Part shown: in pieces, positions 1 to 64,000 of the stretch
Numbering within the stretch: the first letter of the stretch is position 1
Layout: each line of letters opens with the position of its first letter
Virus record (IMG/VR): IMGVR_UViG_3300028837_000933
Span: 57,821 to 121,820 of that record
Strand: one strand, 5' to 3'
Length of the DNA: 64,000 nt
Origin: a virus
Translations under genes and position numbers: made by a program
Notes under the pieces: model-generated
Database searches by the model: none
The model's input: only the letters and a program-made list of their open reading frames with translations
Told to the model about the DNA's origin: nothing

Positions 1-2911
1 CGGCCACGTTCATCAATAAGAGCGGAACAGTATCAGGCGTCACGCTCGCGGCGTGTATCAGGGCTGCAAAGTTTGCCTCCCCCACGGTGAGAACCACGTC
101 ATCGGGCGTGCTCGAGACAGCGCTCAGCACTGCGGCTAGGTTCGTTGCTAGGTCCAGATTAGCTGTCGGCGTGGTCGACTGAGCGGCAATGATAGCCGCC
201 ATGCGGAAGATGATCCCCAGCATGGCAGTATCGGGAGTGATGGACCCCGTGGCTATCGCTGCGACATAGGCTCTAGTAACCGCCAGCACTACCGTATCGG
301 GCGTGCTGCTGTCAACACCAACCGCCGCGGCTATCGGCAGCACCAGCCCCAGGATCGCATCGGGCGTTGTCGAAACCGCATCCAAGGACGCCGTCATCGC
401 CATGACGGCGGTCATGTCTACTGTGTCGGGCGTAGTCGATGCAGCCTCCAGCGATGCGACCATCTCCCGGCTAACTGCCAATGGCACCGTGTCGGGCGTT
501 GTGGTCGCGCTATCCAGAGCCGCCGCGAATGACTTGATGATGTCCAGCGAAATGTTGTCGGGCGTGGTGGATGCGGCCAAAATCAGCGCATCATCGAAAC
601 TCGGTTGTCGGTCGAGCGATGCAGTATCAGGCGTTGTTGAGACTGCGTCCAGGGAAGCCGTCATCTTCATGACGGCAGTCATGTCTACGGTGTCGGGCGT
701 GGTGGAAACCGCGGCAATGGTGGCCGCGAAAAGAATATCAGCCTCCACGTCCAGTTCCACGGTGTCGGGCGTGGTGGAAGCCGTATCGATGGCAGCGGAG
801 TACTTCCTGGACACAGCCAGTTCAAACGTGTCGGGTGTGGTTGACACCGCATCCAGGGACGCGACCATCTCCCGGCTAACTGCCAATGGCACCGTGTCCG
901 GCGTGGTCGTGGCCGTGTCGATGGACGCAACCAAGCTCGGTTGTCGGTCGAGCGCAACGGTATCCGGTGTGGTCGATGCGGCTACCGCTGATGCGGCCAG
1001 TTCGCAGAACACATCCAGGACTACGCTGTCCGGTGTCGTGCTGGCGGTGTCGATGGTAGCCGCGTACTCGCGAGTGACGGCCAGCGGCACCGTGTCGGGC
1101 GTGGTTGATACAGCCGCCAGGATCGCATCCAGTTCGCAGAACACATCCAGGACTACAACGTCCGGTGTGGTGCTCGCGGCAGCGGCCAGGGCCGCGAAGG
1201 TCTTTATGATCGTCAGCTCGACCGTGTCGGGCGTGGTGGAAGCCGTATCGATGGAAGCCGCGAGCTTCCTGGACACAGTCAGTTCAAACGCATCGGGTGT
1301 GGTGGATGCGGCCAAAATCAGTGCATCATCGAAACTCGGTTGTCTGTCGAGAGAGACCGTGTCCGGCGTGGTCGTGGCCGTATCGATGGCGGCCGCGAGT
1401 TTCCTTGTAATTGCCAAGGTAACGGCATCGGGAGTGGTGGAAACGGACGCCAGGATCGCATCCATCTCCACGAACACGTCCAGTTCCACGGTGTCGGGTG
1501 TCGTGCTGGCGGTGTCGATGGTAGCCGCGTACTCGCGAGTGACGGCCAGCGGCACCGTATCGGGTGTGGTTGAAACGGCCGCCAGCGTGGCATCCAGTTC
1601 GCAGAACACGTCCAGGACTACAACGTCTGGGGTTGTAGTCGCGGCAGCGGCGAGGGCTGCGAAGGTCTTTATGATCGTCAGTTCGGCGGTGTCGGGTGTT
1701 GTGGATGCGGCCAAAATCACCGCGTCATCGAAACTCGGTTGCCGATCGAGCGATGCGGTATCAGGCGTTGTTGAGACTGCGTCTAATGAAGCCGCAAACT
1801 CAATGGTGGCCGTGAGACCAACGTTATCGGGTGTGGTTGACGCTGCATCCAGTGTAGCGGCCAGTTCGATCACGGCGGTCAGGGCTACGGTGTCGGGCGT
1901 AGTCGATGCAGCCTCCAACGATGCGACCATCTCCCGGCTAACTGCCAATGGCACCGTGTCGGGTGTAGTCGCAGCCGCATCGATGGCAGCCACGAACTCC
2001 CTAGTGACCGCCAGGGGCACGGTGTCGGGCGTGGTCGAAGCTGCGGTGATGACAGCCACGTACTCGCGCTGCACCGCCAGGGCTACGGTGGTAGGCGTAG
2101 TCGAAACAGCTGCACAGACCGCTGAGAAGTTGACATCCTGCCCAACATCCTCGTACAGCGCAGTGATCGCGCCTACCCACTCAGAAGAAGAGGAGATCGT
2201 ACCCGTGACCGTGTCGCCTGTTAGGGCCGTGGCCAGTCGGTACTCCAGCTGAACGGCCACGTTGGATTCGCCGGCGCCTGCTGTGCCCGACCCGATCGGT
2301 GTCCCTAGGTTGGTGTAATCGGCATCTGCGGAGACCGTGACGTTCGTCTTGTTCTGGATGCCCGTCACGTGCAGCATCAAGTAGTCGCGCTCGGTTAGAC
2401 TGCTGATGGTCGTGCTTACACTGGTTCCGCTACCATTGGAGCCAGTATCAGCCTCTTCGGTAACGCTTCCAGCCGTGGAGAACTCCCAGACGCCGATCGC
2501 CCGTGCGTAGCAGCTGTGGTGCGTACCCGTGACGGTATCGCTGGCCGCGGTGGTCAGCGCGGTTGTCAGTTCGCTCATCCAGAGGCTGACGGTCACGCCA
2601 TCGTTGGCAGAGCCAGATGACCGCGTCCACTCTACGAGTTTTGTGTAGGCGTTGGACTGGTCATCCTGGACCTGCGTGTGATCCGTACTGGCACCGCTGG
2701 TGGTTGTGTTGTTGTCGGTGACGAGAACAACGATCGCAAGGTCTCCGACCGCTATGTCTGCTGTTACATCGACAGCAGAAGTAGTGCCGGTGGACCTAAA
2801 TCCTGCGCCTCCTCGTTCTCCTTGGTAAGCAAATGCCATTTTCTTCGGTTTCTTGGGCTTCTTCGGTTTTTTAGGCTTTTTCTCCTCGGTGCGACCGAGT
2901 GGCGCCCACAT
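1..2911 (-). CDS. Giant repeat-containing virion protein, probably tail fibre or tail-associated (partial)
   Basis: Only the N-terminal part (about 970 codons) is in the window and the frame is still open at base 1. A Lys/Pro-rich leader (residues 9-24) and a domain of about 210 residues are followed by some thirty tandem 22-residue (66-bp) repeats with consensus near AASTTPDTVPLAVSREFVA. It is the last gene seen in the minus-strand structural block, downstream of capsid genes, so a tail or fibre role is inferred; I recognise no named domain. Start: ATG 2911 gives the KKPKKPKK leader; an in-frame ATG at 2839 (MAFAYQG) is the alternative, and neither has an ideal Shine-Dalgarno. The opposite strand is also open over most of the repeats but is a mirror of them. 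Confidence 0.75.
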   Translation of the reverse strand, partial: MWAPLGRTEEKKPKKPKKPKKPKKMAFAYQGERGGAGFRSTGTTSAVDVTADIAVGDLAIVVLVTDNNTTTSGASTDHTQVQDDQSNAYTKLVEWTRSSGSANDGVTVSLWMSELTTALTTAASDTVTGTHHSCYARAIGVWEFSTAGSVTEEADTGSNGSGTSVSTTISSLTERDYLMLHVTGIQNKTNVTVSADADYTNLGTPIGSGTAGAGESNVAVQLEYRLATALTGDTVTGTISSSSEWVGAITALYEDVGQDVNFSAVCAAVSTTPTTVALAVQREYVAVITAASTTPDTVPLAVTREFVAAIDAAATTPDTVPLAVSREMVASLEAASTTPDTVALTAVIELAATLDAASTTPDNVGLTATIEFAASLDAVSTTPDTASLDRQPSFDDAVILAASTTPDTAELTIIKTFAALAAAATTTPDVVVLDVFCELDATLAAVSTTPDTVPLAVTREYAATIDTASTTPDTVELDVFVEMDAILASVSTTPDAVTLAITRKLAAAIDTATTTPDTVSLDRQPSFDDALILAASTTPDAFELTVSRKLAASIDTASTTPDTVELTIIKTFAALAAAASTTPDVVVLDVFCELDAILAAVSTTPDTVPLAVTREYAATIDTASTTPDSVVLDVFCELAASAVAASTTPDTVALDRQPSLVASIDTATTTPDTVPLAVSREMVASLDAVSTTPDTFELAVSRKYSAAIDTASTTPDTVELDVEADILFAATIAAVSTTPDTVDMTAVMKMTASLDAVSTTPDTASLDRQPSFDDALILAASTTPDNISLDIIKSFAAALDSATTTPDTVPLAVSREMVASLEAASTTPDTVDMTAVMAMTASLDAVSTTPDAILGLVLPIAAAVGVDSSTPDTVVLAVTRAYVAAIATGSITPDTAMLGIIFRMAAIIAAQSTTPTANLDLATNLAAVLSAVSSTPDDVVLTVGEANFAALIHAASVTPDTVPLLLMNVA

Positions 2912-2957
2912 GCCTTATAGCCATACCTTTATCCCCCCCAGGAAGGCATGGCGCATC

Positions 2958-2990
2958 GGCCAGGGCTTACCGCATTGGAAAACCCTGGCC
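2958..2990. other. Stem-loop between repeat protein and upstream virion gene
   Basis: GGCCAGGG (2958-2965) pairs with CCCTGGCC (2983-2990) around a 17-nt loop. It lies in the short gap between two minus-strand genes and has no U-tract, so a processing or weak terminator role is possible but unproven. Confidence 0.3.
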
Positions 2991-3049
2991 AGTCCAAGGA
3001 CTTGCGCCTACCAATTGATGTGTATCCATGCCCAGCCTCCTTGTCGGAA

Positions 3050-3868
3050 CTAGGACATGGTGATGTCGAGATCCCCCGCGGGGAACTTTGCAGTGTCCCC
3101 GTTGTCAACGGCCTGATCGGTCATGCCGTTGTCATAGAAAAGGAGATCCCCGGCCGTCACGGCCGAACAGATGGCCACGGCTATGATGGTTCCCCAGTTG
3201 GCGGTGGCGGTGGTGAAGGTGATGTCATCGTTGTTGTCCACCAATCCAGCAGCGGCATTGTTCCAATCCGGTGCGGCTCCGCCATTCGGAGTCACTTGCT
3301 CCCTGGCGTACGAGCCACCACTGGGCTCGGTGATCGTGGAACCCGTCATACCGTCCGTGACCGGGTTCGTGATGATCAAGGCCACGTAGGTGTCGGGCGC
3401 CGCGTACGCCTGGTTGCGGAACATCAGATCCAGAAGGTCGATGCACAGGCTGTCGGAGATTTCGCCGGCGCTGAAGGTGACATCGATCTCGCCGGAGGCG
3501 ATGGATGGCGTGTTCCCGCTGACGATCGACTTGCCGGACGCGAACTGTCCGTGGGCGAGCATGTTTCCAGTCCCATGCGCACTGGCGTCCACAATCGCCC
3601 AGTGGGTAACGGTTCCCCAGGAGCCCGTGGCCTCGGGGAACGTCACCGCGCCCGTCTGGTCCACGGCACGGCTGGCCGCAGCGGCAAACGTAATGGCGGT
3701 TCGGGCGTAGGAGCCCGAGTCGGCGCACTCGCTCATCGAGGCGCCCGTACCCGCATCCGTTGGGTCTGCGGTACAGAGCGCCACATACACTGTGGCAACG
3801 GGGCTGTACGCCGCGTTGCACACATGGTCGAGCAACTCAAGTTCTGCGTAGTCTGAAAGGCTTCCCAT
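3050..3868 (-). CDS. Virion-associated protein with two copies of a tail/fibre-type domain
   Basis: A 272-residue protein made of two related ~130-residue halves. Each has a Y-V-A-L start strand (VYVALCTADP; TYVALIITNP), a G-SYAR motif, an aromatic-Pro segment and a WGT-(V/I) strand, a layout common in uncharacterised phage structural proteins. The start ATG at 3868 is followed by a clean frame to TAG at 3050. It sits in the minus-strand structural operon. A single-domain relative lies far away at 38,796 on the other strand and shares YLALCTTDP, GSYCRAAI and THWAIVDS. The family assignment is by motif resemblance only. Confidence 0.75.
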   Translation of the reverse strand: MGSLSDYAELELLDHVCNAAYSPVATVYVALCTADPTDAGTGASMSECADSGSYARTAITFAAAASRAVDQTGAVTFPEATGSWGTVTHWAIVDASAHGTGNMLAHGQFASGKSIVSGNTPSIASGEIDVTFSAGEISDSLCIDLLDLMFRNQAYAAPDTYVALIITNPVTDGMTGSTITEPSGGSYAREQVTPNGGAAPDWNNAAAGLVDNNDDITFTTATANWGTIIAVAICSAVTAGDLLFYDNGMTDQAVDNGDTAKFPAGDLDITMS

Positions 3869-3920
3869 TGTCTAGTCCTCCCTCTTATGATGGAAGCTAC
3901 CTGAAAATCGCGTTGGAAGC

Positions 3921-4133
3921 TCAGCGCTTCCTCTTGCGTTTGCGTCTCTTGCCAATCTTCCTCATCTTCTTGGCGAAGGACGCTCTTTGCCGGGTCTTCC
4001 GGCTCCGGCTCTTGAGACCTTTCGCGATGCAGGCGTTGGTCACGCCTCCGTAGCCCTGCCGCTTACAGTACGCCGTGAAGGCCCCTGGTTTCTTTACGGC
4101 ACCTTGAATCCACTTCTTCTTTTTCTTGGCCAC
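3921..4133 (-). CDS. Small very basic phage protein
   Basis: 70 residues, strongly Lys/Arg-rich at both ends (MAKKKKKW at the start, GKRRKRKRKR at the end), with a central KKPGAFTAYCKRQGYGG segment. This resembles small basic proteins encoded beside capsid genes in many phages, where nucleic-acid binding or DNA condensation in the virion is a reasonable guess. It is preceded by a purine-rich ribosome site (AGGAGG just upstream of the ATG) and lies between two structural genes. Confidence 0.75.
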   Translation of the reverse strand: MAKKKKKWIQGAVKKPGAFTAYCKRQGYGGVTNACIAKGLKSRSRKTRQRASFAKKMRKIGKRRKRKRKR

Positions 4134-4448
4134 CGTGTACCTCCTAGCTGAAACAAACGACTGGCTCCCTCGCTAGGCGACCAACGCGACAGGGCCGCGT
4201 GCCCTATGGCACCCGGCCTATACCTTACAGAGAATGAAAGGATTTTGCACTGGGACGCACTGAAAGGCGGGCTTGTTCGGCCCGCTTCTCAAGCTCGTCA
4301 CAGCACTCCAGGGCCATCTATCGACATACCGCACGGTCCCTCCCGATGTGCGAAGTGAGCCGGCGACCGTCTGGACTGCCTGTGACGGTGTGGTAGTGTG
4401 ACGACCTTTCGGTCGCCGGCTCGCACTAATTCCCCACTAGGGGAGGAA
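4134..4448. other. Structured intergenic region in the virion operon
   Basis: No gene seen. It holds a terminator-like hairpin (4262-4285) and a perfect 13-bp inverted repeat, GAGCCGGCGACCG at 4357-4369 with its complement at 4410-4422. On the minus strand this could fold as a large stem capped by a smaller GACC/GGTC hairpin. Confidence 0.5.
4262..4285 (-). terminator. Possible terminator after duplicated virion gene
   Basis: Minus strand reads GCGGGC, 12-nt interior (CGAACAA loop), GCCCGC, CTTTC: a GC hairpin followed by a weak U-tract, located downstream of the 4449-4877 gene. Confidence 0.45.
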
Positions 4449-4877
4449 CTACGTGATAGGCATGGCGTAGATGTAGACGCGGCCAGCGCCTACGTCATCG
4501 CCCGTGTCGTTATCAACGGGCGTAAGGGTCAGGACATCGCCAACATCGACATCCGCATAGGCATCATCGATAGTTCCGGCTGACACGAGCACATTGTCAG
4601 CGCCTGACCAGTCAAACGCATCGGTGATGGCGTTCGCGCCGTTTTTGAGCTGCAACGTATCGGACAGCTCTCCAGCCCCTCCGGTGTGGATGGCATCGAC
4701 GCGGAAGATCCGACACTTGAACGCACAAGTCAGGGTCACATCGGCAGCAGCGCCCGATGCTACCTCCATATAGAAGCATAGCGGCAACTGGCCATCGCCT
4801 CTGGCCCCTGACGCCTTTCTTTCTACCTCGCCGGTTTTTGAACCCGCTGGAACATGGACGTGTTTCTTTCGAGCCAT
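4449..4877 (-). CDS. Small virion protein, possible capsid decoration protein (copy 2)
   Basis: 142 residues, clearly paralogous along its whole length to the next upstream gene (4938-5369): shared MAR-KHVHVPAGSKTGEV start, FRVDAIHTGGAGE centre, DWSGADNV and VSAGTIDDAYADVDVGDVLTL core and AGRVYIYAMP end. Position immediately downstream of the capsid gene, small size and beta-rich look fit a capsid decoration or head-completion protein, but that is inference. It lacks a signal peptide and membrane segments. Confidence 0.75.
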   Translation of the reverse strand: MARKKHVHVPAGSKTGEVERKASGARGDGQLPLCFYMEVASGAAADVTLTCAFKCRIFRVDAIHTGGAGELSDTLQLKNGANAITDAFDWSGADNVLVSAGTIDDAYADVDVGDVLTLTPVDNDTGDDVGAGRVYIYAMPIT

Positions 4878-4937
4878 TACATCTACCTCCTTAGCCTCAA
4901 GACAGCTAGACTACCTCACGCCTCATACAAGCGATGC

Positions 4938-5369
4938 TTACGTGAGCGGCATGGCGTAGATGTAGACGCGACCGGCTCCCAGATCGCTGCCTGTGTCAAA
5001 GTCCACCGGGACTAGGGTCAGAACATCACCCACATCGACATCCGCATAGGCGTCATCGATGGTCCCAGCTGACACAACAACGTTGTCGGCTCCCGACCAG
5101 TCCATGTCATCCGTGATGGCGTTGGTATCGCCGTTCTGGAGTGTCAGGGTATCGGAAGCCTCGCCGGCGCCGCCAGTATGGATGGCATCGACACGGAACA
5201 CGCGGGCCTTGAACCGGGAAGTCAGGGTCACATTGGCAGCAACGCCCGCTGCCACCTCCATATAGAAGACGAGGGGAAGCTGCCCATCGCCCCTGGCCCC
5301 CGCGGCCTTTGCTACAACCTCGCCGGTTTTGGAACCGGCTGGTACGTGAACGTGTTTTGTACGAGCCAT
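4938..5369 (-). CDS. Small virion protein, possible capsid decoration protein (copy 1)
   Basis: 143 residues, tandem duplicate of 4449-4877. A purine-rich ribosome site (CCAGGAGGC) precedes ATG 5369. The two copies differ mainly in the N-terminal third and in charged positions, and both are intact, so they are probably both expressed. Located directly after the protease-capsid gene on the same strand; a structural role is inferred from position only. Confidence 0.75.
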   Translation of the reverse strand: MARTKHVHVPAGSKTGEVVAKAAGARGDGQLPLVFYMEVAAGVAANVTLTSRFKARVFRVDAIHTGGAGEASDTLTLQNGDTNAITDDMDWSGADNVVVSAGTIDDAYADVDVGDVLTLVPVDFDTGSDLGAGRVYIYAMPLT

Positions 5370-5658
5370 TGCAATTGCCTCCTGGTCTCATAAAAGCCGG
5401 GAAGGGACGGACGCAGATTTGGGGGGGTGATGTGCCCGTTGGTTAGGCGGGCGGTGAGCGATCACCCCAACAAACTTTCGTTCGTGGGAATAGGAGTTTG
5501 ACACATGCCCGATAGAGATCCACTAGACCCGGTTCCTCTATCGGCCACCACTGGCTGCTGGAGAACCGAATCCGTACAGGTCATGCAGGAGACTCCAGCG
5601 AGCCAGTGCGGCTATGGGTTTGTATGCCATCCATCCCTATCCCGGCAACGGTCCGTCA
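5370..5658. other. Intergenic region with two stem-loops after the capsid gene
   Basis: No gene supported. One stem pairs GGGGTGAT (5424-5431) with ATCACCCC (5461-5468) and has an inner GCCCG/CGGGC stem. A second pairs CCGATAGAG (5509-5517) with CTCTATCGG (5536-5544). They are suited to capping or terminating the capsid transcript. Confidence 0.45.
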
Positions 5659-7509
5659 CTAGGACAGCACCACGTGGGCAGCCTTCTCCGGAACCGGGGA
5701 ATCCGATCCGTTGAACTCTTCCACGTAGTACTGCTCCGCGGCCACCAGCTTCGCATTGGCTGTCGTCCCGTAGGGGCCGAACAGCTGCCAGGGCTGCAAG
5801 ACTCGGTGATGCACGATTTCGCGGTTGCCAACCACGGCATACCCATCGCGCATCTCGGTGGACTGAATGAGCGGCAGGCCCTTGATCCTGCCGATGAAGC
5901 CGTTGGCGTTGAGCATCGCATCGGCGCGAGTGCCAGCGGCGGTGAAGTTGTCCCAGTTGGACGCGACTTCGGCCTGGGTGGCGGACATGAGGATGAAGGT
6001 GGGGTCGTAGTAGCGGTTGATGATGCGGACCTTGGCTGTCCCCAGCCGTTCGATCAGGACATCGATGGTCTCGCTCGAGGAATCCCAGGCAAGGCCGGCG
6101 TTCGCGGGCACCTGGAGGGCGGCCGCGATGGCCATGTCGATCAGTTGCGCGTCGACGTACCTCTGGCACCGGCGGGTCATCATGGCGATGGTGCGGGCGG
6201 TGGCGTCATAGCCGAGCGCGGCGCGGGACAGAACCACGGCCTCGCGGCTGATCTGCATGGCCAGCCTGTCGGCAGCCATGGAGAGCAGCACGAAGTCGAG
6301 CGTCCCCTTGCCTCGTTCGATCTCGCCAAGCTCACCCTTGCGGATGGCCCGGTAGGAGTAGTCCAGGTCCAGGTCGGTCGAATCCCCAATGGTGCCGCCA
6401 TTGGCCGCGGTGATGGTCCAGAGCTTGCCGTTCCGGGCATCCACCACGTAGTCATCGCCCTCGACGAACGGCGTGCCGCCGCCGCCAGGCTCGAGAACCC
6501 ACGTCCCAGGCACAATCGCCTGATTCGCGAGGTCAAACCAGTCGCCCTCGGCCGATGTGACAGTCTCATCGGTGACGGCAACGGTTTCACCCGTCTCGCC
6601 GGCATACGCCTCGTAGTAGACCCGCGTGTCGGCATCGCTGGTCATCTGGACATCGAAGATGCTCGTTGCAACGAGATCGGGAACCGCCTCGGCAACGATG
6701 GCTCGCATCACGGTGTAGGGAAGGTTGAGGTCGGAAACCTGCTCAGCCTCCTCGAAGAGCCGCGCCTCCTGCACCAGATGGTGCTTGTAGCGCTGGTCGA
6801 AGGCCGCCATGTACTGCTGGGCGAAGCGGCTATTGAGCGGGTTGCTCGCGTCTTCCTTGCTGCGATCCTCGAAGTAGCCGTGCCTCACGCACGACTCGAC
6901 AAGCAGCATGGCGGGCTTGGTGAACGCCGGGGCACCGGTCACGCCCTCGATCACGGGACCAAGGACCTCGATCACGGTGGGATCGCCCATCGCTTGTCGC
7001 TTCAGCTGGGACAGCATCTGGTCCGCAAAGGATCTGCGGGCCTTGATGAGTGTCTTGGCTTCGTCGATGCTCTTGGGCTCGCCGGCCATGACCTCTTCCT
7101 GGACCTGCGTCCGCACCCACTCGGGGTAGTTGGCGATGCCCTTGATCTCGCTCTCCACGTACTCCGCCACCTCTCGGGCAGATGACTCGGTCTCCAGCTG
7201 GGCCAGCCTCTCGGCCTGCTCCTGGAGCGCGTTTTCCAGGGAATCGGTCTCTCCCAGATCCAGCTGCTTGCGCAGGGAAGCCTGGGCTTCATCGATGATT
7301 CGCTGGCGATCCGCCTGCTCTTCCTCGATCTCGCGCTCGGCTTCCATGCGGGCAAGCTCGCGCTCGCGGTCGCTCTGGGCCACAATCGACTCGACCAAGT
7401 CGGGTCGCTGGGCCGCGATCTCGGCCGTGGTCAGTTCGGTGACGGGCACCGCGCCTTCCGGGGCCTCTGGTTCTTTCGGTGTCTGTTCCTGGCCTTTCTT
7501 CGGTGGCAT
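5659..7509 (-). CDS. Nested scaffold-capsid product from an internal start
   Basis: Within the protease-capsid gene, codon 309 is ATG (7509) and is preceded on the minus strand by GAGGAGGG (7520-7527), ten bases upstream. The resulting 616-residue protein (MPPKKGQEQ...) would hold scaffold and capsid but no protease. This mirrors the nested protease/scaffold pair of lambda (C and Nu3) and would let capsid be made in excess over protease. Use of the start is inferred from the ribosome site only. Confidence 0.55.
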   Translation of the reverse strand: MPPKKGQEQTPKEPEAPEGAVPVTELTTAEIAAQRPDLVESIVAQSDRERELARMEAEREIEEEQADRQRIIDEAQASLRKQLDLGETDSLENALQEQAERLAQLETESSAREVAEYVESEIKGIANYPEWVRTQVQEEVMAGEPKSIDEAKTLIKARRSFADQMLSQLKRQAMGDPTVIEVLGPVIEGVTGAPAFTKPAMLLVESCVRHGYFEDRSKEDASNPLNSRFAQQYMAAFDQRYKHHLVQEARLFEEAEQVSDLNLPYTVMRAIVAEAVPDLVATSIFDVQMTSDADTRVYYEAYAGETGETVAVTDETVTSAEGDWFDLANQAIVPGTWVLEPGGGGTPFVEGDDYVVDARNGKLWTITAANGGTIGDSTDLDLDYSYRAIRKGELGEIERGKGTLDFVLLSMAADRLAMQISREAVVLSRAALGYDATARTIAMMTRRCQRYVDAQLIDMAIAAALQVPANAGLAWDSSSETIDVLIERLGTAKVRIINRYYDPTFILMSATQAEVASNWDNFTAAGTRADAMLNANGFIGRIKGLPLIQSTEMRDGYAVVGNREIVHHRVLQPWQLFGPYGTTANAKLVAAEQYYVEEFNGSDSPVPEKAAHVVLS

Positions 7510-8433
7510 AGCTGCAATTCCCTCCTCTTGGGATGTCTGACTTTCTGCGTAAGTGACAGCCGCCTGGGTGTCACTCGGTTCCAGTACGAGATCGTAACCG
7601 GTGATGATGAGTGCCTCCACCACCTCGATAACTTCTCCGCTTTTCTGCTCTTCGCTGACGGAGGTGCCGTATCCGCGCTGGCTGATGCCAGGTTTCACGC
7701 CACCTTTCATCTGGGCACGGAGATCGTGCCCGGCCTGCGTCCCCAGCAGCTTGCCCTCAACGGTCACCTGCTTCCCATCGAACAAGCACTCTTCCCAGTT
7801 GACCACCACCTCATTGAGAAATGGTCGCCTCGTGGGCTTCATGCTCGGATGCTCGACTTCGCCAAGCAACTGCTGAACGCGGCCCTGTCCCGCGCTTTCT
7901 CCCAGATGATCTTGGACTATAGCGACCGCCTCGGCCAAAATCCTACGCTTGTACAGCGTACCGTTGCTGGTCACTTTGTCGGCTGTGATGCCGATGCCAC
8001 GAATCGCCCAGGGGCCGTCTGGACTGGCCCCATCACTCTCCACGAGTTCGACCGTACCCGATAGTTCGGCAAACCGCGTGGCCTGGTCCTTCTCTTCACG
8101 GAGCAGCCTCTCCGCCAGAGGTCGGGCCTTGTAGGCCAGTTCGACTACTTCCCAATCCTCTGTTTCAACAAAGACAAAGGTGTCATCTTCCGCCTCAAAA
8201 CCCACCTTCCAAAATGACTCGATGGGTAGGCAACGGCAGAAGACGATGACGTAATCCTCGAAGACTTCGTGGACCCATCGCCCCCAGTCCTGGTTCAGCC
8301 ACTCCTCGAACTGGACACGGAAAGCTCGCTCCACACTTCTCAGCGTGTGATTCAGTGATCCTCGCACCTCGGAGATTTCTTTGCCCCGAGCGATCTTCCG
8401 CACTTCCATTTGCTCGCTGTTTGGGTCTGGCAT
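5659..8433 (-). CDS. Prohead protease - scaffold - major capsid fusion protein
   Basis: 924 residues that combine three usually separate functions. Residues ~140-285 resemble prohead maturation proteases: the GEVEHP motif supplies a catalytic His (H195) and GISQRG the catalytic Ser (S251), as in the T4 gp21-like group. Residues ~310-440 are Glu/Gln/Arg-rich and predicted coiled coil, typical of scaffold. Residues ~480-924 look like an HK97-fold capsid protein, with a long alpha-rich N-arm, a beta-rich middle and a RIINRYYDPTFILMS segment. ATG 8433 has a strong AAGGAGG site. The protease would cut itself and the scaffold out during maturation. An internal start with its own ribosome site (7509) would yield scaffold-capsid without protease. 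Domain limits are approximate. Confidence 0.8.
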   Translation of the reverse strand: MPDPNSEQMEVRKIARGKEISEVRGSLNHTLRSVERAFRVQFEEWLNQDWGRWVHEVFEDYVIVFCRCLPIESFWKVGFEAEDDTFVFVETEDWEVVELAYKARPLAERLLREEKDQATRFAELSGTVELVESDGASPDGPWAIRGIGITADKVTSNGTLYKRRILAEAVAIVQDHLGESAGQGRVQQLLGEVEHPSMKPTRRPFLNEVVVNWEECLFDGKQVTVEGKLLGTQAGHDLRAQMKGGVKPGISQRGYGTSVSEEQKSGEVIEVVEALIITGYDLVLEPSDTQAAVTYAESQTSQEEGIAAMPPKKGQEQTPKEPEAPEGAVPVTELTTAEIAAQRPDLVESIVAQSDRERELARMEAEREIEEEQADRQRIIDEAQASLRKQLDLGETDSLENALQEQAERLAQLETESSAREVAEYVESEIKGIANYPEWVRTQVQEEVMAGEPKSIDEAKTLIKARRSFADQMLSQLKRQAMGDPTVIEVLGPVIEGVTGAPAFTKPAMLLVESCVRHGYFEDRSKEDASNPLNSRFAQQYMAAFDQRYKHHLVQEARLFEEAEQVSDLNLPYTVMRAIVAEAVPDLVATSIFDVQMTSDADTRVYYEAYAGETGETVAVTDETVTSAEGDWFDLANQAIVPGTWVLEPGGGGTPFVEGDDYVVDARNGKLWTITAANGGTIGDSTDLDLDYSYRAIRKGELGEIERGKGTLDFVLLSMAADRLAMQISREAVVLSRAALGYDATARTIAMMTRRCQRYVDAQLIDMAIAAALQVPANAGLAWDSSSETIDVLIERLGTAKVRIINRYYDPTFILMSATQAEVASNWDNFTAAGTRADAMLNANGFIGRIKGLPLIQSTEMRDGYAVVGNREIVHHRVLQPWQLFGPYGTTANAKLVAAEQYYVEEFNGSDSPVPEKAAHVVLS

Positions 8434-8445
8434 ACATCTGCCTCC

Positions 8446-8637
8446 TTATCGGCGCCTGCGGGATCGTTTTGCCCGCTTCCGGCGCTTCCTGCGTCGCCTC
8501 GATGAGTGCGAGCCAACGTTTATATTGAGAGCCGTGTGGTGCTTCTTGGCCTTCGTGACGGATGGGTGGCACTTCAGCGTCCGCCACTTCCCGCCTTTCT
8601 TGACCTTGACGCACTTGCCGACTCTACGATACGGCAT
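8446..8637 (-). CDS. Small basic phage protein
   Basis: 63 residues, starting MPYRRVGKCVKVKKGGKWR and ending in a run of Arg/Lys. Two Cys flank a K-G-G-K-W motif. It lies directly upstream of the protease-capsid gene and its ATG overlaps the stop of the preceding ORF (TGATG), suggesting coupled translation. Likely nucleic-acid binding or virion-packaged, by charge only. Confidence 0.65.
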   Translation of the reverse strand: MPYRRVGKCVKVKKGGKWRTLKCHPSVTKAKKHHTALNINVGSHSSRRRRKRRKRAKRSRRRR

Positions 8638-8897
8638 CAGCCTTGGTTCTCTGCGCTTCCTATAGGAACGGCAGGGGGATTGTACTCGAACGGCGCGTGC
8701 CCGCCCAACCAGCATAGGTTGAGCAGCCACGGATGGCCGTTCACGAAAACAGCAGCGGGGCTGGCCATCTCCCCCCGCGGTTTGGGAACAGACTGACGAC
8801 CAGCCCCTTTGATTGGGGTATCCTCGGTTTGGGGCGGGTAGCCACAAATCGCGTCCTGCACGATAGTCCCCTCTCCATCCTTCCAGGATGGCAACAC
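8637..8897 (-). CDS. Hypothetical protein (uncertain)
   Basis: 86 residues from a GTG start at 8897, with a weak ribosome site. The stop overlaps the ATG of the next gene (TGATG). The sequence is low in charge and rich in Pro/Gly (NGHPWLL, HAPFEYNPP) and matches no family I know. It lies just downstream of a good minus-strand promoter, which favours it being real. Confidence 0.4.
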   Translation of the reverse strand: MLPSWKDGEGTIVQDAICGYPPQTEDTPIKGAGRQSVPKPRGEMASPAAVFVNGHPWLLNLCWLGGHAPFEYNPPAVPIGSAENQG

Positions 8898-8939
8898 GGT
8901 GCTCTGCTACAACGTGACTCTAGTGGCTCCCGCGTGAAC

Positions 8940-8968
8940 AGTATACCACATCTCGTATAGGGAGTCAA
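8940..8968 (-). promoter_or_regulatory. Sigma-70-type promoter for capsid operon
   Basis: On the minus strand, TTGACT (8963-8968) and TATACT (8940-8945) are separated by 17 nt. Transcription would run into the 8897, 8637 and protease-capsid genes. Confidence 0.65.
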
Positions 8969-8998
8969 GTCACGGTATACCGAAACTTATACTGCCAT

Positions 8999-9021
8999 GG
9001 TTGAAAACTCCATTTTCAACC
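8999..9021 (-). terminator. Hairpin after accessory virion genes
   Basis: GGTTGAAAA (8999-9007) and TTTTCAACC (9013-9021) form a perfect 9-bp stem with a 5-nt loop, between the stop of the 9030 gene and the capsid-operon promoter. It lacks a long U-tract beyond the stem. Confidence 0.45.
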
Positions 9022-9029
9022 AAATCGGT

Positions 9030-9452
9030 TCAGTACTCCAGCTGATTCTCTACGGACCGCAAGCGTGCTTGCAAATCGGCCACCTGTTGTTCCAGTGCCT
9101 TGCAGCGCAAGGCCAGCTGCTCAGGCGTCTCTTCGGGCGTGACTGGCCACTCGGCGGGCACCGTCCATTTCCACTCGCTGCCATCATCGCACCAGACCGT
9201 TTCGCCGCACTCGCAGTAGTCGCCCGGCATCGCCCGCTGGAAGTAGTGGATGCCATTCTGGCACATGGGCGTGCAATTCATGCCGGTCGAATCCCCTGTG
9301 TTGAAATCGGTGCGCTCGCGGTATTCTGGCCCGTCAAAGACATACTGGACGTGCTCATCGGCCGTCACGACTGGCTGCCAGGGCCAGGATGGCCACCTTC
9401 TAGGATCTTTCACGAGCTTATCAGCCCAATCATCCGACCACGTTACGCTCAT
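9030..9452 (-). CDS. Hypothetical Cys-containing protein with C-terminal coiled coil
   Basis: 140 residues from ATG 9452, chosen because it overlaps the stop of the upstream gene (ATGA coupling); a longer frame reaches 9530. The middle has a cluster of cysteines (MNCTPMCQNG, YCECGE) that may bind metal, and the last 40 residues form a heptad-like coil (LALRCKALEQQVADLQARL). It lies between terminase and capsid operons. Function unknown. Confidence 0.6.
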   Translation of the reverse strand: MSVTWSDDWADKLVKDPRRWPSWPWQPVVTADEHVQYVFDGPEYRERTDFNTGDSTGMNCTPMCQNGIHYFQRAMPGDYCECGETVWCDDGSEWKWTVPAEWPVTPEETPEQLALRCKALEQQVADLQARLRSVENQLEY

Positions 9453-9844
9453 CGCCTTCGGGTCCAACCCCCTCGTAGATACAGCGCGACTGTCCCAACT
9501 GAACACGAACGCGGCAAGCACTGCACCCAAATGTACGGTGTGACGTAGATCCCGGTTAGCTGGCCAGTGTACCAGAACGTTTTCGACCTCTTACCCAAGA
9601 ACAGCCATATCGGTAGGCCGTGAATCCAATACTTTCGATACTTGCGGTAGGTGACGCGGACTCTAGGCCCCAGCAGCGGACGAACCGTAATCTTGACCTT
9701 CTCCGCACCACGGCGCACGACCGCGACTTGTCCTCTGCGGATGGTGCCGGCGCGATTCCACCCCGGTTTGTACGCGGCCACGTCTGCGGGGACCGTGGCC
9801 GCCAGCAAAACGAGCAACGCCAGTACAGCAATGACTTTCTTCAT
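9449..9844 (-). CDS. Exported hypothetical protein with signal peptide
   Basis: 131 residues. The N-terminus MKKVIAVLALLVLLAATVPA is a textbook Sec signal peptide with cleavage expected near ADVAA (residues 20-25). The mature part is basic and aromatic (YRKYRKYWIHG). Export suggests a role at the cell envelope, perhaps in lysis or superinfection exclusion. It is translationally coupled to the downstream 9030-9452 gene. Confidence 0.65.
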   Translation of the reverse strand: MKKVIAVLALLVLLAATVPADVAAYKPGWNRAGTIRRGQVAVVRRGAEKVKITVRPLLGPRVRVTYRKYRKYWIHGLPIWLFLGKRSKTFWYTGQLTGIYVTPYIWVQCLPRSCSVGTVALYLRGGWTRRR

Positions 9845-9847
9845 CGT

Positions 9848-10267
9848 TCACTCTCCTGCGAAGGCTGCCCTAGACAACTTGGCCGCACTCACCCGCGCCT
9901 GTTCCGCTCCCATCGACGCGCGTTGTGCCAGCCTAGTGAGATCCGCGGCTTGCTCCTCCCACGCTTCTGCGAGCTGCATCAAGATGTGCGCGGCGTCTGC
10001 GGCCTCGCTCACTACGCCCCACTCGACTTCGCCGCAAATGCACTTCTGTCCTCGGAATGGCTCGCTCACCGCCCACAGGTGCAAGTTCTGCTCCTTACGG
10101 CAGAGCATCTGGCCTTCTTGGTTCTCTTCCCACCGGACGGTATCATCAGTACTCCCATACTCTCCAGGTTCGAGCGGCGGCGGCCAGCCCAGTTCCACCT
10201 CAAAGGCTTGTGCGGCCTCGTGGAAAGACATGGTCATCGTGTCTGTTTCCTGACCCTCGTCCTGCAT
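9848..10267 (-). CDS. Hypothetical protein next to terminase
   Basis: 139 residues, acidic N-terminal half, a CICGE motif near residue 78 and an Ala-rich helical C-terminus (ARVSAAKLSRAAFAG). A GGGAGG site sits just upstream of ATG 10267. Short spacing to terminase and to the exported protein puts it in the same operon. No recognised domain. Confidence 0.6.
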   Translation of the reverse strand: MQDEGQETDTMTMSFHEAAQAFEVELGWPPPLEPGEYGSTDDTVRWEENQEGQMLCRKEQNLHLWAVSEPFRGQKCICGEVEWGVVSEAADAAHILMQLAEAWEEQAADLTRLAQRASMGAEQARVSAAKLSRAAFAGE

Positions 10268-10276
10268 TGTACCTCC

Positions 10277-12112
10277 CTATCGCATCATGGCTTCCATTTG
10301 CCAACGGGGTACAGCCTGGCTGCTGATCCGAGCCACTCGCGGGGCCTCTTCGGCGGCTCTCTGATAGCCTTCGGCATGGGCGTAGTGGTCGGCGGCGGTG
10401 CCCACGTAGACGGCCAGTTGGGTGTGTTGGCGCTCCTCAACGACCCGCACCATGTGGCAAATCTGGTCATAGTAGCCCGGCACATCGCGCATGTGGGCCG
10501 GCAGCGTGTGGCTCTTGGTATAGAAGCCCTCATACATGCGGTCAAGCCCGCGGGTGCGATCTATGTTGATCTCGCCCTGCTCGGGCCGCCACAGGTACAT
10601 ATCCGGGCGCCGACTGGACGCCGGGCTGCTGCTGTAGTAGGCCAGCCACACAAGCCCCGGTTCAAACTTGGCTTGAAGCTCTCTGGCCTTCTTGGTCTCG
10701 GGCATGGCGTCCACGACCACGCGCTTACAGTTCCAGCGTATGATCTCCGCTGCTATGGCCTCGAAGCTGTCCACAACGCCGGCCATCCGGAGCGGTTTTT
10801 CTCCGGTGAGGTAGTCCTTGGGGCCGCGCACCACGAAATGGAGCACGTTCCCCACGTCAACGCCCATGGTGGTCTCTTCGGTCGGCATCACACCAAAGGC
10901 GTAATCGCGGCGCAATAGATCCAGGAGTTGATTCGTCATCCTACCGCCTCTCGGCTGGTAGGGAAGGCCCAAGTCCTGATTGACACACTCTTTGCGTTGG
11001 GTCTCGTTGATGACCCGCAAGCGCTCGATGATCTCGAGAGGGTCCTGGCGGGCACTGTACAGTTTGGTGAGGTGGTAGCCGTGGCGCTTGATGTGGGGAA
11101 ACTCAGCTATCCACTCGCCCGGCCCCAGCCTGTCCATCACACCATCACACTTCTGACAATGGGCAACGGCCTTGTCCTCGTCCATCCCATTCCAGATAAT
11201 CGGGCGCTCGAGCGCATCGTACTCGACAACGAAGTGGTCCAGTGTGAGGTACTGGCGTTTGCCACAGTGGTCACAGCGGATAAACCAGTACATCTGATTG
11301 GTGAGCACCCATAGTTGCTCGATCCCCATGCCGGGGTACGTGGGCGTGCTCACGGCTCGCATCTCGCCCAGCGAGTCGGCCCCCAGCCGTTTCTCGGCAA
11401 TGGGGATGGCCCGCTGGTCCATCTCATCAACCTCGTCCAAGAGCACGACGTCGGCGTCCACCGACTTCAATTGCGGAGCCCCGCCATCCTTTTTCACGCG
11501 GGCACCGCGCAAGTACCAGAAACGGTCTCCCACCCTTTTCAGGGTAACGCGGTCTGCTGCTTTTCGACGCGCGGCCTCGGAAGATGTCTGATCTCCTCCG
11601 GAGACGATCAGCCGCTGAAGGTAGGGTGAAGCCTCGATAGCCGGACCGATGCGGGCAACGCTGAAATCCGAAACGTGGGTGTCGGTGGGGAACACGTACA
11701 GGACGGTCGCTTTCCGGACATCGCACGCGTGCATGGCATAGCTGATGAGAAGCTCGCTGGCTCCCATCTGGGCGGCTTTGCGCACAGTCATGTGTTCGGA
11801 CGTGTCGCCGTACAGGGCCACCAGATAGGGGTGTTTCACAAAGTCCAGCGGGCGGTCCGGGATGAGGAACTGGCGATGGCGCATGGTCCAGGCAAGCAGC
11901 CCCAGCGGCGCCTCGTCTATCGCCTCTCCCGCCCTGGTGCTGATCTGCCCTTGCCGTCTCTGCAATTGCTGGGCCAGCGCGGCAGCCAGCCGAATCTTAT
12001 CGAGTCGGTTTGCAGCGCCCTCGCCTGGCGTTGGATGCCCCGTGCCGAGCAGTTCTTCGAGCCCTGACCCGGCCGCAGGCGCGGCTCCCAGTAGTTCGCG
12101 AATCTCGCTCAT
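10277..12112 (-). CDS. terL: Terminase large subunit, GpA type
   Basis: 611 residues, the DNA-packaging motor and end-cutting nuclease of the phage. N-terminal ATPase: variant Walker A RKAAQMGASE (residues ~111-120), Walker B VVLLDEVDEMD (~222-232). A zinc-finger pair (CDHCG and CQKC) lies in the middle as in lambda gpA relatives. The C-terminal nuclease begins near GVDVGN with acidic residues following (VVDAMPE). Its ATG overlaps the stop of the putative small subunit by 4 nt, which indicates coupled synthesis of the two subunits. Confidence 0.88.
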   Translation of the reverse strand: MSEIRELLGAAPAAGSGLEELLGTGHPTPGEGAANRLDKIRLAAALAQQLQRRQGQISTRAGEAIDEAPLGLLAWTMRHRQFLIPDRPLDFVKHPYLVALYGDTSEHMTVRKAAQMGASELLISYAMHACDVRKATVLYVFPTDTHVSDFSVARIGPAIEASPYLQRLIVSGGDQTSSEAARRKAADRVTLKRVGDRFWYLRGARVKKDGGAPQLKSVDADVVLLDEVDEMDQRAIPIAEKRLGADSLGEMRAVSTPTYPGMGIEQLWVLTNQMYWFIRCDHCGKRQYLTLDHFVVEYDALERPIIWNGMDEDKAVAHCQKCDGVMDRLGPGEWIAEFPHIKRHGYHLTKLYSARQDPLEIIERLRVINETQRKECVNQDLGLPYQPRGGRMTNQLLDLLRRDYAFGVMPTEETTMGVDVGNVLHFVVRGPKDYLTGEKPLRMAGVVDSFEAIAAEIIRWNCKRVVVDAMPETKKARELQAKFEPGLVWLAYYSSSPASSRRPDMYLWRPEQGEINIDRTRGLDRMYEGFYTKSHTLPAHMRDVPGYYDQICHMVRVVEERQHTQLAVYVGTAADHYAHAEGYQRAAEEAPRVARISSQAVPRWQMEAMMR

Positions 12113-13095
12113 TCGGCGGCCTCGGCTGTCTCCACGGCGCTGACTTCCCCTTCCACTACATCGCTGTCCCGGAGATCCGTCCCCTGGTTTGAGCCATTGT
12201 TCCCGGCCATGAGCTGTGCTACGCCTTGGGCGGGATCTACGGCCACCATAAGGTTTCCAATCAGTTGATCAAGCTCGCCCTCGCTCATCTTGGCGTACTG
12301 GGCAGCGGGATCGTTGACGTTGACCTGCTGCTGGGCCAAGATATTGACGTGGGCGCCTCTCAGCTGGATACCCAAGAGGGCAAGGATCTGTTCCTCGGCC
12401 TCCATGACGACCCGTAGGGCCTGCATGTTTTTCGGAGTGGATTTATCGAAAGCCAGCCAGCCCGCTTGCTGTACCGCCCGGAACTGGGCCACTGACGCGG
12501 CCTTGGCCCGATCTATGGTCGGACGCGCCAAGTCCTGCCACAGCACGAAGACGCGGGCGATGTCGCGTTTGGCGGTTCTCAGCCCACAGTGAATGGCCTG
12601 GGCGATCTGGTGCGGTTTCGCCCCTCTCACGATCAAGGCACTGACCAGTTCCAGACGCGCCAGGATGACCGGATCTTTCTTCCAGTAGCGACTTTGTATG
12701 CCCTTCTGCGGTCTCTGAACCAGCCGGCCTTCGGCCTCGGTGAACTGGCGCACGCGGGACAGTACCTCGCCCACGCCGTCCTCGGCTTGCTGGCCACCGA
12801 CATCGGCCCACTCTAGGTTCTGGCTTTGCTGTTTCTTTGTCTGCTCAGGGGGATACGCGTCGATCGCAGCCGGCTCCGGGACGTACTCGTTCAGTTCAGC
12901 GAGCACGTCCTCGGGCTTGAGGTGTTCCACGCCTTCCATCATCTCGCCGTCCTCTTCGTCGATGTCTTCATCGGCAAGTTCGGCAAGTTCGGAAGGTGTA
13001 GCGCCCCAGAGGTTCACTTCCTCGCGCATCCGTTCCAGGGCGTTCCAGGGCTGTTCAACGGTATCTATGGCAGCGATCTCTTCGTCGGTTTTCAT
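12109..13095 (-). CDS. Putative terminase small subunit
   Basis: 328 residues. A highly acidic N-terminal third (residues 1-90), then an HTH-like segment (about 140-175, ALIVRGAKPHQIAQAIHCGL then RTAKRDIARVF), then an Ala/Gln-rich helical part. Position immediately upstream of and overlapping the large terminase and the DNA-binding motif support a small-subunit role. It is longer than typical small subunits, so assignment rests on context. Confidence 0.55.
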   Translation of the reverse strand: MKTDEEIAAIDTVEQPWNALERMREEVNLWGATPSELAELADEDIDEEDGEMMEGVEHLKPEDVLAELNEYVPEPAAIDAYPPEQTKKQQSQNLEWADVGGQQAEDGVGEVLSRVRQFTEAEGRLVQRPQKGIQSRYWKKDPVILARLELVSALIVRGAKPHQIAQAIHCGLRTAKRDIARVFVLWQDLARPTIDRAKAASVAQFRAVQQAGWLAFDKSTPKNMQALRVVMEAEEQILALLGIQLRGAHVNILAQQQVNVNDPAAQYAKMSEGELDQLIGNLMVAVDPAQGVAQLMAGNNGSNQGTDLRDSDVVEGEVSAVETAEAAE

Positions 13096-13128
13096 GTAGT
13101 AGGTTCGCTTTCCGGCTCCCTCAAGCGA

Positions 13129-14112
13129 CTAGGTGGGTAGCGCAAGCGGCTCCCTCATCGGCTCATCCACGTCATGTTCTTCAAGCTCGCCCTTCTCCAG
13201 CCGGATCTGGGCTAGGCGCTCCATGGCCAGTCTGGCCATCTCAACCACGGCGGTCGGGATCGAAAAAATCTCACACTCATCCCGGACGGTTTGCAGGGCC
13301 TTCCGCCAGGAATCGTAAAAGTCACGGTTCGCCATGTACATGCGATCCACATCGACACTCGGTACAATGGCCTCGGCGGCGGCCACGAAATCATCGTGCT
13401 GGGATGAAAGGAACATCAGCAGCACAACGCGGGAATTGCCAAGAAGGTTCACGTCTGGCGGATTGAACTTGACCGGGTCCGGTATCAGATCGATGATGCG
13501 CGGGTCAACGTAGGCCGCAAACTGCTCGGCCACATCGGTGATCGCCCCGAACACCCTGGCCACCAGTTCGGGATCATCCGAGCCGGCGATAGTGTTGTGG
13601 CTCAGCTGCTTGGAGTACATGGCGCTCTTGCTCAAGTCCTCGTAGAGCAGCACAAGCACCACCTTCACGCCAGCCGCCCGGCCTGCGCGGACGCGGTGGT
13701 TCCCGCTGACTATCTCGATCCCCTTATCCGTCCGTACGCACAACGGCACCGACTCCAGACCACCCACGGTGGAGATATTGTCGACCAGCTGGTCGAACGT
13801 TTTCTTGGTCATGGAGCGCGGGTTCACATCCTGTTCGATCAACTCGCTGATGTTCGCCACGAACAGACTCAAATGCTCAGGGAGCACCATCTTGCTCAAT
13901 TCCTTGAGCATGGAGTTGATCTGTTCGCGGTCGCCGTGAAGCATCTCGGGGTTGATCACCCCCCGCATGATCGACTCGAAGCCGTCTACATCCTCGGGGC
14001 TTACGCCGGCTGCGTCTGTGGCTTGCGCTTCTTGCGGCCCCTGCGCTTCCTCCCGCGCCTCGACTTCTTCGGTGTCTCCTGCTTCGGCCTCTGCTTGAAC
14101 TTCTGATACCAT
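13129..14112 (-). CDS. ParB/sulfiredoxin-fold protein
   Basis: 327 residues. Residues ~105-165 form a ParB-N/Srx-like domain: SVPLCVRTDKGIEIVSGNHR then VRAGRAAGVKVV, with the GNHR-RA motif that replaces GERR-RA in many phage members. The first 45 residues are Glu/Ala-rich. ATG 14112 has a strong GGGAGGAG site; because of this start the gene overlaps the previous one by 112 bp in another frame. Phage ParB-like proteins of this kind act as nucleases or as nucleotide-binding partners of DNA-modifying enzymes; here the neighbours favour the latter, by inference. Confidence 0.7.
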   Translation of the reverse strand: MVSEVQAEAEAGDTEEVEAREEAQGPQEAQATDAAGVSPEDVDGFESIMRGVINPEMLHGDREQINSMLKELSKMVLPEHLSLFVANISELIEQDVNPRSMTKKTFDQLVDNISTVGGLESVPLCVRTDKGIEIVSGNHRVRAGRAAGVKVVLVLLYEDLSKSAMYSKQLSHNTIAGSDDPELVARVFGAITDVAEQFAAYVDPRIIDLIPDPVKFNPPDVNLLGNSRVVLLMFLSSQHDDFVAAAEAIVPSVDVDRMYMANRDFYDSWRKALQTVRDECEIFSIPTAVVEMARLAMERLAQIRLEKGELEEHDVDEPMREPLALPT

Positions 14113-14864
14113 AGGGCTAGGGTCTCCTCCCTCGTACGGTCTGCAACGTGCGCCTCGTAGACCAGCTTGTACTCCCCATCTGATTGTCGCTCGCGGCTCC
14201 GCATTGTCATGCCTGTCCCTCGAGCGGTCTTATTCTCTGGGTGTGGGGTGAGCATGGTACTCTGGATCATCTCCGGCACACCCCGGATCTGGAACCAACC
14301 CAACGCGCCGAACACGTCCTCCCAGAACCAGGCGCTACACATGCTCATCAGGGTCAGTTTGTGCAGGCGCGGCTCCAACTCCTGCGGCGCCGTGAACGCA
14401 AACACAATCTTGGCCGGCAGTTCGCTCGTGGGCGTGCCGGCGAGAACACCACTCCCGGTGCGGTAACTCTGCATGTGCGCTCCCACGATACCCAGCAAAT
14501 GCCCATCCAGGAGCACCGCGCAGTAGTTTTCCGCCCCACCTCCAGGCAACCGATGAACGAACAGATCCCGGTAGTAGTCACCCTCCTGTTGGGAGATCAT
14601 CTTCGCCCGGAGTTCCATCCCCTCCTTCACAGGAGCGTGAAAGAGGGGAAAGCTCGATCTCCCTTCATGCAGCTTGGTGCGCACCATGACGTGCGGGAGT
14701 AGTGTCTTGTTGGACACGATCCAGTTGAGCGATGTCAGCCGCGTGTTTCCGGGCCTGTCAGCGAACACCGACCGCCAGGGCGGCCCCCACGTGGGGGAAG
14801 GGTCTTCTCCCTTGGAAGCGTAGTACATGAGCACAAGCGCCTCGGATGCGGCGAGATAGTCCAT
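14001..14864 (-). CDS. Acetyltransferase-like (GNAT/Mom-like) protein
   Basis: 287 residues. Central strand-turn-strand AVLLDGHLLGIVGAHMQSY (about 118-136) and a following KLTLMSMCSAWFWEDVFGAL helix resemble a GNAT fold. Lying between a methyltransferase-like and a ParB-like gene, it recalls Mom-type acyltransferases that modify adenine in phage DNA; that is an inference from weak similarity and context. The last 30 residues are Arg/Lys-rich and are encoded in DNA that also encodes the acidic head of the next gene in another frame. Confidence 0.5.
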   Translation of the reverse strand: MDYLAASEALVLMYYASKGEDPSPTWGPPWRSVFADRPGNTRLTSLNWIVSNKTLLPHVMVRTKLHEGRSSFPLFHAPVKEGMELRAKMISQQEGDYYRDLFVHRLPGGGAENYCAVLLDGHLLGIVGAHMQSYRTGSGVLAGTPTSELPAKIVFAFTAPQELEPRLHKLTLMSMCSAWFWEDVFGALGWFQIRGVPEMIQSTMLTPHPENKTARGTGMTMRSRERQSDGEYKLVYEAHVADRTREETLALWYQKFKQRPKQETPKKSRRGRKRRGRKKRKPQTQPA

Positions 14865-14873
14865 CAGCCCCTT

Positions 14874-15512
14874 CTAGTCACGCTCGACAAACTGGGCCAC
14901 CTCTGGTTCGTCCCAGTCAAAGATCGCCTCGATGCCCTCGAACATCTTGTCATAGCCGCCCGTGTACCTAGGCGGGTTGAGCAGGATAGCAGTGGAAGCG
15001 TCACTCCGCGGCTCGTCAATCACTTCCCACATATCCTGTGTCTCGTAGTTGATGCCGTCCAGCTGCGCCGCCATGGTCTTCAACTGCTCAATCAGTTGAG
15101 GGACGTAGCTTCCCACGTTTCTCAGCAATTCCTGCTGGTTCTGGATGTGCCACGCCTTCTTGGTCTTGCGCTCGTACTGGAGCACCCTCAATAGGAACAT
15201 GATCGCCGCCGTCTTACCCAACGGCCCCTCGTCCAGCCACGGTAGAACCACATCGGCGGCCTCGTGCTTCGGCTCTAATCGGTAATCTCTGCCCACTAAC
15301 GCATGACCCAAGGCGTGAGAGTAGACAGATATGTCCGATGCGTAGATGCTCTCCGGCGTAGCTCCGCCGGCGACCGCGCTCACCGCCAGGCTGAACGTGC
15401 CACAGCAAGGCAGAATCACCCGGTTGGGGCGATAGGCTTTGACCATCTGGCTGGTGTAGCCTCGCGTGCGCCCTCGCGGGATGCCTTTGAACAGTATGTC
15501 AGGATTGGACAT
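14874..15512 (-). CDS. Adenine DNA methyltransferase-like protein
   Basis: 212 residues. A probable SAM-binding motif (ILPCCGTFSLAVSAVAGG, residues ~33-50) is followed by an acidic strand end (YASDISVYSH) and by a motif IV-like NPPRY near residue 177 (AILLNPPRYTGGYDKMF). This order matches alpha/D12-type N6-adenine methyltransferases, but the NPPY tetrad is altered to NPPR, so activity is uncertain. It may protect phage DNA from restriction or start a larger base modification with its neighbours. Confidence 0.6.
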   Translation of the reverse strand: MSNPDILFKGIPRGRTRGYTSQMVKAYRPNRVILPCCGTFSLAVSAVAGGATPESIYASDISVYSHALGHALVGRDYRLEPKHEAADVVLPWLDEGPLGKTAAIMFLLRVLQYERKTKKAWHIQNQQELLRNVGSYVPQLIEQLKTMAAQLDGINYETQDMWEVIDEPRSDASTAILLNPPRYTGGYDKMFEGIEAIFDWDEPEVAQFVERD

Positions 15513-15517
15513 AGATG

Positions 15518-15628
15518 CTACCCATTATGCCAGGACTCCACCCACACACCTACCCAGAGCAGCACGGACAGCACGGCCCAGGCAAGGAAGCCACGCATCA
15601 AGAGCGCAACCGCGAGTTCTAATGTCAT
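15518..15628 (-). CDS. Small single-pass membrane protein
   Basis: 36 residues (MTLELAVALLMRGFLAWAV start), essentially one hydrophobic helix from residue 4 to 30 ending in WHNG. A clear GAGGAGG site precedes ATG 15628. First gene of the minus-strand block; it ends 5 bp before the methyltransferase-like gene. Could be a holin-like or regulatory peptide; nothing more can be said. Confidence 0.55.
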   Translation of the reverse strand: MTLELAVALLMRGFLAWAVLSVLLWVGVWVESWHNG

Positions 15629-15709
15629 TCGGCCTCCTCACGAAAGAAAGCCCCACAGCGGGGCCTCTGCTTGCCACCGTGCCCAGCCGCTACCCGGCGA
15701 ACACTCAGG

Positions 15710-15851
15710 ACCAGGGAGTAGGAGTCGAACCTACATCTTCCCCTTGAGAGGGGGCTGTCCTCGGCCTAGGGCCTTGCCATCGCTTAGTCGCCTCTTACGG
15801 CGAAACCTACAGCCACAGTCAAAGACTGGCGGGGCGTTAGACGATCCCTGG
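15710..15851 (-). tRNA. tRNA-Glu (CUC) interrupted in the D-loop
   Basis: Minus strand. Acceptor CCAGGGA (15851-15845) pairs with TCCCTGG (15717-15711), discriminator T, no encoded CCA. T-arm is GTAGG TTCGACT CCTAC; the anticodon loop CTCTCAA gives CUC (Glu). The D-stem halves GTCT and GGAC fit bacterial tRNA-Glu, but they are separated by about 80 nt instead of 8. Removing 70 nt (15768-15837) would leave a normal 72-nt tRNA. The extra segment has two hairpins (GTC-TTT-GAC and TCGCC/GGCGA). It is either spliced out or the tRNA is broken. Confidence 0.65.
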
Positions 15852-15931
15852 ACCACCAGTATACCGCATCCTTCCCGATTTGTCAACTTCTACACGGTTC
15901 CCTTGGCAATCGCAAAGGTATACACAGATGG

Positions 15932-15960
15932 TTGACGGATGGCACGATTTGTGATAAGAT
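15932..15960 (+). promoter_or_regulatory. Sigma-70-type promoter for HTH-repeat gene
   Basis: TTGACG (15932-15937), 17-nt spacer, TAAGAT (15955-15960), 18 bp before the 15978 start codon with its AAAGGAGG site. It is divergent from the tRNA and structural block. Confidence 0.6.
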
Positions 15961-15977
15961 GGCACAAAGGAGGCACG

Positions 15978-16436
15978 ATGTCACCAAGGGATAAGGTGTA
16001 CGGCGACCCCATCACGTACAATGGCAAGACGCATACGCTAGAAGAATGGGCCAAGCGGTTGAACACCACCTATTCCGTGCTCGCTCACCGCCTGCGTAGG
16101 GGCTGGTCTGTCAATCGCACGCTCTCCACCCCACCTGAAAAAGTCGTGAAGCGTATGCGATTCGATGGACGCAACATGACGTACCAGGAATGGGAGTACG
16201 AGACAGGCATCAAGCAACGTAGGCTCCGACGTCGACGGGCGGCAGGATGGACAGAGGAACAGACCGTCACAACCCGCGTCCGCAAATACGGCCGACAAAT
16301 CAACTACGCGGGCCAGAATAAGACACTCCGCGAGTGGGCAGAAACGCTCGGCATCAACTACAACACGCTCTACTACCGCCTGTACAGGCTCGGACTCCCG
16401 ATAGAAGAAGCGTTCACAGCACCCCTCAGACGCTAA
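15978..16436 (+). CDS. Triple HTH-repeat DNA-binding protein
   Basis: 152 residues made of three ~50-residue units. Each has Y-G/R-G-(K/R/Q)-(T/N/M)-(H/T/K)-T-L/Y-x-EW-A-x-x-(L/T), then an Arg-rich recognition-like helix and a W-(S/T)-x-(N/E) turn. The same unit ends the HNH-like protein at 50,336 and forms the stub at 51,207. Such modules are common as DNA-binding tails of homing endonucleases and phage regulators. Alone and in triplicate it may bind a repeated site; the 10-bp repeat field starts just downstream. Start ATG 15978 was preferred to an upstream ATG because of its ribosome site. Confidence 0.65.
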   Translation: MSPRDKVYGDPITYNGKTHTLEEWAKRLNTTYSVLAHRLRRGWSVNRTLSTPPEKVVKRMRFDGRNMTYQEWEYETGIKQRRLRRRRAAGWTEEQTVTTRVRKYGRQINYAGQNKTLREWAETLGINYNTLYYRLYRLGLPIEEAFTAPLRR

Positions 16437-16690
16437 CACACACACACCCACGGTTCCCATAGGAAGGGCAAAGGGCCAAGCACCCAACGCGCACAACGGG
16501 TTTTCGGGTCAACCGAAATCCGGGTCAAGCCGATTCTGGGTAGGGCCTCACCCCCAGGCACGCCCGCTGTGTCACCCACAGGGCGAAAACCCAAAAAATC
16601 GCTGCGCGGTCGGAGACGCAAAAAAGGCCGACGCCCCCTCTGAGTACGGCGGGCTTATGTAAAGAGGCAAACTCAAAAATCCAGTGCGTG
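16437..16690. other. Non-coding spacer before the 10-bp repeat field
   Basis: No gene seen. Contains CA-repeats, a copy of the GTTCCCATAGGAA palindrome (16452-16466) and A-rich blocks (AAAAAATCGC). Probably the end of the upstream unit and lead-in to the repeats. Confidence 0.5.
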
Positions 16691-18980
16691 GTCGAAATGA
16701 CCCAAATGGCGAGAAACGCACAGAATCCACCAAAAAATGCGCGAAACCGAGTGAACTCGCTTGAACTCCACAGAAGCCGGATGAACTCGACAGAACCCGA
16801 GGGGAACCCGGTGAACCGTGAGCAAACCGAGTGAACTGTGAGCAAATCGAGTGAAAGTGTAGGAAACCGTAGCAAACGTGATGAAACCCATAGAAGCGCG
16901 ATCAAACCGCGTGATCAGCTCTGAAACCATCGCAAACCGTATAGAACCAGGGGCAACCGTAGCAAAGCCGGAGAAACGTGTTGAAACCGTAGAAACCCGA
17001 GTGGAATCGTGTAGCCGGCTATAGATAGGGTAGAGACCGACAGAAACCGCATGAACCCCGTTGAAAGCCTCTCTTCCTCATCGAACCCGTGAGAAATCGT
17101 AGGAAACCGCATAGAAGCCCAGCAAACCGAGAGACCAGGCCGGCAACCGTGAGGAACCGTGAGAACTGGTAGCATAGTGACAGGAACCGTAGGAAAACGG
17201 GAGAGAATAGAGCAACCCGTGAGTAACTCACCGAACCCGTGAGAAACCACATAGAAGCACAGTGAACCGGGAGAAACCGAGTGGCCGGCGACAGTATGCC
17301 CGGAAACCGTGAGAGAATGGCAAGAATGGCAGCAAACCGGGAGAAAGCGACAGAAAGCACAGCAGACGGCCGGATCTCCCTGGAAACCGTGCGGAATCGA
17401 TAGGCCGGCACAGCTATCGTGTGAACCCGGTTGGAATCGATAGCAATCGTGTAGTATACGTGCATATCGACAGGAAGCAGGAGCAACCAGTAGCCGGCGA
17501 CAGTAACCCAGTGACCGCGTGCGCAATCGGCAGGACTCATAGCAAACCAACAGTAACCCAGTGCAATCACTAGGCCGGCGCAGCTATCGAGTGACCACGG
17601 TTGAACCTCTGCAATTCCGATAGCAACCGCAAAGAAACCAGAGACCCCAAGAGCAACCAGCAGCAAGCGACAGGCGGCCGGAGAAACCCGCAAACCACGC
17701 GAGAAACCGAGAGACCACGCCCCAAACCCACAGGAACCGCGAGCAATCGAGTGGCCGGCAACGATACGCGTGTATATCGTCAACTATAGTGTGATGGTGA
17801 GTGAGAGTGAGTGAGGGTGAGTGAGACCAGCAACAAGCGACAGGTCTCCAGTGACCAGGTAGCAAACCGTGAGCAATCGTGTGAACTGGTAGCAAACCGA
17901 GCGGGACGGTGAGAAAGCGACAGGCCCCGCGAGCAATCGAGTGGCCGGCCGCGAAACCGTGAGACCAGCTCAGGAACAGTGGGATAACGACAGGTCAAGC
18001 CAGCAACGCAACAAAAGAGGCAGGAACCGAGAGAACCCGGCAACCCGAGCACCAACTCGCCCAAACCCGTCACCAACCGTCAATCCACGTGTGACCGCGT
18101 GAGAGTAGCCTTGCCAACCGTCACGAACCGTCAACCTAATAGGGTCAATCGGCCTAATTTGAGTGAAACCGTATAGAACCGAGAGAACCGTCGACAGTGA
18201 AACCGTGTGAAAGCAAACCGTGAGAAACCGTGTGAAACGTGAGAGAGAGAAACCGTGTGAAACGTGAGCGCCAAAACCCGCGAAAACAAACCGTGTGAAA
18301 CCGTGTGAAACGTGAGAGAGTGAAACCGTGTGAAACGTGAGAACCAAAACACTCCAAAACCGAACCGCGAGAAACCGTGAGAAACCGTGTGAACCTAGAC
18401 CCCTAGAAACCGTGTGAAACCCATAGCAAACCATAGTAGAATCGTGAGAAACCGTGTGAGAACCAAACCCGGTCAAACCGAACCACCAAAACCCGCGAAA
18501 ACAAACCGTGTGAAACCGTGTGAAACGTTAGTAGTAGAAACCGTGTGAAACGTGAGAACCAAAACACCCCGGTCCAAACCGTGAGAAACCGTGTGAAACG
18601 TGAGAGAGAGAAACCGTGTGAAACGTAACCACCAAAACACCCAAAAAGCAAACCGTGTGAAACCGTGTGAAACCCAGTGAACCGTTTTTCATCTTCTGCC
18701 GTCGCCTGAAACCGTGAGAAACCGTGTGAAACCGTCAACCAGGTTGAAACCGTGAGAAACCGTGAGAAACGCAACCCGCGGACCTCTCACCCAGAAACCG
18801 CGAGAAACCGTGAGAAACCGATCACGGTCCCTGGTTGGCATTGAAACCGTGTGAAACGATAGCAACCCAGCTCAAACCGTATAGATCCATACAGTCAGAC
18901 CAGTTTTTTTCCCGCTAGTTATGGGTCAAGTTATTGAAACCGTGTGAAACCCATAGCAAACCCTAGGCAAACCATATCAA
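16691..18980. repeat. Field of degenerate tandem 10-bp repeats (GAAACCGTGW)
   Basis: About 230 units. Between 16,691 and ~18,060 nearly every successive 10 bases carries an AA(A)CC-type core in the same register, with no net insertion or deletion over more than 1 kb. GCCGGC blocks (17014, 17284, 17404, 17494, 17574, 17754, 17944) also sit at multiples of ten. From ~18,170 to 18,780 units become near-identical GAAACCGTGT/GAAACCGTGA with occasional slips. Ten is not a multiple of three, so long minus-strand frames here (HTVSHGF-like) are artefacts. Could be an origin, a partition or packaging site, or a long non-coding RNA. Confidence 0.85.
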
Positions 18981-19581
18981 AACCGATTGAAAAACGGTCC
19001 CAACGCGTTTTTGGAGTATCAGCCGGGTTGGTGGTATAATTCTCGCGTAACCTATAGGCCAACGGGACGCACCAACCGAACCCTTGACCCTCTCCCTACT
19101 CCATCCCAACCCGAACCACTATCACCCAACCCGAACCACTATCACGCGGGACCGTTGACCGAACCGGAACCGGAAAAGACCACCAACCGCAACCACCGCA
19201 ACCACCAACCCAACCCGCACCACGTCAACCGTACATTTCCAACGGTCCAGAAACCGAGAATATAACCTAATCCCTACCAACCCGAACCCGAACCGGAACC
19301 CTAAACGGTTGGATTATACCTCTCCCTCTCCCTAGTCAGTTTCTATAGCTAGAATACCCGCACCTCTCCAACGTCAGTGGAACCCAAAACGCGGAAACGC
19401 GTTCCCAGTCGCGGAAAACAAACCAACAAACCCGCACCCACAAAAACGGTGGTGATAGGCAAAAATCACAAAAAAATCGGGACAATCAGCCGGAACACTC
19501 GTCAACTCACGTGCGGCATTTTTCCCGAACCGGGACCTTGACGGGTATAATTCTCTCATAACTAGGGTCTCTCCCTTGAAT
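18981..19581. other. AC-rich low-complexity spacer with duplicated TATAAT sites
   Basis: No convincing gene. Rich in CCAACC/GAACC words (19,070-19,310). Two similar -10-like boxes, GGTATAATTCTC at 19,032 and 19,546, each end in TAAC or ATAAC after a few bases; -35 boxes are poor. The second lies just before the first cassette and could drive the array. Confidence 0.5.
19541..19570 (+). promoter_or_regulatory. Possible promoter for cassette array family A
   Basis: TATAAT at 19546-19551 upstream of the first hairpin module; no good -35 box at 16-18 nt. Supported only by its repetition at 19,032 and its position. Confidence 0.3.
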
Positions 19582-19720
19582 CACAATCGGGACGGTTGGC
19601 CTTTTCCGCGTTTCGCGGGAATTGCCAACGGTCCCTTTTGTGGTGAGAGACCCAACCGCGGAACCGTCCTATTGTGGGTCGGTTCGGTCGGGTTTCATCA
19701 CAAAAAGGGAGAGTGATACA
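19582..19720 (+). repeat. Cassette header A1 (double hairpin plus ribosome site)
   Basis: Outer stem CACAA/TTGTG, inner GGGAC/GTCCC, apical GTTGGC/GCCAAC with an extra CCGCG/CGCGG mini-hairpin; second hairpin uses AACCG and CGGTT arms; ends AAAAGGGAGAGTGATACA before ATG. Confidence 0.85.
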
Positions 19721-19834
19721 ATGGAGTTGGTGGAAATGTTGGTCAATATGCAACCCGCGTTTCAGATTCTTCTGGGTGCGTTCGTGTTGTTGGTGGTTGC
19801 GGTTTGTCTGGAGTTGGTTGGTATGATGCGATAG
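19721..19834 (+). CDS. Cassette protein 1: single-pass membrane peptide
   Basis: 37 residues; one hydrophobic helix spans roughly residues 13-33 (FQILLGAFVLLVVAVCLELV). The start is fixed by the conserved header (GGGAG, nine bases, ATG). Leu is mostly TTG here, unlike the GC-rich cassettes further right. Function unknown; possibly an envelope-targeted effector. Confidence 0.65.
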   Translation: MELVEMLVNMQPAFQILLGAFVLLVVAVCLELVGMMR

Positions 19835-19867
19835 ACCAACCACCAAGACCCACAATAGAATAGAACC

Positions 19868-19995
19868 GAGAGACCCACAATCGGGACGGTTGGCAATTGC
19901 CAACGGTCCCTTTTGTGGTGAGAGACCCAACCGCGGAACCGTCCTATTGTGGGTCGGTTCGGTCGGGTTTCATCACAAAAAGGGAGAGTGATACA
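19868..19995 (+). repeat. Cassette header A2
   Basis: Outer CCACAA/TTGTGG, inner GGGAC/GTCCC, apical GTTGGC AATT GCCAAC; second hairpin conserved; GGGAGAGTGATACA before ATG 19996. Confidence 0.85.
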
Positions 19996-20379
19996 ATGTC
20001 AGATTATAGGTTGTATTGTGAGATTGACGAAACGGTTTTGAGGGAGTTGGTTGCCAGTATTGAAACCGTGTCAATCCGCGTGCGTGCGGAACCCAACCCT
20101 ATTCTACAATCGTTGGTTCCACTGGAGATTGTGGAATTGTCGCGGGAACGTGCGTGGTTGACAATCCATCGGATACCCGCAACCGGAACCGTCAACCGGT
20201 ATAGTCCAGCCGTCAACGTGGACGTTCCCGGTTGGGTTGACGTGGATCGGTTGGGTTTGTTGGATTGTCTGGACGGTTGGGTCGGTTGCGGGATTGTAAC
20301 CCTTTTTTCCACTCACGATGGAATAGGGTATGCTTCTGACGGTTGTTTTGACGTGGACGTTTCCGCGGAAACGTATTGA
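19996..20379 (+). CDS. Cassette protein 2: hypothetical
   Basis: 127 residues, soluble, acidic, beta-rich look (WLTIHRIPATGTVN, VNVDVPGWVDVD). No family recognised. Start set by header A2. Codon choice is TTG/GTT/ATT-rich like the other family A cassettes. Ends 33 bp before the next CCACAATAGAATAGAACC lead-in. Confidence 0.6.
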   Translation: MSDYRLYCEIDETVLRELVASIETVSIRVRAEPNPILQSLVPLEIVELSRERAWLTIHRIPATGTVNRYSPAVNVDVPGWVDVDRLGLLDCLDGWVGCGIVTLFSTHDGIGYASDGCFDVDVSAETY

Positions 20380-20411
20380 CCAACCACCAAGACCCACAAT
20401 AGAATAGAACC

Positions 20412-20531
20412 GAGAGACCCACAATCGGGACGGTTGGCCTAGGCCAACGGTCCCTTTTGTGGTGAGAGACCCAACCGCGGAACCGTCCTATTGTGGGTCG
20501 GTTCGGTCGGGTTTCATCACAAAAAGGGAGA
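20412..20531 (+). repeat. Cassette header A3
   Basis: Same as A2 but with apical GTTGGCC TA GGCCAAC, an almost perfect palindrome; the usual TACAATG start is replaced by GGTTCG, leaving GTG as start. Confidence 0.85.
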
Positions 20532-20828
20532 GTGAGGTTCGACTACAATCCCGATGCTATTGGGACGTGTCAACGGGTTGGTATCTTGGTTCGACTATAC
20601 CACGATGGGAACCATTATCTTGTATATGACCGTTGGGACGTGATTGACGGTCAATCGCAACCCGTTTTTCTCGCGGGTTTTGGTGGTCCCGATTATACAA
20701 GAAACGGTCAATTGACCTATTCCAGTATTGACCGTGTGACGCGTTTTCTAATGCAAAACGCGGAAAAGGTTGAATTGTGGTTGACCCATCGGAACCATAT
20801 TGACGTCAAAACGCACGATCCACAATAG
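20532..20828 (+). CDS. Cassette protein 3: hypothetical, GTG start
   Basis: 98 residues from GTG 20532, which lies inside the GGGAGAGTG of the header because the usual ATG position is lost. Begins RFDYNPDAIGTC; aromatic-rich centre (YHDGNHYLVYDRWDV). Loss of the standard start may lower expression. No family recognised. Confidence 0.5.
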   Translation: MRFDYNPDAIGTCQRVGILVRLYHDGNHYLVYDRWDVIDGQSQPVFLAGFGGPDYTRNGQLTYSSIDRVTRFLMQNAEKVELWLTHRNHIDVKTHDPQ

Positions 20829-20837
20829 AATAGAACC

Positions 20838-20965
20838 GAGAGACCCACAATCGGGACGGTTGGCCTAGGCCAACCGTCCCTTTTGTGGTGAGAGACCCAA
20901 CCGCGGAACCGTCCTATTGTGGGTCGGTTCGGTCGGGTTTCATCACAAAAAGGGAGAGTGATACA
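20838..20965 (+). repeat. Cassette header A4
   Basis: Outer CCACAA/TTGTGG; inner GGGAC/GTCCC; apical GTTGGCC TA GGCCAAC, in which the base before GTCCC is C rather than G, removing the usual G-G opposition. Confidence 0.85.
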
Positions 20966-21403
20966 ATGTTGTTGGTTGACGTACAATTGACGGTTGTTTT
21001 CCGGAACCGTCCAGTGATGCGGGACGTGAACGGGAAACGTCAAAAAAACCGGGAACGGTCGACGGGTGATAGGCGTGGTATGATGCGGGATGAAACGTGG
21101 TTATGTCTCACGTGGAACCATGAAACCGGATTCAAGGTTGCGGATTGGACGTGGTATAGTGGTGGAAACAAACCCTATTGGAATAGGGAATATGGTTCCG
21201 GTGGTCAACGTGCGGTATATTCCTATAGGGACAATCGGTTGACCGCAAACCTAGATGACACGTGGATCACTGACTACCAACCACGAAAACCCATCACTGA
21301 CGCGTCAGTGAAACGGTTGTTTCGGGTTTGTCGAAAATACGGGATGATTGTCGCCTATCTTGGCGACGGTTGGTATACTGATTGTGGTGACGTTTCGATA
21401 TAA
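20966..21403 (+). CDS. Cassette protein 4: hypothetical
   Basis: 145 residues. Basic N-terminal third (NRPVMRDVNGKRQKNRERS), Trp/Tyr-rich middle (WLCLTWNHETGFKVADWTWY), and a C-terminal KRLFRVCRKYGMIVAYLGDGW. Net basic, so nucleic-acid binding is possible. Start set by header A4. No family recognised. Confidence 0.6.
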   Translation: MLLVDVQLTVVFRNRPVMRDVNGKRQKNRERSTGDRRGMMRDETWLCLTWNHETGFKVADWTWYSGGNKPYWNREYGSGGQRAVYSYRDNRLTANLDDTWITDYQPRKPITDASVKRLFRVCRKYGMIVAYLGDGWYTDCGDVSI

Positions 21404-21431
21404 CCCGCATCACTGACAATAGAATAGAACC

Positions 21432-21559
21432 GAGAGACCCACAATCGGGACGGTTGGCCTAGGCCAACGGTCCCTTTTGTGGTGAGAGACCCAACCGCGG
21501 AGCCGTCCTATTGTGGGTCGGTTCGGTCGGGTTTCATCACAAAAAGGGAGAGTGATACA
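21432..21559 (+). repeat. Cassette header A5
   Basis: Canonical family A module with apical GTTGGCC TA GGCCAAC and GGGAGAGTGATACA before the ATG. One base in the second hairpin differs from the neighbours (GCGGAGCC for GCGGAACC). Confidence 0.85.
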
Positions 21560-21934
21560 ATGTTGTTTTTCGTGGATCGTGATATACTCGCGGAAACGTT
21601 CTATGGTGACGAGTTGGACGATTGGGACCACGTACAGTGGAACGTCAAGTATTGGGGAGAGTTGGTTATAATTCCCTACGCAAGAATAGGTCAAAAACGT
21701 CCCGCGTTCGGTGCGTGGACTATCCCGGTTTCCGTTTTGGAGAGTGCGGAAAACGTCACAATCGATTGTATGGAGTTGGATACATTTTTGACCTATTCAA
21801 ACGTGGAAAAACCCGGTTCGGGTTGTATTGTCGCGTTCCGTTCCGATGGAGAGGGAACCGTTTCCGCGGGTATTGTACGTCAATCCCGATGGAAACCTAT
21901 ACAAGACCCGTTTTGGTTCGACATTTCACCATAG
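21560..21934 (+). CDS. Cassette protein 5: hypothetical
   Basis: 124 residues, acidic and aromatic (FFVDRDILAETFYGDELDDW). Strands VIIPYARIGQ and GCIVAFRSDGEG suggest a small beta-rich domain. No signal peptide or membrane segment. Start set by header A5. No family recognised. Confidence 0.6.
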   Translation: MLFFVDRDILAETFYGDELDDWDHVQWNVKYWGELVIIPYARIGQKRPAFGAWTIPVSVLESAENVTIDCMELDTFLTYSNVEKPGSGCIVAFRSDGEGTVSAGIVRQSRWKPIQDPFWFDISP

Positions 21935-21959
21935 CACGCACCCACAATAGAATAGAACC

Positions 21960-22083
21960 GAGAGACCCACAATCGGGACGGTTGGCCTAGGCCAACGGTC
22001 CCTTTTGTGGTGAGAGACCCAACCGCGGAACCGTCCTATTGTGGGTCGGTTCGGTCGGGTTTCATCACAAAAAGGGAGAGTGA
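21960..22083 (+). repeat. Cassette header A6
   Basis: Complete double hairpin; the sequence after GGGAGAGTGA diverges (GACGGTCC) so the start moves to 22096. Confidence 0.8.
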
Positions 22084-22095
22084 GACGGTCCAAAA

Positions 22096-22248
22096 ATGAA
22101 ACCGGTGCCGGATACGCTATTTTTCCATCGTTCCGCGATTGACGGTCCCAAAAGGAACGGGACCGAACCCGCAACCGTTGACGCGGAAAACCCGCATCGG
22201 TTGAAACCCGTGCCGGATACGCTATTTTTCCATCGTTCCGCGGGTTGA
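22096..22248 (+). CDS. Cassette protein 6: peptide with an internal duplicated motif
   Basis: 50 residues, in which KPVPDTLFFHRSA occurs twice (near residues 2-14 and 37-49) separated by a Pro/Asn/Glu-rich linker. The duplication is also visible in the DNA as a 33-bp direct repeat. The start is 12 nt further from the ribosome site than usual. The frame ends in TGA just before the next lead-in. Could instead be a non-coding remnant carrying a repeat. Confidence 0.4.
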   Translation: MKPVPDTLFFHRSAIDGPKRNGTEPATVDAENPHRLKPVPDTLFFHRSAG

Positions 22249-22280
22249 CCAACCACCAAGACCCACAATAGAATAGAACC

Positions 22281-22340
22281 GAGAGACCCACAATCGGGAC
22301 GGTTGGCCTAGGCCAACGGTCCCTTTTGTGGTGAGAGACC
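22281..22340 (+). repeat. Truncated cassette header A7
   Basis: Only the first hairpin (apical GTTGGCC TA GGCCAAC) is intact; the second is replaced by CCAACC-rich sequence and no ribosome site or ORF follows. Confidence 0.75.
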
Positions 22341-22400
22341 CAACCCAACCAACCACGATCCACCAACCCAACCGCGGGAACCGTTGACGGGTTGACCAAC

Positions 22401-22549
22401 GGGACCCAACCGCACGCGGGACCCTTGACCCTTTTTCCGGTCGGGACCCAACCGCACGCGGGACCCTTGACCCTTTTTCCGGTCGGGAACCCAACCGCAC
22501 GCGGGAACCCTTGACCCTTTTTCCGGTCGGGACCCAACCGCACGCGGGG
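22401..22549. repeat. 42-bp tandem repeat, 3.5 copies
   Basis: Units begin at 22401, 22443, 22485 and 22529 (GGGACCCAACCGCACG... CTTTTTCCGGTC). The third copy is 44 bp. Each contains CCCTTTTTCC, close to the 3' arm of the hairpin modules. Frames through it (PDRKKGQGSRV-like on the minus strand) are repeat artefacts. Confidence 0.8.
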
Positions 22550-22924
22550 AATCCGCGTCAATTCGGTTGAACGCACCCACAACACAAAAACGGGTTACAC
22601 CGTGCAAAAAATCCCGCACATTTCCGGTCAATTGACCCTTTTTTGGTGAGACCAACCAACCAAAAACAACCGGGTTGACCGATTTTTGGGTCAATCGTTC
22701 CGGTTCCTAGGTCAACGGTCCCTTTTTTGGCCAACCTGGTCGGTTTCCAACCACAACCCTTGGAGCTGGTTCCAACCCATAGCGCGAGCGTGAGGGACTT
22801 ACACCTGGTGGAATCGGGCTGGCGTTTGGAGCCGCCAGCCAAAACGGCGCTAGATTCTACACCAACCGCGGAGCGCGTGAGCGCACATCTGGCGCATCTT
22901 TTCCCACGTTTGGAGTCGATAGCA
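22550..22924. other. Junction between low-GC and GC-rich cassette arrays
   Basis: No gene I can defend. Up to about 22,740 the sequence keeps the AACC/TTGG style of family A; from about 22,760 it becomes GCTGG/GAGC-rich like family B. Degenerate hairpin arms (GGTCAACGGTCCCTTTTTTGGCC) suggest a decayed cassette. A plus-strand frame over 22,727-22,999 runs through header B1 and is doubtful. Confidence 0.5.
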
Positions 22925-23056
22925 CGGGGCGGTCAGCTGGCCACAGCTGGCGGTCCCTTTTCGGGTGAGAGAGTCGGTAGTCGGCTCAGGCCGCGCTAGG
23001 CTGGAATCGGTCCAGCTTTTCTACGCCGACTCACAACCACAGAGAGGGAGAGTGTC
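22925..23056 (+). repeat. Cassette header B1
   Basis: Inner GGGGC/GTCCC, apical GTCAGC/GCTGGC, then a long second hairpin (GAGTCGG/CCGACTC arms) and CAGAGAGGGAGAGTGTC before ATG. Outer 5' arm is degenerate. Confidence 0.75.
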
Positions 23057-23266
23057 ATGGCATGCGGAATCCCGCTATACGCGAGCGTGGCGCTGGAATA
23101 TCCCACGTGCCCGCCAACCACAGCCGGGGACGATGGCCGCGGTTTTCCAGCGGCCGGCGAACCTGGTGACTGGCGAATTGGCGACCCGCTGGACGATGAC
23201 GAGATCGGTATCCAGATGGGTGAGCCAATCGGGGTCGAGCACCTGGCTGGTATCGTGCTGGCGTAA
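23057..23266 (+). CDS. Cassette protein 7: small acidic hypothetical
   Basis: 69 residues, Gly/Pro/Asp-rich, with DWRIGDPLDDDEIGIQMGEP in the C-terminal half. Probably disordered in part. Start set by header B1. First cassette with the GC-rich codon style. No family recognised. Confidence 0.55.
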   Translation: MACGIPLYASVALEYPTCPPTTAGDDGRGFPAAGEPGDWRIGDPLDDDEIGIQMGEPIGVEHLAGIVLA

Positions 23267-23293
23267 CGCAAGCTGAGCATCACAACAGAAAAC

Positions 23294-23415
23294 GAGAGAC
23301 CCGAATTGGGGCGAACCGGGACGGTCCGGTTGGTCCCTTTTCGGGTGAGAGAGCCAACCACCAACCGGGGTCGTCCCGGCTGGCCTGGTTCTCATCACCA
23401 CAGAGGGAGGGAACG
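23294..23415 (+). repeat. Cassette header B2
   Basis: Outer ACCCGAA/TTCGGGT, inner GGGGC/GTCCC (with G-U), apical AACCGG GACGGT CCGGTT, second hairpin with nested CCGGG/CCCGG; CAGAGGGAGGGAACG before ATG. Confidence 0.9.
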
Positions 23416-23763
23416 ATGTACAGCTATTGCGATGTGGAAACCTATTGGGTGCCAGTCGAACATGGTCCAACTCTCCAGCCAATGGCCGGGATGTTCTTGG
23501 CGCCGGACGGCTGGAATGCCCGAACGGTCAAAACGCCGCGACCCCATTGGGGCGGTGAGACGCTGCTGGAATGCACCGATTGGGACAAGGCAGCCTTCCG
23601 CTTGCCAACGCGGCACATCGGCATCGAAGTCGCGATCAACGTGCGCATCACGGGCCACCGCGTCCACGTGTGGGACGGTCGCCATTGGGTGAGGACACGG
23701 ATCACGTGGGTCGGGGACTGCGAGCCGGACAGCTATAGCGGCGGCTGGCTTTGCATCCGCTAG
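23416..23763 (+). CDS. Cassette protein 8: hypothetical, Trp-rich
   Basis: 115 residues with seven or more Trp, short beta-like stretches (IGIEVAINVRITGHRVHVW) and several His/Cys. No family recognised. Start set by header B2; ends in CIR-TAG 22 bp before the next module. Confidence 0.6.
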   Translation: MYSYCDVETYWVPVEHGPTLQPMAGMFLAPDGWNARTVKTPRPHWGGETLLECTDWDKAAFRLPTRHIGIEVAINVRITGHRVHVWDGRHWVRTRITWVGDCEPDSYSGGWLCIR

Positions 23764-23785
23764 AACACAACAACCGAATACTCGC

Positions 23786-23887
23786 GAGAGACCCGAATTG
23801 GGACGGCGTGGCCTTATTCCACGTGGTCCCTTTTCGGGTGCCGGCGCCCCTGGTTCGGGCGTCGAGTACAGAGAGGGAGGGCATATC
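23786..23887 (+). repeat. Cassette header B3
   Basis: Outer ACCCGAA/TTCGGGT, inner GGGAC/GTCCC, apical CGTGG CCTTATT CCACG, second hairpin GGCGCC/GGGCGTC-type; CAGAGAGGGAGGGCATATC before ATG. Confidence 0.9.
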
Positions 23888-24118
23888 ATGGCAGCAGTAT
23901 CGTACATGGCGCGTTTTCACTCGGGGCGTTTGCTCCGGCTGGTCGGCAAGCTGGTCATGGTCCAGCTGGCATACGGTGTGGCCGAGGGCACGCTGTCGGT
24001 TGACGGCGAGCTGGCCAATTGCGTTTACACCGTGACCGGATCTGGCACGCATCTGGAGTTCCGCGTGGAGAAGGTGCGGGACGTGGAGTACAGCGAGCGC
24101 CTGGTGGTGCTCGTCTAG
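23888..24118 (+). CDS. Cassette protein 9: small hypothetical
   Basis: 76 residues, with an amphipathic first half (GRLLRLVGKLVMVQLAYGVA) and a beta-like second half (YTVTGSGTHLEFRVEKV). The layout could be a small OB- or SH3-like barrel; not recognised. Start set by header B3. Confidence 0.6.
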   Translation: MAAVSYMARFHSGRLLRLVGKLVMVQLAYGVAEGTLSVDGELANCVYTVTGSGTHLEFRVEKVRDVEYSERLVVLV

Positions 24119-24138
24119 CACAACAACCGAATACTCGC

Positions 24139-24240
24139 GAGAGACCCGAATTGGGACGGCGTGGCCTTATTCCACGTGGTCCCTTTTCGGGTGCCGGCGT
24201 CCGATCTGCTGACGCCGAGTACAGAGAGGGAGGGCATATC
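24139..24240 (+). repeat. Cassette header B4
   Basis: Near-identical first hairpin to B3; second hairpin is CGGCGTC CGATCTGCT GACGCCG, a compensatory variant; same ribosome site. Confidence 0.9.
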
Positions 24241-24624
24241 ATGGATAGCTTGGAATTGGGTGCCACGGCGGAGTTGCGCGTGCTGGTCAGGGGTTACAAG
24301 GGCCAGGACGGGCTCGATGTCCGGAAGTTCTACAATGGCAAGCCAACCAAAAAGGGTGCTTTTCTCTGCATCCCTGGACAGGCGGAGTTCGCCGTCAAGG
24401 CGCTTGGCCTGGTCCTGGCTGGCGAGAGCGCGGAAGAGGCGCTTCCCATCGATCGCGCCGCCAAGGGCACAACCAACCTGGTCGTGCGGCGCTTCGAGTT
24501 CAAGGGGATGGATGGTATCAGCATCCGGAAAGAGGGCGAGCGCTGGGGCAAGGGGATCTGGCTCAAGCTGGCTCAGGCCGAGTGGGCGTTCGGCGCGATG
24601 AAAGCCGCTCTGGCTGGCAAGTAG
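24241..24624 (+). CDS. Cassette protein 10: PC4-like (single-stranded nucleic-acid binding) protein
   Basis: 127 residues with two PC4-like halves. Residues 22-58 read LDVRKFYNGKPTKKGAFLCI and a helix; residues 88-123 repeat the layout in weaker form (ISIRKEGERWGKGIWLKL then helix). The DVRKFY...G-P-KKG-L pattern is typical of PC4/p15 coactivator and phage single-strand binding relatives. A tandem two-domain form could act as a pseudo-dimer. Likely a transcription or replication modulator. Confidence 0.6.
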   Translation: MDSLELGATAELRVLVRGYKGQDGLDVRKFYNGKPTKKGAFLCIPGQAEFAVKALGLVLAGESAEEALPIDRAAKGTTNLVVRRFEFKGMDGISIRKEGERWGKGIWLKLAQAEWAFGAMKAALAGK

Positions 24625-24648
24625 CACGCATCACCACAACCGAATAGC

Positions 24649-24774
24649 GAGAGACCCGAATTGGGGCGAACCGGGATGTTCCGGTTGGTCCCTTTTCGGG
24701 TGAGAGAGCCAGTCACCCAACCGGGGTTGTCCCGGCTGGCCGCTGGGTCTCATCACAGAGAGGGAGGGATTGCA
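24649..24774 (+). repeat. Cassette header B5
   Basis: As B2, with apical AACCGG GATGTT CCGGTT and the longer second hairpin with CCGGG/CCCGG. Confidence 0.9.
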
Positions 24775-25446
24775 ATGGCGATGCACAAGACGGACGAGCT
24801 GTATCTGGACGCGCTGCCGCCGTTTCCACACAGCGACGAGGAGTTCTACAAGATGGAGACCACGCGGGACGTTCCGACATCGGCGCTGTGGTTCGAGCGC
24901 TGTGGTGACCATCTGGACGGTCGCAAGCTGGCAATCTGGCCACGCGAGCGGAGCGCGTGGAACGTGGTCCACAACGTCTTCTGGATGACGTTCTATCCGG
25001 ACGGCGCTGTGGTCGGCGGCTATGGCACGCGGATCGAGGGCGTGGATACGCCGTACAACTGGCGCAGTCACATCGAGCACCTGGCTCGCCGGAACGGCTA
25101 CAAGGTGACGGAGCCGGGACGGAACCGGACAATCCGGGTGGACTGGCATCCTGGTGACGTGGTGGCCGTGGTGTTCAAGTACATCGAGCGCCGCGAGACG
25201 CTGGACCAGTCGGAGTTGAACCGGCTGTACGACTACCGCCAGTTCTGGAACCCGCGGAAGGTGCGCAAGCTGTCGCTGTGGGTGGGCAGCGCGTGCCCTG
25301 GACAGCGCCAAGCTGGGCGCATAGCAACACAACAACCGAATACTCACGAGAGACCCGAATCGGGGCGGCTGGGCTTCATTCCCAGTGGCCCCTTTTCGGG
25401 TGCCGGCGCCCCTGGTTCGGGCGCCGAGTACAGAGAGGGAGAGTGA
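24775..25446 (+). CDS. Cassette protein 11: hypothetical, frame runs through next header
   Basis: 223 residues. The conserved part (to about residue 180) is soluble and Trp/Arg-rich (WNVVHNVFWMTFYPDGAVVG). Every other cassette stops before the next module; here the expected stop (TAG near 25,322) is out of frame, and translation continues through header B6 to a TGA directly before ATG 25447. The last 45 residues are therefore translated hairpin (HERPESGRLGFIPSGPFSG). A small indel near the 3' end, or an assembly error, would explain this. Confidence 0.55.
   Translation: MAMHKTDELYLDALPPFPHSDEEFYKMETTRDVPTSALWFERCGDHLDGRKLAIWPRERSAWNVVHNVFWMTFYPDGAVVGGYGTRIEGVDTPYNWRSHIEHLARRNGYKVTEPGRNRTIRVDWHPGDVVAVVFKYIERRETLDQSELNRLYDYRQFWNPRKVRKLSLWVGSACPGQRQAGRIATQQPNTHERPESGRLGFIPSGPFSGAGAPGSGAEYREGE
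25348..25446 (+). repeat. Cassette header B6
   Basis: Apical GCTGGG CTTCATT CCCAGT and inner GGGGC/GCCCC, a double compensatory change relative to GGGAC/GTCCC; second hairpin CGGCGCC/GGCGCCG. Confidence 0.9.
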
Positions 25447-25803
25447 ATGATGGACGTCGAGACTACGGTTTGTCGGCTCAAAGCAACGCTGGTATCCAGC
25501 GAGGGTGAGAATCTCAGCGTCAAGGCTCGCGGTGACGGAACGCTGTCGGTGACAGAGCTTGACACCAACAACGCGTTCACCACAACGCGGACGCTGGTCG
25601 GCGTGATCGTCTACGCGGCGGGCCGGAGCGTGATACACCGGGCTTCCGCGCTGGACACGCTCCGCGGACTGCGTGGCGACAAGGCGGTCAAGCTGGTGGA
25701 CGATGGCGAGGGCGCGTTGATTGGCTGGGAGTGCTCCGGCTGTCCCCATGGTGAGCACTGGCACGATGTGAGCGTGGTGCCAGCCGACATCACAACCGAA
25801 TAG
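25447..25803 (+). CDS. Cassette protein 12: hypothetical
   Basis: 118 residues from ATG 25447 (ATG 25450 equally possible). Beta-rich N-terminal half (LSVKARGDGTLSVTEL), a helical middle and a CSGCPHGEHWH motif near residue 98 that could bind metal. No family recognised. Confidence 0.6.
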   Translation: MMDVETTVCRLKATLVSSEGENLSVKARGDGTLSVTELDTNNAFTTTRTLVGVIVYAAGRSVIHRASALDTLRGLRGDKAVKLVDDGEGALIGWECSGCPHGEHWHDVSVVPADITTE

Positions 25804-25804
25804 C

Positions 25805-25905
25805 GAGAGACCCGAAACGGGGCGGTTGGCCGATGGTGGCCGCGGTCCCTTTTCGGGTGCCGGCGCCTGGGGCTTAGGCGCTGGACAACAGAGAGGGAGG
25901 GTATC
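25805..25905 (+). repeat. Cassette header B7
   Basis: Outer ACCCGAA/TTCGGGT, inner GGGGC/GTCCC, apical GTTGGCC/GGCCGC; second hairpin CGGCGCC/GGCGCTG; GAGAGGGAGGGTATC before ATG. Confidence 0.9.
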
Positions 25906-26286
25906 ATGCCGCACGGAATCAGTGGACTGTGTTTCGAGTTGGAAGTTGGCATATTCCGGCGAGCGTTGCTGGCCAACGTGTCGCGGAGCGTGTCGATCCT
26001 GGCTACGCACATCGGCAAGGCGCCAGTGATAATCCGGGACCTGGACTACAATCCGGGGATCGTGACGGAGCGCCGGATCGAGCGCAGCCAGATCGTGCTG
26101 TCGGTTGGTCGCATGGCTCTGGACAGCAGCAAGCTGCTGGGGTTCCTGGCCGGGATGGCCAACAGCGCACGCGTCCAGGTGGCCTACAACGCGGACAGCG
26201 AGCCGTGCATCACCGGGCTGTGCTGGGGCCAAAAGCGATGGCACACAATAGCCGACCTGGAGCCGTTCCAGTCGCCCGCCAGCTAG
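25906..26286 (+). CDS. Cassette protein 13: hypothetical
   Basis: 126 residues with alternating strands and helices (FRRALLANVSRSVSILATHI; LDSSKLLGFLAGMANSARVQ). The second half (SSKLLGFLAGM...VQVAYN) faintly recalls a clamp-type domain, as in cassettes at 31,111 and 33,002, but this is weak. Start set by header B7. Confidence 0.6.
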   Translation: MPHGISGLCFELEVGIFRRALLANVSRSVSILATHIGKAPVIIRDLDYNPGIVTERRIERSQIVLSVGRMALDSSKLLGFLAGMANSARVQVAYNADSEPCITGLCWGQKRWHTIADLEPFQSPAS

Positions 26287-26307
26287 ACTGGCGCACAACC
26301 GAATAGC

Positions 26308-26408
26308 GAGAGACCCGAATGGGGGCGAGCCGGGACGGTCCGGTTGGTCCCTTTTCGGGTGCCAGCGGCTTAGGGTTAGCCGTTGAGTACAGAGAGGGAG
26401 GGAGTAAC
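26308..26408 (+). repeat. Cassette header B8
   Basis: Apical AGCCGG GACGGT CCGGTT; second hairpin CAGCGGCT/AGCCGTTG; start codon after it is GTG. Confidence 0.9.
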
Positions 26409-26732
26409 GTGAATCTCAGCATGGATACGGTATTGGACATCTGCAAGCGGTATGGCAAGCTGGGTTCGGCTGGTCAGGACGTGCTGGAGTCGGCGTTGAA
26501 CCGGGACCTGGGGTACGAGAACACAACGCCGTCCTTGGTGGAAGAGGCGCGGTCGTTCCTGGAGCTTCTGGCTGTCGAGTTCCCAGCTGAGGCTGGGGTG
26601 GCTTGTGAGGCTGAGTCCACAGCCGAGTACTGCGCCGAGTATCTGGCCAACGAACCGGAAGACGGCGAGGAGTGGGGCGAGTTGGAATGGACGGAATGGG
26701 GATTGGGCTGGAGTGGCGCGAGAGGCGGATAG
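26409..26732 (+). CDS. Cassette protein 14: small acidic hypothetical, GTG start
   Basis: 107 residues. Helical first half (VLDICKRYGKLGSAGQDVLE), then a very acidic tail (EPEDGEEWGELEWTEWG). Strong negative charge is a feature of DNA-mimic inhibitors, but there is no further support. Start GTG 26409 is set by the header ribosome site. Confidence 0.55.
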   Translation: MNLSMDTVLDICKRYGKLGSAGQDVLESALNRDLGYENTTPSLVEEARSFLELLAVEFPAEAGVACEAESTAEYCAEYLANEPEDGEEWGELEWTEWGLGWSGARGG

Positions 26733-26777
26733 GACTGTTCATCCCTACCGTTCCCAACGGAATCACAACCGAATAGC

Positions 26778-26877
26778 GAGAGACCCGAAACGGGGCGGTT
26801 GGCCAACGGTGGCCAGCGGTCCCTTTTCGGGTGCCGGCGTCCGATCTGCTGACGCCGAGTACAGAGAGGGAGAGTGA
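26778..26877 (+). repeat. Cassette header B9
   Basis: Apical GTTGGCC AACG GTGGCC-type arms; second hairpin CGGCGTC/GACGCCG. A GTTCCCAACGGAA palindrome lies 20 bp upstream. Confidence 0.9.
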
Positions 26878-27573
26878 ATGATGGAGAGCAAGAGGGAAGT
26901 AGTTCACCTGGCCCTGATGGAAACCACGTGGCCGGACGCGCCGCACATCGGGAGGTGGTCGTACACGCTTGGCGACTATGCCGGGGAGTGCAGCCAGTTG
27001 TACCCGACAGCTGACGCGTGCGATGCCGCCCTGGAAGAGCTGATGCCGAAAGCTCGCTGGGACAGGCGGGTTGTCGTCTGCTGCAAGGTCCACCACGAGA
27101 GTGCAGATGTGGACGTGGTGACCGACTACAGCATCGCGGACGGCGAGGTCATCGGCGTACACCGAGTGGAGCCAGGCGGCTGGCTGCGCAAGGTGCAGCA
27201 GCTGCTGGAGTCGGCGGTCAACGCCGACCTGGCCGAAACGGAAGTCCGTCGACAGATGCTGCAAAGCGCCCGGTGGCCACGGGCGGCGACCATCGCAAAG
27301 TTCTTGTACACCACAGACGGCGAGCAGGCGCTGTGGTTCGCCAACGCCGACCGCACACGGTTCGCGAGCGCCTCGCCGCACCACGCGCACAACGTGATGG
27401 GGCGGGCCGTCACCACGTGGCACGAGAACGGAGACGTTGACACGCACGTCTGGATGCCCAAACCGTCGCTACAGTTCTGGGTGACGGGGATGGTGCTGTT
27501 CGTCAAGGTCAACTACGATCTCGATCCGGTGAGCCGGGAAGAGGTCATGGCCTGCATCACAGCGCCGGAATAG
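26878..27573 (+). CDS. Cassette protein 15: hypothetical
   Basis: 231 residues, one of the longer cassettes. N-terminal strands with YTLGDYAGECS, middle helix RKVQQLLESAVNADLAETEV, C-terminal strands DVDTHVWMPKPSLQFWVTGM. No catalytic motif noticed. Start ATG 26878 or 26881, set by header B9. Confidence 0.6.
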   Translation: MMESKREVVHLALMETTWPDAPHIGRWSYTLGDYAGECSQLYPTADACDAALEELMPKARWDRRVVVCCKVHHESADVDVVTDYSIADGEVIGVHRVEPGGWLRKVQQLLESAVNADLAETEVRRQMLQSARWPRAATIAKFLYTTDGEQALWFANADRTRFASASPHHAHNVMGRAVTTWHENGDVDTHVWMPKPSLQFWVTGMVLFVKVNYDLDPVSREEVMACITAPE

Positions 27574-27594
27574 GCGCCAGTACAACCGAATACA

Positions 27595-27695
27595 GAGAGA
27601 CCCGAAACGGGACGGTTGGCCTATGGTGGTCGCGGTCCCTTTTCGGGTGCCAGCGCCAGCGGCTTAGGCGCTGAGTAACAGAGAGGGAGGGCAGT
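27595..27695 (+). repeat. Cassette header B10
   Basis: Inner GGGAC/GTCCC, apical GTTGGCC TATGGT GGTCGC, second hairpin CAGCGCC AGCGGCTTA GGCGCTG. Confidence 0.9.
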
Positions 27696-27995
27696 ATGAC
27701 GGAATACGAGAAGGCGGTCGAGCGCACGGAGCTTGCGATGTTCGAGCTGGGCGTGGACGCGGGGTTCAATGAGCACGCGTTCTGCATCGGGCGCGATCAG
27801 GGCGACACCGAGATCAAGCTGTGGAGCGTCTACACTCCGCTGGCTGGCGGCGGCAAGCGGCGCATCACAACGGTCATGGGGCGCACGGAGCTTGAGGCTC
27901 AGGACAGAGCGTGGGACACGTTGAACCGGCCGGGGCGCGTGGCAATCGCGCTCGAGTGGCGCGACATGGGTTGTCGCGTAGAACCGAAAGAGTAA
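27696..27995 (+). CDS. Cassette protein 16: small hypothetical
   Basis: 99 residues. Helix (EYEKAVERTELAMFELGVDA), strand-rich centre with KLWSVYTPLAGGGKRRI, then a second helix. Soluble, mixed charge. No family recognised; start set by header B10. Confidence 0.6.
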   Translation: MTEYEKAVERTELAMFELGVDAGFNEHAFCIGRDQGDTEIKLWSVYTPLAGGGKRRITTVMGRTELEAQDRAWDTLNRPGRVAIALEWRDMGCRVEPKE

Positions 27996-27998
27996 CAC

Positions 27999-28097
27999 GA
28001 GAGATCCGAATCGGGACGGTGGCCAATGGCCGCGGTCCCTTTTCGGGTGCCGGCGCCTGGGGCTTAGGCGCTGGACAACAGAGAGGGAGGGTGTATC
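27999..28097 (+). repeat. Cassette header B11
   Basis: GAGATCCGAA variant of the outer arm; inner GGGAC/GTCCC; apical GTGGCC AAT GGCCGC; second hairpin CGGCGCC/GGCGCTG. Confidence 0.9.
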
Positions 28098-28328
28098 ATG
28101 GCCGGAAACGGCAAGCCAAGTCTCCGCTATAATCGGGGGCGCCGCGTGCTTCTGGACGCACGCTCAGCGCACTTTCAGCGGACGGGGCACAAGCGCATCC
28201 ACGTGGGCTTGAACTACATCGAGTGCGAGGTCTGCAAGGCACACGCGCACCTGGATCGGTTCGCCCGGCAGCTGCTACAGCATGGCCGAGTGGGGCCGCT
28301 GTACCAGATTCAGCCAGCCGAGTTCTAG
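28098..28328 (+). CDS. Cassette protein 17: small basic hypothetical
   Basis: 76 residues, Arg/Lys/His-rich (RYNRGRRVLLDARSAHFQRT), with a single CEVC pair near residue 49. Possibly nucleic-acid binding. Start set by header B11. Confidence 0.55.
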   Translation: MAGNGKPSLRYNRGRRVLLDARSAHFQRTGHKRIHVGLNYIECEVCKAHAHLDRFARQLLQHGRVGPLYQIQPAEF

Positions 28329-28352
28329 CATCGGCGGCGGGACAGTAGCACA

Positions 28353-28464
28353 GAGAGACCCGAAACGGGGCGGTTGGGGTGCCGCAGAGTCATGGTCCCA
28401 ACGGTCCCTTTTCGGGTGCCGGCGCCTGGGGCTTAGGCGCTGGACAACAGAGAGGGAGGGTATC
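28353..28464 (+). repeat. Cassette header B12
   Basis: Longest apical arm of family B: GTTGGG...CCCAAC with a 20-nt loop; second hairpin CGGCGCC/GGCGCTG. Confidence 0.9.
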
Positions 28465-28767
28465 ATGCGGAGAGTGTTCAAGGTCGCGGAGAAGGACGGC
28501 GACGAGATCAACGAGAAGGCGCTCCGGCTGGCCGCCAAGGCGCTCCGGCGTGAGCGTGACGGCGGTGCTCTGCTACGTGTCGGGCGGGACTACGAGCCGA
28601 TGGAAGTGGAGCGGATCAACGTTGGCACGGAGTGCCGCGGGCTGATGGGGCGCACGCTGTTCCTGGAAGTCGTCGACGGGCGCAAGCGCGTACACAAGGT
28701 AGCCGCCGAGATGGTTCGGGGCGTCTACGTCTACGGCGGGACACGGACGGTCGAGACAGTCGAGTAG
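28465..28767 (+). CDS. Cassette protein 18: small basic hypothetical
   Basis: 100 residues; helical basic N-terminal half (INEKALRLAAKALRRERDG) and strand-rich second half (GRTLFLEVVDGRKRVHKVAA). The stop TAG overlaps the first base of the next module. No family recognised. Confidence 0.6.
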   Translation: MRRVFKVAEKDGDEINEKALRLAAKALRRERDGGALLRVGRDYEPMEVERINVGTECRGLMGRTLFLEVVDGRKRVHKVAAEMVRGVYVYGGTRTVETVE

Positions 28768-28853
28768 AGAGATCCGAAACGGGACGGTGGCCAGCGGCTG
28801 CGGTCCCTTTTCGGGTGCCGGCGCAACACGCGCCGAGTACAGAGAGGGAGGGA
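28767..28853 (+). repeat. Cassette header B13
   Basis: Short form: apical GTGGCC AGC GGCTGC, second hairpin CGGCGC AACA CGCGCCG; GAGAGGGAGGGA before ATG. Confidence 0.9.
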
Positions 28854-29267
28854 ATGATGGAGACGCTACACTTTGCTATCGTGAGAGTCTCGCACAAGAC
28901 GGACGGCGCTGTGGAGTGGTGTGCTCTGGTCATGGTGGAGCACACGAGCGCATGGGACCGTCCAGCGCGGTTCGAGTGGCAGGGGATCTATCCCACGCTG
29001 GCCAGCCTGGAGCGTGGACTCGCCAAGGTGTACCCTGGCTCAGAGTTGGGCAAGGGCCGTGGCCTAACGTTCATGGTACACGTGACGCGCCACGACACCG
29101 ACACCACCGACCGCATCCAGCGCTATCTGCTACCGCCGCCCGATGGCCGCGAGGTGGAAGTGCCGAGTCATGGCAACGATGCCGAGATCACGATCCAGTC
29201 CTGGCTGCTGGACGAGGTCGTCCAGCGGAAGGCGCTGGCCTTCGATGCGGCGCGGAACGCGGAGTAG
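28854..29267 (+). CDS. Cassette protein 19: hypothetical
   Basis: 137 residues from ATG 28854 (or 28857). Strand-helix-strand layout (HFAIVRVSHKTDGAVEWCAL; TLASLERGLAKVYPGSELGK; LTFMVHVTRHDTDTTD). No family recognised. The stop abuts header B14. Confidence 0.6.
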   Translation: MMETLHFAIVRVSHKTDGAVEWCALVMVEHTSAWDRPARFEWQGIYPTLASLERGLAKVYPGSELGKGRGLTFMVHVTRHDTDTTDRIQRYLLPPPDGREVEVPSHGNDAEITIQSWLLDEVVQRKALAFDAARNAE

Positions 29268-29367
29268 AGAGAGACCCGAAACGGGACGGTTGCCACCGGC
29301 AGCGGTCCCTTTTCGGGTGCCAGCGCCAGCGGCTTAGGCGCTGAGTGACAGAGAGGGAGGGAGTATC
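29268..29367 (+). repeat. Cassette header B14
   Basis: Apical GTTGCC ACC GGCAGC, second hairpin CAGCGCC AGCGGCTTA GGCGCTG. Confidence 0.9.
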
Positions 29368-29589
29368 ATGGCTGAGGAGTTGAAACGGGCGGAGCGGGTG
29401 TTGCGGACGAAGCTGGCTCGAATGTACAGAGTCTACGGTGAGGCTGTCATCCGGAAGGTCGCGGCCGTGGAGTTCTTGGGCGTGGTGGACGGGTTCTACC
29501 AGTTCCAAGTGGAGTTCGAGCGAGAGTTGCTTCCCCAGTTCTACGAGGTGCGCTTGTACGCCAAGAGCGCCAGGGTGTACAGCGCCTAG
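29368..29589 (+). CDS. Cassette protein 20: small hypothetical
   Basis: 73 residues; basic helix first (ELKRAERVLRTKLARMYRVY) and beta-like second half (VAAVEFLGVVDGFYQFQVEF). No family recognised. The stop overlaps the next module. Confidence 0.6.
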   Translation: MAEELKRAERVLRTKLARMYRVYGEAVIRKVAAVEFLGVVDGFYQFQVEFERELLPQFYEVRLYAKSARVYSA

Positions 29590-29681
29590 AGAGACCCGAG
29601 ATGGGACGGTGGCCAATGGCCGCGGTCCCTTTTCGGGTGCCGGCGCACTGCGCCGAGTACATCACAGAGAGGGAGGGTATC
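29589..29681 (+). repeat. Cassette header B15
   Basis: Outer ACCCGAG variant; apical GTGGCC AAT GGCCGC; second hairpin CGGCGCA C TGCGCCG with a single-base loop. Confidence 0.9.
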
Positions 29682-30449
29682 ATGGGTAGACGCGAGATGC
29701 TCAAGAGGGACGCGGGCGTCCGGTTCCTGTATCTGGTCTCCGAGAAGATTCTGGAGACCTACGAGATCAAGCACTGGCCAAGCGTCATGCGGAACCGCAA
29801 GACCAGTCTACACCGACGCCGGAACGGGACGAGCCAGCTGCTGTTCAGCTGGTCCAACGTCCAGCGGCAGTGGTACTGCGGAGCCAGGGAGTACAAGACG
29901 GTGGCCAGGGCAATGCGCGAGGTCAACGAGCGCTCAGAGCCTGGCTGGCACGCACTCCGGCAGGTCCTGCTCCACGAGTGCGCCCACGCGCTTCAGTATG
30001 AGGTGCCGAACGGGCGGACGCGGGGCAGCATCCACAACGAAGTGTTCATGGCCGAGTACCGTGCTCTGCTGGAACGCTACGATCTGGATCGGTGCCTGAC
30101 GATGGCTGGTCTCACGCTGGACAGCAAGCCGCCGTGGGAAGAGCCGAAAGTGGAAGAGCCAACCACCGCACAGACATCGTTCATCGCACCCAAACCGCAG
30201 ACAGAACTGCTCATCGGACGGATCAAGATCAAGGAAAAGGCGCAGTTCTGGTCAGCGAGACAGCAAAAGGACGGCAAGATCAACCTGTCGTTCGGCCGCA
30301 AGTACTACGCTAAGATGACGTCGACGGAGCGCCAGCTGCTGCTCGAGTACTGCATGGCCACGATGCGGAAGTCGCTATTCCGCGTGCCGATCCCGCCCGA
30401 CCTCCGCGGCCAGTACCTGGCGCTGAGGCTGCGAGTGGGCGGCTGGTAG
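29682..30449 (+). CDS. Cassette protein 21: SprT-like zinc metalloprotease
   Basis: 255 residues. LLHECAHAL (HECAH at 98-102) is the HExxH zinc motif of SprT/zincin proteases, with a later IHNEVFM His as possible third ligand. The C-terminal half is Lys-rich (RIKIKEKAQFWSARQQKDGK) and may bind DNA, as in SprT/Spartan proteins that cut DNA-bound proteins. A phage could use it to clear host or blocking proteins from DNA. It is the clearest enzyme of the array. Start set by header B15. Confidence 0.75.
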   Translation: MGRREMLKRDAGVRFLYLVSEKILETYEIKHWPSVMRNRKTSLHRRRNGTSQLLFSWSNVQRQWYCGAREYKTVARAMREVNERSEPGWHALRQVLLHECAHALQYEVPNGRTRGSIHNEVFMAEYRALLERYDLDRCLTMAGLTLDSKPPWEEPKVEEPTTAQTSFIAPKPQTELLIGRIKIKEKAQFWSARQQKDGKINLSFGRKYYAKMTSTERQLLLEYCMATMRKSLFRVPIPPDLRGQYLALRLRVGGW

Positions 30450-30549
30450 AGAGACCCGAGATGGGACGATGGCCCGGCCTGGGCTGTGGTCCCTTTTCGG
30501 GTGCCAGCGCCAGCGGCTTAGGCGCTGAGTAACAGAGAGGGAGGGCAAT
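30449..30549 (+). repeat. Cassette header B16
   Basis: Apical ATGGCCC GGCCT GGGCTGT, second hairpin CAGCGCC/GGCGCTG; heads a two-gene cassette. Confidence 0.9.
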
Positions 30550-30858
30550 ATGGAAACGGCGGACTTGGGGTATGGAACCGTGCTGGCGCTCAAGCCAACG
30601 GGACGGCACGCGGACGTGTTCCAGCAAGTCATCTTGATCAGCGATGGCAGCGCTGTGTTCCCGCGAGGCGAGGAGACGCGGTTCTTCGGTCTTTTCGTAG
30701 ACGACTACGAGCAGCCAACGAAGTATGGGTTGGCCAACGTGTACGTCCCGGAAGAGGCGGAAGAGCGTGTCGGTCAAGTCGAGGAAACGCAGGTGCCGAT
30801 CATGGTCGTTGATGCCGGCTTTGGCTGGCCTGGACGACTCACACCGAAGGAGGGCTGA
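30550..30858 (+). CDS. Cassette protein 22: hypothetical
   Basis: 102 residues. Strand-rich (GYGTVLALKPTGRHADVFQQ, FFGLFVDDYEQPTKYGLANV), acidic. Ends in KEG-TGA one base before the next ATG, with an AAGGAGG site inside its own end. No family recognised. Confidence 0.6.
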   Translation: METADLGYGTVLALKPTGRHADVFQQVILISDGSAVFPRGEETRFFGLFVDDYEQPTKYGLANVYVPEEAEERVGQVEETQVPIMVVDAGFGWPGRLTPKEG

Positions 30859-30859
30859 G

Positions 30860-31021
30860 ATGGCATTCGATCCGAGATACAGACCGCGCCCCGAGAACTG
30901 GGGCAAGCTGCACACCGCGCTCAAAGCTGGCGATGAGGCCAAGGCTGAGCGCATCCTCCGCACAATCGAGGCCGAAACCGAGCTGATGATACGCGAGGCA
31001 GAGGCGTACAAGGGCGACTAG
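30860..31021 (+). CDS. Cassette protein 23: small helical hypothetical
   Basis: 53 residues, mostly helical (KLHTALKAGDEAKAERILRT). It has no header of its own but an AAGGAGG site in the end of the preceding gene, so this cassette carries two genes. Function unknown. Confidence 0.6.
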   Translation: MAFDPRYRPRPENWGKLHTALKAGDEAKAERILRTIEAETELMIREAEAYKGD

Positions 31022-31110
31022 AGAGATCCGAAACGGGACGGTGGCCAGTGGCCGCGGTCCCTTTTCGGGTGCCGGCGCAACACGCGCCGAGTACAGAGAG
31101 GGAGGGAGAT
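31021..31110 (+). repeat. Cassette header B17
   Basis: Short form: apical GTGGCC AGT GGCCGC, second hairpin CGGCGC AACA CGCGCCG. Confidence 0.9.
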
Positions 31111-31521
31111 ATGGTTTTCCATGTGAAGCAGTACGTCTTGATGCGGCTGCTGTCGAATTGCCGCGTCAGGGCGCCGTGGATGGACACGATCCGTCTGCAC
31201 GCCATGCACCCGCAAGACCTACATCTGGTGAGGCTGGATCTGTTCGTGGAGGACGCGGGCGGCAACGTGGATGGTATCGGCATGATGCACACTATCGAAG
31301 AGTGCTACGACACCGTACACGTTGACAGTCCTGGCGCTGTCCTGGTCAGCTTGCACGAGCTGGGCAACGTGGTTCGTCACCACGCACCCGACCAGTACGT
31401 GACACTGGCGCTGTACGAGAAGGGCGAAGAGCGCGTCATGGTGAGCATCGGCAATGGCCATCCGAAGTATGTGGCCCGCATCGATGCGAGCACGCTCCGC
31501 ACCTTGCCAGATGCGGAGTAG
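31111..31521 (+). CDS. Cassette protein 24: single-domain sliding-clamp-like protein
   Basis: 136 residues. The start (FHVKQYVLMRLLSNCR) and the later SPGAVLVSLHELGNVVRH followed by a YVTLALYEKG strand match the layout of the first domain of bacterial beta clamps (compare IPAHTLYDLVRELNG in the 57,055 clamp). Only one domain is present, so it cannot form a normal clamp ring. It may bind clamp partners or poison the host clamp. Similarity is by eye. Confidence 0.45.
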   Translation: MVFHVKQYVLMRLLSNCRVRAPWMDTIRLHAMHPQDLHLVRLDLFVEDAGGNVDGIGMMHTIEECYDTVHVDSPGAVLVSLHELGNVVRHHAPDQYVTLALYEKGEERVMVSIGNGHPKYVARIDASTLRTLPDAE

Positions 31522-31524
31522 TAG

Positions 31525-31624
31525 GAGAGACCCGAAACGGGACGGTTGCCACCGGCAGCGGTCCCTTTTCGGGTGCCAGCGCCAGCGGCTTAGGCGCTGA
31601 GTAACAGAGAGGGAGGGAACAGTC
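31525..31624 (+). repeat. Cassette header B18
   Basis: Apical GTTGCC ACC GGCAGC, second hairpin CAGCGCC/GGCGCTG, as in B14. Confidence 0.9.
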
Positions 31625-32269
31625 ATGGAGATGAAGTGGAGTCACGAGATGTCCAAGCTGACGCTGGTCATCGAGACGGAACAGGGCGCCATCACAGATC
31701 CCGATGAAGTGCTACGCGCCGCCGAGGTCATCTTGATGACGGCGGTCAGCCATCTGGAGCCGGACACGGCGCCCGAGATCGTGCAGCGCGTGATCGATCA
31801 CGTCACCACCACCAACGATGCCATCGAGAGCGGCGACTGGAGTGGCGAGGCTGGACCAGACGAGTGCGACACGTGCTACAATCTGCTGGACAGCCACGAT
31901 GGGTGTGTGTTCTGCGACCAGGACGAACCCGATCCGCCGCCACGCGAGTACCGCAAGGTCAAGCAAGGCGACACGGTGCGGTTCGCCCACAAGCTGGGCT
32001 ACGAGGTGACGGCTGTGGTGGTCGGCAAGCGGTTCTACGCACACGCAGCGGACGCGTCCAGCATCACCGTGTACAGCGCTGACCACGGCACGCTGTACGG
32101 TCTCTCGCTGGGCGCTTACGAGATTCTCGCACAGCCGGACGATGCGACCCGCGAGAAGAAGTTCGTGGAGGCGGACGAGAACTACAAGGCGCATCTGAAA
32201 CAGTACGGGATCTGGGCGGCCAGATTCGAGCAGGAGCCCGACTACCGATTCTTCGAGTGGGAGGGCTAG
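31625..32269 (+). CDS. Cassette protein 25: hypothetical with zinc-ribbon-like motif
   Basis: 214 residues. A helical N-terminal third, a CDTC...CVFC motif (residues ~81-98) that could hold zinc, then a beta-rich YRKVKQGDTVRFAHKLGYEV segment resembling a small barrel. Start ATG 31625; an in-frame ATG at 31631 is possible. No enzyme motif seen. Confidence 0.6.
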   Translation: MEMKWSHEMSKLTLVIETEQGAITDPDEVLRAAEVILMTAVSHLEPDTAPEIVQRVIDHVTTTNDAIESGDWSGEAGPDECDTCYNLLDSHDGCVFCDQDEPDPPPREYRKVKQGDTVRFAHKLGYEVTAVVVGKRFYAHAADASSITVYSADHGTLYGLSLGAYEILAQPDDATREKKFVEADENYKAHLKQYGIWAARFEQEPDYRFFEWEG

Positions 32270-32271
32270 AC

Positions 32272-32368
32272 GAGAGACCCGAGATGGGACGGTTGCCACC
32301 GGCAGCGGTCCCTTTTCGGGTGCCAGCGTCCGATCTGCTGACGCTGAGTAACAGAGAGGGAGGGTATC
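32272..32368 (+). repeat. Cassette header B19
   Basis: Outer ACCCGAG variant, apical GTTGCC ACC GGCAGC, second hairpin CAGCGTC/GACGCTG. Confidence 0.9.
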
Positions 32369-32914
32369 ATGGGTAAGAGGTATCGAACGATCAACCTGGG
32401 CTGGGGCGCGGGTGAGCGCCGCTACGTCCGCCATGCGCTGGAGTCGACCGAGACCGGAATGCTCCGGCACCAGTTCAAGGTGTCAGACGAGGAGTGGGCC
32501 GCCAAGGTGAGCCCGACACCCGCCAGCGTGCGCCGCTTGCTTCGCGTGCTGGTCAAGAACGGCTGGAGCATCTGCGCCGAGGGAATGCTCAAGCCGGAAG
32601 TCGCCAAGGGCCGCGTGTGCGGCAACAACGCGCCCCGCTACGTCCACGTTGACTACAACGACTACGATGGCCGCGAGCAGCTGGTGCCGCCGCGCTGCTA
32701 CAGCCGGACACCACCGCCCTGCGTCCACGAGGGCGTCCACGTTGACCAGCCCCGCGCCGTGACGGAGTTCGAGAACGTCACCCAGGCATCCGTGGGCCGC
32801 ATCCTGGAGCTTCTGGACGAGGACGATGTGACAGTCTGGGCGGCTGTGGAGCCGTCCGTCACTCGCGTCCAGTTCCTTGGCTACGTGCCAACGGGCGAGG
32901 AAGAGGACGCTTAG
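32369..32914 (+). CDS. Cassette protein 26: hypothetical
   Basis: 181 residues. N-terminal half basic with a possible HTH (SPTPASVRRLLRVLVKNGWS), a Cys/Pro-rich centre (PPRCYSRTPPPCVHEGVHVD) and an acidic end. Might bind DNA; unproven. The stop overlaps the next header. Confidence 0.6.
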   Translation: MGKRYRTINLGWGAGERRYVRHALESTETGMLRHQFKVSDEEWAAKVSPTPASVRRLLRVLVKNGWSICAEGMLKPEVAKGRVCGNNAPRYVHVDYNDYDGREQLVPPRCYSRTPPPCVHEGVHVDQPRAVTEFENVTQASVGRILELLDEDDVTVWAAVEPSVTRVQFLGYVPTGEEEDA

Positions 32915-33001
32915 AGAGACCCGAAACGGGACGGTCAGCCTAGCTGGCGGTCCCTTTTCGGGTGCCGGCGCAACGCGCCGAGTACAGAGAGGGAGGGAGA
33001 T
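32914..33001 (+). repeat. Cassette header B20
   Basis: Apical GTCAGC CTA GCTGGC, second hairpin CGGCGC AA CGCGCCG. Confidence 0.9.
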
Positions 33002-40186: not shown

Positions 40187-41185
40187 ATGCAGCCTAACGC
40201 AAAGAAAGTCAACCATGTGCCCTGCGCGGAGATCATCGCTGGCGACAACGACCGTCAGGAGTTCGAGACCCAAGCGCTACAGGCGCTTGCGGAGAGCATC
40301 GCGGATCAGGGCTTGATCCAGCCTATCACCGTCCGCCCCCTGTCTTTCTGTCCAGAGTGCAACACTCGCCGCGCCATTCTGGACGATCAGACCTGGGTGG
40401 ACTGTCCCGCGTGCGGCGCGTCAACGATCTATATGTACGAGATTGTCGCCGGCGAGCGCCGTTTCCGAGCCGTTTCCATCGTGCTCAAATGGCAACGAAT
40501 CGCCGCGTTCATCGTCCCTATGTCGGACGAGGATACAGACGGCGTGATGCTGGCCGAGAACATCGCGAGGGCGGATCTGTTGCCCATCGAAGAGGCCAAG
40601 GCGTACAGGAAACGCATGGACAAGCACGGCTGGTCCAAGACCGAGACAGCGAGGCGGTCCAACGTGAGCGAGGGCATCGTGAGCGGTCGGCTCAAGTTGC
40701 TTGAGCTTACCGAACCGATTCAGCGGATGGTCAATCAGGGAGATTTGCCCATCGCGTTCGGTGAGGCCATGTCGGGACTGAACTCCGACCGCCAACAGAT
40801 GGTGCTCACCTGGCTTGGCAAGATGAACAGTCGTCCGAACGTGGACACGTTCAAGGCGTACTGCACAGAGCTTCTGATCCAGCAGCAACAGGCATCGATG
40901 TTCGATATGACGGCGCTCTTGTCGCCCCAAGTGATGACCATCGTCCAGGCCAACGGTGGCAAGCTCGAAGAGATTCTACCGCGCCGCAACGACTTGCCGG
41001 AATTGCCCCGCAAGATGGGTGGCCTGGCTCGCGTCCTGGACGAGTACATCGTTGAACTGCTCACCGCCGACCCCGATGCCGCCCTGGTTCTGATGGACTT
41101 TTGGAGCAAGCTACTTGGTGCCAACTACGCCAAGATGGCACCGCTCGAGAGCCAGACCGTCAAGATTCTGGCCGGGAAAGCGTAG
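40187..41185 (+). CDS. ParB-family partition or DNA-binding protein with zinc-ribbon insertion
   Basis: 332 residues. ParB N-terminal domain with LIQPITVRPL (43-52), GERRFRA (89-95, the CTP-contacting box) and MLAENIARADLLPIEEAKAY (the ENxxR-xDL-PxE box). An HTH follows (GWSKTETARRSNVSEGIVSG). Between the first strand and GERRFRA about 30 residues are inserted with CPEC (55-58) and CPAC (73-76), a zinc ribbon not usual in ParB. No ParA is seen in the window, so plasmid-like partition is not shown; it could organise DNA or regulate transcription. Own promoter P3. Confidence 0.85.
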   Translation: MQPNAKKVNHVPCAEIIAGDNDRQEFETQALQALAESIADQGLIQPITVRPLSFCPECNTRRAILDDQTWVDCPACGASTIYMYEIVAGERRFRAVSIVLKWQRIAAFIVPMSDEDTDGVMLAENIARADLLPIEEAKAYRKRMDKHGWSKTETARRSNVSEGIVSGRLKLLELTEPIQRMVNQGDLPIAFGEAMSGLNSDRQQMVLTWLGKMNSRPNVDTFKAYCTELLIQQQQASMFDMTALLSPQVMTIVQANGGKLEEILPRRNDLPELPRKMGGLARVLDEYIVELLTADPDAALVLMDFWSKLLGANYAKMAPLESQTVKILAGKA

Positions 41186-41199
41186 AGAGGAGAACGCGC

Positions 41200-41529
41200 A
41201 TGTTGGATGAGGTTTTCATGTTGGATGCAGAGGATGGAGAGAGCGAGGCCGATCCGTTCCCGCCAGGAGAACTGCTACAGCTGAATGACCGCGAACAGGC
41301 TGTCTGTCCCGAGTGCGGTGAACCAGTCGAGGGAGTAGCGAAAGTCGCTTTTGATCGATTCAGGATCGGCTGGGACTCAGCCACTGAATGCTGGAAGTAC
41401 GATGTGATTTTCGGTGGAGCCCGGATCATCGACTCGGAACTGACCCGACTGTACTGTGACTGCGGATGGTCGAATGACTCACCACCCAGCGTTCGTATCG
41501 AAGGGCGTGACGGGTTTATCTACGAGTGA
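41200..41529 (+). CDS. Small zinc-binding hypothetical protein
   Basis: 109 residues from ATG 41200. CPECG near 46-50 and CDCGW near 88-92 frame a FDRFRIGWDS strand. The product of 41,912 has the same plan (CPRCG, FKVGWN, CEACGW), so the two are diverged paralogues. Follows parB in the operon. Confidence 0.65.
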   Translation: MLDEVFMLDAEDGESEADPFPPGELLQLNDREQAVCPECGEPVEGVAKVAFDRFRIGWDSATECWKYDVIFGGARIIDSELTRLYCDCGWSNDSPPSVRIEGRDGFIYE

Positions 41530-41540
41530 AAGGAGCGAGC

Positions 41541-41915
41541 ATGAGCGACAATGTGCCAGTAAAGGAGCCCCCGCTGGAAAGAATCGGTTACGCTATGCGT
41601 GAGTTGTTTGAAGGCTCTAGGGATATGGCCCTAGGCAGCCAGGACTTGCGCGAGGTGATGCAAGATGCCGGGCTGATTCTCAAGTTCGTGCAACGCGACC
41701 TTGAGGCCGCCCAGGCGGAAGCCGAGACCGCGGCAGAAGACGAGGACGAGTTCTATTCCGCCGACCTACCGAATCCCTTTGAGATGGGGTCATGGGCCGC
41801 GGTCGGAACATACGACACGCTGGCCGAGGCTGTGGCAGAGTTGCGAGAGCTTGGCTACCACGTGGATGACGAGGGCCGTCTAGCCCTGATCTCGCACTGT
41901 GAGGGCCGCGTATGA
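41541..41915 (+). CDS. Hypothetical acidic protein
   Basis: 124 residues from ATG 41541 (AAAGGAGCGAGC site; an upstream GTG is less likely). Helical first half ending in a Glu/Asp-rich run (AEAETAAEDEDEF), small strand-helix-strand C-terminus (AVGTYDTLAEAVAELRELGY). Overlaps the next gene by 4 bp. Confidence 0.6.
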   Translation: MSDNVPVKEPPLERIGYAMRELFEGSRDMALGSQDLREVMQDAGLILKFVQRDLEAAQAEAETAAEDEDEFYSADLPNPFEMGSWAAVGTYDTLAEAVAELRELGYHVDDEGRLALISHCEGRV

Positions 41916-42220
41916 CCACTGATGAACAGTTCGCCCCACCAGAAACGATCAGCGTTGACGACAAGGATATGCTGCTATGCCCTAGGTGCGGACAGCATCT
42001 GGTCGGTGATGCCGACCTCACGTACACAGGTTTCAAGGTTGGCTGGAACCAAGACGACACTTTCCGATTCGATGTCGAAAAGGGCGACTTGGCGTTCAAA
42101 ACGCTCACGTCACTGACCTGCGAGGCGTGTGGCTGGACGACCTGGGACCCCCAGGATCACCCGATCAAGTGGACGATCAAGGGCGTGCTGGTAACGCCCA
42201 CAAACGAGGAGGGAACATGA
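41912..42220 (+). CDS. Small zinc-binding hypothetical protein (paralogue of 41,200)
   Basis: 102 residues: CPRCGQ near 23-28, FKVGWNQDD, CEACGW near 70-75. The two Cys pairs and the intervening strand match 41,200. Both overlap or abut neighbours, so they are part of a single operon. Function unknown. Confidence 0.65.
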   Translation: MTTDEQFAPPETISVDDKDMLLCPRCGQHLVGDADLTYTGFKVGWNQDDTFRFDVEKGDLAFKTLTSLTCEACGWTTWDPQDHPIKWTIKGVLVTPTNEEGT

Positions 42221-42654
42221 GCGCTGACACAGAGCACGGAAAGAAACGAGAGGAAGAGGCGGTCATTGTCGCTATGGAGTGGCGAGATGGTAGGCCGTTC
42301 GAGGTCATCGTCTGTACGGAGACGTATTGTGACCTCTACGATGTCGAATGGTCACAGAAACATGGGCAGTTGTTCTGGCACCTATCGGGTGGGATGCCGA
42401 GAGATACAGTGCAGGAGCCTAGCGCTGGTCTGGAGCACTTGCCACCGGGCGTCACTACGTTTGAGGCATTGTGCGAACGCCTGGAAATGCACCAAGGGGA
42501 AGTAGTGTACTGTCAGGAATGTGATGACCACTTACCTACTAGTGGTGATTTGTGCGAGCATATCTGGTGGGACGATGAAGGTGGCTGGTGGAGCGGTCCC
42601 GGCTATGTTGAGTGCACCCACCAAGCCAAAGAGAGGAGACAACATGAGCACTGA
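42217..42654 (+). CDS. Hypothetical Cys/Trp-rich protein
   Basis: 145 residues with YCQEC (near 100) and later His/Cys residues (CEHIWW, CTHQ) suggestive of zinc. Starts MSADTEHGKK, close to the start of the next gene (MSTDTEH), hinting at a shared leader or duplication of the 5' end. GAGGAGGGAAC site. Confidence 0.6.
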   Translation: MSADTEHGKKREEEAVIVAMEWRDGRPFEVIVCTETYCDLYDVEWSQKHGQLFWHLSGGMPRDTVQEPSAGLEHLPPGVTTFEALCERLEMHQGEVVYCQECDDHLPTSGDLCEHIWWDDEGGWWSGPGYVECTHQAKERRQHEH

Positions 42655-43018
42655 CACAGAGCACATAGACGAGGATGGTTTCGCGAAGATGGAAAGCCAA
42701 AAGTCCTGGCGCGAGCATGGCGGCAGTCACTGTCCCTGGTGCGCAGCAACGGATGTGGAGGGCGACAGCGTGGAGATCACCGAGGAAGGCGCAGAGCAGA
42801 TCGTCAACTGTCTGTACTGCGGCGGGAGCTGGATGGAGCATCACAAGCGCCACGCCTTCGAGGTCCTCAGCGAGCCCACGCTCAGTTGTGGCGAGGTCGA
42901 CGAACTCGAAGAGCGGGTGATGGCCGAGGCGGACCGCCTTGACGAAGTCTTCGGCGCCATCGACCTGCGCGGCAGTTGGGCCGAGGCTCAGGCGGAGGCG
43001 AATCTCGCATGGCAGTAG
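42644..43018 (+). CDS. Hypothetical zinc-binding protein
   Basis: 124 residues. CPWC (near 30) and CLYCGG (near 57) form a zinc ribbon; the C-terminal half is acidic and helical. GAGAGGAG site; overlaps both neighbours. Confidence 0.6.
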   Translation: MSTDTEHIDEDGFAKMESQKSWREHGGSHCPWCAATDVEGDSVEITEEGAEQIVNCLYCGGSWMEHHKRHAFEVLSEPTLSCGEVDELEERVMAEADRLDEVFGAIDLRGSWAEAQAEANLAWQ

Positions 43019-43197
43019 ACGCCGCAACCCGATTCACGTTGAGCTTGTCAGGAGCCGCTGGCGGCTGCGTTTGCTGGCGACTCCTGGCCAATGGACGCAA
43101 TACCGGCGTCTCCGGCGTAACGTCCAAGGACAAGATCCGCGAAGACTTTCCGCAGATCAAGGCCGACTACCTGGCACAAAAGGCCGAAACGGAGTAG
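43009..43197 (+). CDS. Small hypothetical protein
   Basis: 62 residues, overlapping the preceding gene by 10 bp. Ser/Gly-rich start with CVCW, basic/acidic helical end (KDKIREDFPQIKADYLAQKA). Stops 3 bp before the next ATG. Function unknown. Confidence 0.5.
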   Translation: MAVDAATRFTLSLSGAAGGCVCWRLLANGRNTGVSGVTSKDKIREDFPQIKADYLAQKAETE

Positions 43198-43200
43198 AAT

Positions 43201-43491
43201 ATGGCGCACACAAGGACACGAACGCTTCTTGTGGCCGAGGTCAAGGTGGATGGGCAGACCTGGAACGTAGGTTTTCACGGCACGGTCGAGAATGGCTTGC
43301 TCAAGGAGTGCGAACTGATCGACTGTGCCGGCGAGGGTCATACAATCTGCCTGTCCAGTCCCGCCGATGTCGATGCGCTCAAGGTGGCCCTAGAGGATTT
43401 TGGAGCACAACTGACACGGACGATGGACACCCACCTCGCGGCCGCGAAGTTGTTCGCCACTATCGATCCAGAAGAGGAGGTGATCATGTGA
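43201..43491 (+). CDS. Small hypothetical protein
   Basis: 96 residues, strand-rich N-terminal half (TLLVAEVKVDGQTWNVGFHG) and helical C-terminal half. GAGGAGG near its end is the ribosome site of the next gene; overlap 4 bp. Function unknown. Confidence 0.6.
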   Translation: MAHTRTRTLLVAEVKVDGQTWNVGFHGTVENGLLKECELIDCAGEGHTICLSSPADVDALKVALEDFGAQLTRTMDTHLAAAKLFATIDPEEEVIM

Positions 43492-43928
43492 GAGTCCATA
43501 CAGCCGGCTACATCGGAGCCTGGACGCTGGCAACCCTAGTCGCTAAGGTCGAGGAGATAGACGCCGTTGTTGTCGACGTGCGTCTTTCGCCACGTTCCCG
43601 CAATCCCCAATGGCGCGGGCCGACTTTGGCATCGGCACTCAAGGAGCGCTACGTCCACATTAGAGAGTTCGGCAACGTCAACTATCGCTTGCGCGGGATG
43701 CACAACGTGCGTCTGAAGGACTTTGTGAAAGGAGTCGCGAAACTGGATCTGATGAACCAGCCTGACGTTGTGCTGTTGTGTGCCTGTCGCGACTACGATC
43801 ATTGTCATCGGAGCATCATCGTAGATATGCTTCTGGAGCAACACGCTGACCGCTTCGAGTACGAGGGCGAACTGTTCCCCATTGGCTACAAGCCGCCGCC
43901 TGTAGTCGAACAGTCAAGTTTTTTGTAA
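43488..43928 (+). CDS. DUF488 family protein
   Basis: 146 residues from GTG 43488. VDVRLSPRSRNPQW near 31-44, a conserved Y-HIREFGN segment and LLCACRDYDHCHRSII near 105-120 are hallmarks of the DUF488 family, whose Cys/His motif suggests a redox or nuclease-like site of unknown chemistry. DUF488 genes are frequent in phage and defence regions. Last gene of the operon, followed by a terminator. Confidence 0.8.
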   Translation: MRVHTAGYIGAWTLATLVAKVEEIDAVVVDVRLSPRSRNPQWRGPTLASALKERYVHIREFGNVNYRLRGMHNVRLKDFVKGVAKLDLMNQPDVVLLCACRDYDHCHRSIIVDMLLEQHADRFEYEGELFPIGYKPPPVVEQSSFL

Positions 43929-43946
43929 CGTTTTGCACACAGCACA

Positions 43947-43982
43947 GAAAAAAGCCGCGTCAGGTATTGGCGCGGCTTTTTG
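43947..43982. terminator. Bidirectional terminator
   Basis: A-tract, GCCGCG (43954-43959), loop, CGCGGC (43971-43976), T-tract; it would work on both strands. Confidence 0.85.
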
Positions 43983-44053
43983 CGTCCCCCCCACCTGGCT
44001 AGGGAACGCCCAGGCCCTCTTTTCTATGCAATTCCCATCGGAACCACATAGGG

Positions 44054-44082
44054 TTGACAAGCTGAGCCAGATATGGTATAAT
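44054..44082 (+). promoter_or_regulatory. Consensus sigma-70 promoter for a non-coding RNA
   Basis: TTGACA (44054-44059), 17 nt, TATAAT (44077-44082): the best sigma-70 promoter in the window, with no ORF behind it. Confidence 0.8.
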
Positions 44083-44088
44083 GTACTC

Positions 44089-44250
44089 GCCAGGGGCCAG
44101 GCCGAGCACTTAGCGTAGGTGACGACCCGAGAACCCCGCAAGCGGACGCTAGTGGCGATGCCCTGACGAGGGCAGCCGTAGGCCAGCGGTAGCCGCTAGG
44201 ACAGACGCTCCACAGGGGACGCGGTGTTATCGGACTGGTTCTTGTTTTCT
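44089..44250 (+). ncRNA. Candidate structured non-coding RNA
   Basis: About 160 nt downstream of the consensus promoter, with no start codon or ribosome site. Several hairpins are visible: ACTTAGCGT with ACGCTAGT, CCGC-AA-GCGG, TGCCCT-GACG-AGGGCA, AGCGG-TAG-CCGCT. It ends in a T-rich stretch (TTCTTGTTTTCT) facing the convergent membrane gene. It does not match tmRNA, SRP, 6S or RNase P RNA that I can recall. It could be a regulatory or decoy RNA. Confidence 0.5.
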
Positions 44251-44258
44251 AGGTGCCG

Positions 44259-44690
44259 TTAGGTGCCGTTACGGAACCCGTTGGAAACAAAACCGTGAGT
44301 AAGAGTCCCCGTGGAGCCAGCTACGCCACCCGCAACGACAGCCCGCCAGAACCATTCTACCGTCCAAGGCGCATAGCCGACTGCCGCCGTTAGTAATGCG
44401 AAGAGCAGGGGCACTGCCAGCGCGATGAGGAAAAAGATAATTCGTTTAGTGAGTGGCCGCATGTTCTCAAAAGGCTTTGGAATGTACTCCATGACGAGAC
44501 CGATTACAATGCCGATAGGAATTGCCGCCATCGGTCCCGACATAGCGAAGAGGAACCCCTCAAGCGTGGCGAACTCTGGAGGCGCGGCCTGCGCGTAGAC
44601 GGTCACCGCCCCAACCAGCAAGACGATGACCGCCAAGAACACAACCAGCACAACGCGTTTTCTCGTGACGTACTGAAACATGACTTTCAC
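44259..44690 (-). CDS. Membrane protein, possible holin
   Basis: 143 residues with three or four hydrophobic helices (about 12-33, 46-68, 85-105, 114-130) and an N-terminus MKVMFQYVTRKRVVLVVFLA. The only minus-strand gene in the right half, with its own strong promoter. Size and topology fit a phage holin or envelope protein; no lysin is seen beside it. GGGGGTGAAAG site. Confidence 0.6.
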   Translation of the reverse strand: MKVMFQYVTRKRVVLVVFLAVIVLLVGAVTVYAQAAPPEFATLEGFLFAMSGPMAAIPIGIVIGLVMEYIPKPFENMRPLTKRIIFFLIALAVPLLFALLTAAVGYAPWTVEWFWRAVVAGGVAGSTGTLTHGFVSNGFRNGT

Positions 44691-44714
44691 CCCCCGTTGA
44701 GATAATATGCCGCC

Positions 44715-44743
44715 AGTATAGCACAGTTCGGCTCAGATGTCAA
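44715..44743 (-). promoter_or_regulatory. Sigma-70 promoter for the membrane gene
   Basis: Minus strand TTGACA (44743-44738), 17 nt, TATACT (44720-44715); divergent from the promoter at 44,767. Confidence 0.75.
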
Positions 44744-44766
44744 GGACTACACCCAACGTGTAAGGC

Positions 44767-44795
44767 TTGCAGAACCGCCGGAAGTGTGCTATACT
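44767..44795 (+). promoter_or_regulatory. Sigma-70 promoter for 44,813 operon
   Basis: TTGCAG (44767-44772), 17 nt, TATACT (44790-44795), followed by AAGGAGGGAG and the ATG. Confidence 0.7.
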
Positions 44796-44812
44796 ACCGT
44801 CAAGGAGGGAGT

Positions 44813-45289
44813 ATGACGGACCAGCCCAACTACGAAGTCCTAACGGCGACCGAGTACCGCCAGCGCCTTCGGGCAACCACCCAGACCAGCCGCATAGCGT
44901 TCATCCTCAACCGCCAACGACCCGCCGCGGCCCTGGTTCCCTTTATTTTCCCCGTCCCCACCGAGCGCGTAGAGGCAGACACCCGCACACTGGCCGAGGC
45001 GATCAACGCCAACGGCGCCGCTGATCATCCAGTGCGTTTCTCCGTATGGGCCATGAGTGACGTACATCGCCGCATCGGGGATGTGTTCAGAGAGATGATC
45101 CGCGGCAACCTTATCGCGCTTCAGAACTTCGCAAACGTGATCGGCTGCTTGCTGCCGCTACCCGAACCAATCACAGCAGAGCAAATGGACGAGATGGCCA
45201 ACCGTCTTTACCGCGCCCAGAAGGCTATCGCTTCGGATCTCGCGGAGACCCTGGCCGCGGATGTACCCGATCTTGGCGGCGATGAGTGA
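44813..45289 (+). CDS. Hypothetical protein
   Basis: 158 residues, helical second half (RRIGDVFREMIRGNLIALQN; ANRLYRAQKAIASDLAETLA). First gene of an early-type unit under a sigma-70 promoter; overlaps the next gene by 8 bp. No family recognised. Confidence 0.65.
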   Translation: MTDQPNYEVLTATEYRQRLRATTQTSRIAFILNRQRPAAALVPFIFPVPTERVEADTRTLAEAINANGAADHPVRFSVWAMSDVHRRIGDVFREMIRGNLIALQNFANVIGCLLPLPEPITAEQMDEMANRLYRAQKAIASDLAETLAADVPDLGGDE

Positions 45290-45473
45290 GCTTACTCCGG
45301 AACAGAAGGATCTGGTGATGGACAAGCTGATCTACATCGCCGCCGGCGTAGCCTTCGAGCGCGACCGCTGCCTCAATGCCGTGTTGGACTATCTCGAACG
45401 CTACGAGGACGAGCTTGGCCCCCTGTCCCTTAGACTATTCAGGGAGTTGCGTGATGACATCAGCGAACCATGA
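45282..45473 (+). CDS. Small helical hypothetical protein
   Basis: 63 residues (MSELTPEQKDLVMDKLIYIA start), fully helical and acidic. ATG 45282 chosen because it couples with the preceding stop; a longer frame from 45261 exists. Overlaps the next gene by 20 bp. Confidence 0.55.
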   Translation: MSELTPEQKDLVMDKLIYIAAGVAFERDRCLNAVLDYLERYEDELGPLSLRLFRELRDDISEP

Positions 45474-45708
45474 CACCGACCGTCCCGAGCCCTATCCTAC
45501 CGAGCCGTGGCCAATCCCGCCCGCTCGCCACCAACAGTCGGCTGACCACGAGGCTTGGCCAGTTGACCAACGCGAGTGGTCGCCAACCGAACCATCGCCC
45601 GAACACGTAGAGGCGATAGAGCGGCTATTCGCTCCCCCAACACCCCAGCAAATGGGTGTCATGCGCCGCTGGACCAACCGTGTTCGCAACGCGATCATGC
45701 GCCGTTAG
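45454..45708 (+). CDS. Pro-rich hypothetical protein
   Basis: 84 residues: disordered Pro/Glu/Trp-rich first two thirds (DRPEPYPTEPWPIPPARHQQ) and a basic C-terminal helix (MRRWTNRVRNAIMRR). AGGGAG site. Function unknown. Confidence 0.5.
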   Translation: MTSANHDTDRPEPYPTEPWPIPPARHQQSADHEAWPVDQREWSPTEPSPEHVEAIERLFAPPTPQQMGVMRRWTNRVRNAIMRR

Positions 45709-45733
45709 TCAGCTGCGTCGGCCCTTGCCCCGC

Positions 45734-45761
45734 TTGACAATTTGCACGAAATGTGTATAAT
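45734..45761 (+). promoter_or_regulatory. Sigma-70 promoter of the phage sigma gene
   Basis: TTGACA (45734-45739), 16 nt, TATAAT (45756-45761), 27 bp before the start codon. Confidence 0.8.
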
Positions 45762-45788
45762 ATACCCACCATAGAGAAGGAGGGAACG

Positions 45789-46415
45789 ATGCAAAGCGGA
45801 CGGCAAGCCAAAGTATGGAACCTCTACGACCCCCAGGACTACGCCGAGTTGTACAAGCGCGTCAGATCAGCTGCCACGGTCGTCTGCCGTGGCCCAGAGG
45901 ATTACGAGGACGCAGTAGCGGATATGCTCGCCGCCCTGGTCGAGCTTCACGCCACCAAGCCGCAAGTGTTCACTCAGACCCCGAGCTACATCGTGAACGG
46001 TGCCAAGTTCAAGGCTCTCGACATTCGACGTCGAAACGCCAAGGACCAGCTGGACAGGCGCCACGCCAACATCGCCCTGGATGATTCGAGAGAGGGCAAG
46101 GATGGCGCCGGCCGCCCGCTGCATGAGGTGATCGCCGGGGATGACTCACCCGACATTGGCTATCTCAGGCGCAAGTATGGCGAGGCCGTTATCGCCGCCT
46201 TGAAGGACGCGATCCGCAACCTGGTGAGTGATGAGGATGACGAGAGAGGCATGATTCGCCAGACCATCATCCTGCGCCGTTTCTGGATGGGCGAAACGGT
46301 CAGCCAGATCGCCCGACATCTAGGAATCCCAAAGGGCACCGCTTGCACGTACTCCGCCCAGGCGCTCCGCCAACTGAAAGAGGCCATGGCCCCGGTCAGA
46401 ATCGAATGGGCCTAG
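45789..46415 (+). CDS. Phage RNA polymerase sigma factor, ECF-like
   Basis: 208 residues. Residues ~32-90 look like sigma region 2 (GPEDYEDAVADMLAALVELH; SYIVNGAKFKALDIRRRNAK). Residues ~150-200 are region 4 with an HTH (WMGETVSQIARHLGIPKGTA then CTYSAQALRQLKE). Two-domain size fits ECF sigma factors. It would bind host core RNA polymerase and redirect it; the CAATCR-N15-CGTT sites in this window are the likely targets. It is itself under a host-type promoter and is followed by a terminator, so it is an early switch gene. Start ATG 45789 has AAGGAGGGAAC. Confidence 0.8.
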   Translation: MQSGRQAKVWNLYDPQDYAELYKRVRSAATVVCRGPEDYEDAVADMLAALVELHATKPQVFTQTPSYIVNGAKFKALDIRRRNAKDQLDRRHANIALDDSREGKDGAGRPLHEVIAGDDSPDIGYLRRKYGEAVIAALKDAIRNLVSDEDDERGMIRQTIILRRFWMGETVSQIARHLGIPKGTACTYSAQALRQLKEAMAPVRIEWA

Positions 46416-46431
46416 ACTCACAGCCAAGAGA

Positions 46432-46456
46432 GCGCCGCCATGAGCGGCGCTTTTTT
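46432..46456 (+). terminator. Rho-independent terminator after sigma gene
   Basis: GCGCCGC CATGA GCGGCGC followed by six T. Confidence 0.9.
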
Positions 46457-46467
46457 GTTCCAGCGCT

Positions 46468-46500
46468 CAATCAATTCTGAGTTTTTGCGTTAGATAGATA
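46468..46500 (+). promoter_or_regulatory. Phage-type promoter P4 (14-nt spacer)
   Basis: CAATCA (46468-46473), 14 nt, CGTTAGATAGATAGG from 46488. Spacer is one shorter than in the others. Confidence 0.5.
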
Positions 46501-46595
46501 GGTGAGCGCGGTGGCCGAGTCCGCGGCCTACTGATACGCTCTTCTTCTCTGTGAGGGTTGCCCAGCATCGCAAGGTGCTGGGCAGCTTTCGTTTC
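46497..46595 (+). ncRNA. Candidate small RNA with own promoter and terminator
   Basis: About 90 nt with no ORF, between promoter P4 and a terminator-like hairpin GCCCAGCA/TGCTGGGC (46560-46583) followed by AGCTTTCGTTT. The 5' part can fold through GGCCG/CGGCC. No tRNA features fit well even though GGTGGCCGAGT recalls a Ser/Leu D-arm. Confidence 0.45.
46560..46594 (+). terminator. Terminator of the candidate small RNA
   Basis: 8-bp GC-rich stem with 8-nt loop, followed by an imperfect T-tract. Confidence 0.65.
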
Positions 46596-46649
46596 CCCCG
46601 CAAGCGTGCCATAAACGCGCCATAAACGCGACAAACGCGCCATCCAGCT

Positions 46650-46690
46650 CAATCAGATCGTAGCAAATCACGTTAGATACGTGCCTAGTG
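46650..46690 (+). promoter_or_regulatory. Phage-type promoter P5
   Basis: CAATCA (46650-46655), 15 nt, CGTTAGATACG from 46671; drives the replication operon. Confidence 0.65.
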
Positions 46691-46737
46691 TTCGTGTGGC
46701 CCACAACACGGCACGAAGGCACTTCTTCCTTTGTTCG

Positions 46738-46769
46738 GCCCGTGGCGGGGCTGTACCCCCGCCACGGGC
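46738..46769 (+). promoter_or_regulatory. Leader hairpin before replication initiator
   Basis: GCCCGTGGCGGGG (46738-46750) and CCCCGCCACGGGC (46757-46769) form a perfect 13-bp stem with a 6-nt loop, 36 bp before the GTG start. Could attenuate or protect the replication mRNA. Confidence 0.6.
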
Positions 46770-46805
46770 AAGGGGAGCCACATAAACCACAGACAGGGAG
46801 GGCAC

Positions 46806-48401
46806 GTGATCACGATCTATCAGAGCCGTTCGCTAGGCAAGGATGACGTTTACTGCAAGGTCAGTGTCGCGCTCCGCGACAAGCTCCACGAGTTCAACAC
46901 CGGGAAAACATTCAGTTCGCTCGGCGTGTTTCTCGCCATCGCGCTCCGTACCAATGACTCCGGCTGGTCCTGGCCATCACGCGATAGGATCAAGGGCGAC
47001 ACCGGCTTAGGGAATACGGCGCTCAGTTCAGCCCTGGCCCACTTGAGGAGCGTCCGCCTTGACGGCAAGCGCATCCTGGCTCACTACCGCGTCCGGGAAC
47101 CTGGTAGTCAGCGTTGGGGCAGGAGCGCATACCTCATTTTCCCCGATTCCGCCCATGGCCCCCCGCCATTCGAGCATCTTGTCGAGTTCGACCCCAAACA
47201 GGAAAAGCCCAGTGGGTACATGCTGTTCCTGGCCCATTGTGAGGTTGGCTACCGCCTTGAGCATTGCCAGTTCGCGGATATGAAGCACCGTGTCGGTGCG
47301 CTCAAGAAAGAATACGCCGATTTGCAAATCATGGCCAGCCGGGAGACCGAAAACCCCATCTATGACGTTGGCGTCTGGTTCACACGTTGGACGCCGTATC
47401 GTCTCCAAAGCGCCTACCACGATTTGCCCGATGCCGAGGTCAAGCATTTTACCCAGTGGAGCAAAACCGGTTCCTGGACCGAGGAGGAGCTACCAGCCAG
47501 ATCCGCATATCCAGATGTGGATCAGCCAGATGCGGATCAGCCAGATGTGGCTGATCCAGACCAAGAAGAAGAACCATCTGTAAGTAGAACCAGCTTAGAA
47601 GAAGAAACCCCAAGCGGCGCAGACGCGCCGCCCGAGGAGTCGGCAGAAGAGGAACAGCCGAACGGTTTTCCTGCTGATGGCAGGAGGGCTGTGATCATGA
47701 CCCCCGAGCAAGAGGAAGAGTTCATGGTCCAGACGCGCATCCGCGGCGAGACGAAGATGGACGAACTCACCGATGCCGAAAAAGCCGAGGTCGGCGCACC
47801 TGGCGCGTCCGCGGAGATGCACGTGCCAGCCAGCACGGCCCCGCCATGGCTGAGTATCTACTCCGATGCACTCAAGGGCTACAGCCAACCGTATGGACTG
47901 GTAGCTGTGGACGTGCTCGAGTGGTTACAGGACTTCCGTGAGAAGTTCCAAATCGTTCCACCACGCAAGCGTATCGGTGACGTGCGCGGTTGGCTCAAGG
48001 CAGCCGTTGACTGCATCGTGCCGTTCGGCAACGCCATGGAAGATATGGGCGAAACCTACGACCGCGAGACCGTTATGGCCCACGCACTGTGGGGACTGGA
48101 GGTGTTCTACGCGCGTCGGCGCCACGGGAAGGCGTACCGTTTCAACGTCACCAGCCCCAACAGCCTCAAGCGCACCATGCACGCGCTCGCCGGCGAACTG
48201 GCAGCCATGCAGGATCGCTTCAGTCTGGCCTCCGATGAACTACCGACTAGTGAGCAGGTAGAACAGTTCTACAACGAGCAACAGCCGCCCACGAAGGCTG
48301 GCGGTTTCACGGCCGCCCAGCAGGCCGCCCAAGCGTTACTCCAAAAACGCACCGAGCAGGAACAGGCCCAGGCCGCCGCCGTGGAGACGGCTGGTTTCTG
48401 A
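46806..48401 (+). CDS. Replication initiator / replisome organiser
   Basis: 531 residues from GTG 46806. Residues ~30-110 form a winged-HTH initiator domain (FSSLGVFLAIALRTNDSGWS; WPSRDRIKGDTGLGNTALSS; AHYRVREP strand), as in RepA/O-type phage initiators. A long acidic linker (about 230-340) contains DNA-level repeats encoding QPDADQPDV. The C-terminal part (about 365-470) is helical and may contact the loader or helicase. It is directly upstream of loader and DnaB genes. Origins in such phages often lie in or near this gene. Confidence 0.65.
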   Translation: MITIYQSRSLGKDDVYCKVSVALRDKLHEFNTGKTFSSLGVFLAIALRTNDSGWSWPSRDRIKGDTGLGNTALSSALAHLRSVRLDGKRILAHYRVREPGSQRWGRSAYLIFPDSAHGPPPFEHLVEFDPKQEKPSGYMLFLAHCEVGYRLEHCQFADMKHRVGALKKEYADLQIMASRETENPIYDVGVWFTRWTPYRLQSAYHDLPDAEVKHFTQWSKTGSWTEEELPARSAYPDVDQPDADQPDVADPDQEEEPSVSRTSLEEETPSGADAPPEESAEEEQPNGFPADGRRAVIMTPEQEEEFMVQTRIRGETKMDELTDAEKAEVGAPGASAEMHVPASTAPPWLSIYSDALKGYSQPYGLVAVDVLEWLQDFREKFQIVPPRKRIGDVRGWLKAAVDCIVPFGNAMEDMGETYDRETVMAHALWGLEVFYARRRHGKAYRFNVTSPNSLKRTMHALAGELAAMQDRFSLASDELPTSEQVEQFYNEQQPPTKAGGFTAAQQAAQALLQKRTEQEQAQAAAVETAGF

Positions 48402-48414
48402 GCCAGGGGGAGCC

Positions 48415-48966
48415 ATGGCAACGCTAGAGCAGACCATAGAGGCGCTTACTCTTCTGAGCGCCCAGTTCCCGCACCGCCAGCAGTCAACGGTAGATTGGGA
48501 GAGGATGTTCGAGGCGTACCACGCCGTACTGAGCGACCTAGATCCCAGTTTGCTCCAAGCCGCTACGCTCAAGGTGGGAGCCGAGAGCGAGTGGTTTCCA
48601 TCGGCCAGCCAACTCCGCACCGCCGCCCTGGACATTGTGCAAGAGGCGGACGAGCTTCCAGGTGCCGCAGAGGCTTGGGCGGAGATTCATCAGGAGATCC
48701 GCCGTGTCGGTTCCTGGGGCCAGCCGCAGTTTGCGCACCGCATCGTCCAACAGTCGGTCGATGCCTTGGGGGGCTGGCAAGCTCTCTGTGAGAGCGATTC
48801 TGCGATGGCCGACCGCGCCCACTTCCTCAGAATCTACGCTTCCTTGCTCACAAGAGACCGCACAGACCGCGTCCAGTTGCCGGCTGTGGCTGACTACATC
48901 GCCCAACTGGCAGCGGCGAAGAGTGTCGAACCGAAAAGCATACCAGGGCCGGAGCCAGAAGAATGA
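48415..48966 (+). CDS. Helicase loader-like protein
   Basis: 183 residues, helical. LDPSLLQAATLKVGAESEWF then PSASQLRTAALDIV (about 43-75) resembles the N-terminal domain of phage helicase loaders of the G39P/replicative-loader type. It overlaps the DnaB start by 4 bp. Likely delivers DnaB to the initiator-melted origin; assignment by context and weak motif. Confidence 0.6.
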   Translation: MATLEQTIEALTLLSAQFPHRQQSTVDWERMFEAYHAVLSDLDPSLLQAATLKVGAESEWFPSASQLRTAALDIVQEADELPGAAEAWAEIHQEIRRVGSWGQPQFAHRIVQQSVDALGGWQALCESDSAMADRAHFLRIYASLLTRDRTDRVQLPAVADYIAQLAAAKSVEPKSIPGPEPEE

Positions 48967-50318
48967 GTGCGCTCCAAAAGCTACCCCCGCACAACAGAGA
49001 GGCCGAAGAGGCGCTTCTCGGCAGCATCGTGATCGATGCGGATTGCTACATCACCGTGGCCACCGTGGTCAAGCCAGAGGACTTTTACGTTGAAAAGCAC
49101 CGATGGGTCTACGAGGCAATCGCTGAGCTTCACGGCAAGCGGGATGCCATCGACTATCTGACGGTATGCAGCAAGCTAGAGGAACAGGGTCAGCTGGACG
49201 AGGTCGGTGGTCCCGCCTACGTCACCGAACTGATCACGAGGGTTCCCACATCGATCCATGCAGAGACGTACGCCAAGCTGATCGCTACCACGGCCACGCG
49301 TCGACGCTTGATCCAGGCAGCAGGGAAAATTGCGCAAGCGGCCTATGACGAAGAGGGCGAGATTGACGGCGCGATCGATGACTCGGAGGCGGCTCTCTTT
49401 GCCGTGACGCAAGCTCGCGACCGCCGCGCACTGCGTCCCGTCAAGTTCCTGGCCAGCCGATTCTACGACCACCAAGAGTGGTTGGCCAAGCACGCGGGCG
49501 AGCTTCGAGGCATCCCGTCCGGCTTTGGTGACATTGACGCCATCCTGGGCGGTTTCCACCGTAGCGACTTTATCGTAATCGCCGCCCGGCCTGCGGTTGG
49601 CAAGAGTATTCTGTCGCTCAATCTCGCCTGCAACGCGGCTAGATATAACCAGCGCGTTGCGTTTTTCAGTCTGGAGATGAGTGCCGAGCAGACGATGGAG
49701 CGCATCGTAGCAGCAGAGGGTGACTTCGATAGCCGCACGCTCCGCATGGGCAACGTCCCATCCGAGTTGTGGGGACAGCTGATGACGGCCCTGTCCAATG
49801 TCAGCGAGTGGAACCTCTGGATCGATGACACGCCGGCACTGGCTACAAACGAACTCCGGAGTAAAGCACGGCGCTTGCACGCGGAGTATGGACTGGACAT
49901 GATCGTGCTGGACTATCTCCAGCTTATGCGCACCGAACGGCGCGAGAACCGACAGATCGAGGTCACTCTGATCTCCCAAGCGCTCAAGGCGCTTGCCCGC
50001 GAACTGAATATCCCGGTTATCGCAGTCAGCCAGCTGAGCCGTGGTGTTGAAGCCCGCACCGACAAGAGGCCCACGCTGTCCGATCTGCGGGAGTCTGGCA
50101 GCATCGAGCAAGAGGCGGACGTGGTAATGATGATCTACCGTGACGAGATGTACAACGAGAATACAGAACGCCCGAACATCGCGGACGTGATGGTCAGCAA
50201 GCACCGCCACGGGCCGACCGGCATCCTGTCACTGTACATGAACAAGCCACGTTGCCTGTTCCGACAAGCAGAGCTAACGTCAAGTGGTGAGGTTGAGGAA
50301 GAGCCACTACAGTTCTAG
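48963..50318 (+). CDS. dnaB: Replicative DNA helicase DnaB
   Basis: 451 residues. N-terminal DnaB domain (LPPHNREAEEALLGSIVIDA). RecA-type motor: Walker A ARPAVGKS (208-215), FFSLEMSAEQ, Walker B LDYLQLM, and the VSQLSRGVE...RPTLSDLRESGSIEQEAD stretch that carries the arginine finger and glutamine sensor. Normal length for the family, all key residues present. Forms the hexameric ring that unwinds phage DNA at the fork. Confidence 0.95.
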   Translation: MSALQKLPPHNREAEEALLGSIVIDADCYITVATVVKPEDFYVEKHRWVYEAIAELHGKRDAIDYLTVCSKLEEQGQLDEVGGPAYVTELITRVPTSIHAETYAKLIATTATRRRLIQAAGKIAQAAYDEEGEIDGAIDDSEAALFAVTQARDRRALRPVKFLASRFYDHQEWLAKHAGELRGIPSGFGDIDAILGGFHRSDFIVIAARPAVGKSILSLNLACNAARYNQRVAFFSLEMSAEQTMERIVAAEGDFDSRTLRMGNVPSELWGQLMTALSNVSEWNLWIDDTPALATNELRSKARRLHAEYGLDMIVLDYLQLMRTERRENRQIEVTLISQALKALARELNIPVIAVSQLSRGVEARTDKRPTLSDLRESGSIEQEADVVMMIYRDEMYNENTERPNIADVMVSKHRHGPTGILSLYMNKPRCLFRQAELTSSGEVEEEPLQF

Positions 50319-50335
50319 CAAGCGAAGGGAGACCA

Positions 50336-50752
50336 ATGCCAGGAGTAGGAAAACCAAGAGTGCGAAAACCAACCGCCGCGGAAAAGGCGGCCTGGGTGAG
50401 CATGAACCACAACGGAGACAGGGTGTGGAGCGAGTGGAAAGAGAGCTTCACCGCCTTTTTCCTGGATGCTGGCCCGCGTCCGGCCCCTGGTTACGTGTTC
50501 CGAAGACTCGATCCCGATGGCCCATGGACGCCGCGCAACACCAGCTGGCTGCACAAGACCAGCAAAACCAAGTTCGACCGCCATCGCATACTCACGTACA
50601 AAGGCCAGTCCAAACCACTTTCGGCATGGGCGAACGCGGTTGGACTCCCAAGGGCCACGCTCTGGAACCGCATCGTTCGTCATGGTTGGACGGTTGAACG
50701 GGCACTCGAGACGCCAGTCAGAGCATTCGAGAACCGCGAAGGTAGCGGGTAG
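50336..50752 (+). CDS. HNH-like/AP2-type DNA-binding protein with HTH-repeat tail
   Basis: 138 residues. FLDAGPRPAPGYVFRRLDPD then GPWTPRNTSWL is the pattern seen in phage HNH/AP2-type homing proteins, though the catalytic His is not evident. Residues ~85-128 (LTYKGQSKPLSAWANAVGLP...) are the same HTH module as in 15,978. Possibly a free-standing homing endonuclease remnant sitting behind dnaB. AAGGGAG site. Confidence 0.65.
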   Translation: MPGVGKPRVRKPTAAEKAAWVSMNHNGDRVWSEWKESFTAFFLDAGPRPAPGYVFRRLDPDGPWTPRNTSWLHKTSKTKFDRHRILTYKGQSKPLSAWANAVGLPRATLWNRIVRHGWTVERALETPVRAFENREGSG

Positions 50753-50874
50753 TGCGAAAACAGCCAGACCCCCGAGCCGAGAGAGGTCGGTTGCTGGCCG
50801 GGCCACTGGCATCACCGCACCACTCTGGACCGGATGGAGTCTACATCGTTGACAGTCCGACAACACCGCTCTAG
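50752..50874 (+). CDS. Possible small hypothetical protein
   Basis: 40 residues from a GTG that overlaps the preceding stop (TAGTG). Arg/Pro-rich, ending DGVYIVDSPTTPL. No independent support beyond coupling. Confidence 0.3.
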   Translation: MRKQPDPRAERGRLLAGPLASPHHSGPDGVYIVDSPTTPL

Positions 50875-50913
50875 GTCATCGCCAGCCGGGGCCTAGGCTG
50901 GGAGCACGTCAGC

Positions 50914-51210
50914 GTGTCGATGGTTGGCCAGTACCGTTGTCCTACCTGGGAGGAGATGTGCTTTGTTCAAAGCCTGTTCTGGCGCGAGGATGAGTGTGTG
51001 ATGCAACTGCACGTGCCGCAGAACGAATGGGTCTCTCACCATCCGTACACGCTGCACCTGTGGAAACCCATCGGCCAGATGATCCCGAGGCCGCCAGCGG
51101 TGATGGTTGGCCTCAAGGGTGTTGAGATCACGGGTGAAGGATTGAAGGCGATGGACGAAAAGATCGCCAAGACGCGGAAGCGCAGACGCAGAAGGCGCAA
51201 ACAGAAATGA
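50914..51210 (+). CDS. Conserved phage protein of unknown function
   Basis: 98 residues. WEEMCFVQSLFWREDECVMQ, LHVPQNEW, HPYTLHLWKP and IPRPPAVMVGLKG is a pattern I recognise from uncharacterised phage proteins (DUF7694-like). The tail is very basic (KTRKRRRRRRKQK). Start GTG 50914, or ATG 50920. Overlaps the next ATG. Confidence 0.65.
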   Translation: MSMVGQYRCPTWEEMCFVQSLFWREDECVMQLHVPQNEWVSHHPYTLHLWKPIGQMIPRPPAVMVGLKGVEITGEGLKAMDEKIAKTRKRRRRRRKQK

Positions 51211-51302
51211 ACGGTGAGAACAAGCGCTACATCACGTACAAAGGTCAGTGCCTATCACTGGGCGAGTGGTCCCGCCGCTCCGGCATATGCCGGACTGCGT
51301 GA
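51207..51302 (+). pseudogene. Truncated HTH-module stub
   Basis: 31 codons: ITYKGQCLSLGEWSRRSGIC then a stop. It matches the first half of the HTH module of 50,336 and 15,978 and lacks the recognition helix. Either a decayed copy or a very short regulator. It overlaps the following gene. Confidence 0.45.
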
Positions 51303-51586
51303 CTCCCACGCAGCGGAACATCGCGTGCTATCTGATCAATCGCAAGCCTCACGGCGAGACCATCGGCTCGCTACGGTTCGTTCTTGACCAGAACTGCGGC
51401 CATGCCTGGAAAGAGTATCGAGTAGCGCGGGCCATCGCAGGATTGGCCCGAAAGGGTCACGTTTCCGACCAGGATGGAACCTGGAAGATCACCCCCGAGG
51501 GGGAAGAGTATTGGCGCTGGCATACATCGCACAAGCGCACTAAGCACAACGTTCCAAACCGTTCCCATCGGAACGGCAAACCATAA
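51287..51586 (+). CDS. Winged-helix hypothetical protein
   Basis: 99 residues from ATG 51287. TPTQRNIACYLINRKPHGET, WKEYRVARAIAGLARKGHVS and DGTWKITPEGEEYW form a winged-HTH plan as in MarR-like or phage regulators. A GTTCCCATCGGAAC palindrome is embedded in its last codons. Likely DNA-binding. Confidence 0.6.
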   Translation: MPDCVTPTQRNIACYLINRKPHGETIGSLRFVLDQNCGHAWKEYRVARAIAGLARKGHVSDQDGTWKITPEGEEYWRWHTSHKRTKHNVPNRSHRNGKP

Positions 51587-51597
51587 GGAGGGATGCT

Positions 51598-51957
51598 ATG
51601 GACCAGATGAGAGTATCGACAACCGCCGTGGCCAACCCGCACCCGACCAAGGTGCGCAACGCCATCCGTCTCGCAGCCTTGCAGGATGCCGCGAGTGCCG
51701 TCTGCAAGCACTGTGCCAATGCCGCAGATCCTGCGCCCGAGCGAGAGACACGAGCCGCTGTGCCAATCTCCACAGGCGCGTGGACCCACGCCGTCAAGGT
51801 CGACCGCCTATGGATGACTCGCATGTGTGACGCGGCCGACATTCACAGCATCGCCTTGCGCGAGGGCATCGGCAAATACCCCGAGCCGGCGTTGCAGCAG
51901 GACACGTTACGCGAGCAGCTGGCGGCTTTACCGCTGGAGGCCGCGGAAGTCGCGTAG
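51598..51957 (+). CDS. Hypothetical protein
   Basis: 119 residues, Ala-rich helical, with CKHC near 36-39. AAGGAGGGAT site. Function unknown; lies between the winged-helix gene and the 51,970 gene. Confidence 0.6.
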   Translation: MDQMRVSTTAVANPHPTKVRNAIRLAALQDAASAVCKHCANAADPAPERETRAAVPISTGAWTHAVKVDRLWMTRMCDAADIHSIALREGIGKYPEPALQQDTLREQLAALPLEAAEVA

Positions 51958-51969
51958 CAAGGAGGCCCC

Positions 51970-52839
51970 GTGACTGAAGAACCTACGAAGCACACCGTTA
52001 GAAAACTCAAGCTGTGGTCCGTTACGGTCTCTCGGCACGCGTCTCAATCCATCGAGCTGACAATCGTGGATGACGCAGACAAGGCGCCAGAGGCCGTGGC
52101 GGCCACAGTACGGGAGATGATAGGTGAACAGGGCGAAAATGTACAGGACACGTCCTGGCGTTTCGACCAATCGGTCGTGCCTGCTGTAAACGTGAGCAAT
52201 GTAACCCACACGGAAGGCCCCTGGATAGGCGAGCAGTTCGCCATCAGCGTGCCCGGCGAGCGCATGTCATCGATCAAGATCCCGTTTGCGGCTAACATTG
52301 AGACCGCCGCGCTTCTGGCCCCAGGCGTCCGGGATGAGGTGGAAAGGCCCATGCGTCGGTTCTACGTCCATCACCTGGACAACCTAGACGGACGCGGGTG
52401 TCGGTCGCCCATCGGCAAGCTGTACCACAGCACGAGCTTCCACCTAGCGCCTAGGTGGCAGGGCCAAAGCGTATCATGGGCGGATCTCCGCTGGTTCGCG
52501 GTTAGGCTCAAGGCCAGTGAGGCTCTCGGCCCGTCCGTCCTGGTTCGCGCCGCCCAAGCGCTCGATGCGGCAGAGGCGCTCCGTGGTCTCTACGAAGTAG
52601 CCTCTTGTGACAGGGCAAGCCTAGTCCATGGGAACTGGTGTGTGCTCAGCCCTGGCTACACGATGGTCGAGGCGGATATACCGGAAGAACTGAGCGGCCG
52701 GCCCATGACGCGCTTCCTCAACAGCGACCTAGCGATCGAGGCCATCAAGAAACACGTGAACCGCATCGGCTTCTTTCACTTGCTCGACCAGGACAGCGGG
52801 CGCTGGTCGTCTTACCGCGTAGGGCCAGAGCCAGACTGA
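51970..52839 (+). CDS. Hypothetical protein, GTG start
   Basis: 289 residues, soluble, two apparent halves: a strand-rich N-terminal part (KLWSVTVSRHASQSIELTIV) and a helical C-terminal part (ALDAAEALRGLYEVASCDRA; LAIEAIKKHVNRIGFFHLLD). AAGGAGG site. No motif recognised. Last gene before promoter P6. Confidence 0.65.
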   Translation: MTEEPTKHTVRKLKLWSVTVSRHASQSIELTIVDDADKAPEAVAATVREMIGEQGENVQDTSWRFDQSVVPAVNVSNVTHTEGPWIGEQFAISVPGERMSSIKIPFAANIETAALLAPGVRDEVERPMRRFYVHHLDNLDGRGCRSPIGKLYHSTSFHLAPRWQGQSVSWADLRWFAVRLKASEALGPSVLVRAAQALDAAEALRGLYEVASCDRASLVHGNWCVLSPGYTMVEADIPEELSGRPMTRFLNSDLAIEAIKKHVNRIGFFHLLDQDSGRWSSYRVGPEPD

Positions 52840-52840
52840 T

Positions 52841-52882
52841 CAATCGCCCTGTCGGCTGCATCGTTTGACAGATACAATCTAT
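52841..52882 (+). promoter_or_regulatory. Phage-type promoter P6
   Basis: CAATCG (52841-52846), 15 nt, CGTTTGACAGATACAATC from 52862. Confidence 0.65.
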
Positions 52883-52900
52883 CACAGAAAGGAGAGTATC

Positions 52901-53146
52901 ATGTCAACAGACGACAAGAAACCGGACGATCTGATCAGTGTGTCCATGCTCGAACAGCAAGTGGATGTAGCCTCACGAGTCCGTGACGGCGAGACCGTGC
53001 TGTCCTGGAACGATGAGAACGAGGACTTGTTCTTGTTCTCTGGCGTTGTCAACCTACTCGCGTTCATCCACCAAGAACTGAACCACTGGGGCGTAGTCAC
53101 GCTCAAGGCGGCCCCGCCCGAAGTGGAAAGTGAGGTGGCCGTATGA
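52901..53146 (+). CDS. Small acidic hypothetical protein
   Basis: 81 residues, acidic (DENEDLFLFSGVVNLLAFIH in the second half). AAAGGAGAG site, first gene of the P6 operon. Overlaps the next start by 4 bp. Function unknown. Confidence 0.6.
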   Translation: MSTDDKKPDDLISVSMLEQQVDVASRVRDGETVLSWNDENEDLFLFSGVVNLLAFIHQELNHWGVVTLKAAPPEVESEVAV

Positions 53147-53547
53147 GTCGGTTTCACGACCATCCCGTGTTCGAGGCCAAGGCAGAAGTTCAGCAGCCAG
53201 ACCGCGAGGAGACCAAGGACTATCACCGCTTCTACCAGTTGCACCCCCGCGGCCAAGTACTCGTCAGCGCCGTCACTCTGTCCCACCACGAGCGCCAGCT
53301 TCTTGGCGAACCGTTCTGGGGCAAGGTCTGGCCGGCCCGCGTGCGCATCGTACCCGTCAACAGCCGCGGCAAGGACGGCCCAGTGGAAGTGGAAATGCCG
53401 CCCGAGGCGATGGACAAGCTGGCGGTGGAATGGATACGGCACCGCATCGAGCACGGCGCCATCGATGGGTTCCACAAGGAATCGGACACGGGCGCCGACT
53501 GGATGCTAGAGGCTGCATCGAAGGAGCAAGATGACGGAGACCTATAA
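53143..53547 (+). CDS. Hypothetical protein
   Basis: 134 residues, His/Arg/Glu-rich (FYQLHPRGQVLVSAVTLSHH; ERQLLGEPFWGKVWPARVRI). Mixed alpha/beta with a helical C-terminus. Overlaps both neighbours. No family recognised. Confidence 0.6.
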   Translation: MSRFHDHPVFEAKAEVQQPDREETKDYHRFYQLHPRGQVLVSAVTLSHHERQLLGEPFWGKVWPARVRIVPVNSRGKDGPVEVEMPPEAMDKLAVEWIRHRIEHGAIDGFHKESDTGADWMLEAASKEQDDGDL

Positions 53548-54085
53548 GACGACGCGCTACGAGAACGTCTTCCTGGCCGAAGGCGTGCCAGACAGCGGCG
53601 TGGGTTGCCGCTGGTATCGGGCCGAGGCTGACGGCAAGAGCTACATGGTTCTCGCCCAGAACATCCTTGTGGCCGGCGACACGCTCCGTGCGAATGGGAT
53701 AGAGCCAACGAGCTTCTTGGCCAAGGCAAGGCTCACCGACATAGCGAGCCTACCCGGCTGCTGGCTCATTCTCGTTGAGCGGAAGGGCAAGGCGGTGTGG
53801 GTGCGCGTCAAGACAGAGCACAACGCGGTCGCCGCCGTTCACAAAGTCCAGGCCCAAGGCCACACAGTTCTCACCGTTGCCGATCCTGGGCTTCTACATG
53901 ACGAGATCCGTTGTCCCCGCTGCATATCGGAGCTGGACTGGTTCCCACGGTTGGTGGCGGAGTTCCGCTGTCGCGCCCAATGCGGCTACAAGTTCTTGCC
54001 GAAGGATCATGGCCTAGATCCGCGCCTAGTGGATCTGGTCAGCCTACCAGTCGTCAGCGAGGATGGAGAACTGGTTATTCCCTAA
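53531..54085 (+). CDS. Hypothetical protein with C-terminal zinc-ribbon-like motif
   Basis: 184 residues. An N-terminal beta-rich part, then CPRC (near 131-134) and CRAQCGYKF (near 149-157) spaced as in a zinc ribbon. Last gene of the operon, followed by a palindrome copy and a terminator. Confidence 0.6.
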   Translation: MTETYKTTRYENVFLAEGVPDSGVGCRWYRAEADGKSYMVLAQNILVAGDTLRANGIEPTSFLAKARLTDIASLPGCWLILVERKGKAVWVRVKTEHNAVAAVHKVQAQGHTVLTVADPGLLHDEIRCPRCISELDWFPRLVAEFRCRAQCGYKFLPKDHGLDPRLVDLVSLPVVSEDGELVIP

Positions 54086-54110
54086 CGTTCCCAACGGAAC
54101 CGCAAACCAT

Positions 54111-54136
54111 GACCGGGGCCACGCGCCCCGGTCTTT
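54111..54136 (+). terminator. Rho-independent terminator
   Basis: GACCGGGGC and GCCCCGGTC stems, then TTTATCGTTT. The identical terminator with its flank recurs at 59,815. Confidence 0.85.
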
Positions 54137-54148
54137 ATCGTTTCCGCA

Positions 54149-54190
54149 CAATCGTCCTGCGCGTTCGGTCGTTTGAAAGATACCACAGAA
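54149..54190 (+). promoter_or_regulatory. Phage-type promoter P7
   Basis: CAATCG (54149-54154), 15 nt, CGTTTGAAAGATACCACAG from 54170. Confidence 0.65.
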
Positions 54191-54203
54191 AAGGAGAGGT
54201 CTA

Positions 54204-54866
54204 GTGAGCACAATCCGCTGGCACCGCATGGAACGCGACTCGCTCAGTGACGGCCCAGGCAAACGCGCCGTCCTTTGGCTCGTTGGTTGTGACCGCCATT
54301 GTGACGGTTGCCAGAACCCCGACCTATGGGATGTCGGCCCCTCAACGCAGACCACGCACGCTGACACGCTCGGCATGATACTGTCGCACATGGCCCATGA
54401 TCAAAGCATCACGATCACTGGTGGCGAACCGTTGCAGCAAGTTGCCGCTCTTGGGGAGTTACTGCAATCGTTCCGCGAGATGGGTGACGAGTACGGCCAG
54501 CTGATGCGGACGGTTGTCGTCTACACGGGGTATACCTGGGAAGAGCTTGACAAGACCGACCCCGCTGTACTCGCGGCCCTGTCGGAGATTCACTTTCTGG
54601 TGGACGGCCCGTACATCGCTGAACAAGACGATGATTGGATTCAGTACAGGGGCAGCCGGAACCAACGTGTGATCAACGTGCCGGCGAGTCTGCGCACGGG
54701 CCAAGTTGTCGAGCATCCATCATGGGACGACCCAACGCTCAAGCGTGACAAGGATGGTCTCTGGCACGGTCCCAAGGGCTTGATCCGTGCCCTGTTTCCC
54801 GACCAGTTTTTCGCCCAATCGAAGATGTGCGGTGAACGTTCAACAGATACCACAGAGAGGGAGTGA
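54204..54866 (+). CDS. nrdG: Radical-SAM activase, NrdG-like
   Basis: 220 residues from GTG 54204. CDRHCDGC (C29, C33, C36) is the CxxxCxxC cluster that holds 4Fe-4S; TGGEP follows (near 73) and YRGSRNQRVI (near 147) matches the RGSxNQR signature of anaerobic ribonucleotide reductase activators. It would generate the glycyl radical on NrdD; no NrdD is seen here, so it may act on the host enzyme or on one encoded outside the window. Its last codons contain the next promoter (P8), so the tail (RSTDTTERE) is shaped by regulatory DNA. Confidence 0.8.
   Translation: MSTIRWHRMERDSLSDGPGKRAVLWLVGCDRHCDGCQNPDLWDVGPSTQTTHADTLGMILSHMAHDQSITITGGEPLQQVAALGELLQSFREMGDEYGQLMRTVVVYTGYTWEELDKTDPAVLAALSEIHFLVDGPYIAEQDDDWIQYRGSRNQRVINVPASLRTGQVVEHPSWDDPTLKRDKDGLWHGPKGLIRALFPDQFFAQSKMCGERSTDTTERE
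54816..54855 (+). promoter_or_regulatory. Phage-type promoter P8, inside the end of nrdG
   Basis: CAATCG (54816-54821), 15 nt, CGTTCAACAGATACC from 54837. Confidence 0.65.
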
Positions 54867-54871
54867 GAGTC

Positions 54872-55294
54872 ATGGGTAAGCATCTGATGTTCTTGCGACT
54901 ACGGTCAACGTCCAAGAACGACCGCGCGACCGAGCACGTACTCCGCTTGGACGTGAAGGCGGGACGCTACACCGTCCAGTTTTTCAGAGGGCCAAGCTAC
55001 AAGTACTACGATGGCTACGAGAGCAGGATGAAACGCACCGTGCTATGCACGGGCGCTTGCCCTGCATCGGCCAGCCGGTGTTTCGATGACTACGCCCGAA
55101 AGCTGCTCAAGCGCAAGAACTACGATGTGATCGAGAAATACATCACCGAGGGCTGGCAGTCCGTTTCTCTGGCCGATGAAACCACGCAGCAAAAGGTGCA
55201 GGAACACGAACAGAAACAGGCCACGTTGTTCGATATGCTCGGTTCCAAGGGCCAGGCCGAAAGCACGACCCGCGCCCAGATGGTGGACTTTTAG
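54872..55294 (+). CDS. Hypothetical protein
   Basis: 140 residues from ATG 54872 (GAGAGGGAGTGAGAG upstream). Basic first half (RLRSTSKNDRATEHVLRLDV), possible zinc or metal residues (CTGACPASASRCFDDY), and a C-terminal QATLFDMLG segment that resembles a clamp-binding peptide (Q-x-x-LF). The clamp peptide is suggestive of a DNA-repair or replication partner. Confidence 0.6.
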   Translation: MGKHLMFLRLRSTSKNDRATEHVLRLDVKAGRYTVQFFRGPSYKYYDGYESRMKRTVLCTGACPASASRCFDDYARKLLKRKNYDVIEKYITEGWQSVSLADETTQQKVQEHEQKQATLFDMLGSKGQAESTTRAQMVDF

Positions 55295-55302
55295 GAGAGG
55301 CG

Positions 55303-56010
55303 ATGATACACCCAAGAGATCAAGAGTGTCTCGGAACAGGCGATATGCAAGACTACGCCCATGCACTGACCCTGGCGCTTGGGTTCGGCTACAGGGTCAT
55401 TGGCTTATCGGCCAAGAACCGCGCCAACATCGAGACTCCGAACGGGCTGGTGTTTTTCATTCGGGCAGAGGCTGTGGCTGGCAGCAATTGGTTCGAGAGC
55501 ACGAGCGCCTGGATGGAGCACGATCCGGCTGGCAAGTGGGCACTCGGCCCGGTTTGGCCCTTGTCGGATGACGGCTACGAGGGCGACCACTGCGCCACAA
55601 CAGAGGCGAAATGCCAAGAGATCCTGGTTCCGCACTCCAGACCCATGCTCTATGTTGCCAAACAGGTGAAAACCAAGCTGTTACCAGCGCTCGAGCTTGC
55701 CCACCACTGGCGCGTGGAAGGCATCACAGTCTACGATGCCCGCATCGCCGCCCGCAAGGCGCTGATGGACACGGTGGGCAACGCTCTAGGAATCGAACCA
55801 CAGGTCTATTCCGCATCCCTACGCCGAGAAACGAGCTTCGCCTTGCCGGACCGAGCGTACCAGCATCCTAGGGACAACGGAGCCGTGACCTTGCACATGA
55901 GGGTCTACACGATGGACAACCTGTATCTGAATCTGCAAAACCTACCCGTTGAGCTTGCTGTTGAGATAGGCAAGCTGGTCAACGGTTGGCTGGAGACCAA
56001 GGACACCTAG
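55303..56010 (+). CDS. Hypothetical protein
   Basis: 235 residues, mixed alpha/beta (FGYRVIGLSAKNRANIETPN; TKLLPALELAHHWRVEGITV). No catalytic motif recognised. AGGAGAGGCG site, cotranscribed with 54,872, followed by a strong hairpin. Confidence 0.65.
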   Translation: MIHPRDQECLGTGDMQDYAHALTLALGFGYRVIGLSAKNRANIETPNGLVFFIRAEAVAGSNWFESTSAWMEHDPAGKWALGPVWPLSDDGYEGDHCATTEAKCQEILVPHSRPMLYVAKQVKTKLLPALELAHHWRVEGITVYDARIAARKALMDTVGNALGIEPQVYSASLRRETSFALPDRAYQHPRDNGAVTLHMRVYTMDNLYLNLQNLPVELAVEIGKLVNGWLETKDT

Positions 56011-56017
56011 CTGTATG

Positions 56018-56051
56018 ACAGAGTCGGCGCCAACGTTAGCGCCGACTCTGT
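56018..56051. terminator. Strong symmetrical hairpin
   Basis: ACAGAGTCGGCGC (56018-56030) pairs with GCGCCGACTCTGT (56039-56051), 13 bp, 8-nt loop; no T-tract. Lies directly after the 55,303 gene. Confidence 0.65.
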
Positions 56052-56153
56052 ACCACAGAGCACGGAGGGTACTAGGAGTACCGTGTGCGCCCCGCAGTAT
56101 AGCACAGTCCCGCTCGCAGAGCAAACCACAGGCGCACGAATGGAGGGCTAGAA

Positions 56154-56801
56154 ATGCACGTAGTTGTCGTCAAGTCGGCCTCATTATCCGCCGAACAGTG
56201 CAAGGCGCTGGCTGGCTTTGGGCGCTTGCACTATGAGGCCCAGCACGCAGAGGTTCTTGTCGAGCCGCCGTATCCGCGCCGACCGAACGTTGAGCGCTTG
56301 ATTCTGCTCTTGGCCGACTTGGGCATCCGGGCCTGGGGTTCGTACCGCAAGCTGCCGGAGTACTCGCTGTACGTGCCCGTTGAGCGGCTCGAGTGGAGCG
56401 AGTATCGCCGTGAGCCCTATCTCGGAGGGACGCAGTTGCTCGGGAGCCTAATTGCCGCCAAGCGCACCAACATCATGTGCCGATGGTGCCACGAGGGCTT
56501 GCTCTCAGGCGTCCTCAGCGTTGACAACGTCTCACGCCCGAATCTGTACACGACCATCTTGTATTGTGACGTGTGTCGGCGCAAGGCGCGGTTTCTTGGC
56601 AGTATCCCGCAGGACGAATGGCTTGCCCTGGCAGTCTATGCCGAAAAGGCACCGCGTGTTGAGCGTGGTGAGGAGTACGTCCAGCACGAGTCCTGGCTCA
56701 CCAAAGCCGCCAAGGCCGACTTGCGAGCCATGCCGTTCCAGTACAAGGCGAATCTCGGGCTCGTCAAACGGAAGAAGAAAACGGAGCTGTCCGATGGCTA
56801 A
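56154..56801 (+). CDS. Hypothetical zinc-binding protein
   Basis: 215 residues. CRWCHEG (near 109) and YCDVCRRK (near 138) form a likely zinc site in the middle; the C-terminal quarter is basic. GGAGGGCTAG site. The next gene starts inside its end (ATG 56794) and is cut by the adapter insertion. Confidence 0.65.
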   Translation: MHVVVVKSASLSAEQCKALAGFGRLHYEAQHAEVLVEPPYPRRPNVERLILLLADLGIRAWGSYRKLPEYSLYVPVERLEWSEYRREPYLGGTQLLGSLIAAKRTNIMCRWCHEGLLSGVLSVDNVSRPNLYTTILYCDVCRRKARFLGSIPQDEWLALAVYAEKAPRVERGEEYVQHESWLTKAAKADLRAMPFQYKANLGLVKRKKKTELSDG

Positions 56802-56821
56802 GCCAACCCGCACGTTGACGC
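56794..56821 (+). pseudogene. Gene truncated by adapter artefact
   Basis: ATG 56794 opens a frame (MAKPTRTLTP) that overlaps the preceding stop, as is usual for genes here, but after nine or ten codons enters adapter sequence. The real gene is missing from this assembly. Confidence 0.65.
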
Positions 56822-56894
56822 CTGTCTCTTATACACATCTCCGAGCCCACGAGACTAGGCATGATCTCGTATGCCGTCTTCTGCTTGAAAAAAA
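56822..56894. other. Illumina Nextera adapter embedded in the assembly (artefact)
   Basis: CTGTCTCTTATACACATCT (56822-56840) is the Tn5 mosaic end; CCGAGCCCACGAGAC (56841-56855) is the read-2 adapter arm; TAGGCATG (56856-56863) equals the N706 index; 56864-56887 is the P7 flow-cell oligo; seven A follow. Its translation (SYTHLRAHETRHD...) is a well-known database artefact. Sequence to the left and right may not be adjacent in nature. Confidence 0.97.
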
Positions 56895-56996
56895 GCTTGA
56901 CCGGCGAGCAAACGCGTTTTGCTGGCCTTAGTCCCTAAGCCGTCATTTTTGCGTTTCGTTAGTCTCCTAATCGTTCACTTACGAATCCTATCGGCA
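56895..56996. other. Sequence after the adapter junction
   Basis: No gene seen. Begins abruptly after the adapter; includes an imperfect palindrome AGCAAACGCGTTTTGCT and leads into promoter P9. Confidence 0.5.
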
Positions 56997-57034
56997 CAAT
57001 CGCCGCGCACGGTTCAACGTTCAATAGGTATCAC
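56997..57034 (+). promoter_or_regulatory. Phage-type promoter P9
   Basis: CAATCG (56997-57002), 15 nt, CGTTCAATAGGTATC from 57018. Confidence 0.65.
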
Positions 57035-57054
57035 AGAGAAAGGGAGGGAGTCCG

Positions 57055-58329
57055 ATGAAAGTAACGATCCGCGTAGAAGATTTACAGTCTGCTCTCGGGC
57101 GCACGCTACCAGCCGCCGTGAAGAACTCCAGCTTGCGCGTCCTGAGCATGGTCAGGATCAAGGCAGAGGAAGACGCCCTGGTTCTCGCCGCGAACAATCT
57201 GGAACTGTCCGTGACCGTCACGCTCGACAAGGGCGTTGAGGTCGAAGAGACGGGTGCTGTCTGCATCCCGGCTCACACGCTCTACGACTTGGTGCGCGAA
57301 CTGAACGGTTCCGCCGATGTCACCCTGGCGACCCCGCCACCGCCCGACCCGCCCCAAGCGCTCGTAGATGATGCGATCGAGAACGGCACCGAGTTGGAAT
57401 GGGAGCCACCGCTACCGTTCCGCTTGCTGATCAACAGCGAGGCCAGCGAGGCGTATCTCGATGGCCTCACCGATGACGAGTACCCGCTACCGATGACAGG
57501 CGCCGAGGAACTCGAACTGTACGAGTGGGCGAAGGGTTCCGACTTTGCCCGCCAGTCCAACACCGTGATCACCAGCGCCGCGAGTGACGAATCGGTCATC
57601 GTGCTGACCCAGATCCTGTTCGACTTTGAGCAGGAAACGCCCGCCCTGGCCACCGCCGATGGATTCCGAATGGCCTGCCTGGGGACACCCCGCAAGCCGG
57701 AAGGAAACGCCAGAGAGGTCTTGCTCAGCGCGTCAGCCGTCAAGGCTATCATGCGGAGCATCGATGCGAAAGAACCGTTGACCGCCGCCTTGCTCTACGA
57801 TGAAGAGGACGCGACACAGCGCCACGTTCGGTTCGAGTCGGGCAACGCTATCATCGTCTGCCAGAGCATGGGTGCCAAGTTCCCGCCCTATCCCGACTTT
57901 GCACCCAAGACGCAGTTGTTTGGCGTCACGCTCAACGCCGAGCCGTTCCTGCGCAAGTTGGCGCTGGCTAACCTGTTCACGGGTGGCACGCACGTCCTAC
58001 GTCTTACCGTCCGGAACGGCGAGAGCCCTGAGCTTGCGATGAACGCCGTGGATGACAGCCTTGGCACGCTCAACGATTCCGTTCCAGTGACCTTGGAGTT
58101 CTACCATGACAGCGACGATGCAGAGGAAGAGGATTCCGAACCCGCGCCGTTCCAGTACGGCCTCAATCTGGTCTACTTTCGCGACTTGCTCAAAAGCGCG
58201 GTCGGTGCATCGGGGGAGAGCAATGTAACCCTGGAGTTTTCCGACTCTGGTTCTCCGATGACCGTCAAACCCGCTGACGAGGCCGAGTTCTTGGGAGTGT
58301 GTATGCCGTTGAGTCTGCTTATCCAGTAG
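57055..58329 (+). CDS. dnaN: DNA polymerase sliding clamp (beta subunit)
   Basis: 424 residues, three clamp domains: MKVTIRVEDLQSALGRTLPA start, IPAHTLYDLVRELNGSADVT (domain 1 end), ATADGFRMACLGTPRK and LLSASAVKAIMRSI (domain 2), GAKFPPYPDFAPKTQ, and the C-terminal CMPLSLL strand. Longer than cellular clamps (about 365-380) because of an acidic insertion near residues 100-165 and one near 355-365. It tethers a DNA polymerase; none is seen in the window. GAAAGGGAGGG site, own promoter, own terminator. Confidence 0.88.
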   Translation: MKVTIRVEDLQSALGRTLPAAVKNSSLRVLSMVRIKAEEDALVLAANNLELSVTVTLDKGVEVEETGAVCIPAHTLYDLVRELNGSADVTLATPPPPDPPQALVDDAIENGTELEWEPPLPFRLLINSEASEAYLDGLTDDEYPLPMTGAEELELYEWAKGSDFARQSNTVITSAASDESVIVLTQILFDFEQETPALATADGFRMACLGTPRKPEGNAREVLLSASAVKAIMRSIDAKEPLTAALLYDEEDATQRHVRFESGNAIIVCQSMGAKFPPYPDFAPKTQLFGVTLNAEPFLRKLALANLFTGGTHVLRLTVRNGESPELAMNAVDDSLGTLNDSVPVTLEFYHDSDDAEEEDSEPAPFQYGLNLVYFRDLLKSAVGASGESNVTLEFSDSGSPMTVKPADEAEFLGVCMPLSLLIQ

Positions 58330-58348
58330 CCCAACGCGCCGTTGGCTA

Positions 58349-58378
58349 GGGCCGGGACCATCCCGGCCCTTTTCTTTT
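58349..58378 (+). terminator. Rho-independent terminator after the clamp gene
   Basis: GGGCCGGGA CCA TCCCGGCCC followed by TTTTCTTTT. Confidence 0.9.
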
Positions 58379-58416
58379 GCCCGCATCCTCTGTCGTTCCC
58401 ATCGGAACCGCAAACA

Positions 58417-58456
58417 CAATCAAAAGGGCCTGTTCTACGTTAGACAGATACCACAG
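58417..58456 (+). promoter_or_regulatory. Phage-type promoter P10
   Basis: CAATCA (58417-58422), 15 nt, CGTTAGACAGATACC from 58438. A GTTCCCATCGGAACCGC palindrome lies just upstream. Confidence 0.65.
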
Positions 58457-58473
58457 AAAGGGAGGGAGCCAAG

Positions 58474-59793
58474 ATGGAGAAAAAGGTAACGTTCGATGAA
58501 CTGTTTCCTGGTCTTACGGACGGCTTGACGGTCGCCAAGCCAGATCAGGAAACGCATCTGGACGCCATGCGCGAACAGATCGCCGCGCAGTTCGGGATCG
58601 AGGAGCCGTCCACCCTGCAAGGGCGCCGGCTCGAAATGGACTATCTGCGCGAAAATGGTATCTGGATCAGCGTCCACTGTCACGGCACATCGATGTTCAC
58701 GCGCACCGTGTCCTGGGAAGAGTTGGGCATCCCCCACGATGACCCCCGCGTTGGGCTTATCACGAGAGGCATCAAGCACGTCATCCCCAAGAAAGCAAGT
58801 GACAAGCTGCTCAGCTTGGAGCGCCGCGCCCGCTACGCTCTCCGCAAGTGGGGCGTGTCGGTCGGCGGGATGACCGGCTACTACTGGCTCTGCGGAACCG
58901 TGGCACCAGAGGACGAGGGCGATCCCGATGTGAAGTCGGCCTACGAGAAATGGAAAGAGGCCCACGATGCAATCCTGGCCGAACTCGAAGAGCACAAGGC
59001 CATGATCATCGAGAACCTTGACGAATGGCGTGACGTGCGGTTGCCAGAAGTCTTTGGCGAGATCGCAGACAAGGCGTATACCCAGCGCAAGGCGATCACG
59101 AACGGCTCGAACGGCACACGCAAGGCTTACCGCGAGCTGATCATCCGCGCCGCTCAGCAAGCCATGCCGATAGCAAAAGACGTGCAGTATGGCATCTGGT
59201 TCGGCCACAGCACCCAGTTCCTGCTGAACCCGAAAGAGGTCGAGGCAGAGCTTGCGGTCATCGATGAGATCCGCGCCGTCTCCAAGGCCAAGCGCGATGT
59301 GGTCGAGGCTAGGGCCAGCGCCGAGAAAGCCAAGGCCACGAAACAAGAGGATGTCGCGTGGGCGGAGCGTCGGGCTGAACTGTCCCGGCTAGAGGCCATG
59401 CGCGAGGCGGAGATCGCCCACGCAGCCGAAGAGCTTCAGCGGATGGGTTCCCCGTTACAGACCGTGCTCGACTCGATGGAGAGCCAGCTGTACTCCGCGG
59501 TCGTGGCCATGCGCGACAAGGTGAGCGCCAAGGGTTATCTGCACGGCAAGCAGAAAGAGCAAGCGAACAACGTCATCGAACTGTACAACACGCTCAAGGG
59601 GCTAGGCGGCGACCGTCTCCGCTCGGAGATCCTCAAGCTCGAGATCGCCATGGAGACACCTGGCGAGAAGTTCGCCACAGACGGTGACGCGGTCGTTGCC
59701 GCACTCAACGAACTGGCCCGCCAGACCGTAGAGGCCGCGCAGCGAGTGGCCAAGTCCGCAGGTTCGGGCCGTGCAGCCTACGTTGACTTTTAG
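58474..59793 (+). CDS. Large coiled-coil hypothetical protein
   Basis: 439 residues. LLSLERRARYALRKWGVSVG (about 110-130) and the helical layout recall DUF3150-type proteins often encoded near MoxR-like AAA genes; an AAA gene lies 2.8 kb downstream. Residues ~155-200 and 265-330 form charged helices likely to coil (ELSRLEAMREAEIAHAAEEL). Own promoter and terminator. Family assignment is tentative. Confidence 0.6.
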   Translation: MEKKVTFDELFPGLTDGLTVAKPDQETHLDAMREQIAAQFGIEEPSTLQGRRLEMDYLRENGIWISVHCHGTSMFTRTVSWEELGIPHDDPRVGLITRGIKHVIPKKASDKLLSLERRARYALRKWGVSVGGMTGYYWLCGTVAPEDEGDPDVKSAYEKWKEAHDAILAELEEHKAMIIENLDEWRDVRLPEVFGEIADKAYTQRKAITNGSNGTRKAYRELIIRAAQQAMPIAKDVQYGIWFGHSTQFLLNPKEVEAELAVIDEIRAVSKAKRDVVEARASAEKAKATKQEDVAWAERRAELSRLEAMREAEIAHAAEELQRMGSPLQTVLDSMESQLYSAVVAMRDKVSAKGYLHGKQKEQANNVIELYNTLKGLGGDRLRSEILKLEIAMETPGEKFATDGDAVVAALNELARQTVEAAQRVAKSAGSGRAAYVDF

Positions 59794-59814
59794 ACCCACT
59801 GGACAACGAACCGA

Positions 59815-59840
59815 GACCGGGGCCACGCGCCCCGGTCTTT
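59815..59840 (+). terminator. Rho-independent terminator
   Basis: Identical stem to 54,111 (GACCGGGGC/GCCCCGGTC) plus the same TTTATCGTTTCCGCACAATCG flank that enters the next promoter. Confidence 0.85.
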
Positions 59841-59852
59841 ATCGTTTCCGCA

Positions 59853-59892
59853 CAATCGCTGTGCCCGCTCGGACGTTTGACAGATACCACAG
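59853..59892 (+). promoter_or_regulatory. Phage-type promoter P11
   Basis: CAATCG (59853-59858), 15 nt, CGTTTGACAGATACC from 59874. Confidence 0.65.
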
Positions 59893-59908
59893 AGTGAGGA
59901 GGGATAGA

Positions 59909-60289
59909 ATGGACACGAAAAAGCGTAGTGAACTGGTCAACACGCTCTTGAATGGCATGATCCCCGTCCTGCGGATCACTGGTCATCTGAGCGGTGAGCG
60001 GCAGATCGTTGTCATCGACTGCCGCCAGGAAAATGGCAACATGCCCGTCCAGAGCTTGGTCATGCCATTGGCCGAAGTCCTCAAGATAGCCGATGGCAAA
60101 GAGGCGCAGAAGATGCGCAAGCTCGCACGGCGCCTGGAGCCAGGGTTCCCCGAACTGGGTGTGCTGGTGTACTTTATGGCCGAGAAGAAGGCCGAATCTG
60201 ACACTCGGTTGGTGCTGCCTCAGCTTGACGTTTGCCGACCGTTGCTCACGATGCACACCGCCAAGGAACTAGAGGTGATGCCATCGTGA
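59909..60289 (+). CDS. Hypothetical protein
   Basis: 126 residues, mixed alpha/beta (GMIPVLRITGHLSGERQIVV; KEAQKMRKLARRLEPGFPEL). First gene of the P11 operon, GAGGAGGGAT site, start ATG 59909. Ends overlapping the next GTG. Function unknown. Confidence 0.6.
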   Translation: MDTKKRSELVNTLLNGMIPVLRITGHLSGERQIVVIDCRQENGNMPVQSLVMPLAEVLKIADGKEAQKMRKLARRLEPGFPELGVLVYFMAEKKAESDTRLVLPQLDVCRPLLTMHTAKELEVMPS

Positions 60290-60498
60290 CGCACCAGCTG
60301 ACGACCATCAAGATCGAGGTGCTCAGCGAGGGGCCGTACGAGTACCATTCCCTGCACCGTCTTGCCTATGACACCGACGAAGGCCCTTGCAGCGCCAAGG
60401 TTCGCATCACGGGCCAGCGGGAATTGACCGAGGACGAGCTTATCGCTGAGTGCGAACGCCAGCACACCGAGCCTGAGTTTTTCCTAGTGACGGAGTAG
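60286..60498 (+). CDS. Small hypothetical protein, GTG start
   Basis: 70 residues from GTG 60286 (GTGA overlap with the previous stop). Strand-rich (TTIKIEVLSEGPYEYHSLHR) with an acidic helix at the end. Function unknown. Confidence 0.55.
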   Translation: MTHQLTTIKIEVLSEGPYEYHSLHRLAYDTDEGPCSAKVRITGQRELTEDELIAECERQHTEPEFFLVTE

Positions 60499-60505
60499 GG
60501 CGGCG

Positions 60506-61036
60506 ATGCAAGCGAAACGGTTCTTGCTCAGCGAGTTTGAACTGCTACGGGCCACCAACCACATCAGTAAGACGTGGGGTGGTTCGCGGCTCGGCAACAT
60601 AGGACAAGTCGGCGTCTACCATGACGAGGATGGTCGGTTGCGCCCTGACACGTGCGGAACGTACCTACGCCAGTTCTTGATCAGCGTGGAGTTACAGGAC
60701 GACAACGCCTACCCACTACCTGGCGAGGAAACGGTCGGCAAGGCATGGCGCATCCGTATGGGCTTTTGCCAGACGAACATCACGAGAGCGCCATCGGGCG
60801 GTTTCACGCTGGAGATAGGCCCCATGGCGCTGTCTCTTTGTGGTACGGTCGAGCACGTGGTAGGACTGGTCGAGTGTATGCTCGGCAACGCGCCTGAGCG
60901 AGAGAACAAGCTCGAACGCTGGCTAGACCAAGTAATCCGCTGGCGTGAAGAGCGCACCGCGATCGCGCTCGACATCACCGCCCTAATCCGCGAGGACGTA
61001 CTCGCCCACCAGATGGAAGAGGCTTTGATCGACTAA
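60506..61036 (+). CDS. Hypothetical protein
   Basis: 176 residues. Aromatic, Gly-rich N-terminal half and a helical C-terminus (ENKLERWLDQVIRWREERTA). Overlaps the next ATG by 1 base (TAATG). No family recognised. Confidence 0.6.
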   Translation: MQAKRFLLSEFELLRATNHISKTWGGSRLGNIGQVGVYHDEDGRLRPDTCGTYLRQFLISVELQDDNAYPLPGEETVGKAWRIRMGFCQTNITRAPSGGFTLEIGPMALSLCGTVEHVVGLVECMLGNAPERENKLERWLDQVIRWREERTAIALDITALIREDVLAHQMEEALID

Positions 61037-61836
61037 TGGCCAAGAAGAAAGACAAGCGACAGGCTACGTTCATAGACGAGCAGATGGACGCGTTCCTGGA
61101 ACGAGAGACCGAACGCCTTGAGCGCATCGGAGCTGTCAAGGTCACGTGGTCCAAGGCCCAGGAACGCGGCATCTGGAATATGTTCGCGGGCCTACTCACG
61201 TGGGCCATCTGCGATGGAGTTACCGTGTTCCGTGGTGCCGGCTGGACGGCCGGCATGGCGCAGGAGCGCCGCACCGAGGTCGTGCTCGAGCGGCTAGTTC
61301 GCGTAATGCGTTGGGCCAGGGAGTTCCGGGATGCTGAGAAAGAGGCCGTTACCACCGCCGAGTACAAGGACGCGTACCAGCGGTTCTTGTGGCGCAAGAA
61401 ACGACTGACGAAGAGCATGACCAATTGGGAAGCCCTGATCATGCTCAGCGAGGCATCGATGGAGGGACCGCTCAGCCGGGACGCACTGGCGGAGATGATG
61501 CGCTGTTTCGCGCACTGCTACGGTCTCAAGAAATTGGCCGAACTGTGCAAGGACGAGGGCCAGTATGGTCCCTACATCGATCTAAACGCTGTCCAGGAGT
61601 TCCGGTTTCGCAAGCAAACGGGCCGGTTCCCCGCCATCGATGACGCCGAGATTGCCTGGATCAAGTGGGCCAACAGGGAGTGCAAGCGCATCAATACTCC
61701 GCCAGAACTCTGGCCAGGGCTGGGCTTACCCGTAGTCGTGGCCGATCAAGAGCCGCCCGTGCTTGGAATCCCCATGCAAGAAGTGGCACAGGAGATAGGA
61801 AATGAGCGACAGCCAACAGATCCGCATCACGATTGA
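61036..61836 (+). CDS. Hypothetical helical protein
   Basis: 266 residues, largely helical, basic start (MAKKKDKRQATF), one weakly hydrophobic segment (NMFAGLLTWAICDGV) and C-terminal Pro-rich tail. In the same operon as 60,506; overlaps the next gene by 35 bp. Function unknown. Confidence 0.6.
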   Translation: MAKKKDKRQATFIDEQMDAFLERETERLERIGAVKVTWSKAQERGIWNMFAGLLTWAICDGVTVFRGAGWTAGMAQERRTEVVLERLVRVMRWAREFRDAEKEAVTTAEYKDAYQRFLWRKKRLTKSMTNWEALIMLSEASMEGPLSRDALAEMMRCFAHCYGLKKLAELCKDEGQYGPYIDLNAVQEFRFRKQTGRFPAIDDAEIAWIKWANRECKRINTPPELWPGLGLPVVVADQEPPVLGIPMQEVAQEIGNERQPTDPHHD

Positions 61837-62296
61837 CGTGCCGACTGGCGATGTCAGCACAAGCAGCCAGCCTGACGCGATAGCCGAACTGGCTAGACAG
61901 ATCCAGCGCAACCGCAAGGCTTTGGATGACCTATGGCAAGCGTTCCGCGAGGTCTCTCCCGAACTGGTAACGATCTCACCAGAGGCCGAGCGGTATCTGC
62001 ACGACCTATACGTCCAGGCCGCAGCCGCTGTCCGCCGCGCCCGCGAGAGCGAGCGTCTGTATGTCGGCATCCGCACGAATGGTCCAGAGTTACAGTTTTG
62101 CGCGTTGCAGAAACCCTGGACGCTGAGCATAGTTCTGGAAGATGGCGAGAGCCTCACGGAATCGGCCCGCCGACTCATGCGCAAGGCGCACAAGCACGAG
62201 CTGATCAGCGATGCTCTGCCAGTCGAAAGGTTCCTGGCATCGGTCACGCTCTCGCTCCAGGACTTATGCGTAAACGCGACCGAACAGGAGAGCTAG
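61802..62296 (+). CDS. Hypothetical protein
   Basis: 164 residues. A strand-rich start (QIRITIDVPTGDVSTSSQPD), then long helices (RYLHDLYVQAAAAVRRARES). Overlaps 61,036 by 35 bp; start has AGGAGAT upstream. Function unknown. Confidence 0.6.
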   Translation: MSDSQQIRITIDVPTGDVSTSSQPDAIAELARQIQRNRKALDDLWQAFREVSPELVTISPEAERYLHDLYVQAAAAVRRARESERLYVGIRTNGPELQFCALQKPWTLSIVLEDGESLTESARRLMRKAHKHELISDALPVERFLASVTLSLQDLCVNATEQES

Positions 62297-62389
62297 ATGG
62301 CCGCGCTTTGGATCGCTCTAGGTGTAATGCTGATTGCGGTTCTGATCAGCATCCACGAGAAGAACAAGAAACGAAAGGGAGGGAACTGA
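62297..62389 (+). CDS. Small single-pass membrane peptide
   Basis: 30 residues: MAALWIALGVMLIAVLISIH, then a Lys-rich tail. Its end encodes the AAAGGGAGGG ribosome site of the following peptide. Confidence 0.6.
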   Translation: MAALWIALGVMLIAVLISIHEKNKKRKGGN

Positions 62390-62390
62390 A

Positions 62391-62480
62391 ATGGACGCCA
62401 TTGTCTGGTGTTTGATTGGGGCCATGCTGGTGGTTGTTATGGCGGATGTTACCATCCAGATTCGCCGCCACAGTCAGTAG
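62391..62480 (+). CDS. Small single-pass membrane peptide
   Basis: 29 residues: MDAIVWCLIGAMLVVVMADV, then a short basic tail (RRHSQ). Immediately follows the previous membrane peptide, so the two may work as a pair. Confidence 0.6.
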   Translation: MDAIVWCLIGAMLVVVMADVTIQIRRHSQ

Positions 62481-62523
62481 TGTAGCCGTTTCCAATCTTT
62501 GTCATTCCCATAGTAAAATTATA

Positions 62524-62562
62524 CAATCGACTCGCCCCGTTTGTCGTTAGATAGGTATCACA
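62524..62562 (+). promoter_or_regulatory. Phage-type promoter P12
   Basis: CAATCG (62524-62529), 15 nt, CGTTAGATAGGTATC from 62545. Confidence 0.65.
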
Positions 62563-62581
62563 GAGAAAGGGAGGGTCAGAA

Positions 62582-63982
62582 ATGCACGGTCACATGGAGA
62601 ATGGTCGGACGGCCACCGAGAAAACGGTGGCTGAACTGGACAAGATGATTAGGTCACGCGCCGGCGTGATCTACATCGTTGGTGAGGAGCGCCGCGTGCT
62701 GGAGTCCCTGGTCAAGTACGCGGCCGAGCCCGTCAACAGCCTCAGCGGACAGCAGTTGTTGCCGTCCCGCCAGGTCTGGACCTGGCGCATGACTCGCGGC
62801 ATCGAGCCCCTGGAACTCAGCGGTACTGGCGATGTGGTGGTCAGCAAGGACGCCTCACGCAACGCCAAGTTCGATAGCGATGCCACAAAGCATCCCGCCC
62901 AGGCGCTCGATCACATCGGCGCGTTCATCAGCGGTGACGGCGCCACGACCAGCGCGGACAGGGCAGCGGCCAAGACCCGAAATGCCAGCTTGTTCGTCCT
63001 GCTGGACTTTCACCGCCACGTGGCCAGCGCCAGCGAGAACGGCACCGCTCAGCCTTTGTTCGAGAGGGCCTTGCGTGACCTGTACAGCGTGGCGTCCACG
63101 TCCCGCTCGGTTATCATCCTCTTGTCGCCCCGCCCCATGACGTGGATCGATGCGGAGCAAGAGGTACGGCTTATCGAGTGGCCGAACCCCGACCGACTGG
63201 AGTTGTTCACGCTGATCGAAGAGGTCGCCAACGATATGCCGGATCACATCGACACCGCGATGGACGATGATGGCAAGGCTGGCGGGACTCGTCCTCTGAT
63301 CCGCCAGAACGTGGGCGACCAGTTCAACAGTGCGCTAGGCGGGACTGAGGCGAATATCCGCTCAACGTTCCGCTTGCTCGAGTCGGTCGGCCCCGCTATC
63401 TGGCAGATTGACGAGATCGAGAAGATGTTCCCCAAGGGCCAAGGCGAGCAGGATGGTGGGACGGGACGCAGGGTGCTCGGAATGATGCTGACGTTCATGG
63501 AAGAGCGGAAGGAACGCGCCCCGCTGGTCTTGCCCGTTGTGACCGCCAACGATGTATCGAGCATCCCGCCCGAACTGCTCTCGCGGTTCGAGTGGATCTT
63601 TGGCGTGGACTTGCCCACCGAGCCCGAGTGCGAACAGATTCTGCGCATCCACGCTGCCAAGCGCGAGATCGAGTTCAGCAACGAGGAGTTCGCTGGTCTG
63701 GCAGCCGTTGCCAACGAGCGAAGTCTAACAGGCCGCGAGATCGAGCGCTGCGTCAAGGCATCCAAGCGCCGATGCTATAAGACCGACTTTGACTTGTTCG
63801 ATGCCCTGATCAACGCGCTAAAGCAGATCAAGGGTCTCGCCGCCAGCCGTCCGAAGGACGTAGCCGCGATCAGGGCCTGGATCGCTGAACATGCCATGGC
63901 CGCATCCAGCGCTGCCCATCTGGGCGATGACGATGCACCCACCGTGGAAGAGGATGGCGATCCGGTCGAGTACCTCATGTAG
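62582..63982 (+). CDS. Ycf46-like AAA protein lacking its P-loop
   Basis: 466 residues. The N-terminal half resembles the inactive AAA domain of Ycf46-type proteins (SVIILLSPRPMTWIDAEQEV). The C-terminal half has Walker B IWQIDEIEKMF (near 273-284), sensor TAND, arginine-finger stretch LLSRFEWIFG and a sensor-2 helix (LTGREIERCVK). The segment that should hold Walker A (GxPGTGKS) is absent: EEVANDMPDHIDTAMDDDGK leads straight into PLIRQNVGDQF. Over 100 residues usual in the family are missing in frame. It may be a pseudo-ATPase scaffold, or the assembly may have collapsed. GAAAGGGAGGG site, own promoter. Confidence 0.7.
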   Translation: MHGHMENGRTATEKTVAELDKMIRSRAGVIYIVGEERRVLESLVKYAAEPVNSLSGQQLLPSRQVWTWRMTRGIEPLELSGTGDVVVSKDASRNAKFDSDATKHPAQALDHIGAFISGDGATTSADRAAAKTRNASLFVLLDFHRHVASASENGTAQPLFERALRDLYSVASTSRSVIILLSPRPMTWIDAEQEVRLIEWPNPDRLELFTLIEEVANDMPDHIDTAMDDDGKAGGTRPLIRQNVGDQFNSALGGTEANIRSTFRLLESVGPAIWQIDEIEKMFPKGQGEQDGGTGRRVLGMMLTFMEERKERAPLVLPVVTANDVSSIPPELLSRFEWIFGVDLPTEPECEQILRIHAAKREIEFSNEEFAGLAAVANERSLTGREIERCVKASKRRCYKTDFDLFDALINALKQIKGLAASRPKDVAAIRAWIAEHAMAASSAAHLGDDDAPTVEEDGDPVEYLM

Positions 63983-64000
63983 CCAAGGCCAGGGCGGGCC

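Follow-up and report, generated by a model that had tools for sequence, protein, structure and literature searches.

The genome of an environmental phage carries a non-coding array of 135 contiguous decamers that holds a single 10-bp register without a break over 1.35 kb, with all units in one orientation, at the boundary of two diverging gene arms. The units have diverged extensively by substitution while their spacing has remained intact, and the simplest reading of this pattern is that insertions and deletions have been removed by selection, making spacing a functional property of the array. We propose, with a probability of about 45%, that this DNA is a cis-acting scaffold for a DNA-binding protein that assembles head to tail into a filament, in the mode of BldC, Xis or ParR, perhaps in the service of genome organization or segregation.

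The array resides in a 64,000-nucleotide stretch of DNA, hereafter the window, corresponding to positions 57,821-121,820 of a virus record totaling 121,820 bp (IMGVR_UViG_3300028837_000933). The two ends of this record overlap by 340 bp with 95% identity; the phage genome is thus probably close to complete, with circular permutation and strain variation.

Two adjacent repeat arrays of different character

The 10-bp autocorrelation peak expected from the initial annotation of this DNA is present. Identity at lag 10 is 0.398 in the region 16,691-18,060, compared to 0.276 +/- 0.012 for dinucleotide shuffles (maximum of 300 shuffles, 0.309). Moreover, identity is 0.39-0.44 at every tested multiple of 10 up to lag 1,100, while neighboring lags yield values of 0.20-0.34. 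Scored with a leave-one-out matrix, the array gives +4.0 bits per unit when read in phase, against -1.9 bits or worse at the nine other offsets, and the same phase is best in 130 of 130 overlapping 50-bp blocks. The consensus is composed of a GAAACCG core followed by three loose bases, and each unit carries only ~4.2 bits of information.

A 2.3-kb field in exact 10-bp register had been described originally. This description holds for ~16,693-18,042, corresponding to 1.35 kb, whereas past ~18,050 the phase wanders. Two objects had been merged into a single repeat field: a left array that is in register, and a right array in which the register is lost (Table 1).

Table 1. Coordinates of the arrays and associated features. 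Positions are those of the window, except for the last row, where they are those of the contig named.
Feature	Position	Strand	Description
Promoter-like site TTGACA-17-TATACT	15858-15886	-	Upstream of left-arm genes; consensus match only
Promoter-like site TTGACG-17-TAAGAT	15932-15960	+	Upstream of HTH gene; consensus match only
Gene for protein with three similar HTH-like repeats	15978-16436	+	Adjoins array and reads towards it
Left array	16693-18042	+	135 contiguous decamers, consensus GAAACCGNNN, 10-bp register unbroken
GCCGGC blocks	17014, 17139, 17284, 17404, 17493, 17574, 17754, 17944 (within 17014-17949)		Six of eight share one phase
Transition	18043-18165	+	AACCGTCA-like units, register lost
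Right array	18166-18990	+	GAAACCGTG units as doublets 10 bp apart within a 73-bp higher-order repeat; units share no register
AAGCG-core arrays of contig G021	128-233, 2045-2275, 50312-50625, 52155-52300, 64833-65057		Intergenic

The right array is not the nearly pure GAAACCGTGT/A tract that was initially reported, but a higher-order repeat of doublets, for which TRF gives a period of 73 bp, 6.4 copies and 71% matches. Its units are near-identical, and doublets with a 10-bp separation are set apart by other distances. The 10-bp doublet is the commonest spacing to be kept, accounting for 23 of 50 nearest-neighbor gaps. On the strength of these repeats, the right array does look like a recent duplication.

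Within the left array, no super-period of two to seven units is evident (and hence none of three units), lag 30 is not favored over lag 20 or 40, and no inverted repeats of 10 bp or longer with arms within 120 bp are present. The array exhibits strong strand asymmetry, with T at ~12%. The sequence GCCGGC occurs eight times where 0.6 occurrences are expected. Only seven copies had been noted before, all supposedly separated by multiples of ten; the actual gaps are 270, 120, 89, 81, 180 and 190, with the copy at 17,493 one base out and the eighth copy, at 17,139, in another phase.

Neither array is coding, in agreement with the initial annotation: open frames do not exceed those of shuffled sequences in length, whichever strand is read. 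The longest exact internal repeats measure only 23 bp in the left array and 52 bp in the right array, which makes misassembly unlikely.

Substitutions without register-breaking indels

Among the 135 units of the left array, 124 decamers differ from one another, and connecting these in a minimum spanning tree takes 253 substitutions. The absence of any register-breaking indel against a background of at least 253 substitutions suggests that selection acts on spacing. Under neutral decay, the probability of finding no such indel is ~6 × 10⁻³ at 2% indels per substitution and ~3 × 10⁻⁶ at 5%, values that hinge on the assumed indel ratio and on the array having started as a true repeat. The earlier suggestion of selection for a binding lattice thus gains support, as the unbroken register is best explained by a constraint on spacing.

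The same cannot be said of slippage expansion, which had been invoked for the entire field. Recent slippage would make neighboring units alike, but in the left array a unit resembles its immediate neighbor no more than it resembles units farther away (z = -1.1 at distance one). Slippage is therefore not supported as the source of the left array, and the proposal fits only the right array, where a higher-order repeat is found.

The main alternative, possible though rather doubtful, is that the left array is a fossil minisatellite, in which a decamer expanded by slippage or unequal exchange, subsequently decayed by substitution and has no function, with the right array as a younger relative. Slippage and unequal exchange both add or remove whole units, so both keep the register, and the right array clearly has been duplicated. 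Left-array units separated by 2-10 units also are slightly more similar than expected by chance, a weak effect, and a second phage described below has many period-10 arrays with no need of a shared motif. However, the lack of register-breaking indels is improbable unless indels are far rarer than 2% of substitutions, and nearest neighbors are no closer to each other in sequence than units far apart. Furthermore, the fact that a consensus is still common to most units after such divergence suggests constraint. Even if it proves to be only a fossil minisatellite, the left array would remain an unusually clear example of DNA that has changed by substitution but not by indels.

Under the filament scaffold reading, the left array would serve as a double-stranded DNA lattice in which each helical turn offers one of ~135 weak, directional binding sites, and along which a DNA-binding protein would assemble head to tail to form a cooperative filament. 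A protein that binds in one direction, takes one site per turn and touches its neighbor would be expected to leave weak sites, fixed spacing and a single orientation. The sites are degenerate (~4 bits each), and recognition would rest on the fixed 10-bp spacing and on the polymer rather than on a single site, which would explain why substitutions are tolerated and indels are not. The near-identical sites of the right array, arranged in 10-bp doublets, may represent a younger and higher-affinity part, and a filament located at the arm boundary would most likely organize, anchor or segregate the phage genome.

The register persists through all 135 units and at every multiple of 10 tested to 1,100 bp, which argues for such a scaffold, as do the divergence of the units, their single orientation, the lack of inverted repeats noted above and the retention of the 10-bp doublet as the commonest spacing in the right array. 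Several observations argue against it, among them the absence of matches to ParA, RHH_1, HTH_17 and MerR_1 and of a homologous array that might show conservation (see below). Moreover, the spacing is exactly 10.0 bp and not 10.5 bp, so that a filament protein would have to impose extra twist on its DNA or track a face that turns slowly around the helix. Should the 1.35 kb indeed be conserved in spacing rather than in sequence, the array preserves the geometry of a DNA-coating protein and offers a bait for its recovery. If the proposal is true, it becomes testable whether phages that lack ParA use filament-forming proteins for genome organization or segregation.

Candidate binding proteins and genome context

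The protein with three HTH-like repeats that is encoded next to the array is our first candidate for its ligand. A model of this protein built from the single sequence is of low confidence (pLDDT 57.5), with a beta-hairpin and helices in each repeat, and gave no significant match when compared with solved structures. Related sequence occurs at two further places in the phage genome. A protein with three HTH repeats that reads three units would favor a 30-bp super-period, which is not seen in the left array, although binding at any offset would mask one.

Searches for the partner proteins of known systems gave mostly negative results. The RHH_1 family, representing RHH-type ParR, has no match at E <= 1 in the phage, while all 14 control genomes matched. 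The search for ParM gave no match in the phage and none in the control either, and ORFs of 290-440 amino acids were scanned without a ParM-like Pfam match. Winged HTH proteins of the MerR/Xis type were sought among the phage proteins, where neither HTH_17 nor MerR_1 has a match; a protein of this type may instead be supplied by the host. No ParA exceeds the threshold in the phage genome, and the one weak sub-threshold match falls inside the DnaB helicase gene.

ParB-like proteins are present. One with ParB_N and HTH_ParB domains is encoded at 40,187, 22 kb from the array, and a further one is encoded outside the window. A third ParB-like gene (13,129-14,112) is a member of a DAM-like, GNAT-like and ParB-like trio that recurs in four other phage contigs and, judged by its gene content, looks like a system for DNA modification rather than partition. 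A C5-cytosine methyltransferase gene, additional to the DAM-like gene near the array, is located outside the window at genome position 5,513-6,775.

Genes of the left arm are mostly on the minus strand and include those for the prohead protease, the terminase and the DAM-like trio. Right-arm genes, among them those for an initiator-like protein, DnaB helicase and a sliding clamp, are mostly on the plus strand. This position and the neighboring sequence elements bear on several other explanations for the array.

One such explanation, which we consider quite improbable, is that the array functions as a transcribed element. RNA read from the promoter of the HTH gene would be long, A-rich and U-poor, and its 10-nt repeat would bind protein as a sponge or scaffold. 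The promoter-like site at 15,932, the absence of plus-strand terminator-like sites from the HTH gene to 19,889 and the strand asymmetry noted above are consistent with this arrangement. However, the RNA folding energy shows no consistent departure from that of shuffles for either strand, and an Rfam search with the array returned no family match. Also, we know of no RNA-binding protein that keeps a 10-nt register for longer than 1 kb.

Somewhat less probable still is an iteron replication origin, as had been suggested previously, in which an initiator would bind the repeats and open the A-rich right part. The array is located where the arms diverge, near the cumulative GC skew minimum, and is locally low in GC (50% versus ~60%). 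GC skew tracks gene orientation, however, and is not independent evidence. Origin iterons are expected beside an initiator gene, whereas the initiator-like gene here, whose initiator match is weak, lies at 46,731 in the region 46.6-48.4 kb. This gene, upstream of dnaB, has three ~11-bp repeats of its own just upstream (direct repeat GCCATAAACGC, ~3.5 copies, 46,608-46,643), and from this placement these repeats are likely a better candidate for the replication origin than the array. To our knowledge, 135 iterons would be far beyond the number in known origins.

There is only a slight chance that the array is a packaging (pac) site or a decoy for a host DNA-binding protein. The gene for the terminase large subunit is 4.6 kb away and the overlapping contig ends resemble those of a circularly permuted genome, but no terminase small subunit is recognized next to the array, and we know of nothing that needs 135 register-locked sites. 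The least probable explanation is a ParABS partition centromere to which the ParB encoded at 40,187 would bind: the two ParB proteins that prompted this idea are accompanied neither by ParA, nor by a palindromic parS-like site for an HTH ParB in the array (a site with three mismatches at 21,104 has an equivalent in 11 of 100 shuffles), nor by an integrase in the phage genome that would hint at lysogeny.

Several other features of this genome were recorded. The sequence TTAA is absent from the whole record (121,820 bp), compared to 38 occurrences expected from trinucleotide counts, which probably reflects avoidance of a restriction or similar target. Approximately 20 right-arm genes between 19,868 and 32,914 are preceded by a similar leader, comprising a GGGAC...GGTCCCTTTT hairpin and a purine-rich ribosome-binding site, that looks like a start-associated cassette element; leaders near 20-22 kb carry a promoter-like site as well. 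The block at 18,990-22,700 is sharply unlike the rest in composition (AGC/GCT 11 versus 140 expected, CAG/CTG 23 versus 145), lacks GCGC, GGGC and CAGG entirely, and may be a recent acquisition. The leader element is common to this block and its neighbors. A 42-bp tandem repeat (3.5 copies, 97% matches) is found at 22,400-22,548. On the minus strand at 5,659-8,433, a single frame of 924 amino acids has matches to a prohead protease (Peptidase_S77) as well as to a tail protein carrying an Ig-like domain, and is possibly a fusion.

Decamer arrays in other phages

A homologous array that could show conservation was not found in phage and plasmid records or in viral contigs. Comparison of the array DNA with phage and plasmid records revealed nothing similar, with one chance-level 50-bp match only. 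Exact GAAACCGTGW repeats do not occur in viral contigs, and the six matches in genome contigs have two to four units each and form no array. No relevant description of phage decamer arrays was found in the full text of the open literature. Single-query protein searches recovered no relatives of the terminase or the HTH protein and four distant relatives of the ParB-like protein. A terminase profile search identified relatives with 45-51% identity, whose available DNA contains no 10-bp array. A candidate mini-array at genome position 27,593 was dropped, as its score is within the shuffle range.

Three AAACCG motifs at 10-bp spacing occur at 76 loci in the scanned viral contigs. Triples of this motif in viral contigs show no general preference for 10 bp: among the matches listed, five have a spacing of 10 and six a spacing of 11, while spacings of 9 and 12, which are probably coding, dominate.

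Two contigs deserve separate mention, with the proviso that both are special cases from a biased search and that the first was picked up by the AAACCG query itself. Contig G021 (IMGVR_UViG_3300023210_000001) has five intergenic arrays of 10-30 decamers each, with an AAGCG core and a strict 10-bp register. As in the left array the register is strict, and AAGCG weakly resembles AAACCG in the same orientation (r = 0.65 against the left-array matrix, column-permutation P = 0.026). In contrast to the left array, the G021 arrays are shorter, more homogeneous and distributed over five places. The two phages have no genes in common, the sole match between them being the array itself, and searches of phage and plasmid records with the G021 array recovered no similar DNA. 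Chi-like recombination hot-spot sites were considered for these arrays but presumably would not account for the register. Two of the five arrays end just before a terminator-like hairpin.

Contig G020 (IMGVR_UViG_3300003873_000002), a 154-kb phage with 30% GC, contains 47 non-coding tandem arrays of period 10. Its arrays mostly have different decamers and often lie just after a stop codon, and a further 16 have period 11 and eight have period 9. These examples cut both ways: G021 favors a shared binding lattice, and G020 favors a mutational habit. At present we think it possible but unlikely that kilobase-long register-locked decamer lattices that seed a helical filament constitute a new class of phage cis-element, conserved in spacing more than in sequence and present in at least two unrelated phages including G021.

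Comparison with known repeat systems

Tandem repeats in Borgs resemble the arrays described here in being non-coding, in residing in a mobile genome and in having unit lengths that often are not divisible by three (PMC9879509). However, the Borg repeats are described as recently formed (PMC9879509), whereas the left array is divergent and bears no sign of recent expansion.

A close parallel in geometry is provided by proteins of the BldC and Xis type. BldC protomers line up head to tail along 9-bp direct repeats that are spaced by one turn (PMC5859096), and RdfS and Xis form filaments on DNA (PMC11963761). Like the left array, the sites of these proteins are degenerate, directional direct repeats spaced by approximately one helical turn, and they share the variable number and head-to-tail binding that we propose here (PMC5859096, PMC11963761). 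BldC sites differ in having few 9-bp repeats with AT-rich cores, compared to the 135 units of the left array, which are exactly 10 bp long and have GAAACCG as their core. The left array has the repeat geometry of this type, but its genome is without a MerR_1 or HTH_17 protein.

ParR binds direct repeats of 10 or 11 bp (PMC9426499), and the type II parC centromeres of R1 and pB171 are composed of 11-bp and 10-bp direct repeats, respectively (PMC9426499, PMC5016525). These repeats are contiguous and non-coding, as in the left array, and the protein that recognizes them assembles into a higher-order helix (PMC9426499, PMC5016525). Whereas parC has about ten repeats beside parM and parR, the left array has 135 and is found in a genome with no RHH_1 protein.

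In the parS sites of pSM19035, contiguous heptads are bound by an RHH ParB (PMC9499535). These sites are short, degenerate and contiguous, as are the units of the left array, and in parS contiguity matters for function (PMC9499535). Their 7-bp units are present in 7-10 copies of mixed orientation, compared to 135 copies of 10 bp in one orientation. Although the tested partner proteins are missing, the array could work like the sites of BldC, RdfS/Xis, ParR or pSM19035 by analogy, and if it is a filament scaffold its length would greatly exceed that of the direct-repeat sites bound by BldC, ParR and the pSM19035 ParB.
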